Origin: Polaribacter sp.
Lineage (GTDB): Bacteria > Bacteroidota > Bacteroidia > Flavobacteriales > Flavobacteriaceae
NCBI GenBank assembly: GCA_028336245.1
Contig: JAOKTT010000009.1
Span: 1-50,039 of the forward strand
Reading direction: 5' to 3'
DNA: 50,039 bases
Numbering within the stretch: the stretch's first letter is position 1; each line of letters opens with the position of its first letter. The notes under the pieces were generated by a model, which ran no database searches, was not told the origin of the DNA, and was given only the letters and a program-made list of their open reading frames with translations. The translations under genes were made by a program, and so were the position numbers. Below, one piece after another: positions 1-50,039 of this stretch.

Positions 1-2
1 CA

Positions 3-458
3 GTTTCAATGGAAATAGAAAAACAATTGGTCGCATTACCAAGGATTGCAATTGCTCAAAAGGCGATTCAGAATTCTAAATCTATTTTTGTTGAAAACGA
101 CGAAATAGCGCTTGAGTTAATTAATGAATACGGACCTGAGCACTTTATTGTTTGTACAAAAAACAATGATTTTTATATTGACAACATATTGAATGTGGGT
201 TCGGTTTTTATAGGGAATTACACACCTGAAAGTGCGGGTGATTATGTATCAGGTACTAACCATACTTTGCCTACAAACGGATTCACAAAAGCCTATTCCG
301 GAGTAAATTTAGACAGCTTTACAAAGAGTATTACTTTTCAAGAAATCTCTAAGGAAGGAATTCAAAACATCGGAAAGTCTATTGAGGTTATGGCCGCTGC
401 CGAAGGCTTGCAAGCGCATAAAAATGCTGTTACATTGCGTTTAAGAGACTTCAACTAA
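3..458 (+). CDS. hisD: Histidinol dehydrogenase, C-terminal part (runs off the window edge)
   Basis: This is the C-terminal third of the enzyme that oxidises L-histidinol to L-histidine in two NAD-dependent steps, the last reactions of histidine synthesis in the cytoplasm. The frame is open to the left edge, so the ATG at base 9 is internal and about two thirds of the roughly 430-residue protein lies outside the window. The family motif GDYVSGTNHTLPT is visible, as is the C-terminal AEGLQAHKNAV segment; both contain histidines that in known HisD proteins bind zinc or substrate. hisC follows after 38 bp on the same strand, so this is the upstream part of the his operon. The identification is secure; only completeness is unknown. 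Confidence 0.96.
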   Translation, partial: VSMEIEKQLVALPRIAIAQKAIQNSKSIFVENDEIALELINEYGPEHFIVCTKNNDFYIDNILNVGSVFIGNYTPESAGDYVSGTNHTLPTNGFTKAYSGVNLDSFTKSITFQEISKEGIQNIGKSIEVMAAAEGLQAHKNAVTLRLRDFN

Positions 459-496
459 GCAAAAATAGCTATGATTTTTTTTAAAGCCATTTTAAC

Positions 497-1552
497 ATGA
501 AAACAAAATTCAACTTAGAGAACCTCATTCGAGAAAATATAAAATCTCTAAAACCATACTCGTCTGCGAGAGATGAGTATAAGGATGCGACTACTTCTGA
601 AATGATTTTTTTAGATGCCAATGAAAACCCTTTTGAAAACGGAGTAAATCGATATCCTGACCCACAGCAGGGCAGTGTTAAAGAATTACTTTCAAAGATT
701 AAAAATATTGCCACAGAAAATATTCTTTTAGGAAATGGAAGCGATGAAGTGTTAGATTTAATTTTTAGAGCATTTTGTGAACCGAATCAGGATAATATAA
801 TAACGCTACCGCCAACGTATGGAATGTATGCTGTATTAGCAAATATCAATGCAATCGAAAACAGAGCAGTGCTATTAACAGAGGAGTTTCAACCGAAAGT
901 AGGACCAATTTTAGAAGAAGTAGATAAAAATAGTAAGATTTTATTTTTATGCTCGCCAAACAATCCTTCAGGAAATAGTTTTACAGAAGAAATTATAGAG
1001 AACTTATTGACAAAATTCAATGGATTGGTTGTAATTGACGAAGCCTACATCGACTTTTCAAAACAAATCAGTTGGTTGGAAAAATTAGCACAATTTCCGA
1101 ATTTAATCATTACTCAAACATTATCAAAAGCTTATGGTTTGGCGGGTATTCGACTAGGGGTTTGTTATGCATCCGAAGAAATCATCAAGATATTAAACCG
1201 CATAAAGCCACCGTATAATGTCAATGCGCTAACGCAGCAAAAAGCAATTGAAAGACTGTCAAAAATTGCTGTTGTTGAAAACGAAGTTTCTGAAATTATA
1301 CAACAGAGAACATTGGTACTAAAAGCATTGAAAGCCATTTCCTGCGTTCAATTAATATATCCAACAGATTGCAATTTTGTTTTGGTTCAAGTGGACAATG
1401 CAACAATGCGTTACGAGCAATTGACTCGCAAAGGAATTGTGGTGCGCAACAGAACAACGCAAGCTTTGTGTGAAAACTCTCTCCGCTTAACGATTGGTAC
1501 AGCGCTAGAAAATCAGCAATTAATAAAAGCTTTAACAGAAATATCATTATGA
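497..1552 (+). CDS. hisC: Histidinol-phosphate aminotransferase
   Basis: A PLP-dependent class I/II aminotransferase that converts imidazole-acetol phosphate and glutamate to histidinol phosphate. The length (351 residues) is normal. Near the N-terminus is LDANENP (residues 39-45), which is typical of HisC. SPNNPSG (about 153-159), DEAYIDF (about 181-187) and the PLP-lysine motif SKAYGLAG with Lys211 follow in the expected order. The stop codon overlaps the hisB start by 4 bp (ATGA), so the two are probably translationally coupled. It lies between hisD and hisB in the usual Bacteroidetes order. Confidence 0.97.
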
Positions 1553-2685
1553 AAAAAGTATTATTTATAGATAGAGATGGAACCTTAGTTTTAGAGCCAC
1601 CTGTAGATTATCAACTAGATAGTCTAGAGAAGTTAGCATTTTATCCAAAAGTATTTCAATACATGGCAAAAATTGCCTCAGAACTGGATTACGAATTGGT
1701 CATGGTTACCAATCAAGATGGTTTAGGAACAGCCTCTTTTCCTGAAGATACTTTCTGGCCAGCGCACAATAAGGTACTCTCTGCTTTTGAAAAAGAGGGA
1801 GTTATTTTCTCTGAAATTTTAATAGACAAGACCTTCCCAGATGAAAATGCGGACACAAGAAAACCGAGAACTGGCCTGCTTACAAAATATTTTTCAAACG
1901 ATTATGACTTAAAAAACTCTTTTGTTTTAGGGGATCGGGTAACGGATATGGAATTGGCAAAAAACTTGGGTTCTAAAGGAATATACTTAGCTGAAAATTT
2001 AGAGTTAGAGACGAATGAAATAGCATCAACCAAACAGGAAATTTTAGATTGTATCGCTTTAACTAGTCCCAACTGGTCAGAGATTTATGAATTTTTAAAG
2101 TTGAAAGACCGTGTTGCTGAAATAACAAGAAACACAAACGAAACAAAGATTTATATCAAGGTAAACTTAGACGGCTCTGGGAAAAATAAGATTAACACGG
2201 GTTTGTCGTTTTTTGATCACATGTTAGATCAAATTGGTCGGCATGGAAACATGGACTTGACCATACACGTAAAAGGGGATCTAGAAGTAGATGAACACCA
2301 CACAATAGAAGATACTATGATTGCTTTTGGGGAACTATTTAACAAAGCGTTAGGAAATAAACTAGGTATCGAAAGATATGGCTTTTGTTTGCCTATGGAT
2401 GACTGTTTGGCGCAGGTTGCAGTGGATTTTGGAGGTAGAAATTGGTTGGAATGGGATGCCGAATTTAAACGAGAGAAAATAGGAGACATGCCAACAGAAA
2501 TGTTTTTCCACTTATTTAAATCCTTTACAGATGGTGCGAAATGTAATTTGAACATCAAAGCATCAGGAACCAACGAACACCATAAAATAGAAGGTATTTT
2601 TAAAGCATTTGCGAAAGCAATGAAAATGGCGGTCAAGCGAGATGCTAATAAAATGTTCTTGCCCAGTACAAAAGGGGTGCTGTAA
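1549..2685 (+). CDS. hisB: Bifunctional histidinol-phosphatase / imidazoleglycerol-phosphate dehydratase
   Basis: A two-domain fusion. Residues 1 to about 170 form a HAD-type phosphatase with the DxD nucleophile motif (Asp8 and Asp10 in FIDRDGT) and a later [10 protein letters not shown] motif. Residues from about 187 to 378 are imidazoleglycerol-phosphate dehydratase, with DEHHTIED and NEHHKIE metal-binding histidine pairs. It catalyses steps 6 and 8 of histidine synthesis. Length (378) fits the fused form found in enterobacteria and Bacteroidetes, rather than the single-domain dehydratase of many other bacteria. It overlaps hisC by 4 bp; hisH starts 48 bp after its stop. Confidence 0.97.
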
Positions 2686-2733
2686 AAGAATGTTCACAAT
2701 GTAATATTTACAGAGAGTAAAAAAGAAATAAAA

Positions 2734-3315
2734 ATGAAAATCATAATTATAGATTACGGTGCTGGAAACATTAAAAGTATTCAATTCGCGTTTAAGCGTT
2801 TAGGTTTCGATGCCGTTTTGTCTCATAATATTGATGAAATCAAAGCTGCAGACAAGATCATTTTTCCAGGTGTTGGAGAAGCAAGTTCTGCAATGAAAAT
2901 GCTTCAGGAAAGTGGTTTAGACAAGGTAATTCCCACCTTAAAACAACCGGTATTAGGTATTTGCTTGGGAATGCAATTAATGTGTACTTCCTCTGAAGAG
3001 GGAAATACGAAAGGATTGGGGATTTTTGATGTCGCAATAAAACGTTTTTCTAATGCTGTTAAAGTGCCGCAAATGGGTTGGAATGTTATTTGTAATTTGA
3101 AGTCCGCGTTGTTTTTAGGGATAAAAGAAAATGAGTTTATGTATTTAGTACATAGCTTTTATGCCGAAAGTTGTGAAGCAGCAATCGCCACAACAAACTA
3201 TGAACTTCCCTATGCATCTGCACTGCAAAAAGATAATTTTTATGGCGTACAGTTTCACCCAGAAAAAAGTGGCGTTGTGGGCAGTAAAATTCTTGCTAAC
3301 TTCTTGAAATTATAG
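2734..3315 (+). CDS. hisH: Imidazole glycerol phosphate synthase, glutaminase subunit
   Basis: A class I glutamine amidotransferase that delivers ammonia to HisF for closure of the imidazole ring and release of AICAR. The catalytic triad is visible: nucleophile Cys77 in GICLGMQ, and His175 and Glu177 in FHPEKSG near the C-terminus. The oxyanion-strand motif FPGVGEA precedes it. Length (193) is normal. Its partner HisF is encoded two genes downstream, with hisA between, as in most his operons. Confidence 0.97.
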   Translation: MKIIIIDYGAGNIKSIQFAFKRLGFDAVLSHNIDEIKAADKIIFPGVGEASSAMKMLQESGLDKVIPTLKQPVLGICLGMQLMCTSSEEGNTKGLGIFDVAIKRFSNAVKVPQMGWNVICNLKSALFLGIKENEFMYLVHSFYAESCEAAIATTNYELPYASALQKDNFYGVQFHPEKSGVVGSKILANFLKL

Positions 3316-3326
3316 AATAACATGTT

Positions 3327-3353
3327 GACTGCAGTCGATTCGTTCATGAATCG
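3327..3353 (+). other. Two small inverted repeats between hisH and hisA
   Basis: The 63-bp gap between the hisH stop and the likely hisA start holds a perfect palindrome, GACTGCAGTC (3327-3336), followed by CGATTC-GTTCAT-GAATCG (3336-3353), a 6-bp stem with a 6-base loop. No T-run follows, so this does not look like a terminator. It could form an RNA stem that affects mRNA stability or hisA translation. Both repeats are short and may be chance. Confidence 0.3.
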
Positions 3354-3378
3354 TCTCAATTTAATAAAAAGTAAAACA

Positions 3379-4134
3379 ATGAGAATAATACCAGCCATAG
3401 ATATTATCGACGGCAAATGTGTGCGTTTGACCAAAGGAGATTATAGTACAAAGAAAATATACAATGAGCATCCTTTAGAAGTAGCCAAAGCATTTGAAGC
3501 TGCAGGTATAAAATATTTACATGTAGTAGATTTAGATGGGGCAAAAGCAAGTCAAATCATCAACTATAGGGTGTTGGAGCAGATTGCAAGTAAAACGAGC
3601 TTAAAAATTGATTTTGGTGGTGGTTTAAAATCAAACAAAGATTTAGAAATTGCTTTTAACTCAGGTGCTAACCAAATTACAGGAGGAAGTATTGCTGTGA
3701 AAAATAGTGCGCTCTTCGCAAGTTGGATTAAAAAATATGGTGCTGATAAAGTTATTTTAGGAGCTGATTTCTACCCCGATACTTCAGGAGGAAAGATAGC
3801 AACCAATGGTTGGCAAGAAGAAAGTACTTTGGAACTGATTCCGTTTATTCTAAGGTATCAGCAACAAGGAATTTCGTCCGTAATATGTACAGATATTTCT
3901 AAAGATGGTATGCTCTCCGGTCCCAGTTTTGAAGTTTATAAAAATATTTTAACTTCGTGCACTCCAGACCCCAGCAAAGTGTCTCTAAAGTTAATTGCTT
4001 CTGGAGGAATCTCAGTATTTGATGAGCTACCACTATTAGCAACGATGGGATGTGAAGGTGTAATTATTGGAAAGGCTATTTATGAAAAAAAAATAAGTTT
4101 AAAACAATTAGAACAGTATATCTTGAATAATTAG
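3379..4134 (+). CDS. hisA: ProFAR isomerase (phosphoribosylformimino-AICAR-phosphate isomerase)
   Basis: A (beta/alpha)8-barrel isomerase acting on ProFAR in histidine synthesis. The protein starts [17 protein letters not shown], with the N-terminal catalytic Asp8, and has the two phosphate-binding half-barrel repeats (FGGGLKS and ASGGISV) and LGADF near the second catalytic aspartate. An in-frame ATG at 3322 would add 19 residues not found in the family, so I place the start at 3379 (251 residues, normal). hisF, its paralogue, follows after 64 bp. Confidence 0.96.
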
Positions 4135-4198
4135 TTATTCGTTTTTAGTAGTTTGCAATTTTAAAACTGCCAAAAGCCAAAATATAAAAGCCATTAAA

Positions 4199-4954
4199 AT
4201 GTTAACAAAAAGAATAATCCCTTGTTTAGATATTAAAAACGGAAGAACCGTGAAAGGCGTCAATTTTGTTGATTTAATTGATGCTGGAGATCCCATCATT
4301 TTAGCAAAACAATATGCTGAATTAGGAGCTGATGAATTGGTTTTTTTAGATATTTCTGCAACCTTAGAAGGCAGAAAAACAATGTTAGAAATGGTCTTAA
4401 AAGTTGCGGAACAAGTAAATATTCCATTTACTGTGGGCGGTGGTATTTCTTCGGTGGCGGATGTAGCCTTGTTGTTAAAATCTGGAGCAGACAAAGTTTC
4501 TGTAAATTCATCTGCCATTAAAAGGCCTGAATTGGTCAATGAATTAGCCGCCAAGTTTGGAAGTCAATGTGTGGTAGTCGCGATTGACGCAAAGCAGGTT
4601 AGAGGGGAATGGAGAGTCCATCTCGCGGGAGGAACAATTCCAACCGATTTGAATCTATTTCAGTGGGCTAAAGAAGTAGAAAAAAGAGGTGCTGGAGAAA
4701 TTTTGTTTACTTCTATGAATAACGACGGAACAAAAACTGGATTTGCAAACGAGGCACTAGCAAAGTTATCCACAGAACTAAACATCCCTATTATTGCTTC
4801 CGGAGGTGCTGGAACTGTGCAACATTTTGTAGATACCTTTAAAAAAGGGAAATCAGACGCCGCACTTGCAGCAAGTGTTTTCCATTTTGGAGAAATTAAA
4901 ATATTGGAATTGAAGCAAGTTTTGAAAGAACATCTCATTCCTGTAAGAATATAG
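4199..4954 (+). CDS. hisF: Imidazole glycerol phosphate synthase, cyclase subunit
   Basis: The cyclase subunit that uses ammonia from HisH to make imidazole glycerol phosphate and AICAR. The two catalytic aspartates are in the expected places: Asp11 in PCLDIKNG and Asp130 in VVVAIDA. The phosphate-binding loops TVGGGISS and ASGGAGT are both present. Length (251) is typical. It is co-directional with hisA and followed after 16 bp by a GNAT gene, then hisIE. Confidence 0.97.
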
Positions 4955-4970
4955 CTTTTTTAAGAAATAC

Positions 4971-5435
4971 ATGAAGGCATTAGAAATAAAAAAATATGAG
5001 CATCGTTATCATCAGCAATTTAAAGAAATTTCTTTAGAGTGGTTGAATGGCTATGCACTATATGAAAAAGCAGATGCCGATTTGTTAGCGCATCCACAAA
5101 AATACATTCGTGCAGGAGGGTTCATTTTTCTTGCACATTATGAGCAAAAAGTTGTGGGGACGGTTAGCTTGATTCCAACGAAAAAGGATACTTTTGAGAT
5201 CATGAAATTAGGAGTATTTGGAGGCTATAAAGGACTTGGGATTGGACGTGCATTAATCGAAATTTGCATTGACGTCTGTAAAGAAAAAAGAGCACACCAA
5301 ATTACCTTAGAAACAAGTAGTAAACTAAAAAAAGCCATACAACTCTATGAAAAATTAGGGTTTTTACATGTAGAAATTACCGATTCTTATTATGAATCTG
5401 CAGACGTAAAAATGGTATTAAACTTAAAACAATGA
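4971..5435 (+). CDS. GNAT-family N-acetyltransferase inside the his operon
   Basis: A 154-residue protein with the GNAT fold, which moves an acetyl group from acetyl-CoA to an amine. The acetyl-CoA pyrophosphate-binding motif is seen in YKGLGIGRALIE (about residues 85-96), followed by the C-terminal LYEKLGF motif common in this family. The substrate cannot be read from sequence. It starts 16 bp after hisF and its stop overlaps the hisIE start by 4 bp (ATGA), so it must share the his transcript and is probably coupled to hisIE translation. GNAT genes are not a standard his gene. A link to histidine intermediates is only suggested by position. Confidence 0.88.
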   Translation: MKALEIKKYEHRYHQQFKEISLEWLNGYALYEKADADLLAHPQKYIRAGGFIFLAHYEQKVVGTVSLIPTKKDTFEIMKLGVFGGYKGLGIGRALIEICIDVCKEKRAHQITLETSSKLKKAIQLYEKLGFLHVEITDSYYESADVKMVLNLKQ

Positions 5436-6031
5436 ACATAGATTTTAATAAAAATAGTGATGGCTTAGTGCCTGCAATTATTCAAGATGCGACCACAAAA
5501 AATGTTTTAATGCTGGGATATATGAATGCAGCAGCTTTTAAAAAAACAAAAGAGACAAAACGAGTTACTTTTTACTCGCGAACTAAAAAACGTTTGTGGA
5601 CCAAAGGAGAAGAAAGTGGAAACACACTGCAATTAGTAAACATGCAGTTAGACTGCGATAGTGATAGCTTATTGATCTCAGTGCACCCAAACGGCCCCAC
5701 ATGTCACAAAGGTACGGATACCTGTTGGAGTGAGAAGAATACTTCGAATTATGGTTTCTTTTCAATTTTAGAAAAAACGATTACTGAGAGAGTTGCGAAC
5801 AGCGATGTGGAAAAATCTTATGTGGCAAGCTTATTTGATAAAGGAATTAATAAAATAGCTCAAAAAGTAGGAGAGGAGGCAGTTGAAACTGTTATTGAAG
5901 CCATGGATACTAATGACGAACTATTTTTGTATGAAGCTGCTGATTTGTTATTTCATTATTTAATGCTCCTACAGGCCAAAGGTTTTACATTAAAAGATAT
6001 CGAAGCTGAACTTATAAGCCGACAGAAGTAA
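5432..6031 (+). CDS. hisIE: Bifunctional phosphoribosyl-AMP cyclohydrolase / phosphoribosyl-ATP pyrophosphatase
   Basis: Catalyses steps 2 and 3 of histidine synthesis. The N-terminal HisI domain (about 1-105) has the zinc and magnesium ligands in QLDCDSDS and GPTCHKGTDTCW. The C-terminal HisE domain (about 115-199) has the MazG-like motif KVGEEAVETVIEA and LFHYLMLL. Length (199) is normal for the fused form. It is the last gene of the operon; the next gene begins about 195 bp downstream. I see no convincing intrinsic terminator after it. Confidence 0.96.
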   Translation: MNIDFNKNSDGLVPAIIQDATTKNVLMLGYMNAAAFKKTKETKRVTFYSRTKKRLWTKGEESGNTLQLVNMQLDCDSDSLLISVHPNGPTCHKGTDTCWSEKNTSNYGFFSILEKTITERVANSDVEKSYVASLFDKGINKIAQKVGEEAVETVIEAMDTNDELFLYEAADLLFHYLMLLQAKGFTLKDIEAELISRQK

Positions 6032-6226
6032 CCGATAATCAACAAGCTAAGGGTTTTAAAAGTATTTAAATAAATAAATTACTTGGAAGCTTTATAGTTT
6101 AATAGCTGCCAAAAAGTTATTGCTCTTTTTCCCTTTTCAATAGGCTTTATGTACCCTTAAGTTTTAGATAAAAAAAGTTTAATTATTTAAATAATAGTGC
6201 TACTTTCACTCGCTCTAAAAAGTAAT

Positions 6227-7153
6227 ATGACGCTTCATAAATCTCAGACACTCATTCTTATCGCATTCATTTTTATTTATGTTATTTGGGGATCAACCTA
6301 TCTTTTCAATAAAATTATAGTTTCTGAAGTCGCTCCGTTCTTCATAGGAGCTATACGATTTATCTCTGCAGGAATTTTGATAATGATCATTGCTAAGCTT
6401 TTAAAGTTAAAATTACACATTACAAAAAAGCAATTTTTAAATTGTTTTATAGCGGGGTTCTTGTTCTTGGTCTACGGCAACGGTGTCTTTGTTTGGGCTC
6501 TAAAATTCGTGGATAGTGGCTTTGCCGCTTTATTAGCCTCTACGCAACCTTTATTTGTGCTATTATTAATGCGATTAGTAGATAGAAAACCAATGCAAAA
6601 AAAATCAATTTTTGGAGTTTCATTGGGTTTATTAGGAATGTATTTATTAGTCAGTCAACAAGATATTACTTCTTCAGAAGGAAGTGTTTTAGGAATTTTT
6701 ATGATTTTTACCTGTGTACTGAGTTGGAGTTACGGCAGTGTATTTGTTTCAAAAGCGGATTTACCACAAAATTTCTTTGTGAGTACTGGATACCAAATGT
6801 TAATTGCTGGAACCATGTTGCTTTTAGGAAGCTTAATTTTTAATGAAATCTGGATATCTCCTTTAAGTTGGAGCTCGGAAGCACAAGGATCGATGCTTTT
6901 CCTCATCTTATTTGGGGGAATTATAGCGTTTACTTCCTTTAACTATTTACTAAAAATGGTATCCACCGAAAAGGTAGCAACCTCCGCTTATGTAAACCCA
7001 ATCATCGCAATGCTTTTAGGGTGGTATGTGTTGGACGAGTCATTAACGCTTCAATCCGTCATCGCATCTATCATTTTATTATCTGGGGTGTACTTTATTA
7101 CTACGCGAAAGAGAATTGCAAAAGTAACTGCCGATGAGTCTATAAAACCCTAA
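6227..7153 (+). CDS. EamA/DMT-family membrane transporter
   Basis: A drug/metabolite-transporter-superfamily permease of 308 residues with about ten hydrophobic helices arranged as two EamA repeats. It has VIWGSTYLFNK at the start of repeat 1 and the helix-loop pattern SAYVNPIIAMLLGWYVL near the end, both typical. Members export metabolites or amino acids; the substrate is not predictable. I take the ATG at 6227. A GTG at 6197 in the same frame would add ten residues (LLSLALKSN after the start) with no family support. It stands alone on this strand, with smpB converging on it. Confidence 0.9.
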   Translation: MTLHKSQTLILIAFIFIYVIWGSTYLFNKIIVSEVAPFFIGAIRFISAGILIMIIAKLLKLKLHITKKQFLNCFIAGFLFLVYGNGVFVWALKFVDSGFAALLASTQPLFVLLLMRLVDRKPMQKKSIFGVSLGLLGMYLLVSQQDITSSEGSVLGIFMIFTCVLSWSYGSVFVSKADLPQNFFVSTGYQMLIAGTMLLLGSLIFNEIWISPLSWSSEAQGSMLFLILFGGIIAFTSFNYLLKMVSTEKVATSAYVNPIIAMLLGWYVLDESLTLQSVIASIILLSGVYFITTRKRIAKVTADESIKP

Positions 7154-7241
7154 TAATCGCCACGCTATGCGCAATAGCTAGGCATTAATGGCCTTCTATT
7201 AAAGTAATTACAAAGTATTTTGGGGCATCACTAAATTCTAC

Positions 7242-7700
7242 TTAAAAATTCTTTTTAATTCTCGCTAAGTCTCTTTTATTGTCTCTGTCCTTAATAACTT
7301 CTCGCTTGTCATGCGTTTGTTTTCCTTTTGCAAGCGCTATCTCTAGCTTGGCAAAACCTCGCTCATTAATAAAAAGTTTTAAGGGAACAATCGTATTTCC
7401 TTTTGCCTCAACATCTCTTTTCAAACTCCGTAGTTCACGCTTATTTAGCAACAACCTTCGCTCACTTTTAGGTTTATGGTTAAAGTGGTTTCCGAACATA
7501 TATTCTTGGATATACATATTTACAATGAACAATTCTCCACCTTCATTAAACTCACAAAAACTTTCTGTAATCCTAGCTTGGCTTAATCTTATAGATTTTA
7601 TTTCAGTTCCTGTTAATTGAATTCCGGCCACAAACTTGTCAAGAATTTCAAATTCAAAACGGGCTTTTTTATTTTGTATGTTGATGTTTTTTTGAACCAT
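7242..7700 (-). CDS. smpB: SsrA-binding protein SmpB
   Basis: A small RNA-binding protein that partners tmRNA in trans-translation and ribosome rescue. The sequence has the family motifs GIQLTGTEIKSIR near the N-terminus, the RRLLLNK(R)EL segment in the middle and the basic C-terminal tail AKGKQTHDKRE...RIKKNF that enters the mRNA channel. Length (152) is normal. The ATG at 7698-7700 is the likely start; a TTG directly before it in frame is not needed. No tmRNA gene is seen in this window. Confidence 0.97.
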   Translation of the reverse strand: MVQKNINIQNKKARFEFEILDKFVAGIQLTGTEIKSIRLSQARITESFCEFNEGGELFIVNMYIQEYMFGNHFNHKPKSERRLLLNKRELRSLKRDVEAKGNTIVPLKLFINERGFAKLEIALAKGKQTHDKREVIKDRDNKRDLARIKKNF

Positions 7701-7723
7701 CAATAATCATTTTTTAATTTTAA

Positions 7724-7731
7724 CAAAGATA
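7724..7731 (-). promoter_or_regulatory. Putative -7 element of smpB
   Basis: On the minus strand this reads TATCTTTG, a match to the Bacteroidetes TAnnTTTG -7 consensus, 23 bp before the smpB ATG. I see no clear TTTG -33 box upstream. The opposite strand has TAATTTTG at 7757-7764 for the divergent lipoprotein gene at 7799, so the 98-bp gap probably holds two back-to-back promoters. Confidence 0.5.
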
Positions 7732-7798
7732 CATTTTTACATTCGGGAAAGAAATGTAATTTTGAGTTCTATTCCATATTTCATTAAATAAAAGCCGA

Positions 7799-8536
7799 AT
7801 GAAACAAATTATTTATGTGTTACTATTTCTTTTAATTGCATGTAAACCAAAAGAATTGGACTTAACTGCACAGCAAATTATTGACAAAACCATGCATTAT
7901 TCAGGCGCAGAGCAGGTAGTGAACTCTAAAATTAAATTCACGTTTAGAACCAAAGAGTACACCGCGATAAGAAAGAATGGTTTTTTTGAGCTTTTTAAAC
8001 AATATCTTACAGCAGACAGTCTAAAAGTAAAAGAGGTGCTCTCCAATAATGGATATTTAAGATTCATAAATAACAAAGCTGTTCCGGTTGTCGATTCACT
8101 AATTACAGACTATGGAAATGCCATAAACTCTGTGCACTATTTCTCAGTGCTTCCTTTTGGTTTGAACGATGCCGCTGTTCATAAGAAACTATTAAAAAGT
8201 ACTCGAATAAAAGGAAAAGAATATTATAAGTTAGGAATTAGTTTTTCTGAGCATGGAGGAGGAGAAGACTTTGAAGATCTCTTTATTTATTGGATTGGAA
8301 AGGAGAGTTTCTTAATTGATTACCTGGCCTATTCATATCATACAAACGGAGGCGGAATGCGTTTTAGAGCAGTAAAAAATCAAAAGAAAACAAAAGGGAT
8401 TCGTTTCGTAAACTATGAAAATTACAAACCCATAGATCCAACTATAGATTTCAATACCATAGATCATGCCTTTGAAAATAATGGGCTAAAAAAAGTGTCT
8501 GAAATTATTCTTGAAGCGATTGAAGTTGAGTTATAG
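7799..8536 (+). CDS. Putative lipoprotein, DUF6503-like
   Basis: A 245-residue envelope protein with a lipoprotein signal: a hydrophobic stretch after Met-Lys and a lipobox ending in Cys15 (LLIACKP). The rest has no membrane segment. It resembles the Bacteroidetes family called DUF6503, with a conserved SVHYFSVLPFGLND-like core and SYHTNGGGMRFR near residues 180-192; this family is sometimes mislabelled as deoxyribose-phosphate aldolase. Its function is unknown. The fold may be a lipoprotein-carrier-like beta sheet, but that is inference. The next gene converges on it with only 2 bp between the stops. Confidence 0.8.
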   Translation: MKQIIYVLLFLLIACKPKELDLTAQQIIDKTMHYSGAEQVVNSKIKFTFRTKEYTAIRKNGFFELFKQYLTADSLKVKEVLSNNGYLRFINNKAVPVVDSLITDYGNAINSVHYFSVLPFGLNDAAVHKKLLKSTRIKGKEYYKLGISFSEHGGGEDFEDLFIYWIGKESFLIDYLAYSYHTNGGGMRFRAVKNQKKTKGIRFVNYENYKPIDPTIDFNTIDHAFENNGLKKVSEIILEAIEVEL

Positions 8537-8538
8537 TT

Positions 8539-9030
8539 TTAATGCATATTCACAATTCGGCTCGTTTTTTTTCCGTTTTGAATAATGACAACGTACAAAC
8601 TTGAATTGTCTTTGTCATTCATGCTTTGGTACTTTTCTTGTTCTAAAATTAAATTAGCAAAGGCCGGAGTGGTATTGCTATGACCTACCACCAAGACTGC
8701 CTTGCCAAGCGTTACTTTTTGAAATATAGCATCATACATGCTATTGGGATCATAAAATTGCATACGTAAACCCTGCTGCGCTGCAGTTGGCTCCGCTGTT
8801 TGTTGGGTTCTTTTGTAATCACTAGAATAAACGGCATCCAATGCAATCGTATCAAAGTATTTTGCCCAATTATGAGCTCTTATCAATCCCTCTGAATTTA
8901 AATTTGGATCGCTATTTGTTGCATCTGTTCTGTCTTTTTCTGCGTGGCGAATTAAGTAATATGTAGTTGTTTCATTCGAGTTACAAGCACCTAATAAAAT
9001 AAAAAGTAATAAAGTTTGTAGTTTTTTCAT
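8539..9030 (-). CDS. Histidine-phosphatase-superfamily lipoprotein
   Basis: A SixA/phosphoglycerate-mutase-like phosphatase of 163 residues. The catalytic motif is IRHAEKD (Arg28, His29), with Arg74 in YKRTQQT and the second histidine, His117, in VVGHSNTT. These four residues form the phosphate pocket of the superfamily. The N-terminus is a lipoprotein signal with Cys16 (LLGACNS), so the enzyme probably faces the periplasm. The substrate is unknown. It overlaps nothing but ends 2 bp from the convergent lipoprotein gene, so transcription from the two sides may interfere. Confidence 0.9.
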   Translation of the reverse strand: MKKLQTLLLFILLGACNSNETTTYYLIRHAEKDRTDATNSDPNLNSEGLIRAHNWAKYFDTIALDAVYSSDYKRTQQTAEPTAAQQGLRMQFYDPNSMYDAIFQKVTLGKAVLVVGHSNTTPAFANLILEQEKYQSMNDKDNSSLYVVIIQNGKKTSRIVNMH

Positions 9031-9250
9031 GAGGATTCCTTTAACGTACGAATATAGATAAAAAAGAAGTTGTGCTTTTATGTGTTTGTCAAGTCAGGGA
9101 AAAGCGAGCTTTGGATTAAGAGCTTAAAGGTATACTTCTTAACTTTCCTATGACGATGAGCACTGTATTTTAATTTTATTCGCATAAAAATAAATTATTA
9201 TATCGTGTAAAGTATTGTCATTACTGAATTTTTGACGGATAAAAGTTTCT

Positions 9251-9269
9251 TACCTTTGTTCCAACAAAG
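9251..9269 (+). promoter_or_regulatory. ytxJ promoter with overlapping palindrome
   Basis: TACCTTTG (9251-9258) matches the -7 consensus TAnnTTTG; a TTTG at 9231-9234 is a possible -33 box, 16 bp upstream. A perfect inverted repeat, CTTTGTT-CC-AACAAAG (9254-9269), overlaps the -7 box and the likely transcription start. A protein bound there would block the promoter, so it is a candidate operator for ytxJ. Confidence 0.5.
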
Positions 9270-9286
9270 CATTAAAATAGATAAAA

Positions 9287-9688
9287 ATGGGTATATTTGG
9301 TAATATGTTTGGTGGGGCAGAGGATACCGGACCAAAATCAGAAAAAAAATCATATTTAAATTGGCTTCCGCTAACTTCCATAGAGCAATTAGAAATCATT
9401 AAAAATCAGTCTAATACAGGCGCCGTTTTAATTTTTAAACATTCTACAAGATGCGGAATTAGTCGCATGGTTATTAAACAATTTGAAAAATTATTTACAG
9501 CAGACCACGAAAACTTAAAAGTATATTATCTAGACTTACTGAATTATAGAAATATTTCGGATGAAGTGGGTTACAATTTTCAAGTGATACACGCATCTCC
9601 GCAATTAATTATAGTTCGAAATGGGACTGCTGTCTACAATGCTTCACATGAGGATATTAGTTTAACAAATTTATCTCGATTTATCTAG
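9287..9688 (+). CDS. ytxJ: Monothiol bacilliredoxin, YtxJ/BrxC type
   Basis: A thioredoxin-fold protein of 133 residues in the family known as bacillithiol-system redox protein YtxJ. Such proteins remove bacillithiol or otherwise reduce mixed disulfides on cytoplasmic proteins. The single active-site cysteine is Cys56 in KHSTRCGISR; the usual second cysteine of thioredoxins is absent. The cis-proline region is seen in HASPQLIIV. It implies that this organism uses bacillithiol, as many Bacteroidetes do, although no bacillithiol synthesis gene is in the window. The next gene is the helicase, 60 bp away with its own promoter. Confidence 0.9.
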   Translation: MGIFGNMFGGAEDTGPKSEKKSYLNWLPLTSIEQLEIIKNQSNTGAVLIFKHSTRCGISRMVIKQFEKLFTADHENLKVYYLDLLNYRNISDEVGYNFQVIHASPQLIIVRNGTAVYNASHEDISLTNLSRFI

Positions 9689-9694
9689 TTTATA

Positions 9695-9727
9695 TTTGGT
9701 AAAAACCTATTTTAAGTCTTACTTTTG
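9695..9727 (+). promoter_or_regulatory. Promoter of the helicase gene
   Basis: TTTG at 9695-9698 and TACTTTTG at 9720-9727 are spaced 21 bp, close to the Bacteroidetes -33/-7 pattern. Transcription would begin near 9733, giving a leader of roughly 15 bases before the TTG start of the helicase. This supports that unusual start codon. Confidence 0.6.
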
Positions 9728-9748
9728 TAACTCAAAATTTGTAAACTT

Positions 9749-11299
9749 TTGGCAGACACAAACACTTCACAGGTAAAAGTAGGTAAAGAATTATATGGGT
9801 ATCAAAAAGATGCACTTCAAGAGATTTTTAATCGTTTTGAAACTGCACCTCAAGACTATCACTTATTATATCAATTACCAACAGGAGGTGGAAAAACGGT
9901 TATATTTTCTGAGATTGTAAGGCGATATATAGAAACCTTCAATAAAAAAGTATTAGTGTTAACACACCGTATTGAATTAAGCAAACAAACCTCTAAAATG
10001 TTAGATGAGTTTGGTGTTAACAATAAGATTATTAATAGTACGGCGCAGTTAGATGATCAAAATGATTACCATTGCTTCGTTGCGATGGTAGAAACCTTAA
10101 AAAACAGGTTGACAGATGATAAATTAGATATTTCAGATATTGGATTGGTCATTGTGGATGAGGCGCATTATAACTCTTTTACCAAAATTTTTAAATTTTT
10201 TGATGATGCTTTTGTTTTAGGAGTTACTGCAACTCCCTTAAGTTCAAACATTAAGTTACCAATGTTTGAGAATTATCAAGAACTGTTTGTTGGGGAACCA
10301 ATTCATCACCTAATAGAAAGTGGTTATTTAGCGCAAGCAAATATGTATTCTTATAACGTTGGGTTGACTTCTTTAGAAGTGGGAGCCAATGGTGATTATA
10401 CCGTTAAATCTTCCGAAGATCTGTATATGAATGCAGACATGCTTTCGAAGTTAGTGGGCGCTTACGAAGAAACAGCAAAGGGTAAAAAAACCTTAATTTT
10501 TAATAATGGAATTAACACCTCTATTCAGGTGTTTCATGCGTTTAAAAAAGCAGGATACCCGATTGCCCATTTAGACAACACCAATACTAAAAAAGAAAGA
10601 GAACTTATTTTAAAATGGTTCCATAAGACGCCAAACGCAATTATTAGTTCTGTTAGTATTTTAACTACCGGATTTGATGAACCTAGTATTGAAGCAATCA
10701 TATTAAACAGAGCAACGAAATCACTTACTTTATACTATCAAATGATTGGTCGTGGTTCGCGTATTTTTGGAGAGAAAAATACCTTTGAAGTAATTGATCT
10801 CGGAAACAACTTCCATAGATTTGGTCCTTGGGGAGCAGATCTAGACTGGCAAAAAATGTTTAGAGCACCAGATTACTATTTAGATGCAATTCTTTCCGAT
10901 GAAGAAATAGAAAATACGTTTAGGTATGAATTTCCTGGAGATATTAAAAAGGAATTTGAAAAATCGACAGACACCTATTTCGATATGAAAAAAGTATATA
11001 TTGATACCGTGAAAGCTGGAGAATCTTCAAAAAGAGTATTAGAAAAATCTATTGTACATCACGCAAAAATGTGTATTGAAAATAGTGAGGATGTTTTTGA
11101 TGCTTTGATTTTAGTGAAATTAATAGGAGAGGAAATTGATGATCGCATCAATCGATATGCAAAATGCATTTCTAAAAGCACCCATAATTTTGTTACCTGG
11201 TTAAAAGACGATTATCGCAAAAAACTAAATGCTTATTTGCGTACAAATTTTGACAAAGATTTTGAGAAAATTCATGGACATCCACCCATTGAAGAATAA
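9749..11299 (+). CDS. DEAD/DEAH-box superfamily II helicase
   Basis: A 516-residue ATP-dependent helicase-like protein. The motifs are in order: Walker A LPTGGGKT (43-50), motif Ia LTHRIEL, DEAH at 137-140, motif III GVTATPL, then in the second RecA domain FDEPSIEAIILNRATKS and the arginine-finger motif QMIGRGSR. The arrangement is that of the SSL2/RecQ-like restriction-helicase type, but no nuclease or methylase domain or partner gene is present, so I do not call a restriction system. Start: TTG at 9749. There is an in-frame stop at 9728 and no ATG before the helicase fold, and the promoter spacing agrees. The C-terminal 120 residues are charged, helical and unassigned. Confidence 0.88.
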   Translation: MADTNTSQVKVGKELYGYQKDALQEIFNRFETAPQDYHLLYQLPTGGGKTVIFSEIVRRYIETFNKKVLVLTHRIELSKQTSKMLDEFGVNNKIINSTAQLDDQNDYHCFVAMVETLKNRLTDDKLDISDIGLVIVDEAHYNSFTKIFKFFDDAFVLGVTATPLSSNIKLPMFENYQELFVGEPIHHLIESGYLAQANMYSYNVGLTSLEVGANGDYTVKSSEDLYMNADMLSKLVGAYEETAKGKKTLIFNNGINTSIQVFHAFKKAGYPIAHLDNTNTKKERELILKWFHKTPNAIISSVSILTTGFDEPSIEAIILNRATKSLTLYYQMIGRGSRIFGEKNTFEVIDLGNNFHRFGPWGADLDWQKMFRAPDYYLDAILSDEEIENTFRYEFPGDIKKEFEKSTDTYFDMKKVYIDTVKAGESSKRVLEKSIVHHAKMCIENSEDVFDALILVKLIGEEIDDRINRYAKCISKSTHNFVTWLKDDYRKKLNAYLRTNFDKDFEKIHGHPPIEE

Positions 11300-11376
11300 A
11301 TAGTGAGATCAAAAGGGTGGTAAAATTTGCACCTTCTTATGGTTTAAACTTTAAGAACCACTTGGTACCTATATCT

Positions 11377-11411
11377 AAAAAAACCTTACAACCATAAAGG
11401 TTGTAAGGTTT
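11377..11411 (-). terminator. Intrinsic terminator for fahA
   Basis: AAACCTTACAACC (11381-11393) pairs perfectly with GGTTGTAAGGTTT (11399-11411) around a 5-base loop. On the minus strand the hairpin is followed by a run of seven T, so it ends fahA transcription 28 bp after its stop. It may also slow transcription arriving from the helicase gene, but lacks a T-run on that side. Confidence 0.8.
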
Positions 11412-11438
11412 GTATCTAAGGTTTTTAATTTCTTTAGC

Positions 11439-12716
11439 TTATTTCGCGGGCAACACTTTTCCGATACATTCACCGAAACCAATACGCACGGTCTCATTTT
11501 TACAATGGGCACGCATAATTACGGTATCATGGTCATTTATAAATTTACGCGTAGTTCCGTCTTTTAATAGAATTGGGTTTTGTCCACGCCAAGTCAATTC
11601 CAACATCGATCCAAAACTGTCTTTTGTAGGTCCAGAAATTGTTCCTGAGCCCATCATATCTCCGGCTTCTACGGGACAACCATTTACAGTATGGTGTGCT
11701 AACTGTTGCGCCATTGTCCAATACATGTATTTAAAATTAGAATTGGCCACTACCGTTTCTTCCCCATTTTCTGGTTGGATTCCTACCTGTAAATGAATAT
11801 CATAACTTCCTTTTCCTGTTTGTTTTAAATAGGGTAATGGTGTATACACTTGTTTTGGATTTTCTGTTCTAAAAGGCTCTAAAGCATCTAAGGTTACAAT
11901 CCAAGGTGAGATAGTAGAAGCGAAGCTCTTTCCTAAAAAAGGACCTAATGGCACATATTCCCAAGCTTGAATGTCTCGTGCCGACCAATCGTTAAATTGT
12001 ACCAAACCAAAAATATATTCTTCCGCTTCTTCAATGGGAATTCGGTCACCCAAAACATTTGCGTCCGTCGTGATAAAAGCCATTTCCAATTCAAAATCTA
12101 ATAGTTTTGAGGGGCCAAAACCTGGAGTATCTGATCCTTCTGCTGGTTTTGTTTGTCCGTATGGTCTTCTAACAGCGGTTCCTGAAGGAATGATAGAAGA
12201 ACTTCTTCCATGGTACCCAATGGGGATGTGCAACCAATTTGGTAACAATGCATTCTCAGGATCTCTAAACAACGAGCCAACATTTGTAGCATGTTCTTTA
12301 CTGGCATAAAAATCAGTGTAATCTCCCACAGAAACTGGCAATAACATTTCAACTTCATCCATTCTAAAAATAATATTATTTTTATGCGCTAATTTGTCAC
12401 GTAAAGATTCATTATTTACATCAAAAACTTCAGCAATTCTATTCCTCACCAATCGCCAAGTTTTACGTCCATCTGCAATAAAATCATTTAAATTATCTTG
12501 TAAAAAGATATCCTCCGTTAGAGGAATTCCTTCAAAATAACCCAATTGATGAAACGCACCTAAATCAATAGCGAAATCACCAATTCTACTTCCAATTGTT
12601 ATGATATCATCTCTCGTAATAAAAACACCGAAGGGAATATTTTGTATGGGAAAATCTGAGTTTTCAGATACTTCTAACCATGATTTTCTGTCCGGATTAT
12701 TTGCTGTTATGATCAT
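11439..12716 (-). CDS. fahA: Fumarylacetoacetase
   Basis: Hydrolyses fumarylacetoacetate to fumarate and acetoacetate, the last step of tyrosine breakdown through homogentisate. At 425 residues it has the full length of the eukaryote-type enzyme, with the SH3-like N-terminal domain (1 to about 115) and the FAH catalytic domain. The latter shows YTDFYASKEHA, PIGYHGRSSS and NDWSARDIQAWEY, which carry the metal and substrate residues. The C-terminus has GSGTISGP and GFGECIGKVLPA. No other tyrosine-catabolism gene is adjacent; it is a single-gene unit with its own terminator, divergent from glyA. Confidence 0.96.
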   Translation of the reverse strand: MIITANNPDRKSWLEVSENSDFPIQNIPFGVFITRDDIITIGSRIGDFAIDLGAFHQLGYFEGIPLTEDIFLQDNLNDFIADGRKTWRLVRNRIAEVFDVNNESLRDKLAHKNNIIFRMDEVEMLLPVSVGDYTDFYASKEHATNVGSLFRDPENALLPNWLHIPIGYHGRSSSIIPSGTAVRRPYGQTKPAEGSDTPGFGPSKLLDFELEMAFITTDANVLGDRIPIEEAEEYIFGLVQFNDWSARDIQAWEYVPLGPFLGKSFASTISPWIVTLDALEPFRTENPKQVYTPLPYLKQTGKGSYDIHLQVGIQPENGEETVVANSNFKYMYWTMAQQLAHHTVNGCPVEAGDMMGSGTISGPTKDSFGSMLELTWRGQNPILLKDGTTRKFINDHDTVIMRAHCKNETVRIGFGECIGKVLPAK

Positions 12717-12738
12717 TTTATAAATTCTTTAATTTGTC

Positions 12739-12780
12739 CAAATCTATGCAATTTTTTCTCATTCTGGAGTTGAAACTCCA
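12739..12780 (-). promoter_or_regulatory. fahA promoter with upstream inverted repeat
   Basis: On the minus strand TAGATTTG (12739-12746) matches the -7 consensus, 22 bp before the fahA start. Upstream of it, TGGAGTT-GA-AACTCCA (12765-12780) is a perfect 7-bp inverted repeat with a 2-bp centre. Its centre is about 26 bp from the upstream end of the -7 box, so it sits around -35 and is a candidate operator for fahA. Confidence 0.5.
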
Positions 12781-12882
12781 CGAATAACTTATTTTTAACA
12801 CTGCTTTTTTTTGAATTGCATAAATATTAATAAATTAGATAAAATTTAAGAAAAAGTTATTTAAAATTATTTGGTTTTTTGT

Positions 12883-12890
12883 TACTTTTG
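12883..12890 (+). promoter_or_regulatory. Putative -7 element of glyA
   Basis: TACTTTTG matches TAnnTTTG and lies 24 bp before the glyA ATG. No TTTG box is seen at the expected -33 distance. Confidence 0.5.
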
Positions 12891-12914
12891 TAACTATTCA
12901 AAACAACAACAATA

Positions 12915-14189
12915 ATGCAATTAGACAATCAAATTTTTGATCTTATTCAGGAAGAAAAAGAAAGACAGTTAAATGGTTTGGAGTTAATCGCTTCAGAAAA
13001 CTTTGCAAGTGACCAAGTGATGCTGGCTCAAGGGTCTGTTTTAACGAACAAATATGCAGAAGGATATCCTGGGAAAAGATATTATGGAGGTTGTGAAGTT
13101 GTTGATATTGTTGAACAAATAGCAATTGACAGAGCAAAAGAATTATTTGGAGCAGAATATGCTAACGTGCAACCACATTCCGGATCACAAGCAAATACTG
13201 CTGTGTTTTTTGCGTGTCTAAAGCCTGGAGACACCATCTTAGGTTTTGATTTGGCGCATGGTGGTCATTTAACCCACGGCTCTCCAGTAAACTTTTCCGG
13301 CAGACTGTACAACCCAACTTTTTATGGTGTTGAGAAAGAAACAGGTGTTTTAAATTATGATAAGATTCAAGAAATAGCGACAAAAGAGCAGCCAAAATTA
13401 ATAATTGCTGGTGCTTCAGCCTACTCGAGGGACATCGATTTTGAACGTTTTAGAGTCATTGCGGACAGTGTTGGCGCTATTTTGTTGGCAGATATTTCAC
13501 ATCCTGCAGGAATGATTGCAAAAGGTATTTTAAATGATCCATTACCACATTGTCATGTGGTAACCTCTACTACCCATAAAACTTTACGAGGACCAAGAGG
13601 TGGTATTATATTGATGGGGAAAGATTTTGACAATCCTTTTGGGGAAAAATTAAAAAGTGGAAAGCTGAAAAAAATGTCTACTTTGTTAAATTTTGCTGTA
13701 TTTCCTGGAAATCAGGGAGGTCCTTTAGAACACGTGATTGCTGCAAAGGCGGTTGCTTTTGGGGAAGCTTTAACAGACGAATTTTTAGAGTATCAGATTC
13801 AAGTGAAAGAAAATGCTGCTGCTATGGCAAAAGAATTTGTGGCAAAAGGTTATCATATTATTTCTGGTGGTACTGACAATCACTGTATGTTGATTGATTT
13901 ACGAAATAAAAATATTTCTGGAAAAGATGCAGAGATTGCCTTAGGAAAAGCAGAAATTACAGTAAATAAAAATATGGTTCCTTTTGATGATAAATCTCCA
14001 TTTATAACTTCTGGGATTAGAGTAGGTACTCCTGCAATTACAACGCGTGGTTTAAAGGTTGAACATATGAAAGCAGTGGTAGAATTTATAGATGAAGCCA
14101 TTACAAATGCAGACAATGACGAAGCACTGCACGAAATCAGTGAGCGTGTTGCGGACATGATGAGCTCTAGAAGATTATTTGTAATGTAA
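12915..14189 (+). CDS. glyA: Serine hydroxymethyltransferase
   Basis: A PLP enzyme that interconverts serine plus tetrahydrofolate with glycine plus methylene-tetrahydrofolate, the main source of one-carbon units. The sequence shows LIASENFAS (24-32), [14 protein letters not shown] (47-60) and the PLP-lysine motif [15 protein letters not shown] with Lys222. The length (424) is normal and all conserved blocks are present. It is monocistronic here, facing away from fahA. Confidence 0.98.
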
Positions 14190-14249
14190 TTGTATCCTTG
14201 TTTAAAATACCGTATTCAAATGTGATTATAAAAGTGAAATAACAACATA

Positions 14250-15593
14250 CTATTCCTCATTAGCTTTCTCTAAGAGGCTCTCAGGAAGTGCTTTTTTCGC
14301 TTTTGCACCCATTTTCTTTAATTTTTCCACACTTGTAATTATATTTCCTCTTCCCTCAACTAGTTTATTCATTGCATTAGAATATTCCTTTTTACTCTCG
14401 TCAATACGCTTTCCAATACCGATTAAATCGATTAAAAAACCTTGAAATTTATCATAAAGTGCGCCTGCTTGTCTTGCAATTTCTAAGGCATTTCTTTGCT
14501 GTTTCTCATTATTCCACATGGTATCTATGGTCCGAAGTGTTGCCAATAGTGTAGATGGAGTGACAATCACAATATTTTTTTCGAAAGCCTTATTGTATAA
14601 GTAAGTGTCTGAATTTAAAGCTACAGCAAAGGCTGGTTCAATAGGTATAAAAAGTAATACAAAATCTGGAGATTCAATTTTATAAATATCTTCATATTTT
14701 TTTTCACTTAATTGATTCACATGTCTTTTAAGTGAGTTCACATGCTCTTTTAAAAATCCTTCTTTTAAAAGGTCATCTTCCTCATTTACATACTGCTCAT
14801 AAGCGACCAAAGAAACTTTAGCATCCACAATCATTTTTTTATTATCTGGCAAATGAATGACCACATCTGGGAGTGCGCGTTTGCCTTCTTCATTGGTAAA
14901 GCTTTGCTGTACAAAGTACTCTCTATCTTTCTCTAAACCAGACTTTTCTAAGACCCGCTCTAAAACAAGTTCACCCCAATTCCCTTGCATTTTATTGTCC
15001 CCTTTTAAGGCTTTTGTTAGGTTTAACGTTTCTTTACTCATCTGCTGATTCAGCTCTTTTAAACCTAGTATCTGCTGTCGTAAAGCGGCATGATAATCAA
15101 TACTTTCTTTATGGGTTTTATCTACCTTCTCTTCAAATCCCTTGATTTTCTCTTGCAAAGGATTTAAAATATCTTTTATATTCTCCTTGTTTTGTGCTGT
15201 AAATTTCAAGGATTTTTCATCTAAAATTTTATTTGCTAGATTTTCAAATTCTTTGCTAAATTTTTCATTTAATTTTTCAACTTCTTGTTTGTTTTCTTCT
15301 AATTTCAACTGCAAGCCCTTCAAGTCTGAAGTCAGGGTTGACTTTTCGGAAATCAATTGTTCTTTTTCCCGGTGCATCCCTTTCAGCTCTTTTTGCAATT
15401 CAATAAAGTTATCTTCTGCTATTCCTTTTGTTTCTTGCAATACGGCCACCCGCGCTTCTATCGTAGCTTTTTCTTTCTCTATAATAATTTTCTCTTTAGA
15501 AAAGCTCAATTTAGCCGCTAGTTTGCCAATAAATAATCCCATTAAAGAAAATAACACCGCAATTAATAAGTATATAAATATTTCGTTCATCAT
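14250..15593 (-). CDS. rmuC: RmuC-family DNA recombination protein
   Basis: A 447-residue protein with one N-terminal membrane helix (about residues 4-24), a long charged coiled coil (about 35-190) and a C-terminal RmuC domain with a PD-(D/E)XK nuclease-like core. Recognisable parts are MQGNWGELVLERVLEKSGL, LPDVVIHLPDNKKMIVDAKV and the RTIDTMWNNEKQQRNA segment. RmuC limits recombination at inverted repeats in E. coli; its exact activity is unsettled. The start has two Met codons in a row (15593 or 15590). A PlsC-type gene is divergent. Confidence 0.94.
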   Translation of the reverse strand: MMNEIFIYLLIAVLFSLMGLFIGKLAAKLSFSKEKIIIEKEKATIEARVAVLQETKGIAEDNFIELQKELKGMHREKEQLISEKSTLTSDLKGLQLKLEENKQEVEKLNEKFSKEFENLANKILDEKSLKFTAQNKENIKDILNPLQEKIKGFEEKVDKTHKESIDYHAALRQQILGLKELNQQMSKETLNLTKALKGDNKMQGNWGELVLERVLEKSGLEKDREYFVQQSFTNEEGKRALPDVVIHLPDNKKMIVDAKVSLVAYEQYVNEEDDLLKEGFLKEHVNSLKRHVNQLSEKKYEDIYKIESPDFVLLFIPIEPAFAVALNSDTYLYNKAFEKNIVIVTPSTLLATLRTIDTMWNNEKQQRNALEIARQAGALYDKFQGFLIDLIGIGKRIDESKKEYSNAMNKLVEGRGNIITSVEKLKKMGAKAKKALPESLLEKANEE

Positions 15594-15675
15594 GTCAATT
15601 TAAGTCCTTAAATTTATCACTTTAAATAACAACACAAAATCTTTATTTTTGATTTTTGTAAACAATTAAATTTTA

Positions 15676-16215
15676 TTGAAAAGAATATCCACTTTTATTT
15701 TAAACAGGATTTTAGGTTGGAAGGTTGAAAATAGCTTTCCCAAAGAACCAAAAAAATATATTATTATCGCTGCTCCCCATACCAGTTGGATAGACTTCCC
15801 GATTGCTATTTTAGCAAGAATGAGTGTTGGGACGATGGTTCATTTCATAGGAAAGGGCTCGCTCTTTAAATTTCCTTTCGGTTACTTTTTTAGGGCTTTG
15901 GGTGGAACCCCTGTAGACCGCACTAAAAGTAATAAGTTGGTAGACGCCGTCATTAATCTATTCAATTCTAAAGAAGAGTTTAGACTGGCATTGTCTCCAG
16001 AGGGGACTCGAAAAAAGGTAGCACACTGGAAAACAGGTTTTTATTATATCGCCAAGGGTGCAAAGGTGCCTGTTGTCATGGCAACTTTAGATTTTGAAAA
16101 TAAAAAGTTAAAAATTTCAGAGCCCTATTATGTAACTGGTGATTTAGAAAAGGATTTCGAGCATTTTAATCTTTTTTATAAAAATGTAAAAGGAAGAAAT
16201 CCTGAATTATCATAA
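15676..16215 (+). CDS. PlsC-type 1-acyl-glycerol-3-phosphate acyltransferase-like protein
   Basis: A 179-residue acyltransferase with the HX4D catalytic motif (His35 to Asp40 in APHTSWID), a GTPVDR motif and the acceptor-phosphate motif PEGTR. It likely acylates lysophosphatidic acid or a related lipid at the membrane. The start is TTG at 15676, as no ATG precedes the conserved region. A TATTTTTG -7-like box lies at 15644-15651. Short single-domain members of this kind are common beside normal plsC in Bacteroidetes, so it may not be the main PlsC. Confidence 0.88.
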   Translation: MKRISTFILNRILGWKVENSFPKEPKKYIIIAAPHTSWIDFPIAILARMSVGTMVHFIGKGSLFKFPFGYFFRALGGTPVDRTKSNKLVDAVINLFNSKEEFRLALSPEGTRKKVAHWKTGFYYIAKGAKVPVVMATLDFENKKLKISEPYYVTGDLEKDFEHFNLFYKNVKGRNPELS

Positions 16216-16301
16216 TTTTTTTTATCGCCTTGTTGGACTCATAAAATTGGAACTGCTACCAAACTTTTAGAAGCCACGAGTCTTAAAAAGGAGTCTTATT
16301 T

Positions 16302-17549
16302 TTAGCTGTTACTACTTTTTTTAGCAATTTTCTGGACGATTCCAACAATCACTTCTGTAGCTTTTATCATGGACTCCACAGGCAGGTATTCAAAACGTCC
16401 ATGGAAATTATGACCTCCAGCAAATATATTAGGGCAGGGGAGTCCTTTGTAAGATAATTGTGAGCCATCTGTTCCTCCCCGAATGGGCTTTATAATCGGT
16501 ACAATGCCAATATCTTTCATCACCTCTTCTACCAGATCGACAATATGCATTACAGGAACAATCTTTTCCTTCATATTAAAGTACTGGTTTTTAATTTCTA
16601 CCGCCACAATGTCCTGACCCGCAAGCTCGTTAAAATCAACAGCTATTTTTTGAATTAATTTTTTTCTTTGTTCAAACAGGTCTGCATCGTGATCTCTTAT
16701 GATGTATTCTAAAACTGTTTTTTCTACATTTCCAGTCATATCGTGTAAATGAAAAAAACCTTCATATCCAGAAGTTTTCTCTGGAACCTCTCCTGCGGGA
16801 AGTGCTGATATGAAATCATTTGCGAGCTGCATAGAGTTTATCATTTTTCCTATTGCATAACCAGGATGTACAATTTTACCTGTAATTGTCACCTTTGCAC
16901 TAGCCGCATTAAAATTTTCGTACTCTAATTCACCAATCTGACTTCCATCCATGGTATATGCCCACTCAGCACCAAATTTATTAACATCAAATTTATGGGC
17001 ACCTTTGCCTACCTCCTCGTCTGGTGTAAAACAAATTCTAACTTTTCCGTGCTTTAGCTCAGGATGTTGCAATAAATATTCCATGGCGGTCACAATCTCT
17101 GTAATTCCGGCTTTATCATCTGCTCCTAGCAATGTTGTTCCATCCGTAGTAATAATTGTTTGCCCTTTATATTGTAATAAATCCTCAAAATAATCTGGAG
17201 AAAGTATGATGTTTTTTTCTTGATTTAAAATAATATCATTTCCTTGATACTTCTCTATGAGCTGTGGCTTTATATTTTTTCCTGTAAAATCAGGACTGGT
17301 ATCGATGTGGGAAATAAAACCGATGGTAGGAACCCGATGCGTTATATTACTTGGTAGCGTAGCCATGATATAACAATTTTCATCCAATTCTATTTCTTGC
17401 ATTCCAATCTTCTTTAAATCTGCAACCAAAACATGGGCTAAATTCCATTGTTTTTCTGTACTCGGAAATTTGGGGTTATTGGGATCTGATTCGGTATCAA
17501 TGGTTACATATTTGATAAATCTATCGGTAATGTGCTTTTTATCAATCAT
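16302..17549 (-). CDS. pepT: Peptidase T (tripeptide aminopeptidase)
   Basis: A cytoplasmic M20B metallopeptidase that removes the N-terminal residue from tripeptides. The zinc ligands and catalytic residues can be placed: His81 and Asp83 in SHIDTSPDF, the bridging Asp144 in LGADDKAG, Glu178-Glu179 in TPDEEVG, Asp201 in YTMDGS, and the C-terminal histidine in AGGHNFHG. RGGTDGSQLS matches the dimerisation and substrate loop. Length (415) is normal. It is convergent with the acyltransferase and has no obvious operon partner. Confidence 0.96.
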   Translation of the reverse strand: MIDKKHITDRFIKYVTIDTESDPNNPKFPSTEKQWNLAHVLVADLKKIGMQEIELDENCYIMATLPSNITHRVPTIGFISHIDTSPDFTGKNIKPQLIEKYQGNDIILNQEKNIILSPDYFEDLLQYKGQTIITTDGTTLLGADDKAGITEIVTAMEYLLQHPELKHGKVRICFTPDEEVGKGAHKFDVNKFGAEWAYTMDGSQIGELEYENFNAASAKVTITGKIVHPGYAIGKMINSMQLANDFISALPAGEVPEKTSGYEGFFHLHDMTGNVEKTVLEYIIRDHDADLFEQRKKLIQKIAVDFNELAGQDIVAVEIKNQYFNMKEKIVPVMHIVDLVEEVMKDIGIVPIIKPIRGGTDGSQLSYKGLPCPNIFAGGHNFHGRFEYLPVESMIKATEVIVGIVQKIAKKSSNS

Positions 17550-17683
17550 ATCAGCATCTTATTTTTATTCGCAGTATTTTAGATTTTACAATCCAATAAG
17601 CATTTGCTAAGCTCATCTTGTAATCCGCATCTAAATTAAGGGTTTAGACAGACTAAAAAGAAATATATACTACTTATTAATTC

Positions 17684-18724
17684 CTACAAATCAAGTTTCC
17701 CTATTTTTTGATGCCCTCCCAACCAAGCAGTATTCTTATCTGTAAATTGAATGGTATAATAACTCTCTTTTGAAACTTTTTTCCATGTTATTCCACCATC
17801 ATTAGAAAAAGAAACCCCTGTTTTTCCCACTGCAAATAGTTCTTTCCCTGCCGTATTCGGCACATATTGTATACAGCTTTTATAATTTGGACTTTTCCCA
17901 TCCGCTACAAGTGACCATGTTTCACCACCATCCCTAGTAATTGCTTTATTGGCATTTGTTTCCATTGGTTTTGAATAGTCACCGCCAATCACAATTCCAT
18001 TTTTACGATCATAAAAATCAATAGAATAAATCCCTTGCGGGCCCGTTCCTTGAATGATGGGTGTTTCAAAAATTTGCCAAGTGACACCATAATCAGTCGA
18101 TTTCAAAATTCGTGCAGCATTTCCTCCTGAGCCAATCCAAACGGTACTTCCAATCGTTTTAATATTGGTATTGCTTGCGGCAAAAAAAGCTTCTCCTTCT
18201 ATAATTTTGGGTAGTTTTTCACATGGAATTTTGTTCCAGGTTGCTCCGCCATCTTTTGTAATTAGTATCGAAGCACAGGTGTCTGTAGGGTCTCCCACTG
18301 CAATTCCATGCACGTTGTCTTCAAAAAAAGTAAGCGCATCATAGAACACATTCTCATGAGCTTCTTGGTATTTTAAAGTTGCAACTCCTTTTGCTATTTT
18401 ATATAGTAATGCCGGGTTCTCAATGGAGATGGCAAAATAATCGGCGCCATTAAAACCTAAACTCCTGAAATTAGGAAGTATGGTATCTTGATATTTAATA
18501 GACATTACATTCCAAAGACTACCAGTATCTGTCGTAAATCCTACATTTCCATTAGAACCAGCATAAAAAACACGTTCTCCGTCTACTGCTTGAATTGCTC
18601 TAATACTTGTGCTGTCCATCTTAAAGTTTTTTATTACAATGTCCGAGATACTTCTTGGTTGGTATACGTGGGTACATGAAATAAAAAAAAGGAAACTAAA
18701 AATAACACCTATTATTCTATTCAT
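17684..18724 (-). CDS. Asp-box beta-propeller lipoprotein (YCF48/BNR-like)
   Basis: A 346-residue envelope protein with a signal peptide and lipobox cysteine (Cys17, FFISCTH). It has at least five Asp-box type repeats (S/T-x-D-x-G-x-T-W), for example TKDGGATWNKI, STDYGVTWQIF, TRDGGETWSLV and SNDGGITWKKV. These mark a sortilin or YCF48-like beta propeller. Such proteins are often labelled 'oxidoreductase' in flavobacteria without proof. Surface exposure is likely, and the function is unknown. It is divergent from the patatin gene with a 45-bp gap. Confidence 0.85.
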   Translation of the reverse strand: MNRIIGVIFSFLFFISCTHVYQPRSISDIVIKNFKMDSTSIRAIQAVDGERVFYAGSNGNVGFTTDTGSLWNVMSIKYQDTILPNFRSLGFNGADYFAISIENPALLYKIAKGVATLKYQEAHENVFYDALTFFEDNVHGIAVGDPTDTCASILITKDGGATWNKIPCEKLPKIIEGEAFFAASNTNIKTIGSTVWIGSGGNAARILKSTDYGVTWQIFETPIIQGTGPQGIYSIDFYDRKNGIVIGGDYSKPMETNANKAITRDGGETWSLVADGKSPNYKSCIQYVPNTAGKELFAVGKTGVSFSNDGGITWKKVSKESYYTIQFTDKNTAWLGGHQKIGKLDL

Positions 18725-18769
18725 TTTTAATATTTTTATCTAACGAAAGTAAACAAATCATACGAAATA

Positions 18770-19714
18770 ATGAAAAAAGCATTGGTGATTTCTGGAGGTG
18801 GAAGTAAAGGCGCATTCGCAGGTGGTGTTGTACAATACCTAATGAATAAAAAGCGAAAAAAGTATGACTTGTTTATAGGAACTTCTACAGGGAGCTTAAT
18901 GGTCTCGCATTTGGCTTTGGGCATGGTAGACGAATTAAAGCTGCTGTATACCAATGTGAACCAAAAAACAATTTTCAGCAACAACCCTTTTAAAGTAAAA
19001 AAAATTGCCGGAGAAAAAGTGATTACGATTAACCATTTGAATACTTTTTGGAATTTTTTGAACGGTAGGAAAACATTCGGGGAAAGTAAAAACTTACGCA
19101 CCTTAATTAAACGGAAGATTACACTAGAAATGTATCTTAAAATTAAATCCGAAAATAAAGAGGTAGTCGTTACAGTTTCTAATTTAACAGCAAATCGGAT
19201 AGAATATAAAGCGATAAGTGATTGCAGTTATGAAGACTTTTGTGATTGGATTTGGGGCTCTTGCAACTATGTACCCTTCATGAGTCTATTAGAAAAAAAC
19301 CATTGCCAATATGCCGATGGTGGTTTTGGTTCTTTGATTCCAATTCGAGAAGCTATTTTAAGAGGAGCTACAGAAATTGATGCTATTATCTTAGAAACAG
19401 AGGTCACTCAAATTAATAGACTCCCTTCAAAGAATCCCTTTTCTCTCTTGTTTGATGTCTTTGATTTTATGCTTGGGCATGTGGAGAAACACAATATTAC
19501 AATTGGAAAATTAGCGGCATCTAATAAAGGTATCAAACTAAATTTATACTATACGCCCACAGTACTCACCACAAATTCATTGGTTTTTGATAAAAAACTA
19601 ATGAAAAAATGGTGGAAATCTGGATATGACTATGCAAAAACAAAAGATGAAGAAAAAATGAGCGAATTTAGACCCGACTTGTTGCCTAATAAAGAGGGGG
19701 AAGACGCTCTATAA
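18770..19714 (+). CDS. Patatin-like phospholipase
   Basis: A 314-residue serine lipid acyl hydrolase. It has the oxyanion-hole loop GGGSKGAF (about 9-16), the nucleophile elbow GTSTG with Ser39, and the DGG motif (YADGGFGS) that supplies the catalytic aspartate. No signal peptide is visible, so it is probably cytoplasmic or peripheral. The substrate is a phospholipid or another acyl ester. It stands between an Asp-box lipoprotein and an S41 peptidase, both on the other strand. Confidence 0.92.
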   Translation: MKKALVISGGGSKGAFAGGVVQYLMNKKRKKYDLFIGTSTGSLMVSHLALGMVDELKLLYTNVNQKTIFSNNPFKVKKIAGEKVITINHLNTFWNFLNGRKTFGESKNLRTLIKRKITLEMYLKIKSENKEVVVTVSNLTANRIEYKAISDCSYEDFCDWIWGSCNYVPFMSLLEKNHCQYADGGFGSLIPIREAILRGATEIDAIILETEVTQINRLPSKNPFSLLFDVFDFMLGHVEKHNITIGKLAASNKGIKLNLYYTPTVLTTNSLVFDKKLMKKWWKSGYDYAKTKDEEKMSEFRPDLLPNKEGEDAL

Positions 19715-19757
19715 AAACAGGTGCTATTTAAGTTTATACTTTGGTGTTTTTGCGAAA

Positions 19758-21209
19758 TTACCTAAAGTTTTCGACGAACATTTCTTGACTAAAAGGCTGT
19801 ATTACTTTAGAGTCTATCAGTGCTTTTTCTTGGTTATAATTTCTATTTTTAAAAGAAGGTCTGGATCCAGTGGTAATAAAGTTTATGGTTCTATCTAACA
19901 ATATATCTGACCTTTCTCCCAGAACACCTAAATTAATAGTTCCATCTTCCCTTCCAAAGTCTTCCGATAAAACAATCTCCGGAAGATAACCCTCGGGGTT
20001 ATTTTGACCTTGTGAATTCTTAATTTCTAAAACAATGGGTTGCATTGCATAGGTATGGTTTACATTTAAATTTGAGCCTGTTCTTCTGTAATTATCGGAA
20101 TCATAAACCGTTATTGAACCCACTTGTTTACCCACCGTCTTAGTACCCACTAGCTTTACATCAATATAAGGTTTCATCCCGTTAATTACAAGTTCAGAGG
20201 CAGAAGCAGTATCGTCTGTAACGATAAAATACACCGTATTTAAGGACAAACTTTCGATGGGTATGTTGTCATCATTACTGGTAATTTGATCCGTGAAATT
20301 ATTTTCAAAATAGTCCGGACTGGTATTTTTCACCACTTTTTCATTCCAAAATTCCTGAGAAAACAATTTCCCTGTATTTGTGCCATTGATCATACTGGCG
20401 AGATAGGTAGCCGTTCGCACACTGCCGCCTCCATTGTAGCGCAAATCAATAATTAGATCGGTTACTGCTTCCGATTTAAAATAAGAAAAAGCACTATTTA
20501 ATTGCAGGTCAAAAGAACTTGCAAACTGATTGTATAAAAGATATCCTATTTTTTTTGAACCTTCATTAAAGGTTTTACTGATGGCAATCGGATTTTCTTG
20601 AAATTCTTCTTTTACCAAAACAATATTAGTCCCATTTACTTCTGGATTTCCGGTTTTAAAATCTGATACGTTCAGCGTATAATTACTGTTTTCACCAAAT
20701 AAAAGACTTCTATAATTGTCAACAGTTATTTGAGTATCATTAATCGCGCTAAAAACGTCCCCTCTCAATACGCCTTGAACTTCTGCATTTGACCCTGGAA
20801 TTACGTAGTATACCACACCGTACACATTGGTTGTATTCTCTTTATAAACAAACAACTTAAATTCCATTCCGTTTGTTAGTCGAATTCCTTGAAAAGAATT
20901 TTCTAAGGCCACATAATCGTCTACAATCCAAGAAAATCGATCTATAACTCCTGGCTGAAAACGCAAATCCTGGAATAGCTCTTCTGGAGCATAAAAACTT
21001 CTTAAAAAAACATTCAACTCCCCTTGATTAGCAAAACGAGTATCGGCCAAATCAGGTACGTCAGATTGCCAATAATAATACGAGTTCATACCTTTCCAAA
21101 CAAAATTATTGATCTCAATATCTTCAGGAATACTATCTATATCCTTGGTGCAATTAAAAAAAAGAAGTAGCATGAAAATAAATAATACATTAATAAAAGG
21201 GTCTCTCAT
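19758..21209 (-). CDS. S41-family (C-terminal processing-like) peptidase lipoprotein
   Basis: A 483-residue periplasmic protease. Starting at the ATG at 21209 gives MRDPFINVLF and a lipobox cysteine (LFFNCTK); an open frame further upstream, to 21383, would put the signal peptide internally and is not used. A PDZ-like segment lies around residues 150-200 (VIPGSNAEVQGVLRGD). The S41 core follows, with DLRYNGGGSV and the catalytic serine and lysine in TASASELVING and TVGKQVGS. Tail-specific proteases degrade or process proteins after reading the C-terminus. Many Bacteroidetes carry such lipoprotein versions with unknown targets. Confidence 0.9.
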   Translation of the reverse strand: MRDPFINVLFIFMLLLFFNCTKDIDSIPEDIEINNFVWKGMNSYYYWQSDVPDLADTRFANQGELNVFLRSFYAPEELFQDLRFQPGVIDRFSWIVDDYVALENSFQGIRLTNGMEFKLFVYKENTTNVYGVVYYVIPGSNAEVQGVLRGDVFSAINDTQITVDNYRSLLFGENSNYTLNVSDFKTGNPEVNGTNIVLVKEEFQENPIAISKTFNEGSKKIGYLLYNQFASSFDLQLNSAFSYFKSEAVTDLIIDLRYNGGGSVRTATYLASMINGTNTGKLFSQEFWNEKVVKNTSPDYFENNFTDQITSNDDNIPIESLSLNTVYFIVTDDTASASELVINGMKPYIDVKLVGTKTVGKQVGSITVYDSDNYRRTGSNLNVNHTYAMQPIVLEIKNSQGQNNPEGYLPEIVLSEDFGREDGTINLGVLGERSDILLDRTINFITTGSRPSFKNRNYNQEKALIDSKVIQPFSQEMFVENFR

Positions 21210-21360
21210 TTTTTGATTTAATTCATAGTTAGTATTCTTACACCCGTAAATATAATTAAAAGTTACTCTAACATTAAAAGGAACGGTTTTAATTTGATAA
21301 AAATAAACGCAGTATTGCTTAAATCTATGCTTTCGAATATTAAAAAAATAAAAATGTAGA

Positions 21361-21442
21361 TATATTTGCATTGACCTGAACAAATAATTATTTTTATAAA
21401 TGCTTAAAAAAGAATAAGAATCTTCTTTAGAGTTTAAATTTG
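21361..21442 (+). promoter_or_regulatory. Two candidate -7 elements upstream of the DUF4252 gene
   Basis: TATATTTG (21361-21368) and TAAATTTG (21435-21442) both fit TAnnTTTG. The second lies 20 bp before the ATG at 21463 and is the simpler choice. Neither has a clear -33 box. Confidence 0.35.
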
Positions 21443-21462
21443 GTTTTAATTAGCTTAAAAAA

Positions 21463-21975
21463 ATGAAAATAATAATAGTAGTACTCACTTTAATACTTTT
21501 TCCATTCTCAGGAGTTGCACAAGCATCATTAGATTTTTTAGAAGACATTGCAGGTGTTGAAACGTTGGTTATTACCAAGGATGCTTATGCGCTTTTATCA
21601 AAATTCAATCCAGAAAAATTTAAAGACAGTAAAGAAATAAAGGTTTTTCAAATGGCAACAGGTTTAGAAGAGTTCAAAATATTTTCTTCAAAAGACCCAG
21701 TGATTGCAAATAAAATAGCATCAATGTCGCAGGAAGCTCTCAAAAAACAAAACTTAACACGCTTAAAGGGAACCAAAGAAAAGGAGGTGTTTGTTGAAGT
21801 TTATACCAAGGCAACAAAAAATAACGCGTTTGCAAGTACCGTCGTTTTATTTATTAAAGAAATGCCCCTAGAGACTAAAGGCGCTTCTGAGGCAAGGATT
21901 ATTGTGTTAAAAGGAAATTTAGAAATTCAACAAATTCCAAAGCTCGCAGCTATTTTTGTGCTAAAAAATGGATAA
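21463..21975 (+). CDS. DUF4252 family exported protein
   Basis: A 170-residue protein with a clear N-terminal signal peptide (about 1-19, ending GVAQA) and no further membrane segment. The pattern of a conserved early segment (DFLEDIAGVETLVITK) and a C-terminal GNLEIQQIPKLA(A)I matches the Bacteroidetes family DUF4252. In some species these genes sit next to ECF sigma factors, but none is present here. The function is unknown. The M1 aminopeptidase begins 256 bp downstream on the same strand. Confidence 0.75.
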   Translation: MKIIIVVLTLILFPFSGVAQASLDFLEDIAGVETLVITKDAYALLSKFNPEKFKDSKEIKVFQMATGLEEFKIFSSKDPVIANKIASMSQEALKKQNLTRLKGTKEKEVFVEVYTKATKNNAFASTVVLFIKEMPLETKGASEARIIVLKGNLEIQQIPKLAAIFVLKNG

Positions 21976-22231
21976 TATTCTTTGGAGATCAATTTGATTT
22001 AAACCTTCTTTTTAAAATTGTTAATAAGTCGGAAAGGGTGCCATTAGTTCCCCTTCACCAAATCCCTATCATATCCAAAACCTGCATCTTATTGACCATT
22101 TATAGCTTGCATTTTTCCCTTACTAAAAGAAACTGTTTAAGTTTATTTTAATGTATTTTTGAATTTAACTGCTAATTAACAAGTTCTATCTTCCTATTTA
22201 GTATTTTTGAAGGTATAAGAAATGATGATTC

Positions 22232-24673
22232 ATGGAGATTAAAAATTGGTTTCGATTCCTTTTTGTAGCAATTACCGCAACTGGTTTTTGTCAAAATAAT
22301 TCAAATTATAAAGCGGCAAAGGAAAAAACACATGACTTAATTCATACGAAGTTGAAAGTTGATTTCAATTTTGAACAAAAACAATTGAATGGGGAAGCAT
22401 GGATTACTGCAAAACCTCATTTTTACGCAACAAACCTGCTTACTTTAGATGCGAAATCAATGTTAATTCATGAGGTTTCTTTGAATGGAAAAAAAATAGA
22501 GTACGATTATGCCGATTATAAGATTATTTTAAAACTTCCTAAGAAATATGGTAAAGAAGAAGCATTTACGGTCTACATTAAATATACTGCAAGACCAGAA
22601 AAAGTAAAAGAGAAGGGAAGTGCAGCCATTACTTCGGTAAAAGGATTATATTTTATAAATGCAGACGGAGCTGACAAGAATAAACCAACACAAATTTGGA
22701 CACAAGGTGAAACCGAAGGAAGTAGTTGTTGGTTTCCTACAATAGATGCTCCAAATCAAAAAACAACACAGGAAATCTACATTACAGTTCCTAATAAATA
22801 TGTAACCCTTTCTAATGGTGCGCTAATTAGCCAAACTAAAAACGCAGGAAGCAGAACAGATTACTGGAAAATGGATCAAAAACACGCACCATATTTGTTC
22901 TTTATGGGGGTTGGTGCATTTGAAATTATAGAAGATACCTACAAAGATATTGCAGTTAATTATTATGTAGAAAAGGAGTACGCAAAATATGCAAAGGATA
23001 TTTTTGGAAATACACCCGAAATGATGCAGTTTTTCTCAGAAAAATTGGGTGTAGACTACCCTTGGAATAAATACAGCCAAATTGTTGTGAGAGACTATGT
23101 TTCTGGTGCTATGGAAAATACAACGGCAGTTGTTCACGGGGAACAAGCGCTACAAATGCCTGGACAATTAATTGACGAGAATAAACACGAAAACACCATT
23201 GCACACGAATTATTTCATCATTGGTTTGGTGATTTAGTAACCTCAGAAAGCTGGAGTAATCTTACTTTAAATGAGTCTTTTGCAAATTATAGCGAATATT
23301 TATGGCAAGCATATAAATATGGGGAAGAAGCTGCAGAAATGCACTTGTACGAAAACACAAAACTTTATATAGAAGGTCAAGAAGCAGCTAAAAATTTAGT
23401 CCGTTTTAATTATGTAGACAAAGAAGATATGTTTGATCTCGTCAGCTATAATAAAGGTGGTGCCATTTTACACATGTTGCGCAGTTATGTGGGTGATACC
23501 GCTTTTTTTACAAGTTTAAAAGCGTATTTAAATAAGTATCAATTCAAAGCAGCAGAAGCACACCAATTGCGATTAGTCTTTGAAGAAGTAACGGGCAAAG
23601 ACTTGAATTGGTTTTTTAATCAGTGGTACTTCGGGGCAAACCACCCAAAACTTACCATTTCTTATGATTATAATATCTTAAGAAAGACAGTAACTATAAA
23701 TGTACGACAACTACAAGCTGAAAAATTTCAATTCCCACTGTCCTTAGATATATTTGAAGCAGGAAAAAGGAGGAGAGAAAGAGTATTTATCGAAAATAAC
23801 GATGCCTCTTTTACCTTTGATTTTAAAGAACAACCTGCACTCATTCAAATAAATGCAGACGGTGTTTTATTGTGCGAAATCAATGAAAATAAAGTATTGA
23901 GCGATTATATTTTTCAATTAAAAAATGCTAAAAACTATACACATCGCAGGGAAGCTTTGGTAGCCGTTGCAAAAAAACAAGATGATAAAGATGCTTTTAC
24001 TGCAGTTGTAGATGCCTTGGAGGATTCCTCCTATAAAATTAGAATTTTAGCCCTTGAAAAAATGGACTTAATCAATAAGTTTTCCAAAAAAAATGCGATT
24101 CAAAAAATAATCCAAATTGCCAATGATGATAAGAAAACATTGGTACAAGCTGCTGCCATTGAAACTTTAGGAAAGTTAATTGATCCAGAATTAAAACAAA
24201 TATTTAACAAGGGTTTGTCTAGTCCTTCTTATGCCGTTTTGGGAAAATCTTTAATAGCCCTATATTATGTAGATAAAGTAGCGGCAATAAAAAAATCAAA
24301 AACATTACCCGATGACGTTCGGAAAATTTTAGCAACCCCTTTAACAAAAATTTTCATTGAATCTAATGACCAAACTGAATTACCATTTATTGCTAAAAGT
24401 GTAGTTTCTGGGATGTTTTTATCTGGTGATGCTGCCACGAAGCTATTGTATGAAAAAGCTTTTAATATGATTTCTAAAAGTAATAATATAGAAGCTATTC
24501 AGAATTTGGTGGAAGACATGGTAGCTAAAGGAAATCAATATCAAAAATTCAATTTTGATAAAGTGGTGATCAATCTAATGAGAACAATGATTCAAGAACA
24601 GGAAAAAAGCAGCAATTCTAATAAAGAACGCAATGTGGCCCTAGTGAAAGAGGGAATGATGGGATTGTTATAA
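22232..24673 (+). CDS. M1-family zinc aminopeptidase with HEAT-like C-terminus
   Basis: An 813-residue exported metallopeptidase that removes N-terminal residues from peptides. It has an N-terminal signal (about 1-20), the exopeptidase motif GAMEN at 292-296 and the zinc site HELFHH (His325, Glu326, His329) with Glu348 in NESFANY, which is the exact HEXXH-X18-E spacing. The catalytic part ends near residue 470. The C-terminal 250 residues are helical with HEAT-like repeats (for example TAVVDALEDSSYKIRILALE). It probably works in the periplasm or at the outer surface in peptide use. TATTTTTG at 22202-22209 is a candidate -7 box. Confidence 0.94.
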   Translation: MEIKNWFRFLFVAITATGFCQNNSNYKAAKEKTHDLIHTKLKVDFNFEQKQLNGEAWITAKPHFYATNLLTLDAKSMLIHEVSLNGKKIEYDYADYKIILKLPKKYGKEEAFTVYIKYTARPEKVKEKGSAAITSVKGLYFINADGADKNKPTQIWTQGETEGSSCWFPTIDAPNQKTTQEIYITVPNKYVTLSNGALISQTKNAGSRTDYWKMDQKHAPYLFFMGVGAFEIIEDTYKDIAVNYYVEKEYAKYAKDIFGNTPEMMQFFSEKLGVDYPWNKYSQIVVRDYVSGAMENTTAVVHGEQALQMPGQLIDENKHENTIAHELFHHWFGDLVTSESWSNLTLNESFANYSEYLWQAYKYGEEAAEMHLYENTKLYIEGQEAAKNLVRFNYVDKEDMFDLVSYNKGGAILHMLRSYVGDTAFFTSLKAYLNKYQFKAAEAHQLRLVFEEVTGKDLNWFFNQWYFGANHPKLTISYDYNILRKTVTINVRQLQAEKFQFPLSLDIFEAGKRRRERVFIENNDASFTFDFKEQPALIQINADGVLLCEINENKVLSDYIFQLKNAKNYTHRREALVAVAKKQDDKDAFTAVVDALEDSSYKIRILALEKMDLINKFSKKNAIQKIIQIANDDKKTLVQAAAIETLGKLIDPELKQIFNKGLSSPSYAVLGKSLIALYYVDKVAAIKKSKTLPDDVRKILATPLTKIFIESNDQTELPFIAKSVVSGMFLSGDAATKLLYEKAFNMISKSNNIEAIQNLVEDMVAKGNQYQKFNFDKVVINLMRTMIQEQEKSSNSNKERNVALVKEGMMGLL

Positions 24674-25156
24674 AAAATTTAATTTTAGTACCACTAAAAC
24701 GTATAAAATAAATAGTGTTGCAAGACTGACAAATAAGAATATTGCTATTTCCAATGCTTTCTATTATTCGATAAAAAAATCTTGATTCTAATGATCTTCA
24801 ATAGAATTAAAGAAAGTTCGTGAATTTTAAATACTTTTTGAAACAGAAATGTCATTCTCTTTTAGAAGCATACTTAGCAACTAATTTCAAGTATAAACAT
24901 AGAAATAGTTTCTATCTTAATGTATTCTTGTGAATATGATAGTTTCGTATTTTTAGATACCAGTTTTTGTAATGGTTTAAAGCCCATTTTTTTGCTTAGT
25001 TCTTAAAAGTACTATACCTTTGCATCACAATAAAATCTCTAAACACTGATTAATAGTAGATTAACTCACGAATCTTAAACCTATTAATTACACACCTTGT
25101 TTATTTTCTAAAATACACCCTTTAAATTTTTCCTAATAATTTATTGAATTTCAAAT
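24674..25156. other. Gene-free 483-bp stretch before the porin gene
   Basis: No coding frame worth calling on either strand. A small stem, TTTTAGT-ACC-ACTAAAA, lies at 24683-24699 just after the aminopeptidase, but without a T-run. A 17-bp inverted repeat, ATAGAAA-TAG-TTTCTAT, lies at 24899-24915. The porin promoter is at 24991-25022, leaving a leader of about 125 bases. Confidence 0.6.
24991..25022 (+). promoter_or_regulatory. Promoter of the porin gene
   Basis: TTTG at 24991-24994 and TACCTTTG at 25015-25022 are spaced by 20 bp, a full match to the Bacteroidetes -33/-7 pattern. Transcription would start near 25029. This is the best consensus promoter I found in the window. Confidence 0.7.
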
Positions 25157-26308
25157 ATGATAAAAATAAGTACGCACCTACAATTTTCTAGAACTTTCAC
25201 TCTTTCAATCTTAGCAATACTGTTCCTATTTTCAACAAAAGCGCAGGATAAACCAGAACTCAAAATAGGGGGCGCATTGCGTTTCAACTATAATTTATCT
25301 TCTTGGAAAGACGGCCAAATAAAACGAGGTGGTGATTTTGGATATGATATGTTCAGAATAAATGCCAAAGGAGCTTACAAAGGAATCAAACTAAATGCTG
25401 AATATCGGTTATATTCAGAAGGTTTTGGTGGAGGAATGTTAAAACAAGGTTGGTTAGGTTACAACTTTAATGAAAAAGATCAAGTTCAGGTGGGCTTAAC
25501 ACAAGTTCCTTTTGGTATTCAACAATACAACTCTCATAACTGGTTTTTTAACCTTACGTATTATGTGGGAATGGAAGATGACCATGATATGGGTATTAAA
25601 TACATGCATACGGCTGACAGGTTTGAGTATCAGTTGGCCTTCTTTAAAAATGCGGAAGAACTCAGATTTGGAAATAATACTGAAATTTCTCCAAATAGAT
25701 ATTCATACGATGTTGCCGGAAGAAATAAAGAAATAAATCAATTTAATGGAAAGTTTATTTACAAGTTTGGAGAGCGCGCTGCAAGTAGACTAGGAGTCTC
25801 GCTTCAATATGGAGGCTTGTATAATTTGGATACCGAAGAAGTAGGAAATCACAGTGCAGTTGCCGTTCATTATGAAGTAACCAAAGGAAAATGGAATGTA
25901 AAAGCACAATTTATTACTGCAGCACACAACCCAGAAAATGCCGATGGAGAAACGAGAGATGTGCTCTCTATGGCTGCCTATGGTTTTCCTTACCAAGTGG
26001 CTGCCGATTTTAATATGTACACTTTTGCTGTTTCTAGAAATGTTCCGGTTACATGGGGACCTGTTAGCAATTTGCAGTTCTATAATGATTTTGCGTATAT
26101 GGAGAAGAGCGCTACTGATTTTACAGATTCTTATATGAATGTAACAGGGGTTTTAGTTTCTGCCGGAAATTTATATACCTATTTTGACTATGCTGCTGGT
26201 TACAATCACTCTTGGTTAGGTGGTAATTTTGTAGACGATTTTGCAAAAGGAAATCCCGATGCTGAATGGGAGGCTAGATTTAATATTAATATTGGGTACT
26301 ATTTCTAA
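25157..26308 (+). CDS. Outer-membrane porin (OprO/OprP-like beta barrel)
   Basis: A 383-residue protein with a signal peptide ending at about residue 29 (STKAQ) and then a beta-barrel pattern: alternating hydrophobic and polar residues, many Gly, Tyr and Phe, and a C-terminal NINIGYYF ending in Phe, as required for barrel insertion. The start of the mature part, LKIGGALRFNYN, and GQVQVGL-type strands resemble phosphate-selective porins O and P. The substrate cannot be set from sequence. It is followed on the same strand by the BCCT transporter and a stress protein, so it may let betaine or choline through the outer membrane (inference from context). Confidence 0.82.
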   Translation: MIKISTHLQFSRTFTLSILAILFLFSTKAQDKPELKIGGALRFNYNLSSWKDGQIKRGGDFGYDMFRINAKGAYKGIKLNAEYRLYSEGFGGGMLKQGWLGYNFNEKDQVQVGLTQVPFGIQQYNSHNWFFNLTYYVGMEDDHDMGIKYMHTADRFEYQLAFFKNAEELRFGNNTEISPNRYSYDVAGRNKEINQFNGKFIYKFGERAASRLGVSLQYGGLYNLDTEEVGNHSAVAVHYEVTKGKWNVKAQFITAAHNPENADGETRDVLSMAAYGFPYQVAADFNMYTFAVSRNVPVTWGPVSNLQFYNDFAYMEKSATDFTDSYMNVTGVLVSAGNLYTYFDYAAGYNHSWLGGNFVDDFAKGNPDAEWEARFNINIGYYF

Positions 26309-26379
26309 GCTGAATATAGAAATTACAGACTCAATATAGCGCTTATAAAATTAAATTATAATTAAAAAAACACTTTATT

Positions 26380-26436
26380 ATGGCTAAAAAAATTATACGA
26401 AGTGATGAGAAAAAATCCATTTTTGGATTGAAGTGA
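26380..26436 (+). other. Out-of-frame first 18 codons of the BCCT gene
   Basis: An ATG at 26380 opens a frame reading MAKKIIRSDEKKSIFGLK and then a TGA (26434-26436). The TGA overlaps the GTG (26433-26435) that opens the long BCCT frame. Adding one G after TTG at 26430 would give ...IFGLEVNGPVFF, a natural BCCT N-terminus. So this is most likely the true gene start, separated by a one-base loss (or a sequence error). Otherwise it is a short leader peptide coupled to a GTG restart. Confidence 0.75.
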
Positions 26437-28004
26437 ACGGACCTGTATTTTTTACTTCTGCTATTATCGTCATCATCACCATTACATTAACCTTGTTATT
26501 TAAAGACAAGGCAGAACAGCATTTTACTGAAATTCAGGCCTTTGTTGCAAATAAGGCAGGTTGGTTTTTTATATTGAGAGTAAATGTGTTTCTGGTATTT
26601 ATGATTTATTTGGCCTTTAGTAAATATGGGCAAATAAGAATAGGAGGACAAACCGCAAAACCAGAATTTAAAACCCTTTCTTGGTTCGCAATGCTATTTA
26701 GTGCTGGAATGGGAATTGGGTTGCTATTTTGGAGTATTTCAGAACCGATTTATCATTATCTAAGTCCACCGATGGCAGCAGGCGAAACCGCAGAAGCTGC
26801 CAAAGAAGCTATGAAATTTACTTTTCTTCACTGGGGTTTTCATGCTTGGGCAATATATGCCTTGGTAGGATTGTCTTTGGCGTATTTTACGTATTCCCGC
26901 GGACTCCCACTTACTATTAGATCTGTTTTTTATCCTTTTTTAGGAGATAAAATTTATGGAAGAATTGGAGATGCGATAGACATTTTTGCGGTCCTTGCCA
27001 CTTTATTTGGACTTGCAACCTCTTTAGGATTGGGTGTTCAACAAATTGCGGCAGGTTTAAATCACCTCTTTGGAATCGATAGTGGCGTAATAACGCAAGT
27101 TATTTTAATTGGAGGAATTACGCTTATTGCTACTATTTCTGTAGTATTAGGCGTAGATAAAGGCGTGCGAGTTTTGAGTGAATGGAATATGAGAGTAGCA
27201 GTGTTATTTCTGCTGATAGTGCTCATATTAGGGCCCACAATTTTTATCTTTAAATCTTTCGTACAAAATACAGGGAATTATTTATCGAGTATACTTGAAA
27301 TTTCAACTTGGACAGAAAGTTATACAGGTACCAATTGGCAAAATACTTGGACCACCTTTTATTGGGGTTGGTGGATTGCTTGGTCTCCTTTTGTAGGAAT
27401 GTTTATTGCTCGTATTTCTAAAGGGCGTACCATACGTGAGTTTATTTTAGGCGTATTATTAGTACCTTCTATTGTTACTTTTTTCTGGATTTCAGCCTTT
27501 GGAAGCACGGCAATAAATGAGGCTATTCTAGGAAATGATACCATTGTAAATGCTGTCAACGATAATGTTGCCACTGCGCTATTTGTGTTTTTAGAAGATT
27601 ATCCTTTCGCATTTATTCTTAATATTATTGCTATCATTTTAATTGCAGGGTTCTTTGTTACGTCCTCGGATTCTGGATCTTTGGTAGTCGATAGTTTAAC
27701 CACCGGGGGTAAAATAGATGCGCCTGTAGGGCAAAGAATATTTTGGGCCGTTGTAGAAGGTAGCGTTGCCGCAGTTCTTTTAATAGGGGGTGGATTACAG
27801 GCACTGCAAACCGCCACTATTGTAACAGGGTTGCCTTTTGCCATTATTTTAATAGTCATGTGTTTCTCACTTTACAAAGGTTTAAGCGAAGATTATCGGA
27901 AACTAAAAAAACGGGAATCTCAAAAAGAACTTGAAAATTATGAGGAAATAGTTGCTACCATCGTTAAAAAACGAAATACAAATAAGGAAAACCATACTAA
28001 ATAA
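26433..28004 (+). CDS. BCCT-family betaine/choline/carnitine transporter (5' end frameshifted)
   Basis: A sodium- or proton-coupled transporter for trimethylammonium compounds, used to import compatible solutes. The frame gives 523 residues and about 12 membrane helices. It has the BCCT signature region with aromatic residues (WTTFYWGWWIAWSPFVG, then MFIARISKGRT), the N-terminal half motif FSAGMGIGLLFWSISEP, and TSSDSGSLVVDSL. As annotated it would begin at GTG 26433, directly inside the expected conserved start. The first 18 codons lie in another frame at 26380-26436. If the shift is real, function depends on restart at the GTG; the membrane core is intact either way. A universal stress protein gene starts 8 bp after the stop. 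Confidence 0.93.
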   Translation: MNGPVFFTSAIIVIITITLTLLFKDKAEQHFTEIQAFVANKAGWFFILRVNVFLVFMIYLAFSKYGQIRIGGQTAKPEFKTLSWFAMLFSAGMGIGLLFWSISEPIYHYLSPPMAAGETAEAAKEAMKFTFLHWGFHAWAIYALVGLSLAYFTYSRGLPLTIRSVFYPFLGDKIYGRIGDAIDIFAVLATLFGLATSLGLGVQQIAAGLNHLFGIDSGVITQVILIGGITLIATISVVLGVDKGVRVLSEWNMRVAVLFLLIVLILGPTIFIFKSFVQNTGNYLSSILEISTWTESYTGTNWQNTWTTFYWGWWIAWSPFVGMFIARISKGRTIREFILGVLLVPSIVTFFWISAFGSTAINEAILGNDTIVNAVNDNVATALFVFLEDYPFAFILNIIAIILIAGFFVTSSDSGSLVVDSLTTGGKIDAPVGQRIFWAVVEGSVAAVLLIGGGLQALQTATIVTGLPFAIILIVMCFSLYKGLSEDYRKLKKRESQKELENYEEIVATIVKKRNTNKENHTK

Positions 28005-28012
28005 TTCGAACA

Positions 28013-28870
28013 ATGACTGAAATAAAAAACATCTTGGTCGCTTTAGACCTCTCTGAAATTGATAACACTTTAATTAAGTATGCCTCTTTTATTGCCGAAT
28101 CTCTTCAGGTTGAAAAAGTGTATTTTGTGCATAATATTAAAAAATATGAGATCTCAGAATTATTTGAAGAACAATTAAAGGATCTTAATTTAGACGAAAT
28201 AATTGGAGATGAATTAAACGAGAAGGTAGCAGAAAAATTCACCTCCTCAGTAGCATGGGAAGTGCTTATTTCAGAAGATCCTTATTCGGAATCGCTCATT
28301 AATTATATTGTTGATAAATATGCGATTCAGCTCGCTTTAATAGGAAACAAAAACAAATCTAGAGGTACTGGCGTTGTTAGTGGAAAATTATTGCGGCTCT
28401 TAAAGTGTGATATTTTATCCATTCCAAAAGATACAGCACCTGTAATTTCTAGTATTTGGGCAGGAACAGATTTTTCTAATGCTTCTAAAAAGGTGTTTAA
28501 AGTAGCTGAAAACTTACAAAAAACGACCAATGCAAAGGTAAAGGCAATGCACATATATAATGTACCTGTGCAATTTTCTCCTTATATTCCAAAAGAACAT
28601 CTCGATTCGAAGATAGATAATCATTTGAAGGAAAAATATGAGAAATTCATAAAAAAGATTGCATTTGATGGAGCTTTAACTTCAGAAATCATTTTAGGTA
28701 GAGATATTGGTATTGCAGAAAAACTAATCTCAAGGGCTGAATTTTCTGGTGCAGACCTTATTCTTGTTGGAGATAAAGGGAGAAATACCTTTTCTTCTTT
28801 ATTGGTAGGAAGTGTTACTGAAGAACTTTTTAATCAGGACATGGAAGTGCCTTTATGGATTGTGAAGTAG
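28013..28870 (+). CDS. Tandem universal stress protein (two UspA domains)
   Basis: A 285-residue cytoplasmic protein with two Usp domains, residues 1 to about 140 and about 143 to 285. Each starts with a beta strand (NILVALDLS and SIWAGTDFS). Each has an ATP-binding-type glycine motif: GNKNKSRGTGVVSG in the first, and GDKGRNTFSSLLVGSV in the second, which fits the G-2X-G-9X-G(S/T) form. Its start is 8 bp after the BCCT stop, so they share a transcript. Usp proteins next to transporters often tune them; here regulation of osmolyte uptake is a reasonable but unproven guess. Confidence 0.93.
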   Translation: MTEIKNILVALDLSEIDNTLIKYASFIAESLQVEKVYFVHNIKKYEISELFEEQLKDLNLDEIIGDELNEKVAEKFTSSVAWEVLISEDPYSESLINYIVDKYAIQLALIGNKNKSRGTGVVSGKLLRLLKCDILSIPKDTAPVISSIWAGTDFSNASKKVFKVAENLQKTTNAKVKAMHIYNVPVQFSPYIPKEHLDSKIDNHLKEKYEKFIKKIAFDGALTSEIILGRDIGIAEKLISRAEFSGADLILVGDKGRNTFSSLLVGSVTEELFNQDMEVPLWIVK

Positions 28871-29167
28871 TACTAGAAAAATAGATTTTTCAGAGAGAAG
28901 TCTCCACGTAATACGCTGAAGAGCGCTTTCAAAAGGCGCTTGAGAATTGAGAGCGGATATTTTTTTTTAAAATATTCTAAGAGCGGCCTGTTTTTTGCTT
29001 TTATAATTTCACTTGCGTTTTATTCTTAAATAGTAAAAAAGTATTCACCTGATTATTTTTTAAACGCTCTTTTTAAGAATAAAACGCAGGGAACAATTTC
29101 AAAGAGATTTCAATTTTCAGATATAAAATTAATTAGGGAAACCTATCTTTGCGTTTTATTTAAATAT
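28871..29167. repeat. Repeat-rich intergenic region upstream of the radical SAM gene
   Basis: This gap holds three things. AGCGCTTT-CAA-AAGGCGCT (28922-28940) is a stem of 8 pairs (one G-T); a T-run comes about 20 bases later, so it is a poor terminator. A perfect 17-bp inverted repeat is formed by TGCGTTTTATTCTTAAA (29014-29030) and TTTAAGAATAAAACGCA (29072-29088), with 41 bp between. A third, shortened copy, TGCGTTTTATTTAAA (29150-29164), lies just before the ATG. AGAGCGG also occurs twice followed by T-runs. Confidence 0.7.
29144..29151 (+). promoter_or_regulatory. Putative -7 element of the radical SAM gene
   Basis: TATCTTTG matches TAnnTTTG and lies 16 bp before the ATG at 29168, giving a very short leader. 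Its last two bases overlap the third copy of the GCGTTTTATT repeat, so a repeat-binding protein could act at this promoter. Confidence 0.5.
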
Positions 29168-31027
29168 ATGGCCATAAATACGCTTTTAATAACACCTCCT
29201 TTTACACAATTAAATACAGCATATCCTGCAACGGCATACATCAAAGGATTTTTAGAATCTAAAAAGGTAAAAGCAACGCAATTAGATTTAAGTATAGAAT
29301 TATTTACTGCGGTGTTTACCAAAGAATTTATAGATGCTATTTTTAAACAAGCAGACTTGCTTGGGAATAAGGAGTTGCCTTTGGTCTACAAGCAAAAGGA
29401 AGAGTATATTCATAAAGTGGAGTCTGTAATGAATTATTTACGGGTGCAAGAAGTTACCGCTGCCTATCAAATAGTACATAAAGATTATTTACCACACGGT
29501 CACAGACGTATTAAATTAGACAAAGATTTAACGACTGAATTCGGGAAATTAGGAATTTTAGACAAAGCCAAACATATTGCAACCTTGTTTGTAGAGGAAT
29601 TGGGAGATTTTATAAATGCAAATGTAGACGAGTTTTTTTCTTTTACACGATATGCAGAACAGCTTGCAAGAGCTGCTTCTAGTTTTGATACAATTGCTGA
29701 TTATCTGCAATATGAAACTACATTGATAGAAGACGAAATGTTGTATTTGTTAGAAGAACAACTGCAAAAAGATGCCTACGATTTGGTTTGTTTTACCGTC
29801 CCTTTTCCAGGGAATTTATTTTCTGCTTTGCGATGTGCACAGTTTATAAAGGAAAAATATCCACACCTAAAAACAGCAATGGGTGGTGGTTATTGCAATA
29901 CTGAATTGAGACGCTTGTCAGATCCAAGAATTTTTAACTGTATCGATTTTATATCCTTAGATGATGGGGAAGGCCCTTTGTTAAAAATAACAGAATTTTT
30001 AGATGGTAAAATAGGAGTGGAGGCACTAGAGCGAACGTATATCTGCAAAGATAACGAAGTAGTATATGTCAATAAAATACCGAATACCATATTTCATCAT
30101 AAAAATCTACCTGCACCGAGTTATATCGGATTACCTACAAATAAGTATTTGTCTTTTTTAGATGTGATGAATCCGATGCACCGGATGTGGTCTGATGGAA
30201 AGTGGAACAAACTTACGATTTCTCATGGTTGCTATTGGAAACAGTGTTCTTTCTGTGATGTAACCTTGGATTATATTGGAAACTATCAAAATACAACTGC
30301 CGAAGATTTGGTCAATAAAATTGAGAAAATAATGTCAGAGACCGGCATTACTGGTTTTCATTTTGTGGATGAAGCAGCGCCACCAAAAATGTTGCGCGCT
30401 TTGGCGAATACTTTAATTGAAAGAAAGGTGTATATCACTTGGTGGACTAACATTCGATTTGAAAAGACGTTTACGCCTGAGTTATGTTCTTTATTATCAA
30501 AATCTGGATGTATTGCTGTAACGGGCGGTTTGGAAGTTGCTTCAGATCGGTTGTTGGCTAAAATGAAAAAGGGTGTAGACATTGCACAAGTTGCCAGGGT
30601 TACCAAAGCTTTTTCTAATGAAAACATCATGGTACATGCGTATTTAATGTTCGGATTTCCTACGGAAACAGCGCAAGAAACGATTGATTCTTTAGAAGTT
30701 GTACGGCAGCTATTTCAAAGCAATTGCATACAGTCTGCTTTTTGGCATCAATTTGCATGCACAAGTCACAGTCCCGTGGGTAAAAATCCGGAGGCATTTG
30801 AAATCAATATTACGGGACCCAAGTTTGAAGGTTTTGCTGAGAATGATTTATACCACGAAGATCCAACAGGAGCCACGCATCATTTGTACAGTGAAGGACT
30901 AAACTCCGCTTTAAATAACTATTTAAATTACAAAGGGTTTGAAATTCCGCTCCAAAAGTATTTCGATTTTAAAGTACCGAAAATAACTCTAAAAAGTGAC
31001 TTAGTGGAGAGTTTTCTGGGGGCATAA
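29168..31027 (+). CDS. B12-binding-domain radical SAM protein of unknown function
   Basis: A 619-residue protein that starts with a cobalamin-binding-like Rossmann region (TLLITPPFTQLNTAYPAT and later DLVCFTVPFPGN and AMGGGYCNTELRR), followed by a radical SAM core. The iron-sulfur cluster motif is C355-YWKQ-C360-SF-C363, that is CX4CX2C rather than the usual CX3CX2C. GFHFVDEAAPP and TGGLEVASDRLL follow as later radical SAM strands. Similar proteins are found in many Bacteroidetes as stand-alone genes. They probably perform a radical methylation or rearrangement, but the substrate is unknown. No precursor peptide or tailoring gene is adjacent. Confidence 0.88.
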   Translation: MAINTLLITPPFTQLNTAYPATAYIKGFLESKKVKATQLDLSIELFTAVFTKEFIDAIFKQADLLGNKELPLVYKQKEEYIHKVESVMNYLRVQEVTAAYQIVHKDYLPHGHRRIKLDKDLTTEFGKLGILDKAKHIATLFVEELGDFINANVDEFFSFTRYAEQLARAASSFDTIADYLQYETTLIEDEMLYLLEEQLQKDAYDLVCFTVPFPGNLFSALRCAQFIKEKYPHLKTAMGGGYCNTELRRLSDPRIFNCIDFISLDDGEGPLLKITEFLDGKIGVEALERTYICKDNEVVYVNKIPNTIFHHKNLPAPSYIGLPTNKYLSFLDVMNPMHRMWSDGKWNKLTISHGCYWKQCSFCDVTLDYIGNYQNTTAEDLVNKIEKIMSETGITGFHFVDEAAPPKMLRALANTLIERKVYITWWTNIRFEKTFTPELCSLLSKSGCIAVTGGLEVASDRLLAKMKKGVDIAQVARVTKAFSNENIMVHAYLMFGFPTETAQETIDSLEVVRQLFQSNCIQSAFWHQFACTSHSPVGKNPEAFEINITGPKFEGFAENDLYHEDPTGATHHLYSEGLNSALNNYLNYKGFEIPLQKYFDFKVPKITLKSDLVESFLGA

Positions 31028-31134
31028 TTCATGTATTAACAAGAAGCGCAGCCCATTGATGTCTGAAGTAATAACTACAACACTTATACGGTATTAAAAG
31101 GCGGTCATTTCGATGGTCTTCCTGCTACTATGCA

Positions 31135-31494
31135 TCATTTTTGATATTCCTCAAAAGTACCATCCTCATAAAAGACAACAATCCGTTGTATTTTTTTTTC
31201 ATGCATCGATACCTCTGAATTAAGTAATGTTGGTGTAGTGGATGTATCCTTTTCTTTTGTCATACTCCTTTTCGGAAAAACACCCATCCCTTTTAACAAC
31301 CATTGCATGTCTACCTCTTGAAGTTCAGTTGTTACTTTTAGAACAAAATCTAAGCTCGGTTTGTTCCTTCCAGATAAAATATGTGAGATACTAGACCGTT
31401 GCACACCTACCTTATCCGCAAAGGTAGATGCCGAAAATTGATAGTACTCCATCAATTCTTTTAGTCTGTTGGTAAAATCCAGGTTGTTTATCAT
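31135..31494 (-). CDS. XRE-family helix-turn-helix regulator
   Basis: A 119-residue DNA-binding protein with an N-terminal Cro/CI-type HTH (about residues 7-62). The recognition part, TFADKVGVQRSSISHILSGR, is followed by KPSLDFVLKV, as in classic XRE proteins. The C-terminal half is charged and of unknown role (EKKIQRIVVFYEDGTFEEY). It is divergent from an M14 carboxypeptidase gene. A TTTACAAATGTAAA repeat lies 17-30 bp before its start, as expected for autoregulation. Confidence 0.9.
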   Translation of the reverse strand: MINNLDFTNRLKELMEYYQFSASTFADKVGVQRSSISHILSGRNKPSLDFVLKVTTELQEVDMQWLLKGMGVFPKRSMTKEKDTSTTPTLLNSEVSMHEKKIQRIVVFYEDGTFEEYQK

Positions 31495-31839
31495 TGTAAC
31501 ATTGTCTTGCTTTACAAATGTAAAAATTATCTTTTTATCTGCAATGTTAATTCTTACTTTAATTATAAACCACTTTATATAACTTAAATAAACACTTTAG
31601 ATTAAATATGTAAACAACACAATTTAAGAATATTAAGTTTAGTTAATAACAAATATCTATGCAATACTTCTTGTTGACAATGCGCATTTATACACAAAGA
31701 TTAGGTGTATACAAAAGTAAAATAAAAGCACCCAAATTAAGTTTACAAATGTAAAATTACGTCAATTTACATTTGTAACATTTTAGTTTGATTACAAATG
31801 TGATTCTATTATTTTTACAACACATTACACGCCGCAGTT
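31495..31839. promoter_or_regulatory. Divergent regulatory region with four TTTACAAATGTAAA-type sites
   Basis: A 345-bp gap with no genes. Four related sites are present: TTTACAAATGTAAA at 31511-31524 and 31742-31755, TTTACATTTGTAAC at 31766-31779 and ATTACAAATGTGAT at 31791-31804. Each is two half sites (TTTACA and TGTAAA) around two bases. One lies next to the XRE start and three lie 36-98 bp before the M14 gene. The core CAAATGTA also equals a -7 box (TACATTTG), so some copies may be promoters covered by an operator. The middle (31525-31741) is very A/T-rich with no other clear structure. Confidence 0.65.
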
Positions 31840-32889
31840 ATGAACACATTGACAGTCGATTTTTTAGAAAACCTTTTTAAGAAGGAAAAAGAAACCTCCC
31901 TTTTTGGGAAATGGATTTGTCTTAAAGACATTCAAGAGCCCCTCAAAAAGTATGAAGCTACTTTTCAGTTAACCCAAATAGGAACATCAGAACAAGAAAG
32001 ACCTATTTATCAGTTAAAAATGGGGCATGGAAAGAAAAAGATCTTACTGTGGTCTCAAATGCATGGAAATGAAAGTACTGGGACCAGAGCTTTATTCGAC
32101 ATCTTCAATTGTTTTTTAAATGCGAATGCAAAAGAGCTTACTACAATTCTAGAAGCGTGCACCCTTGTTTTTATCCCCATGTTAAATCCTGATGGAGCGG
32201 AAGTCTATACGCGTGTAAATGGAAATAAGATTGATTTAAACAGAGATGCAGTAGCTAAAAAAGCGAAAGAAAGTAAAATTTTACGGACAATTCTAGAAGA
32301 TTTTAGTCCTGATTTTTGTTTCAACCTGCACGATCAAAGAACGATTTTCAATGTTGAAAACACCAAAAACCCTGCAACGATATCTTTTTTAGCACCCTCT
32401 GAAGAAAGTACGCGAGCGGTCACAACGGGAAGAAAGCAAACCATGAACGTTATTGTGGCCATGAATGCGCTACTACAAAAAATAATTCCTAATTGTGTTG
32501 GAAGGTATACGGATGAATTTTACCCAACCGCCACAGGAGATAATTTTCAGAAATTAGGCTACAACACCATTTTAATTGAGTCTGGACATTACCCGGAAGA
32601 TTATGAAAGAGAAATATCAAGAAAATACACCTTTTTCTCAATTCTTCAAGGACTGTTTCATATTGCCGTAACAAAAGATTTTAGCAGCTACAAATCGTAT
32701 TTTTCGATTCCTAATAATGCCGATATTTTTTATGATGTCCTGCATCGGTTTCCCGATTCTCAAAAAAATGTCGCCTACCAATTCAAGGATGAAATTATTG
32801 ATGGCATATTGGTTTCCAAATTACATAAATCAGACAAGAAAAGCTTAAAAGGGAAGTTTGGACATCACGAAATCGTTTTCGATTGCTAG
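31840..32889 (+). CDS. M14-family zinc carboxypeptidase
   Basis: A 349-residue metallopeptidase. The zinc ligands are His75 and Glu78 (QMHGNES) and His164 (FNLHDQR). The substrate-carboxylate site is seen in NGNKIDLNRDA, and the catalytic glutamate is Glu247 in ILIESGHY. No signal peptide is visible, so it probably acts in the cytoplasm, on peptides or on a modified amino acid. It is divergent from an XRE regulator and has three of that region's repeats upstream, so it is the likely target of that regulator. Confidence 0.9.
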   Translation: MNTLTVDFLENLFKKEKETSLFGKWICLKDIQEPLKKYEATFQLTQIGTSEQERPIYQLKMGHGKKKILLWSQMHGNESTGTRALFDIFNCFLNANAKELTTILEACTLVFIPMLNPDGAEVYTRVNGNKIDLNRDAVAKKAKESKILRTILEDFSPDFCFNLHDQRTIFNVENTKNPATISFLAPSEESTRAVTTGRKQTMNVIVAMNALLQKIIPNCVGRYTDEFYPTATGDNFQKLGYNTILIESGHYPEDYEREISRKYTFFSILQGLFHIAVTKDFSSYKSYFSIPNNADIFYDVLHRFPDSQKNVAYQFKDEIIDGILVSKLHKSDKKSLKGKFGHHEIVFDC

Positions 32890-32974
32890 TTTTTTTAATT
32901 TTTTCTCAGTAAAATTGTTTTTTAATTAAATTAAATTCATATTTTAGCAAATATAATTGAACAATACCTAAAAT

Positions 32975-33454
32975 ATGAAAAAGTTTACACTAGACGAAAT
33001 TGATCATCAAATTTTAGACATTTTAATAGAAAATGCGAGAACACCATTTACAGATATCGCAAAGCAACTATTAGTGTCTGCAGGAACCATTCACGTCCGT
33101 GTAAAAAAGATGGAGGATGAAGGAATTATTCAAGGATCTACTCTGACATTAAACTACGAAAAAATGGGCTATTCATTTATAGCACATGTTGGTATTTACT
33201 TAGAGAAAACATCCATGACGCAAGGAGTCATTGAAAACTTAAGAAAAATACCAAATGTAACAGTAGCTTATGTCACTGCAGGAAAATACAATATTTTTTG
33301 TAAAGTAAGAGCAAAGGGAACAAACGATGCGAAGGATATTATATATGAAATAGACGATGTACCTGGAGTAAATAGAACAGAAACTATGATTGCTTTAGAA
33401 GAAAGTATCAATGATAAAAAGAGAATGATGCATGCAATTTTCAAAGAATTGTAA
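32975..33454 (+). CDS. Lrp/AsnC-family transcription regulator
   Basis: A 159-residue regulator with an N-terminal winged HTH (IDHQILDILIENARTPFTDIAKQL, split by the usual turn; about residues 7-60) and a C-terminal RAM domain (about 70-150) that binds amino acids and forms octamers. The motif VSAGTIHVRVKKMEDEGIIQG is the recognition helix and wing. The ligand is not predictable. It is a single-gene unit closed by a strong terminator. Confidence 0.94.
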   Translation: MKKFTLDEIDHQILDILIENARTPFTDIAKQLLVSAGTIHVRVKKMEDEGIIQGSTLTLNYEKMGYSFIAHVGIYLEKTSMTQGVIENLRKIPNVTVAYVTAGKYNIFCKVRAKGTNDAKDIIYEIDDVPGVNRTETMIALEESINDKKRMMHAIFKEL

Positions 33455-33478
33455 CCCTCAAGGCGCCACTAATTATAT

Positions 33479-33515
33479 AAAAAACCTTTATCCTTAAAAT
33501 GATAAAGGTTTTTTT
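33479..33515 (+). terminator. Intrinsic terminator after the lrp-type gene
   Basis: AAAACCTTTATC (33481-33492) pairs perfectly with GATAAAGGTTTT (33501-33512) around an 8-base loop and runs into more T. The A-run on the left makes it active in both directions. It overlaps the ATG at 33516, which therefore cannot be the start of the next gene. Confidence 0.9.
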
Positions 33516-33584
33516 ATGAATTTTATTATTGAAGTCCTGTCAAGTTGTAAAATATTCTTATTTTTAAGGAATATAATGTGCTCT

Positions 33585-34589
33585 ATGAAGAACAAACAGA
33601 TTATTTTAAAAAACAGACCCGTAGGATTTCCAGATACATCCACTTGGGAATTAGAAACGCAAACCATTCCTACATTAGCGGAAGGAGAAATTTTAGTACA
33701 ACATCATTATATTTCTTTAGATCCTGCAATGCGTGGATGGATGAATGATACGAAATCTTACATTCCTCCGGTAGAATTGGGCCATGTGATGCGCGCTGGA
33801 TCTATTGGAAAAGTGATTCAAAACAATAACAACCCTAAGTTTGAGGTTGGAGATTGTGTTACAAGTTGGGGAGGCGTGCAGCAGTTTTCGGTATCAAATG
33901 GAGATGGATGGTATAAAGTTGATGAAAAATTAGCATCCATGCCTATGTACTTAGGTACTTTGGGAATGCCTGGAATGACTGCTTATTTTGGGATTTTAGA
34001 AGTAGGTAAAATAAAAGAGGGAGACATTGTTTTAGTTTCTGGTGCTGCAGGAGCCGTGGGTTCTGTTGTTGGGCAGATTGCGAAGCTAAAAGGATGCACG
34101 GTTATTGGAATTGCGGGTGGAAAAGAGAAATGTGACTATCTTAAAAACGAATTGGGTTTTGATGCTGCAATTGATTACAAAACGGAAAATATTTATTCCG
34201 CTTTAAAAAAGAAATGCCCGAAAGGAATCGATGTGTTTTTTGACAATGTAGGTGGCGTAATTTTAGATGCCGCCTTGAGTAAGTTAAGAATGCATGCAAA
34301 AGTTGTTATTTGTGGGGCAATTTCACAATACAACAACAAACATAAAATTAATGGGCCAAGTAATTATTTATCTTTATTGGTCACCCGTTCTACCATGCAA
34401 GGGATGGTGGTTATGGATTATACCAAAGATTTTGGAACTGCTGCAAGACAAATGGGGATTTGGATGCAAGAAGGCAAACTAAAATCTAAAGAGGACATCT
34501 ATGAAGGCATCGAAAACTTTCAAGAAACATATAAAAGACTATTTTCTGGAGAGAAAAAAGGAAAATTAGTTTTAAAGGTAATTGACTAA
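33585..34589 (+). CDS. NADP-dependent oxidoreductase, zinc-independent MDR type
   Basis: A medium-chain reductase like leukotriene-B4 dehydrogenase/prostaglandin reductase, which reduces C=C bonds of enals or enones with NADPH. The GroES-like N-terminal domain has LDPAMRGWM and the Rossmann domain has the VSGAAGAVGSVVGQIAKLKG nucleotide loop; GIDVFFDNVGG is also typical. There are no zinc-binding cysteines. In-frame ATGs exist at 33516, 33576 and 33585. I choose 33585 (MKNKQIILKNRPVG), as the earlier ones give an odd leader that overlaps the terminator. The stop overlaps the next start by one base. Confidence 0.92.
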   Translation: MKNKQIILKNRPVGFPDTSTWELETQTIPTLAEGEILVQHHYISLDPAMRGWMNDTKSYIPPVELGHVMRAGSIGKVIQNNNNPKFEVGDCVTSWGGVQQFSVSNGDGWYKVDEKLASMPMYLGTLGMPGMTAYFGILEVGKIKEGDIVLVSGAAGAVGSVVGQIAKLKGCTVIGIAGGKEKCDYLKNELGFDAAIDYKTENIYSALKKKCPKGIDVFFDNVGGVILDAALSKLRMHAKVVICGAISQYNNKHKINGPSNYLSLLVTRSTMQGMVVMDYTKDFGTAARQMGIWMQEGKLKSKEDIYEGIENFQETYKRLFSGEKKGKLVLKVID

Positions 34590-34774
34590 TGGAACAAGAG
34601 CACTTTTTTCAGTGTCCACACTGCTGGGAAGAAATTTCAATGTTATTGGATGCAAGTGTTCGGGAGCAGACCTATATCGAAGATTGCGAAGTTTGTTGCA
34701 ATCCGATAGAGCTCACACCCACGTTTGAAGAGGGAGAATTGCTTGCGTTTCGGTCAGACTCTATTGAGCAATAA
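34589..34774 (+). CDS. CPXCG-motif cysteine-rich zinc-ribbon protein
   Basis: A 61-residue protein with two cysteine pairs, CPHC (about residues 9-12) and CEVCC (about 33-37), and an acidic C-terminus. This matches the small family of CPXCG-motif proteins, thought to bind one zinc. The function is unknown. Its ATG overlaps the stop of the oxidoreductase (TAATG), so the two are translated together. A strong terminator follows 37 bp later. Confidence 0.88.
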   Translation: MEQEHFFQCPHCWEEISMLLDASVREQTYIEDCEVCCNPIELTPTFEEGELLAFRSDSIEQ

Positions 34775-34810
34775 AAGAGATTGCATGCGTGTATGCGCAG
34801 ATCATATATT

Positions 34811-34861
34811 ACAAAGGTTCGCTGTGTTGCTTATAAGAAGTAGTGCAGCGAACCTTTTTTG
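34811..34861 (+). terminator. Intrinsic terminator after the CPXCG gene
   Basis: AAAGGTTCGCTG (34813-34824) pairs perfectly with CAGCGAACCTTT (34846-34857) around a 21-base loop, followed by more T. It closes the oxidoreductase-CPXCG unit and separates it from the convergent pseudouridine synthase. Confidence 0.85.
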
Positions 34862-34881
34862 TTACAGAACTATCAACGCAT

Positions 34882-35586
34882 TTATAGCTGCGGGTTTTGC
34901 CATGAAAACTCCTCAAACAAAGCAATCCAATCTTTTGGAAACCCTGCTTTTAAAATGAATTTTTCTTCAGAAAAAGGATGTTTAAAGGCTAATTCTCCGG
35001 CGTGTAAAAATAGATTTTTCCAACCAAAATTGTTAGCATACATCAAATCGTGATTTTTATCTCCATATTTTGCATCGCCAATTAACGGATGGCTAATTTT
35101 TAGTGCATGCACTCTTAACTGATGCATTCTACCTGTTTTTGGTTGTAATGCTACCAAACTATATCGCGAAGCATCGTAGGGTTTTACAGGAATATCCAAG
35201 GTAATTTGTGCCAGCGTTTTTAAATGGGTAAGTGCCTCTTTGTGTACTTTTCCATCTTTTCCTTTTACCGGAGAAGCAATGGTTTTTGCTTCTGGAGCAT
35301 GCCCTCGTACCACACCGTAATATGTTTTTTCAATTTCATTATTGGTAAACAATTCTTGAAATTTGGAAACATATTGGGTCTCTTTTGCCAATAAAATAAT
35401 TCCTGAAGTTTTTCTGTCTAAGCGATGTATCGGATATACCTTGATGCCTATTTCTTCTTGTATTAATTGTAAAAGCGAGGTTTCATTCGCAACATTTCTA
35501 GAATGGTATGCGTGGTGCACCACCATATTATTTGGTTTACAGACCACTAAAAGAAATGCATCTTCAAAAATTATTTCGAAATTCAT
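34882..35586 (-). CDS. RluA-family RNA pseudouridine synthase
   Basis: Converts uridines in rRNA or tRNA to pseudouridine. The catalytic motif HRLDRKTSG with Asp57 is present, along with the uracil-pocket KPKTGRMHQLRVHAL-like motif (LQPKTGRMHQLRVH here). The protein is 234 residues with no S4 domain, which is closest in size to TruC, the enzyme for tRNA position 65. I leave the symbol open because RluA-type paralogues are many. It starts 33 bp after the Bcr/CflA stop on the same strand, so both may share a transcript. Confidence 0.9.
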   Translation of the reverse strand: MNFEIIFEDAFLLVVCKPNNMVVHHAYHSRNVANETSLLQLIQEEIGIKVYPIHRLDRKTSGIILLAKETQYVSKFQELFTNNEIEKTYYGVVRGHAPEAKTIASPVKGKDGKVHKEALTHLKTLAQITLDIPVKPYDASRYSLVALQPKTGRMHQLRVHALKISHPLIGDAKYGDKNHDLMYANNFGWKNLFLHAGELAFKHPFSEEKFILKAGFPKDWIALFEEFSWQNPQL

Positions 35587-35619
35587 GGTGCTAAATTGTT
35601 GTTTAAAGCGGGTGCTTGT

Positions 35620-36825
35620 TTAGGTTATTTTTTTTCGATTCGAAAAATTTAAATATTGAATGAGTAACAACCCTGTGATTCCACAGAAAAAGAAGCCAAT
35701 AAATAAGGGCAGGGCAGTGGTATCTATAAAACTCCCGACAAAAGTAGCAATTGGAACTGCCATAATGGTAGAAACAAATCCGTTAATTGCAGCTCCAATT
35801 CCGGCAATGTGTCCAATAGGTTCCATTGCCAAAGCGCGTGTATTTCCAAATAAGAAACCGATTGCAAAAAACTGCAACCAAAAAAAAGTTAATAACACAT
35901 AGATACTTGGATTGGGTGCGCCATAATATAAACAGACATAAACGAAAGGAACCAATGTAAAAACAATGGTAAAAATAGATACGAGTTTAAACATCCCTAA
36001 TTTTAAAACCAAGGTGCCGTTTAAAAAGGTGGCAAAACCAACACCAATGGCAAGCCCGGCAAAAATAAAAGGAAATTCTTCTTTTAGATTGTACTGTTCC
36101 TCGAATATACGCTGACTTGCGCTTAAATACACCATAAAAGAACCGGTAATAAAACCAGAAAATAAGGTAAAAATAATGGCATTTTTATGCTTTATAAATT
36201 CTTTAACTCCCGATACAAAAAGCGCAAATTTAAACGCGCGTTTATTTTCTGGTTTTAAGGTTTCTGGCTGTCTTTTCCAAAACCAAAGCATTACAAACAA
36301 ACCAAAAAATAACTGACTGTAAAAAATAGATTTCCATCCGTACAGATCTAACATTATTTTACCCAATGCCGGCGCTATCACTGGCACAAGAATAAAAATA
36401 ACCACAACAAAAGACATTACTTTGGCCATGTAATTACCGCTAAAACGGTCTCTAATCATCGCGATACTTATGGTTCTTGGTGCAGAAAGGCCAATTCCTT
36501 GGAGAATTCTTCCCGCAATCATCATTTCTAAACTGGTGGCAAAAATACAGACCAAACTGGCCAAGGCAAAAACAATAAAACCGACATAAATAGCAGGTTT
36601 TCGACCAAAACTATCGGACAAAGGGCCCGAAATTAATTGTCCAAATCCCAAACCTAAAAAAATCATGGTAATTAATAACTGATTGTTCTGAGGATCTATG
36701 ACACCAATGGTGTCAATAATATCTGTAATGGCAGGCAATAAAGCGTCGATAGATAATGAAACTAAAGACATCAAGGATGCCATGATGATAATGAATTCTA
36801 ATTCTGATTTTTGCCTAATTCCCAT
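35620..36825 (-). CDS. Bcr/CflA-type multidrug efflux MFS transporter
   Basis: A 401-residue major-facilitator protein with about 12 helices. It has MFS motif A between helices 2 and 3 (GQLISGPLSDSFGRKPA), an acidic/arginine motif near RILQGIGLSAPRT, and LSIDALLPAI in the first helix, which is typical of Bcr/CflA antiporters (bicyclomycin, chloramphenicol and other drugs, sulfonamide, cysteine). The true substrate is unknown. A perfect 25-bp palindrome lies 23 bp before its start and is the likely operator. The gene is divergent from amt. Confidence 0.9.
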   Translation of the reverse strand: MGIRQKSELEFIIIMASLMSLVSLSIDALLPAITDIIDTIGVIDPQNNQLLITMIFLGLGFGQLISGPLSDSFGRKPAIYVGFIVFALASLVCIFATSLEMMIAGRILQGIGLSAPRTISIAMIRDRFSGNYMAKVMSFVVVIFILVPVIAPALGKIMLDLYGWKSIFYSQLFFGLFVMLWFWKRQPETLKPENKRAFKFALFVSGVKEFIKHKNAIIFTLFSGFITGSFMVYLSASQRIFEEQYNLKEEFPFIFAGLAIGVGFATFLNGTLVLKLGMFKLVSIFTIVFTLVPFVYVCLYYGAPNPSIYVLLTFFWLQFFAIGFLFGNTRALAMEPIGHIAGIGAAINGFVSTIMAVPIATFVGSFIDTTALPLFIGFFFCGITGLLLIQYLNFSNRKKIT

Positions 36826-36847
36826 GGAAACAAAAGTAGTTCTTTAG

Positions 36848-36872
36848 GTATAATATCTATTTGATATTATAC
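36848..36872. promoter_or_regulatory. 25-bp palindrome upstream of the Bcr/CflA gene
   Basis: GTATAATATC (36848-36857), spacer TATTT and GATATTATAC (36863-36872) form a perfect 10-bp inverted repeat. It begins 23 bp from the MFS start, in the position of the promoter or 5' leader. A second short palindrome, TATGCA-A-TGCATA, lies at 36904-36916. Both are candidate operators for a repressor of the MarR or TetR kind, which is not encoded nearby. Confidence 0.6.
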
Positions 36873-37070
36873 ATTCTTTATAAAAATGTTTTTTGAAGGA
36901 ATGTATGCAATGCATAATCGGTAAAATATACATATTATTGAATCTACTGTAATTGTCGTAAATTTTTATAAGTATACTGTTTTATTAGTAAAATTTTTAT
37001 TTTATCTCTAATATTTTAAGATAACAATAAATGTATCTTTATTTTTTTAAAAAAATATAGAATTAATTTT

Positions 37071-38324
37071 ATGAGCACATTATCACTAATTACAGTAGAA
37101 CAACCCCAATTAATAAACGCAATAGACACTATTTGGGTAGCTATTTGCGGTGCAATTATCTTTTTTATGGAAGGTGGATTTGCATTATTAGAAGCCGGTT
37201 TTGTAAGGTCTAAAAATGCCATGAGTATTATTGCAAAGGTTATTATAGACATTACTTTTGGAGGAATTGCTTTTTATGCAATCGGTTTTGGTATTGCGTA
37301 TGGGAATTCGAACGGTTGGTTTGCATTTGATACCGGCATAACTTCAAAAGACTTAGGTTTAGGCTTAACGGTCTCTAATAAACTATTTTGGTTTATACAA
37401 TTAGGTTTTGCAATTGCAGCCATTTCTATTGTATCTGGAGCAGTAGCAGAGCGCATGAAAATTTGGAGTTATGCAATTTATGTTTTTATTTTCTGTGCAG
37501 TAATGTATCCTTTAGTTGCAAATTGGGTATGGAATCCGAATGGATGGCTAGCTGTAAGAGGTTTTAACGATTTTGCTGGTTCTGCAGCAGTGCATGCAAT
37601 GGGTGGTTTTTCTGCGTTGGCAGCAGCCATTGTTTTAGGACCAAGAATAGGAAAATACCGAAAAAATGGAGACGTAAATGCAATTCCTGGTCATAATTTA
37701 CCATTGGCAGCCATTGGCGCTTTTATATTATGGTTTGGTTGGTTTGGTTTTAACCCGGGTTCTACCTTGGGTGCAGTTGGTAATTGGGAATTAATTGGAA
37801 CTGTGGCTACAAACACATTTTTAGCCTCTGCAGCAGGTGGAATTTCAACCATGTTTTACACCTATTTTAGATACGGTCAAATAGATATTACGATGACCAT
37901 TAATGGGGTTTTGGCTGGTTTGGTTGCCATTACTGCAGGGTGCAATGTCGTGGGGCCAAATGCTGCTATTTTTATTGGTTTAATTGCAGGTGTTTTGGTG
38001 GATATTGCGGTGTTGTATATTGATAAATTAAAAATTGATGATCCTGTTGGTGCAATTGCTGTGCATGGCGTTAATGGTTTATTTGGTGCTTTGGCTGTCG
38101 GATTATTTGCTACGGATGGTGGTTTGTTTTTTGGTGGTGGTGCAGCCATGTTAGCCACACAAGCACTTGGGGTTTTTGTAATTGGTGCTTTTGGTTTTGT
38201 ATGTACTTTTATAGTGATGAAAATCATGCAAAAAACGTTTGGCATTCGAATTTCTAAGGTAGAAGAGTCTGCAGGGATCGATGCTGTTTCTTTTGGAGTA
38301 GAGGCATATTCTACTTTTGAGTAA
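37071..38324 (+). CDS. amt: Ammonium transporter
   Basis: A trimeric membrane channel for ammonium uptake. The 417 residues form about 11 helices. The pore histidine pair is His175 in DFAGSAAVHAMGG and His332 in IAVHGVNGLFG, equal to the twin histidines of E. coli AmtB. The signature ALLEAGFVRSKN is at about residues 39-50. The next gene, 24 bp later, encodes its PII regulator. The N-terminus has no obvious signal peptide. Confidence 0.96.
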   Translation: MSTLSLITVEQPQLINAIDTIWVAICGAIIFFMEGGFALLEAGFVRSKNAMSIIAKVIIDITFGGIAFYAIGFGIAYGNSNGWFAFDTGITSKDLGLGLTVSNKLFWFIQLGFAIAAISIVSGAVAERMKIWSYAIYVFIFCAVMYPLVANWVWNPNGWLAVRGFNDFAGSAAVHAMGGFSALAAAIVLGPRIGKYRKNGDVNAIPGHNLPLAAIGAFILWFGWFGFNPGSTLGAVGNWELIGTVATNTFLASAAGGISTMFYTYFRYGQIDITMTINGVLAGLVAITAGCNVVGPNAAIFIGLIAGVLVDIAVLYIDKLKIDDPVGAIAVHGVNGLFGALAVGLFATDGGLFFGGGAAMLATQALGVFVIGAFGFVCTFIVMKIMQKTFGIRISKVEESAGIDAVSFGVEAYSTFE

Positions 38325-38348
38325 TTATAATGAACTAAATTTAAAAAC

Positions 38349-38690
38349 ATGAAAAAAATAGAAGCAATTATAAGACCATCAAAGCTAAAGGATGTACAAA
38401 CAGGTTTAAAAGCAGCTGGCATACCCTGTAATACAATAATTCCCGTAAAAGGAAGTGGATTACAAAAAACATATACAGAGCGCTATCGTGGCACCGAACA
38501 ATCGATGATTCTGCAAACAAGAATTATGATCATTTGTGTGGTGAGTGATGACAATCTTGAAACCGCGATTGCTGTTATTTTAGAAAATGCCTCAGAAAAT
38601 TTAGTGGGCGACGGTAAGATATTTATTTATGCCGTTGAAGATGCCATTAGAATTCGAACTAAAACAAGAGGAGTAGAAGCTATTAAATAA
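38349..38690 (+). CDS. glnK: PII signal-transduction protein paired with Amt
   Basis: A 113-residue trimeric PII protein that senses ATP/ADP and 2-oxoglutarate and plugs the ammonium channel at low nitrogen demand. Conserved parts are KKIEAIIRPSKL, GDGKIFIYAVEDAIRIRT and the T-loop TERYRGTEQ. In the T-loop, Tyr46 is present but the residue equal to Tyr51, the uridylylation site of enterobacterial PII, is Gln. So control is likely by ligands only. It lies 24 bp after amt. Symbol glnK is chosen for this linkage; glnB would be equally valid by sequence. Confidence 0.95.
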   Translation: MKKIEAIIRPSKLKDVQTGLKAAGIPCNTIIPVKGSGLQKTYTERYRGTEQSMILQTRIMIICVVSDDNLETAIAVILENASENLVGDGKIFIYAVEDAIRIRTKTRGVEAIK

Positions 38691-39012
38691 GGGATAGCGT
38701 ACTGATATCCGTTGAATGATATTCCTTTCTGAAAACCCTATTTAACATAATATAAATTATAGTACATTTTTAATATTGGATTATCTTGTGGATGCTTCAA
38801 TATTAAAACAACATTTAGTTTACGATGTAGCTATAATTTTCTATTATATAAAATATCAGAGAAAGTCTTGTAAGCAACAATAAACATTGTTATTGGGCTG
38901 TTTTAACATTCGTCAACAAGTGTTCATTATAATTTCATAGATAGTATTATTCCATGTAATTATGCTCAACAATATATATTTTTAACACAATTTCCCAACG
39001 TTTCTAAACACT
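38691..39012. other. Gene-free 322-bp stretch between glnK and the sulfur locus
   Basis: No coding frame seen. It holds an 11-bp perfect inverted repeat, TTTTAATATTG (38768-38778) and CAATATTAAAA (38798-38808), with 19 bp between. This could be a weak terminator for glnK, but no T-run follows. A smaller repeat, CAATAA-N6-TTATTG, lies near 38877-38894. The two sides end convergently here. Confidence 0.5.
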
Positions 39013-39426
39013 TTAATGAGGCAATCTATCCTTAAATAATCCATATAAAAAAGTACCTAAAAGAGCTGCTATAATTACGATGAAAATTGAAATATAACCT
39101 GCTCCAACTAAAGTAAACATTGGTCCTGGACAAGCACCTGCTAAGGCCCAGCCTAAACCAAATATAATTCCGCCAAACAGATAACGCTTAAAGCCTTTTG
39201 CTTTTGGGGCAAAGTTTATTTTTTCTCCATAGAAAGATTTGATTTTGAATCTTTTGATTGATTGGACTAGTATACTTCCAATAAATAATGCAGCACCAAT
39301 AATACCATACATATGAAAGGATTCAAATTTGAACATTTCATAAATACGAAACCAGGAAGCTGCTTCCGATTTAAACATTGTGATTCCGAAAAGGATTCCG
39401 ATACATAAATAGACAAGTGTTCTCAT
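39013..39426 (-). CDS. YeeE/YedE-family sulfur transporter, second half (PmpB-like)
   Basis: A 137-residue membrane protein with about four helices. It has the conserved cysteine motif GLGWALAGACPGP (about residues 90-102), which is found in the YeeE/YedE family that moves thiosulfate or other reduced sulfur compounds through the inner membrane by cysteine relay. It starts 3 bp after the other half-transporter, so the two probably assemble as a pair equal to one full YeeE. It is the last gene of the operon. Confidence 0.88.
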   Translation of the reverse strand: MRTLVYLCIGILFGITMFKSEAASWFRIYEMFKFESFHMYGIIGAALFIGSILVQSIKRFKIKSFYGEKINFAPKAKGFKRYLFGGIIFGLGWALAGACPGPMFTLVGAGYISIFIVIIAALLGTFLYGLFKDRLPH

Positions 39427-39429
39427 AGT

Positions 39430-39987
39430 TTAAAAAAGTAAAGGGAAAATAAAATGAATCATTGTGAGGCCTCCTATAAAGAAACCTATGACAGCTATTA
39501 AAGAAGGCAATTGTAAGTTACTTAATCCTGAAATTGCGTGACCAGAAGTACAACCTCCAGCATACCGTGCTCCAAAACCTACGAACAATCCTCCAATGGT
39601 TAAAACCAATACACTTTTGAGGCTTCGTAATGCTTCAGTACCGAATAACTCCGTAGGAAGGTATGCCGTTCCTGCACTTTCAAAACCGAGCGCCTTTAAA
39701 TCTGAAATGGTCTCTGGATGTATTGCTACGGCTAAATTGGTACTTAGAAAATAAGACCCTATAAATCCGCCGATAATAGTACCAGACACCACAACTAAAT
39801 TCCACTTTTGCGCTTTCCAGTCAAATTTAAAGAAATCAGCTTTGTTACCTGCTCCACAAATAGTGCACATTGTGCGTAAGTTAGAAGACATTCCAAAATT
39901 TTTATCGACCATTATAAGTAAGAACATTATAAAGGCAATCATTGGGCCAGCTATATACCAAGGCCACGGTTCGTATATCCAATTCAT
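39430..39987 (-). CDS. YeeE/YedE-family sulfur transporter, first half (PmpA-like)
   Basis: A 185-residue membrane protein with about five helices. Two cysteine sites are visible: MCTICGAGNK (about residues 38-47), and FGARYAGGCTSGHAISG (about 135-151), in which the Cys is the conserved sulfur-handling residue of YeeE proteins. It starts 9 bp after the persulfide-dioxygenase gene and ends 3 bp before its partner half. It probably imports or moves thiosulfate or sulfane sulfur for the enzyme encoded beside it. Confidence 0.9.
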   Translation of the reverse strand: MNWIYEPWPWYIAGPMIAFIMFLLIMVDKNFGMSSNLRTMCTICGAGNKADFFKFDWKAQKWNLVVVSGTIIGGFIGSYFLSTNLAVAIHPETISDLKALGFESAGTAYLPTELFGTEALRSLKSVLVLTIGGLFVGFGARYAGGCTSGHAISGLSNLQLPSLIAVIGFFIGGLTMIHFIFPLLF

Positions 39988-39996
39988 TTTTATAAT

Positions 39997-41406
39997 TTAT
40001 AATGTTGATGGGCAAACGTATGCTGAAACTGCAACGTTTACCTCTTTTATTGCTTTAAAACCACCTTGAACGTTTATTAAATTGTGAATGCCTCTACTTT
40101 TTAGAATAGATGCTGCAATTATACTTCTGTAGCCTCCTGCACAATGGACATAGAAGGTTTCTGTATCTGGAAATTCTGCAAGATGGTTGTTAATATACGC
40201 TAAGGGTGTATTATCTGCACCTAATACATGCTCTGAATAGAACTCATCTTCTTTTCTTACATCAAAAACAGGAACATCTCCAGTTTCTTTTGCTTCTTTA
40301 AAAGTTGTTGCTGGAATAGAACTTACGGTATCATAATCTTTAGAAGCTTTTTTCCAGGCATCAAAGCCACCTTTTAAATACCCTAAAGTTTGGTCAAAAC
40401 CAACACGCGATAAACGTGTAATTGTTTCTTCTTCTCTGCCAACCGCTGTAACTAGTAGTATTGGCTTTTTAACATCTGCAATTAAAGCGCCTACCCAAGG
40501 TGCAAAACCGCCATCTAATCCTATAAAGATGGAACGTGGAATGTGCCCTTTTGCAAAATCATTTTCAGTACGCACATCTAGTACAATGGCTTCTGTTTCA
40601 TTTGCTGCAATTTCAAAATCTTCAGGAGTTAAGGCTTGAGTACTGCGTTCTAACACATCTTCAAAATCGTCATACCCCTCTTTATTCATCTGTACGTTTA
40701 CCGGAAAGTATTGAGGTGGTGGTAATAAACCATCTGTAACTTCTTTAATAAACTCTTCTTTAGTCATATCAGCACGTAAAGCATAATTTGTTTGCTTTTG
40801 GTTTCCTAACAGATCTACTGTTTCCTTGCTTAATTTTTTACCACAAGAGGAACCAGCTCCATGTGCCGGATACACAATTACATCATCTGCTAAAGGCATT
40901 ATTTTAGTTCGAAGACTGTCGAATAAAAAACCTGCTAAATCTTCTGCGGTCATGCTTCCTTTTTTTTGTGCTAAATCTGGACGCCCTACATCTCCTAAAA
41001 ATAACGTGTCTCCGCTAAAAATAGCATGGTCTTTTCCATGTTCATCTTTTAAAAGATATACAGAACTTTCCATGGTATGCCCTGGTGTATGTAAAACAGT
41101 AATTGTTATATTACCCAATTTAAAGACTTGATCGTTTTTTGCGATGATGGCTTCAAAACTTGTTGCTGCATTCGGACCAAAAATAATTGGTGCTCCCGTT
41201 TCTTTAGATAAAGTAACATGCCCACTCACAAAATCTGCGTGGAAATGTGTTTCGAAAATGTATTTAATCTTGGCATTGTCCGCTTTCGCTTTTTCTATAT
41301 ATGGTTTTACGGCACGCAGCGGATCTATAATAGCAACTTCGCCATTACTCTCAATATAATAAGCGCCTTGCGATAAACATCCTGTATATATTTGTTCTAT
41401 TTTCAT
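39997..41406 (-). CDS. Persulfide dioxygenase-like MBL protein fused to two rhodanese domains
   Basis: A 469-residue enzyme. The metallo-beta-lactamase domain (1 to about 235) has THFHADF (His54, His56, Asp58), TPGHTMES and FSGDTLFLGDVGRPDL; these fit the mononuclear-iron site of ETHE1-type persulfide dioxygenases. The residue after the aspartate is Phe59 where two-metal hydrolases have His. Two rhodanese domains follow: about 260-355, with no catalytic cysteine (VTAVGREEE), and about 365-465, with Cys422 in VHCAGGYRS. So it probably oxidises persulfides and moves sulfane sulfur, like staphylococcal CstB. It leads the transporter pair in one operon. Confidence 0.92.
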   Translation of the reverse strand: MKIEQIYTGCLSQGAYYIESNGEVAIIDPLRAVKPYIEKAKADNAKIKYIFETHFHADFVSGHVTLSKETGAPIIFGPNAATSFEAIIAKNDQVFKLGNITITVLHTPGHTMESSVYLLKDEHGKDHAIFSGDTLFLGDVGRPDLAQKKGSMTAEDLAGFLFDSLRTKIMPLADDVIVYPAHGAGSSCGKKLSKETVDLLGNQKQTNYALRADMTKEEFIKEVTDGLLPPPQYFPVNVQMNKEGYDDFEDVLERSTQALTPEDFEIAANETEAIVLDVRTENDFAKGHIPRSIFIGLDGGFAPWVGALIADVKKPILLVTAVGREEETITRLSRVGFDQTLGYLKGGFDAWKKASKDYDTVSSIPATTFKEAKETGDVPVFDVRKEDEFYSEHVLGADNTPLAYINNHLAEFPDTETFYVHCAGGYRSIIAASILKSRGIHNLINVQGGFKAIKEVNVAVSAYVCPSTL

Positions 41407-41427
41407 AATCTGATTTTAAATAATATT

Positions 41428-41471
41428 CAAATGTATGGCTTCATTATCACCTGCACAGTAACATTAGTTAC
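41428..41471 (-). promoter_or_regulatory. Promoter and Crp/Fnr-type site of the persulfide operon
   Basis: On the minus strand TACATTTG (41428-41435) is a -7 box 22 bp before the gene start. GTAACATTAGTTAC (41458-41471) is a GTAAC-N4-GTTAC palindrome, exactly 22 bp further upstream, with its centre near -43. The same arrangement precedes the TauE gene. The position fits a Class II activator site. Confidence 0.75.
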
Positions 41472-41475
41472 ACTT

Positions 41476-42279
41476 CTATTTTACAAAAAATTCCATATAA
41501 AATATAAAAAGGGCCATTACAAAAATAAAATATCCAAAGCCTTTCTTTAGTTTTTTTCCATCTACGAAATTTCCTAAGTAGCTACCAATGAAAATACCAA
41601 CGATGGATATCGAGGTAAAAGCTGCCAAAAACGCCCAATCTATCGCCATGATAAAGACATCTCCAAGGAAGAAGCCCATTAACGATTTAAATGCAATGAT
41701 TATAAGCGATGTTGCAACAGCTACTTTCATTTCTACATTGGCAAGTATTACCAAAGCAGGGATGATTAAAAATCCGCCACCGGCACCTATCATTCCTGTA
41801 CTTGCACCCACAATTAAGCCTTCTATTATAATAAGACGGTAATTATATTTTACAGCGCCGGAGGTTTCTTTTTCTTTTCTTTCCTTTAGCATTGAAAAAG
41901 CTGCAGGAATCATAAGTACAGCAAAAAAACCAAACATTCCCATGCGTCTTGTAAACTCAAAATCTGCTATATTAAATAAGACATCGGGTAATGCAGGTAC
42001 TACATAATGCCTTATTAAAGAAACACCAACAATTGCTGGAAGACCAAATACAATAGCTGTACGCCAATCTACCAAACCTTTAAGGTGTTGTTTTAAGCCA
42101 CCTACTAAGGCACTTGCCCCAATAATAAATAAGGAATATGCGGTGGCTACTTTTTCGTTGACGGAGAACAAATAGGCTAAAACAGGAACTGCTAATATTG
42201 AGCCACCACCACCGATTAAACCTAAGGAGATGCCAATAATTAAAGCTGAGATATATCCAAAAATTTCAAGTATTTCCAT
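41476..42279 (-). CDS. TauE/SafE-family sulfite/organosulfur exporter
   Basis: A 267-residue inner-membrane protein with about seven to eight helices and two TauE repeats: GISLGLIGGGGSILAVPVLAYL near the N-terminus and GASTGMIGAGGGFLIIPALVIL in the middle. This family exports sulfite, sulfoacetate or related anions. Beside a persulfide dioxygenase, which makes sulfite, export of that product is a good inference. It has its own promoter, identical in design to that of the downstream gene. Confidence 0.92.
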   Translation of the reverse strand: MEILEIFGYISALIIGISLGLIGGGGSILAVPVLAYLFSVNEKVATAYSLFIIGASALVGGLKQHLKGLVDWRTAIVFGLPAIVGVSLIRHYVVPALPDVLFNIADFEFTRRMGMFGFFAVLMIPAAFSMLKERKEKETSGAVKYNYRLIIIEGLIVGASTGMIGAGGGFLIIPALVILANVEMKVAVATSLIIIAFKSLMGFFLGDVFIMAIDWAFLAAFTSISIVGIFIGSYLGNFVDGKKLKKGFGYFIFVMALFIFYMEFFVK

Positions 42280-42302
42280 AAAATATTTTTCTTTATTTAT
42301 GG

Positions 42303-42346
42303 CAAATGTAATTTGGAAAAGTGAGCGCTACAGTAACATTGGTTAC
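42303..42346 (-). promoter_or_regulatory. Promoter and Crp/Fnr-type site of the TauE gene
   Basis: On the minus strand TACATTTG (42303-42310) is a -7 box 23 bp before the gene start. GTAACATTGGTTAC (42333-42346) lies exactly 22 bp further upstream, the same spacing as at the persulfide-operon promoter. The shared core of the two sites reads ACAGTAACATT(A/G)GTTACAC on the plus strand. Confidence 0.75.
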
Positions 42347-42353
42347 ACAGGCA

Positions 42354-42986
42354 TTACATATCTTTGATTAAAATAGAGCTTCGATTTAATTCTATTTTAC
42401 CTAATTTTTCAAGTTTTTTTAGCAGTCTAGAAATAACGACTCTAGAGGTGTGAAGTTCATAGGCAATGTCTTGGTGCGTGCTATGAATGGTATTGTCTTT
42501 TGAAATTCTAACTTTCTCAACAAGATATTTAAGCAGCCGTTCATCCATTTTTAGAAAGGCAATACTATCTATTGTTTCAAGCATTTCATTGAGTCTGTTA
42601 TGATAACTTTCAAAAACAAAATGTCTCCAACTTTTATATTTTTCTGACCATTCTTCCATTTGTTGAATAGGAATCATAATTAGTTTTGCATCGGTTTCGG
42701 CGATGGCTCTGATTTCACTTTTTGTGTGGGCAACACAGCAGGTTAACGTCATCGCACAAGTATCCCCTTTTTCTAAAAAATACAGCAATAACTCATCTCC
42801 ATCAGTATCTTCCCTTAATATTTTTATGGCTCCTGAAATTAATAAAGGCATGGCTTTCACATAGTCTCCAATTTCCATCAGCTTAAATCCTTCAGGAACT
42901 TCTTTGAAGGTTCCAACTTGATTTATTTCATTTAAAAGGGCATCTTCAAATAGGTGTCCAAAATTGTTTTTAAGCGCTTGAATCAT
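42354..42986 (-). CDS. Crp/Fnr-family transcription regulator of the sulfur locus
   Basis: A 210-residue activator with an N-terminal cyclic-nucleotide-binding-like beta roll (about 1-120), a long dimer helix and a C-terminal winged HTH (THQDIAYELHTSRVVISRLL, about 168-187). The sensor domain has Cys77, Cys83 and Cys84 in DTCAMTLTCC, which could sense thiols or persulfides. The four N-terminal cysteines of iron-sulfur FNR are absent. It sits directly upstream of the TauE gene, and two identical GTAAC palindromes precede the sulfur genes, so it is the obvious candidate to bind them. A 25-bp palindrome lies 35 bp before its own start. Confidence 0.9.
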   Translation of the reverse strand: MIQALKNNFGHLFEDALLNEINQVGTFKEVPEGFKLMEIGDYVKAMPLLISGAIKILREDTDGDELLLYFLEKGDTCAMTLTCCVAHTKSEIRAIAETDAKLIMIPIQQMEEWSEKYKSWRHFVFESYHNRLNEMLETIDSIAFLKMDERLLKYLVEKVRISKDNTIHSTHQDIAYELHTSRVVISRLLKKLEKLGKIELNRSSILIKDM

Positions 42987-43020
42987 CGGGTCAAGTTACA
43001 ACATTTTAGCGCTTTTTTTT

Positions 43021-43045
43021 CTTATATATCTGCAGAATATATAAG
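43021..43045. promoter_or_regulatory. 25-bp palindrome upstream of the crp/fnr gene
   Basis: CTTATATAT (43021-43029), CTGCAGA, ATATATAAG (43037-43045) form a perfect 9-bp inverted repeat with a 7-bp centre. It begins 35 bp before the regulator start codon. It differs from the GTAAC palindromes of the target promoters, so it may bind a different protein or act as an autoregulatory or topological element. Confidence 0.5.
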
Positions 43046-43518
43046 TCGAGGTTATTTTATTAATGCATGCTTACATAGCGATAACCAGTGTAAATGCGCT
43101 GCTCTTAATTAAGTAACAATCATCGTTTTTACAAACAGTACTTTAGGGTAATCAAATGCCTTCATCCGCAAGATAATGGTGGTTGAATACTCTAAAAAAT
43201 ATGGACGCTTCACTCCCCTATTTTTTTATCAAAATTTCAGGAGGAAGTTTCGCCAATACACCATCTGGCTAAAAACAAACTACTTCTATTTTTAACTAAT
43301 AGTAAGAAACTGATTTTTTAAGTATATTAATTATCTCTTAAAATGATTATTTTACTAATTCTGGAGTTGGATTATTGAATACTTTAATCTTATTGATTAA
43401 ATGGGGAAAACTGAATTTAATGCACTACATTTATTGGAGCTTAATTCATCTAATTATTAATAATACTTTGAGTAAATAAAAATGGATAGTGCTACTACTT
43501 TTTTTTAAAAACGAAAAC

Positions 43519-43614
43519 ATGAAGTACCTGAAAAATTTATTTTTAATAGAAAACAGTGATGGACATTTAAAATATTTACTGGAATATGCGAGCAGATCGC
43601 ATGAAATTAATTAA
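43519..43614 (+). other. 31-codon open frame just before mscS
   Basis: ATG at 43519 gives 31 residues (MKYLKNLFLIENSDGHLKYL then LEYASRSHEIN), ending in TAA two codons before the TTG start of mscS, in the same frame. The segment LKYLLEYASRSHEIN loosely resembles the first helix of a universal stress protein, so it could be a decayed gene start. It could also be a leader peptide coupled to mscS, or not a gene at all. Confidence 0.3.
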
Positions 43615-43620
43615 ATATCA

Positions 43621-44487
43621 TTGAAAGAAAAAATCCTTCATAACCTAGACATTATTGGAATCCCCATAGCTATAGTCATTCTAACTTTTTTAGTTGCGTA
43701 TATCGCAGACCGCTTTTTTAAGAGGCTGATACGCAAATCTACAGAAGAAATGAAAAATGATCCTACTAACTATACTTTCTTAAGGCATGCAATCAGAGCT
43801 TTAATATATAGTATTGGGTTTGGTATAGCCATTTATGCTGTACCTTCTTTAAAAGTGCTTGCAAGCTCCTTACTCGCTGGAGCTGGAGTTCTGGCAGTAG
43901 CTTTGGGTTTTGCATCTCAACACGCTTTAAGTAATATTATCAGTGGCATTTTTATCGTTATTTTTAAGCCGTTTAGAATCAACGACCATCTTCGTATACT
44001 TGGGCTTAGTGGTGTTGTAGAAGATATTACTTTAAGGCATACTGTTATCAAGGATTTTGAGAACAGACGAATTATAATCCCCAATTCAAAAATCAGTGAT
44101 GAAGTCATTATAAATGCAGACTTTGGTGATGATAAAATCTGCAAATGGATAGCAATAGGAATCAGTTATGATTCAGACATTGAAAAGGCTAAAAATATTA
44201 TTAAAAATCAAATTATAGAACACCCTCTAAGTATAGACATTAGAACTCCAAAAGAAATAAAGGAAGGTCTAGAAGTTGTCCCAGTAAAGGTAATTAGTTT
44301 GGGGGATTCCTCAGTAAATTTAAAAGGATGGGCTTGGGCAAAAAATAGTGCAGATGCCTTTGATATGGGGTGCGACCTACTTGAAAGTATCAAACTACAA
44401 TTTGACAAGGAGGGTATTAGCATTCCTTTCCCGCATAGAACATTAATTTATAAAGACCCTCGTATAGTATCTGATAAAAATGAATAA
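43621..44487 (+). CDS. MscS-family mechanosensitive ion channel
   Basis: A 288-residue channel protein with about three membrane helices in the first 110 residues and a soluble beta and vestibule domain after that. The pore helix region reads AGAGVLAVALGFASQHALSN, and IFKPFRINDHLRILG follows as in MscS. It opens under membrane tension to release solutes at osmotic downshock. The start is TTG at 43621; an in-frame TAA lies 9 bp before it and no ATG fits. corA follows directly, and the mscS stop lies within the likely true corA start. Confidence 0.92.
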   Translation: MKEKILHNLDIIGIPIAIVILTFLVAYIADRFFKRLIRKSTEEMKNDPTNYTFLRHAIRALIYSIGFGIAIYAVPSLKVLASSLLAGAGVLAVALGFASQHALSNIISGIFIVIFKPFRINDHLRILGLSGVVEDITLRHTVIKDFENRRIIIPNSKISDEVIINADFGDDKICKWIAIGISYDSDIEKAKNIIKNQIIEHPLSIDIRTPKEIKEGLEVVPVKVISLGDSSVNLKGWAWAKNSADAFDMGCDLLESIKLQFDKEGISIPFPHRTLIYKDPRIVSDKNE

Positions 44488-44503
44488 TCGTAGGAAAAAA
44501 TAG
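44480..44503 (+). other. Out-of-frame first 7 codons of corA
   Basis: ATG at 44480 reads MNNRRKK then TAG (44501-44503). One more A in the A6 run at 44495-44500 would continue it as MNNRRKKIGLAPGSVIFTG. The segment KIGLxPG is the usual CorA N-terminus. So one base has probably been lost here, in nature or in sequencing. The ATG would overlap the mscS stop, as expected for coupled genes. Confidence 0.72.
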
Positions 44504-44505
44504 GA

Positions 44506-45534
44506 TTGGCGCCTGGATCCGTAATTTTTACGGGCAATAGGAAAGTGGATAAAGTCCTTATTCATTATATGCAATATGATGGGGAAAGTATTGTAGAAAA
44601 AGAGATTGATAGTCATTCTAAAACCATTCTGAATACCTCACCGATAGATAAGGTAGATTGGTATGATGTAAGAGGAATGCACGATACCAAACTTATTGAG
44701 TTGTTGGGAAAAACATTTTCAATTCACCCTATTGTATTGGAAAATATAGCAGATGTACATCAGCGACCCAATTATGAGGAGTATGATAAGGGAAACTTTA
44801 TTACCCTGCGTGCACTCAGCTTTGATAAGGACAAAATCAAAGTACAAAAAGAACACGTTGCACTCTATTTTAATAAAGGGCTTATCATCACTTTCCAAGA
44901 AACTGAAAGTGATTTGTTTGAAGCTGTGCGCAAGCGTATTTTATCTAGTTCAGGAAGAATTAGACAACGAGGGTCTGATTATTTAGCCTATGCTCTTGTT
45001 GATGCCATAGTTGATAATTACTATGTAGTCTTGGAAGAAGTGGAAGAGGTCATAGAAAACCTCGAAGAAAAAATGCTGGTCGAACAAGATATAAAGGACA
45101 AAACTAAAATTCATAACCTTAAAAAGGAATTACTCATTATACGAAAATCTGTTGCCCCCTTGCGAGAAGCAATTGGTCAGTTTTCAAAAACAGAAAGTAG
45201 TTTTGTGCAAAACAATAGTCAAATTTTTATTCGTGACCTTTACGAACATACGGTTCAAATAATGGATACTATCGATTCGTCAAGAGATCTTTTAAATGGG
45301 CTTCAAGATTTATTTATTTCGGAAATTAGTTTTAAGATGAACAAGGTAATGCAATTACTTACTTTGATTTCAGTCATATTTATTCCTCTAACATTTTTGG
45401 CTGGCATTTATGGGATGAATTTTGATAACATTCCAGAGCTTCATTACCAGTATGGTTATCACATATTGCTTGGCGTAATGTTTGTTATTTTTATGGTGCT
45501 TCTCATTTTTTTTAAACGTAAAAAGTGGCTTTAA
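44506..45534 (+). CDS. corA: CorA-family magnesium/cobalt channel (5' end frameshifted)
   Basis: A pentameric divalent-cation channel. The 342 residues give a large acidic cytoplasmic N-terminal domain (about 1-270), a long stalk helix and two C-terminal helices with the selectivity motif YGMNFD between them (about residues 303-308). The C-terminus ends in basic FFKRKKWL. The open frame can only start at TTG 44506, inside the conserved KIGLAPG segment. The true start is probably the ATG at 44480, cut off by a one-base loss in a run of A. Restart at the TTG would give an almost complete protein. Confidence 0.93.
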   Translation: MAPGSVIFTGNRKVDKVLIHYMQYDGESIVEKEIDSHSKTILNTSPIDKVDWYDVRGMHDTKLIELLGKTFSIHPIVLENIADVHQRPNYEEYDKGNFITLRALSFDKDKIKVQKEHVALYFNKGLIITFQETESDLFEAVRKRILSSSGRIRQRGSDYLAYALVDAIVDNYYVVLEEVEEVIENLEEKMLVEQDIKDKTKIHNLKKELLIIRKSVAPLREAIGQFSKTESSFVQNNSQIFIRDLYEHTVQIMDTIDSSRDLLNGLQDLFISEISFKMNKVMQLLTLISVIFIPLTFLAGIYGMNFDNIPELHYQYGYHILLGVMFVIFMVLLIFFKRKKWL

Positions 45535-45967
45535 CCCCAAATAACCCATTTTTAACATTTTAATTATCAGTTGAATACTGCCAAAATAAAAACTATTAAG
45601 CTCATTTCATACACATTGTCACTTCACTCCTATCGTCGCTTGGAGCAAAGTGTATTTACGCTGCCCCCTTCTTATATGATACATAGGAATTCATACAACC
45701 TAAAGGGTTTCATTGCATTTTTTAAAAATTTTTTAAGAATAAATTTTTTATGAAACTGTAGTAATAACTTTTGCATTTAAGCTACGTTCATACTCCATAA
45801 TACCTGCTTTATAATAAAAGGTAATTGAAAATTTTAAAAAACAGCATTTACAAACCACGTACATATACAGGATCATTTCTTCGAAGGTTTTAAATAAAAT
45901 TTCATGAAGCCAAGTTGAACTTCGAGGCTTTATTTTACGTAATAAAAAACGCTCTAGTATATAGGAA
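45535..45967. other. Gene-free 433-bp stretch after corA
   Basis: Short open frames exist on both strands, but none resembles a protein family. A nested stem, AAGCC-AAGTT-G-AACTT-CGA-GGCTT, lies at 45907-45930. On the minus strand it would sit after the VOC gene and may be a weak terminator. Nothing else stands out. Confidence 0.45.
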
Positions 45968-46381
45968 TTAAAGGCTAAAAACTTGTTTTGGTTCCTTAAA
46001 ACTTTTAAACTCCAACATATAGCCATTTGGGTCTTTTACAAAGAAAGACAGATGTTCTCCAGATTTGTTTTTCAAAAACGTTGCATGTGTTACTAATTCT
46101 AAATTTAACCCATTAAGTTTAGAATACATAGTTCCCCATGCATCTACATTTAATAGGACCCCATAATGAAAGGAAGGAAGAATTTTTTCCTCGAAAACAT
46201 AATTAGGGCTGTTAAAATTAAATTTACCTGCTTGAGTAAAGGTAATTTGATGTCCAAACAAATTAATATCTGCCCAGTTATTAGAAGACCTTCCTAAAGA
46301 AGCTCCTATTGTATCTAAATAAAACATTTTGGTTTCTACCAAGTTTATGCAAGGCAATGAAAGATGAAATAAATTGTCCAT
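45968..46381 (-). CDS. VOC-superfamily (glyoxalase/dioxygenase-like) protein
   Basis: A 137-residue single VOC domain with the paired beta-alpha-beta-beta-beta layout. The start, LFHLSLPCINLVETKMFY, and LPSFHYGVLLNV and the closing DPNGYMLEFKSF are typical; the histidines and the glutamate of LEFK would be metal ligands. VOC proteins include glyoxalases, dioxygenases and antibiotic-binding proteins, so the activity cannot be stated. It has no close operon partner. Confidence 0.88.
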   Translation of the reverse strand: MDNLFHLSLPCINLVETKMFYLDTIGASLGRSSNNWADINLFGHQITFTQAGKFNFNSPNYVFEEKILPSFHYGVLLNVDAWGTMYSKLNGLNLELVTHATFLKNKSGEHLSFFVKDPNGYMLEFKSFKEPKQVFSL

Positions 46382-46411
46382 ATTAGTTTGAGTTAAATAG
46401 TTCTAAATACA

Positions 46412-46618
46412 CTATTCTAAAATTAATAAAATCTTCTTCAAAATTCTCTTTTTATCTAAAAACACTAAATGAAACAAATTGCTTATTACGGTTTTATCAT
46501 TCTCTATATACTGTTTCATGAGTGTTCGAGGGTGTACTTCTTCAAAAACCATATCCAACCATTTATGAAAAATAAAAGCACAGTTTACATTCTCATAAGA
46601 CTTAAAAACGGCTGTTTC
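46412..46618 (-). pseudogene. Possible 5'-truncated gene fragment of unknown family
   Basis: On the minus strand a frame of 68 codons is open from an in-frame stop at 46619-46621 to TAG at 46412-46414. It lacks a start codon near its beginning. The translation is protein-like, with helical, amphipathic segments such as NVNCAFIFHKWLDMVFEE and HPRTLMKQYIENDKTVISN. It may be the C-terminal remnant of a helical protein, for example a TetR-like ligand domain, but I do not recognise the family. Chance is possible in this A/T-rich DNA. Confidence 0.3.
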
Positions 46619-46641
46619 CTATAAAAGTTTCATTTATCAGA

Positions 46642-47049
46642 TCAACTAATGCTATTAAATAAACGCTCTATTACATTCTTATCTGAAGAGTTTATAAACT
46701 TTATTGCTTTTGTCCATTTAACCCATTTCAAGGACTTAAACTTATCTGGTTCTTTATTTTCATACTTTTGACCATTTTTTATAAGTAAAAAATAATGTCT
46801 CGTCAACGCATTTTTATTACTGTCAACGATTGTAGTTGAAGCGTAATATTTAATATTCTCATTAGTTAAATTAACGCCAGTTTCTTCATAAACTTCTCTG
46901 ATAAGTCCCTCTTCTGGAGATTCTCTTTTTTTAAGAAATCCACCTACAAGTACAAACCTTTTTTTTTCCTCTTTTTTTTGAAGAACGAACATTGAGGAGT
47001 CTTCTACTATTAATAGTTTAGACTTATATTTATGGTTTTTAATTTTCAT
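46642..47049 (-). CDS. NUDIX hydrolase
   Basis: A 135-residue pyrophosphohydrolase of nucleoside diphosphates linked to another group. The full Nudix box is present at about residues 38-60: GFLKKRESPEEGLIREVYEE followed by TGV, which fits GX5EX7REUXEEXGU exactly. The substrate cannot be set. It lies 58 bp after the acidic-protein gene on the same strand and could be co-transcribed with the polyamine operon, but the gap is larger than between the other members. Confidence 0.92.
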   Translation of the reverse strand: MKIKNHKYKSKLLIVEDSSMFVLQKKEEKKRFVLVGGFLKKRESPEEGLIREVYEETGVNLTNENIKYYASTTIVDSNKNALTRHYFLLIKNGQKYENKEPDKFKSLKWVKWTKAIKFINSSDKNVIERLFNSIS

Positions 47050-47107
47050 GAATTATTCTAAATTTTATTCATTTAAAGCAATAATATATGCAGTATCCTT
47101 AGTAGAA

Positions 47108-47359
47108 TCATCTTCCTTCATAATCTTCTTCTCCTTCTTCTTCTTCTTCATGTTGTTCCATTGCTTTTACCAATTTTATACCAATTTTTACAAGATAAAT
47201 AGTATCATCAGTTCTAACTTCTACTGCGTCAATAAGCTCATTATTCGCATTTCTAAATGAGATAATATCGTCACCATCATAACCATCAGGAAATTTCTCT
47301 ACTAATAGATTTAAAATATCTACATTCAACTTTTGGTAATCTACAATTTTACGTATCAT
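47108..47359 (-). CDS. Small conserved acidic protein of unknown function
   Basis: An 83-residue protein that begins MIRKIVDYQKLNVDILNLL and has KFPDGYDGDDIISFRN and AVEVRTDDTIYLVKIG in the middle, with an extremely acidic tail (seven or more Glu in a row or nearly so). I know similar small proteins from flavobacterial genomes, where they are left as hypothetical or loosely labelled. No domain of known function is visible. It starts 12 bp after the deoxyhypusine-synthase-like gene and must share its transcript. Confidence 0.8.
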   Translation of the reverse strand: MIRKIVDYQKLNVDILNLLVEKFPDGYDGDDIISFRNANNELIDAVEVRTDDTIYLVKIGIKLVKAMEQHEEEEEGEEDYEGR

Positions 47360-47371
47360 TTTTTTTCAGTA

Positions 47372-48340
47372 TTACATGCCTAATAAATAAGCAAAAATTA
47401 GCGGAGCAACAATTGTAGCATCACTCTCTATTATAAATTTAGGTGTGTTAATATCTAATTTTCCCCAAGTAATTTTTTCATTTGGAACTGCCCCAGAATA
47501 CGAACCATAACTTGTAGTAGAATCACTTATTTGACAGAAATAACTCCAAAAGGGTGTATCTGTGCGCTCCATGTCTTGATATAGCATTGGCACAACACAT
47601 ATTGGAAAATCTCCTGCTATTCCCCCTCCTATTTGAAAGAATCCTATGCCATTTTCAGAATTATCAGTATACCAATCTGCTAGAAAGGTCATATACTCAA
47701 TCCCAGATTTCATAGTGCTTGCTTTTAGCTTTCCTTTGAGGACATAACTTGCAAAAATATTTCCCATGGTACTATCTTCCCATCCTGGACAAATAATAGG
47801 CAAATTCTTTTCTGCTGCGGCATACATCCAAGAGTCTTTTAAATCTATTTCATAGTACTCTTCTAACACACCAGATAACAACATTTTATACATATACTCA
47901 TGTGGTAGATAGCGTTCTCCTTTATCTTCTGCCTCTTTCCATATTTTATAAATATGCTGTTGTAATCTTCTAAAAGCTTCTTCTTCTGGAATGCAAGTGT
48001 CTGTAACCCGGTTAAGTCCTTGTTCTAATAAATCCCATTCTTGTTTAGGTGTTAAATCACGATAATTAGGAATGCGTTTATAATGAGAATGTGCTACTAA
48101 GTTCATAACATCTTCTTCTAAATTTGCTCCTGTACAAGAAATGATTTGCACTTTATCCTGTCGTATCATTTCAGCAAAAATTTTTCCTATTTCTGCGGTA
48201 CTCATAGCGCCCGCTAAAGACACTAGCATTTTTGAACCCTTATTTAATTGCGCTTCATAAGCCTTTGCTGCATCCACAATTGTAGCAGCATTAAAATGCA
48301 AATAATATTTCTCTATAAATTCTGATATTGGTTTGTTCAT
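47372..48340 (-). CDS. Deoxyhypusine synthase homologue (probable polyamine enzyme)
   Basis: A 322-residue NAD-dependent enzyme of the deoxyhypusine synthase family, which transfers the aminobutyl group of spermidine. The catalytic-lysine motif ITWGKLDI has Lys294, equal to the human active-site lysine. NAD-binding features AGAMSTAEIG, CTGANLEEDV, CPGWEDSTMG and GGGIAGDFP are all present. Bacteria have no eIF5A, so the likely role is homospermidine or related polyamine synthesis, with another acceptor. Its place three bases after the RMD1-type gene and one gene from agmatinase supports that. Confidence 0.92.
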   Translation of the reverse strand: MNKPISEFIEKYYLHFNAATIVDAAKAYEAQLNKGSKMLVSLAGAMSTAEIGKIFAEMIRQDKVQIISCTGANLEEDVMNLVAHSHYKRIPNYRDLTPKQEWDLLEQGLNRVTDTCIPEEEAFRRLQQHIYKIWKEAEDKGERYLPHEYMYKMLLSGVLEEYYEIDLKDSWMYAAAEKNLPIICPGWEDSTMGNIFASYVLKGKLKASTMKSGIEYMTFLADWYTDNSENGIGFFQIGGGIAGDFPICVVPMLYQDMERTDTPFWSYFCQISDSTTSYGSYSGAVPNEKITWGKLDINTPKFIIESDATIVAPLIFAYLLGM

Positions 48341-48343
48341 TTT

Positions 48344-49114
48344 TTAAATTTTTTCAATTATAACCTGGATAACTTCAAAAAGGATTAAAACAATAATAAT
48401 CCATTCTAACATACTACTATACTTATGCTGCAGAATATCTTTAAATAAGTCTAAATTTTCTTTAATAACGGTAAGATTAAATTGTAATCCGTGATGCCGT
48501 TTTACAATATCCAATTCATCTTTTAATTGATAATCTAATTTTGAAAGTTCTTCATTGGACCAGGCCAAATCTGAAGAATCGAAGATGAATAGATTTTCTG
48601 CAATTCTATTTTTAAGATTCATTGTCCTCCCAATAAAAATCCGCATTTGTTTTTTAGATAATTTAAGATAGCCTTTGGCTTCTAGTTGTCTTGCATAAAT
48701 TAATGTACTATCATGTAAACTTTTAGTTTTATTTAAATAAAATTTTAAGGCTGCAGATTGCGCTAGGTTCAGCATAATAATATGTGCGCAATCTACTGAA
48801 AGATCATTAATTTGGATTTTTTCAAAATCGACTTCAGTAGGATTTCCAAGCGTAATTTTACTTTCTTCCTTAGGAAAAGTTGACAACGAAAAATGTAAGT
48901 CTAAGCTGTTTTTGAAAACACTATTAATCACATCCTCTTCACAGTTTAAAAACACCATACTTCCATAATCCTTTACGTACATAAAAGAATTGTCTTCAAC
49001 TTTATACAATAAAAAAGAATGCTCTCTTTTTAAAATTGAAAATGCACAATTGGCGCGAAAGTTTTTTAAATTGATTAGATTTCCAATATGATATGCTAAA
49101 ACTTTATAAACCAT
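48344..49114 (-). CDS. RMD1/DUF155-family membrane-anchored protein
   Basis: A 256-residue protein with one hydrophobic helix at the C-terminus (about 236-253, in EWIIIVLILFEVIQVII). The pattern matches the DUF155/RMD1/Sif2 family of eukaryotic mitochondria and bacteria: a mixed N-terminal part with YGSMVFLN-like strand, LAQSAALKFYLNK, WSNEELSKLDYQLKDEL and then HKYSSMLEWIIIVLIL. Its molecular role is not established. It lies between agmatinase and the deoxyhypusine-synthase homologue, 30 bp and 3 bp away, so it is a member of that operon. Confidence 0.82.
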   Translation of the reverse strand: MVYKVLAYHIGNLINLKNFRANCAFSILKREHSFLLYKVEDNSFMYVKDYGSMVFLNCEEDVINSVFKNSLDLHFSLSTFPKEESKITLGNPTEVDFEKIQINDLSVDCAHIIMLNLAQSAALKFYLNKTKSLHDSTLIYARQLEAKGYLKLSKKQMRIFIGRTMNLKNRIAENLFIFDSSDLAWSNEELSKLDYQLKDELDIVKRHHGLQFNLTVIKENLDLFKDILQHKYSSMLEWIIIVLILFEVIQVIIEKI

Positions 49115-49144
49115 TAGGAAGGGGTTAAAATATTTAAATATCTA

Positions 49145-50039
49145 CTAGTCATCATCAGTACTAAATTTTGAAACATTGTTAGTGGATGATTTTGCTTTAA
49201 AAGCATTCTCAAAATCATCTTCAGTATGATTTTCTTGAAACTTATAACTCAACATTTTATAATACAGTTTGGCGGCGATAAAGTCCGAAGATTTGTCGCT
49301 ATTATTTGGGCATAACTCAACAATATCAAAACCAACAACATTTTTTTCTATAAATACTTGTTTTAGAAAATCAAGTGTTTCGTACCATAGTAATCCTCCA
49401 GGTTCTGGGGTTCCGGTACTTGGCAAGATTGAAGGATCAAAAGCATCTAAGTCAAATGTTATATATACATTCTCTGTCATTTGGTCTATAGCAGAATCAG
49501 TCCAAGAAGTGTCTATTGCCATATCGTGTGCAAAATAGGTTTTCTCCAAATTCATAATAGATTTTTCTTTTATGTCCATTGAACGAATGCCCACTTGAAT
49601 TAAATTAGTATTCTGACTGGCTTCATAAACCGCACAAGCATGATTGCAAGCACTACCTTCGTAACTTTTCCGTAAATCTGCATGAGCATCAATATGCAAT
49701 ACCGTTAAGTTTGAAAACATCTCATTAAATGCTCTAATGGTTCCAATAGATACAGAATGTTCACCACCAAAAACAGTTACAAATTTATTTCTTTTAATGT
49801 ATTTCTTTGTAAGTTCGTGCACTGCAGCAACCATGAGTTCTGGAGATCTATTTTCAGTAATGGCATCCGTCAAGTAAATACCCTTTTGATATACTTCTGA
49901 ATCCGTTTCAATATTATAAAGCTCCATGTTTTCAGAAGCTTCTAAAAAAGCTTTTGGTCCGTTATTTGCTCCTTTTTGCCATGTACTTGTTCCATCATAA
50001 GGCACTGGGATTAATACAATCTTTGCATGCTCTAATTTT
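49145..50039 (-). CDS. speB: Agmatinase (ureohydrolase family), N-terminus beyond the window
   Basis: A manganese enzyme that splits agmatine to putrescine and urea. The frame is open to the right edge, so the Met at 50005 is internal (the upstream part reads KIVLIPVPYDGTSTW) and the start lies outside. Metal ligands, counted from the Met at 50005, are His83 (GGEHS), Asp106-His108-Asp110 (DAHAD) and the aspartates of FDLDAFDPS. GANNGP is the family signature near the N-terminus. The arginase/formiminoglutamase families share these ligands; agmatinase is favoured by the downstream deoxyhypusine-synthase-like gene. It is the first gene in this window of the polyamine operon. Confidence 0.9.
   Translation of the reverse strand, partial: KLEHAKIVLIPVPYDGTSTWQKGANNGPKAFLEASENMELYNIETDSEVYQKGIYLTDAITENRSPELMVAAVHELTKKYIKRNKFVTVFGGEHSVSIGTIRAFNEMFSNLTVLHIDAHADLRKSYEGSACNHACAVYEASQNTNLIQVGIRSMDIKEKSIMNLEKTYFAHDMAIDTSWTDSAIDQMTENVYITFDLDAFDPSILPSTGTPEPGGLLWYETLDFLKQVFIEKNVVGFDIVELCPNNSDKSSDFIAAKLYYKMLSYKFQENHTEDDFENAFKAKSSTNNVSKFSTDDD

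Follow-up and report, generated by a model that had tools for sequence, protein, structure and literature searches.

A Crp/Fnr-type regulator and a conserved palindromic promoter site: a candidate reactive-sulfur regulon of Flavobacteriaceae

The dedicated regulators of reactive sulfur described in bacteria include CstR (CsoR-like), BigR/SqrR (ArsR-type) and FisR (accessible parts of PMC9774590, PMC7315123 and PMC5480029), and titles and references in the literature add OxyR, PerR, LasR, OhrR and AdpA, regulators of general function with a response to sulfane sulfur; none of all these is a dedicated sensor of the Crp/Fnr type. The cst operon of S. aureus (CstR, TauE, CstA, CstB and SQR) brings together a TauE protein and a two-rhodanese dioxygenase, as does the locus described here, and its dithiol-based persulfide sensing, as set out in the available text of PMC5480029 and PMC9774590, follows the logic that is also proposed below; however, CstR is a CsoR-like repressor, whereas the present regulator belongs to the Crp/Fnr type, its promoter geometry is presumably that of an activator, and its regulon extends over many loci. 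The bigR operon of A. baumannii (PDO2, YeeE/YedE) and pmpAB of Serratia, which are controlled by BigR/PigS, resemble the locus in combining a dioxygenase with YeeE/YedE-type genes (PMC7315123 and PMC11582611, in the parts available), but BigR is an ArsR-family repressor and the BigR/PigS operons are without a Crp/Fnr protein, whereas the present locus has one. FisR, in Cupriavidus and Acinetobacter, is an activator of sulfide-oxidising genes that responds to sulfane sulfur via conserved cysteines (PMC9774590 and PMC7315123, in part), but it is sigma-54-dependent, whereas the regulator considered here is of the Crp/Fnr type.

The window, i.e., the whole stretch of DNA analysed, comprises 50,039 nucleotides from a Polaribacter genome assembly that is 53.6% complete (1.38 Mb, 58 contigs). 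The five same-strand genes of the initial annotation were recovered as minus-strand open reading frames at the coordinates given there, with Pfam matches to Crp/Fnr, TauE, Lactamase_B plus Rhodanese, and Sulf_transp (twice). They encode a Crp/Fnr-type regulator of 210 amino acids with the recognition helix TSRVVISR (42354..42986; cNMP_binding and HTH_Crp_2); a TauE/SafE-type anion exporter (41476..42279; TauE, 1.8e-37), the family name of which suggests sulfite or thiosulfate as substrate; a persulfide dioxygenase (pdo, 39997..41406); and the two halves of a split YeeE/YedE sulfur transporter (39430..39987 and 39013..39426). These genes probably form three transcription units (crp; tauE; pdo-yeeAB). 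The Crp/Fnr protein is the sole regulator among the five, with no CsoR-, ArsR- or Fis-type regulator encoded by any of them.

The dioxygenase has the CstB-type architecture of a metallo-beta-lactamase domain (Lactamase_B) and two rhodanese domains, and its residues 3-454 (of 469) align to PDB entries 3tp9 and 3r2u, the latter of which we take to be S. aureus CstB. The catalytic cysteine is found only in the C-terminal rhodanese (HCAGGYRS), the middle domain having no cysteine at the matching place. The transporter halves correspond roughly to the C-terminal part of TsuA (residues 271-328, for the product of 39430..39987; Sulf_transp, 4.5e-17) and to its N-terminal part (residues 5-111, for that of 39013..39426; DUF6691 plus Sulf_transp); both are above the Pfam Sulf_transp cut-off, and their NCBIfam TsuA matches are weak (42 and 20 bits, below the 400-bit cut-off). 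Two adjacent short proteins matching two TsuA halves make up a pair of the PmpAB type, PmpAB being described as a split YeeE-type pair (PMC11582611, in the part available).

There are two perfect GTAAC-N4-GTTAC matches in the window, GTAACATTAGTTAC at 41458-41471 and GTAACATTGGTTAC at 42333-42346. On the minus strand, these are the putative operators of the pdo promoter (GTAACTAATGTTAC, 41458..41471) and of the tauE promoter (GTAACCAATGTTAC, 42333..42346), and each lies exactly 22 bp upstream of a flavobacterial -7 box, TACATTTG (41428..41435 for pdo and 42303..42310 for tauE), so that the spans 41428-41471 and 42303-42346 are as first annotated. The palindrome centre, originally put near -43, is corrected to -41.5 when the -7 box is placed at -12 to -5, as in F. 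psychrophilum promoters (PMC9723704, in the part available). A third match in the window, at 17494, has one mismatch and is within a coding ORF, and the rest of the genome holds one more perfect palindrome, also in a coding ORF (contig C34). Upstream of the regulator gene, inspection by eye found no palindrome in the window; thus, autoregulation is not implied there.

The initial annotation regarded the sites as hard to explain by chance. The palindrome count alone is moderately unusual (shuffles of the window gave a mean of 0.75 matches at no more than one mismatch, and at least three in 5 of 100 shuffles), and it is the identical spacing and the conservation that make the case: a chance origin is ruled out by co-occurrence across genomes, by the counts upstream of homologues and by the fixed spacing. 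General scans returned 18 sigma-70 promoter-like matches, not above the 22.4 of shuffles, and 11 terminator-like matches, above the 3.2 of shuffles.

Conservation in relatives, which the initial annotation had named as a test that could refute its proposal, was strong in site, spacing and position. Of at least 440 relatives, the 80 best, and so the closest, provided the loci compared; identity cut-offs were 45% for tauE, 50% for pdo and yeeA, and 60% for crp, and in-operon genes were set aside and tallied separately. At no more than one mismatch, the site was found upstream of 63/65 pdo, 35/42 tauE and 23/32 yeeA homologues, against a background of 28 in 5,500 order-1 resamples drawn from the sequences upstream of tauE and pdo. 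When the -7 box was also required, the counts were 63/65 for pdo, 35/42 for tauE, 18/32 for yeeA and 11/77 for crp, and the regulator genes with a site of their own likewise numbered 11 among 77 relatives. In the same 80 loci, operon heads carried the site in 114 of 131 cases (the single yeeB head, which has no site, being omitted) versus none of 36 in-operon homologues. Among 181 perfect palindromes, the exact -7 box occurred 79 times at 22 bp, and no other distance between 0 and 59 had it more than four times.

The sites also track the regulator across genomes. In a set of 199 Flavobacteriaceae genomes, the composite promoter (palindrome and -7 box) was present in 132 of the 167 with the regulator, an exact match being absent from the other 35, versus 2 of the 32 without it; the pattern matched 288 times and its reverse 8 times, in a count made per strand in which one palindrome can count twice. 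With the orthologue cut near 1e-60, the figures were 129/152 with and 5/47 without. A match was found in 2/13 larger genomes (at least 2.2 Mb) lacking the regulator and in 16/21 small genomes (up to 2.4 Mb) possessing it; thus, genome size does not explain the association. A sample of the phylum, which overlaps the 199 genomes in part, gave 19/25 for genomes with a strong orthologue versus 11/271 for the others. In a genome of another family (G457), a 26-kb stretch contains a regulator with 60% identity together with six palindromes that give seven composite matches, and these matches precede, among others, two dioxygenase-like genes, one TauE-like gene and one SQR-like gene.

The regulator belongs to the Crp/Fnr superfamily (PF00027 and PF13545, both above cut-off). 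Its AlphaFold model has the CRP fold (mean pLDDT 87.6) and matches CRP/FNR structures, with Z 17.2 over 202 residues (rmsd 3.4) against 4ev0_D. Within the superfamily, the NCBIfam CRP model gives 51 bits where its cut-off is 266, which counts against membership of CRP itself; in the profile alignment, Glu72 and Arg82, cAMP-contact residues of E. coli CRP, stand opposite a gap and a threonine, respectively, with a conserved Lys89 one place along from the latter. FNR is a [4Fe-4S] oxygen sensor with four cluster-ligand cysteines; the present protein, with three cysteines in all and 23 bits against a 228-bit cut-off, does not group with FNR. These three, Cys77, Cys83 and Cys84, were the candidate sensing residues of the initial annotation, and across 81 orthologues no other cysteine proved to be conserved (81/81, 81/81 and 79/81, respectively). 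In the profile alignment they fall in the cAMP cassette, i.e., the ligand pocket, of CRP.

In more distant relatives, at about 53% identity, the usual gene order is crp-yeeAB-tauE-pdo, with the site shifted to the new operon heads: with the pattern relaxed to GTRAC-N4-GTYAC plus one mismatch (28 in 3,100 resamples), it was found upstream of yeeA in 14/17 and of pdo in 12/14 loci, and upstream of in-operon tauE in 0/13. In 20 such loci, Cys83 was present in 14/14 with pdo versus 1/6 without, and was thus missing from 5/20 regulators. Two of the regulators lacking it keep a yeeA site (L179 perfect, L180 with one mismatch); thus, some members of the family can do without the cysteine pair. In a further set of 20 loci from distant relatives, a GTAAC-type site accompanied 6/7 regulators with Val183 versus 0/9 with Glu183 among those retaining Cys77 and Cys83; this comparison omits the other four loci of the set, in which Cys83 is lacking (three with Val and one with Glu, all devoid of the site). 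A strict code, in which Val183 specifies GTAAC and Glu183 specifies GTGAC, is contradicted by the orthologue L023, where GTAAC sites persist despite Glu183, and by several Val183 regulators accompanied by GTGAC sites.

Taken as a comparative reading, it is likely that the protein is a Crp/Fnr activator of Flavobacteriaceae that senses reactive sulfur via Cys77, Cys83 and Cys84. The initial annotation had proposed as much for the two promoters; the sites and the conserved cysteines uphold it in part, and binding, signal and activation are inferred from gene content, geometry and homology. The regulator would bind GTAAC-N4-GTTAC centred at -41.5, contacting the -33 region, and would recruit RNA polymerase to promoters that retain the TAnnTTTG -7 box. 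The signal would be read by Cys77 with Cys83 and Cys84, positioned where CRP holds the cAMP phosphate, and a persulfide, disulfide or polysulfide bridge at these cysteines would set the DNA-binding conformation. Judging from their families, the dioxygenase-rhodanese would convert persulfide sulfur to sulfite and hand on sulfane sulfur, TauE would export the product of the dioxygenase, and the YeeE halves would transport sulfane sulfur or thiosulfate.

The description of the locus as a self-contained operon was too narrow, for in relatives many other operons are headed by the same site; there is good support for a regulon that spans many loci. Sixty sites were picked by hand among the composite matches listed (of 288), favouring those away from the regulator and thus not at random: 45 are on a different contig from the regulator or more than 30 kb away, 11 are less than 20 kb from it (L085, L095, L096, L099, L102, L108, L113, L114, L115, L122 and L125), and for the remaining 4 the position of the regulator is not listed. 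An ORF of at least 80 amino acids lies downstream of 57 of the 60, and these genes include, with some overlap between families, 17 for outer membrane efflux proteins, 7 for rhodanese proteins (4 of them dioxygenases), 5 for AhpC-TSA, 4 for Thioredoxin, 3 for TauE, 2 for SulP and 1 for cytochrome bd. SQR-like, DsrE/DoxX-type, OsmC, HMA and CzcA-like proteins are also encoded behind the site in relatives, and the one TolC-type efflux gene whose surroundings were followed is part of an RND operon.

Such a membership bears on the nature of the signal. With the same regulator, sites and regulon, the cysteines may instead read a stress of wider scope, either thiol-reactive or from soft metals (electrophiles, HNO/NO, hypochlorous acid, Cu(I)), the sulfur genes being one arm of the response; this is a minority possibility, to be taken seriously. 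TolC-type efflux is the commonest class in that non-random sample (17/57); thioredoxins, peroxiredoxin, OsmC, HMA and CzcA-like proteins are among the targets; the TolC/RND, CzcA and HMA classes would also fit a soft-metal or electrophile sensor; and HNO also induces the sulfur operon cst of S. aureus (PMC5480029, in the part available). However, sulfur genes are the targets found most consistently (pdo and tauE, with the counts of 63/65 and 35/42), SQR-like, SulP, rhodanese and DsrE genes accompany them, and the linked island of G457 carries sulfur-oxidation genes.

The direction of control bears on a second alternative, in which the regulator is a repressor at these sites, released by persulfide in the manner of CstR or BigR. 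Both of these are repressors (PMC5480029 and PMC7315123, respectively, in the parts available), but FisR provides an activator among the dedicated reactive-sulfur regulators (PMC9774590, in part). Since the data are comparative, activation and repression are separable by the position of the site only. CRP and FNR, when they act as class II activators, bind at a position centred at -41.5, and the fixed centre of the present sites at this position, upstream of the -7 box rather than over it, makes repression unlikely. It is very improbable that a different Crp/Fnr paralogue, e.g., a Cys77-only neighbour, reads the sites and that the cluster begins with a regulator gene only incidentally: a second Crp/Fnr gene does stand beside sulfur genes in 8 of the best 80 loci, several with GTCAC half-sites, but the sites follow the orthologue (129/152 genomes, versus 3/15 with only weak Crp/Fnr matches, E 1e-20 to about 1e-60), and regulator and sites occur together in another family too.

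A wider generalisation seems about evenly balanced between true and false: that a family of Crp/Fnr proteins, with a cyclic-nucleotide pocket turned into a thiol switch, acts as master activator when Flavobacteriaceae and certain other Bacteroidota respond to reactive sulfur, that one class II promoter design joins the oxidation of persulfide, the transport of sulfur, thiol repair, respiration resistant to sulfide and TolC/RND efflux, and that other families can acquire the system as an island together with its sites. Such a Crp/Fnr switch in these marine bacteria would add a new mode of sulfide-stress sensing to those of bacteria, and the efflux link would connect exposure to sulfide with the export of drugs or metals across a large environmental family. 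A defined operator, a promoter geometry and three candidate residues make sulfide sensing in Flavobacteriaceae directly testable.

In the titles and abstract openings of open-access literature, no dedicated Crp/Fnr sensor of reactive sulfur was recognised, which does not imply absence from print, and neither "Bacteroid" nor "FNR" occurs in the main text of the review PMC9774590. Thiol or sulfur chemistry on a Crp-family protein has a precedent in Crp of A. baumannii, which is reported to be persulfidated in sulfide-exposed cells, although its persulfidated cysteine is described as lying opposite the ligand pocket, whereas here the cysteines are in the pocket segment; for Vfr and PrfA, glutathione is reported as an allosteric activator (all in the available part of PMC7315123). 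These three are global or virulence regulators, unlike the dedicated sulfur regulator proposed here. The nearest solved sequence, a Crp/Fnr protein of Eubacterium rectale represented by its structure (PDB 3dv8; 1e-24 with profile), matches the present regulator in having a cysteine where the latter has Cys77 and another where it has Cys83, but it has glutamate in the recognition helix in place of the valine of the regulator. With NtcA, the regulator shares in alignment the R-V-x-x-x-R recognition helix, and GTA-N8-TAC, which we take to be the NtcA site, fits GTAAC-N4-GTTAC and is contained in both window sites, although 40 bits against an NCBIfam cut-off of 245 do not file the protein as NtcA. 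The Crp/Fnr fold is common to NtcA, CRP, Vfr and the regulator of the window, but the first three bind 2-oxoglutarate or cAMP, whereas the pocket segment of the last has cysteines.

The cluster at 39013-42986 (minus strand) comprises genes for a 210-aa Crp/Fnr-type regulator (42354-42986), a TauE/SafE-type exporter (tauE), a persulfide dioxygenase with two rhodanese domains (pdo) and the two halves of a split YeeE/YedE protein (yeeA and yeeB); the five minus-strand genes and the two promoters described in the initial annotation were both borne out. The regulator gene stops seven bases ahead of the first GTAAC-N4-GTTAC palindrome (42333-42346), thus tauE has a promoter of its own between the regulator gene and itself. 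The second palindrome (41458-41471) lies between tauE and pdo, and as the two yeeE halves come after pdo, within 10 bp each, they are probably transcribed from the dioxygenase promoter. When the window was shuffled 100 times, at least three palindrome matches (with at most one mismatch) arose in 5 shuffles, and the number of palindromes by itself is modest evidence. Genes for an ammonium transporter and a PII protein (37071-38690) adjoin the cluster on the opposite strand; no link between these and the sulfur genes was seen.

The palindrome occurs in perfect form 181 times in 81 loci, namely the window plus the top 80 out of 440 or more relatives. An exact TAnnTTTG box stands 22 bp after the palindrome in 79 cases, versus at most four for any other distance from 0 to 59 bp, and for many of the remaining palindromes the box at this 22-bp distance has a single mismatch. 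In start-site mapping of F. psychrophilum, this box occupies -12 to -5 (PMC9723704), which would place the palindrome at -48 to -35, with its centre at -41.5. An extra T stands ahead of GTAAC in 94% of the 79 aligned promoters, and a TG behind GTTAC (86% and 82% of them). This TG falls at -34/-33, close to the -33 element, where an activator overlapping that element would be predicted to place it.

Counting genes with usable upstream sequence and allowing one mismatch, a site was present upstream of 63/65 pdo, 35/42 tauE and 23/32 yeeA homologues and of 11/77 regulator genes; a site turned up in 28 of 5,500 order-1 resamples of the sequence upstream of tauE and pdo. The initial annotation's model implied that relatives would keep the sites at the same distance, and they do: besides the 79 boxes at 22 bp, 114 of 131 operon heads have a site, versus none of 36 homologues inside operons. 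In loci whose regulators are about 53% identical, the gene order is crp-yeeAB-tauE-pdo in 13 of 20, and with the pattern relaxed to GTRAC-N4-GTYAC (one mismatch allowed; 28 of 3,100 resamples) a site was found ahead of yeeA in 14/17 and of pdo in 12/14, and ahead of in-operon tauE in 0/13. The site tracks the transcription unit rather than the gene. Eight of 80 loci (L009, L012, L026, L032, L034, L048, L059, L062) have a second Crp/Fnr protein near sulfur genes, with 35-39% identity, Cys77 only and an SREVISR helix; several of these eight have half-altered GTAAC..GTCAC sites.

Across 199 Flavobacteriaceae genomes, the composite of palindrome and box gave 288 matches (tallied per strand) in 134 genomes, versus 8 for the reversed pattern. 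Of the 167 genomes in which the regulator had a match, 132 contain the composite; of the 32 others, 2 do, both of these being incomplete (87% and 73%). The regulator-less genomes tend towards small size; among those of at least 2.2 Mb the composite occurs in 2 of 13, the same two incomplete ones, and small genomes with a regulator have it in 16 of 21. The exact composite is absent from 35 of the 167 regulator-bearing genomes, so either the motif tolerates more variation than the pattern allows, or the regulator has diverged. In a 296-genome sample of the phylum, partly overlapping the first set, the composite was present in 19 of the 25 genomes that have a strong orthologue and in 11 of the 271 others, with 7 matches to the reversed pattern.

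One genome from another family of the same class (G457) encodes a 60%-identical regulator in a 26-kb sulfur island (L188, L148), where six palindromes account for seven composite matches. Downstream of these lie two genes resembling that for the dioxygenase, identified one by a family scan and the other by eye, together with one that looks TauE-like by eye, a gene like that for sulfide:quinone reductase (SQR) and three ORFs without family assignment. Other regulator matches in that family have 36-45% identity, the second copy in G457 has 34%, and three further members had no regulator match at that cut-off. Regulator and sites were likely acquired together by horizontal transfer.

Sixty sites were picked by hand. 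Of these, 45 are more than 30 kb from the regulator or on a different contig, and 57 are followed by an ORF. Genes for outer membrane efflux proteins of the TolC type were the commonest class (17/57). The other Pfam matches, counted from 25 of 34 families with overlapping thioredoxin-type models, were rhodanese (7, of which 4 also have a beta-lactamase fold and are dioxygenases), AhpC-TSA (5), thioredoxin (4), TauE (3), SulP and YgaP-like (2 each), and cytochrome bd, OsmC, DsrE and HMA (1 each). The one efflux case examined (L145:3479-9300, genome G027) is an operon of TolC, adaptor and RND permease; the ORF upstream of it looks DUF302-like by eye. At six loci (L103, L110, L113, L121, L130, L135) the site is followed by a secreted protein of about 120 aa (no Pfam match in the one member scanned), a short DoxX-like membrane protein and a DsrE-like ORF, and at two sites a CzcA-like pump comes next (all by eye). 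A site also precedes the SQR-like genes of L008, L026 and G457; two of these genes were scanned, and both matched the type III SQR model of NCBIfam at scores under its cut-off. Some targets are not sulfur genes, as single cases include an aldehyde dehydrogenase, a porin, a fatty-acid hydroxylase and others.

Cys77 and Cys83 are present in 81 of 81 aligned orthologues and Cys84 in 79, and no further cysteine column was common to five or more. By profile alignment, the Cys77-Cys84 stretch corresponds to the cAMP phosphate-binding cassette of E. coli CRP. The AlphaFold model (mean pLDDT 87.6, pTM 0.63) predicts a CRP-like fold in which a strand would stop ahead of Cys77 and a helix (79-86) would carry Cys83 and Cys84; this geometry is provisional, because residues 71-90 are among the least confident blocks (means 74-80). 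Distant Bacteroidota homologues (n=20, 36-60% identity) keep Cys77 in 20 and Cys83 in 16, and the 20 regulators of about 53% identity keep them in 20 and 15. Among the latter, Cys83 occurs in 14 of 14 loci with pdo versus one of six without, one of the six (L180) being interrupted downstream by a contig end, and as these loci are related to each other the test overstates their independence. Regulators without Cys83 and Cys84 stand ahead of yeeAB in L169, L179, L180 and L187, where the sequence examined (to the contig end in L180) contains no dioxygenase gene; perhaps these are a sub-family with another signal.

Gene content, promoter design, the link between promoter and regulator and the conservation of the cysteines are established by computation, and the regulatory system is real and conserved. 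We infer binding of the sites by the regulator, which is probably an activator, and the chemistry of its signal. Reactive sulfur is the preferred signal, because the targets that recur most constantly serve its removal. There is a precedent for sulfur chemistry on a Crp protein, as A. baumannii Crp is reported to be persulfidated in cells exposed to sulfide (PMC7315123); the open-access literature searched yielded no dedicated Crp-type reactive-sulfur sensor. The system is of the same kind as the known dithiol reactive-sulfur regulators with a dioxygenase operon, but its regulator belongs to a different protein family.
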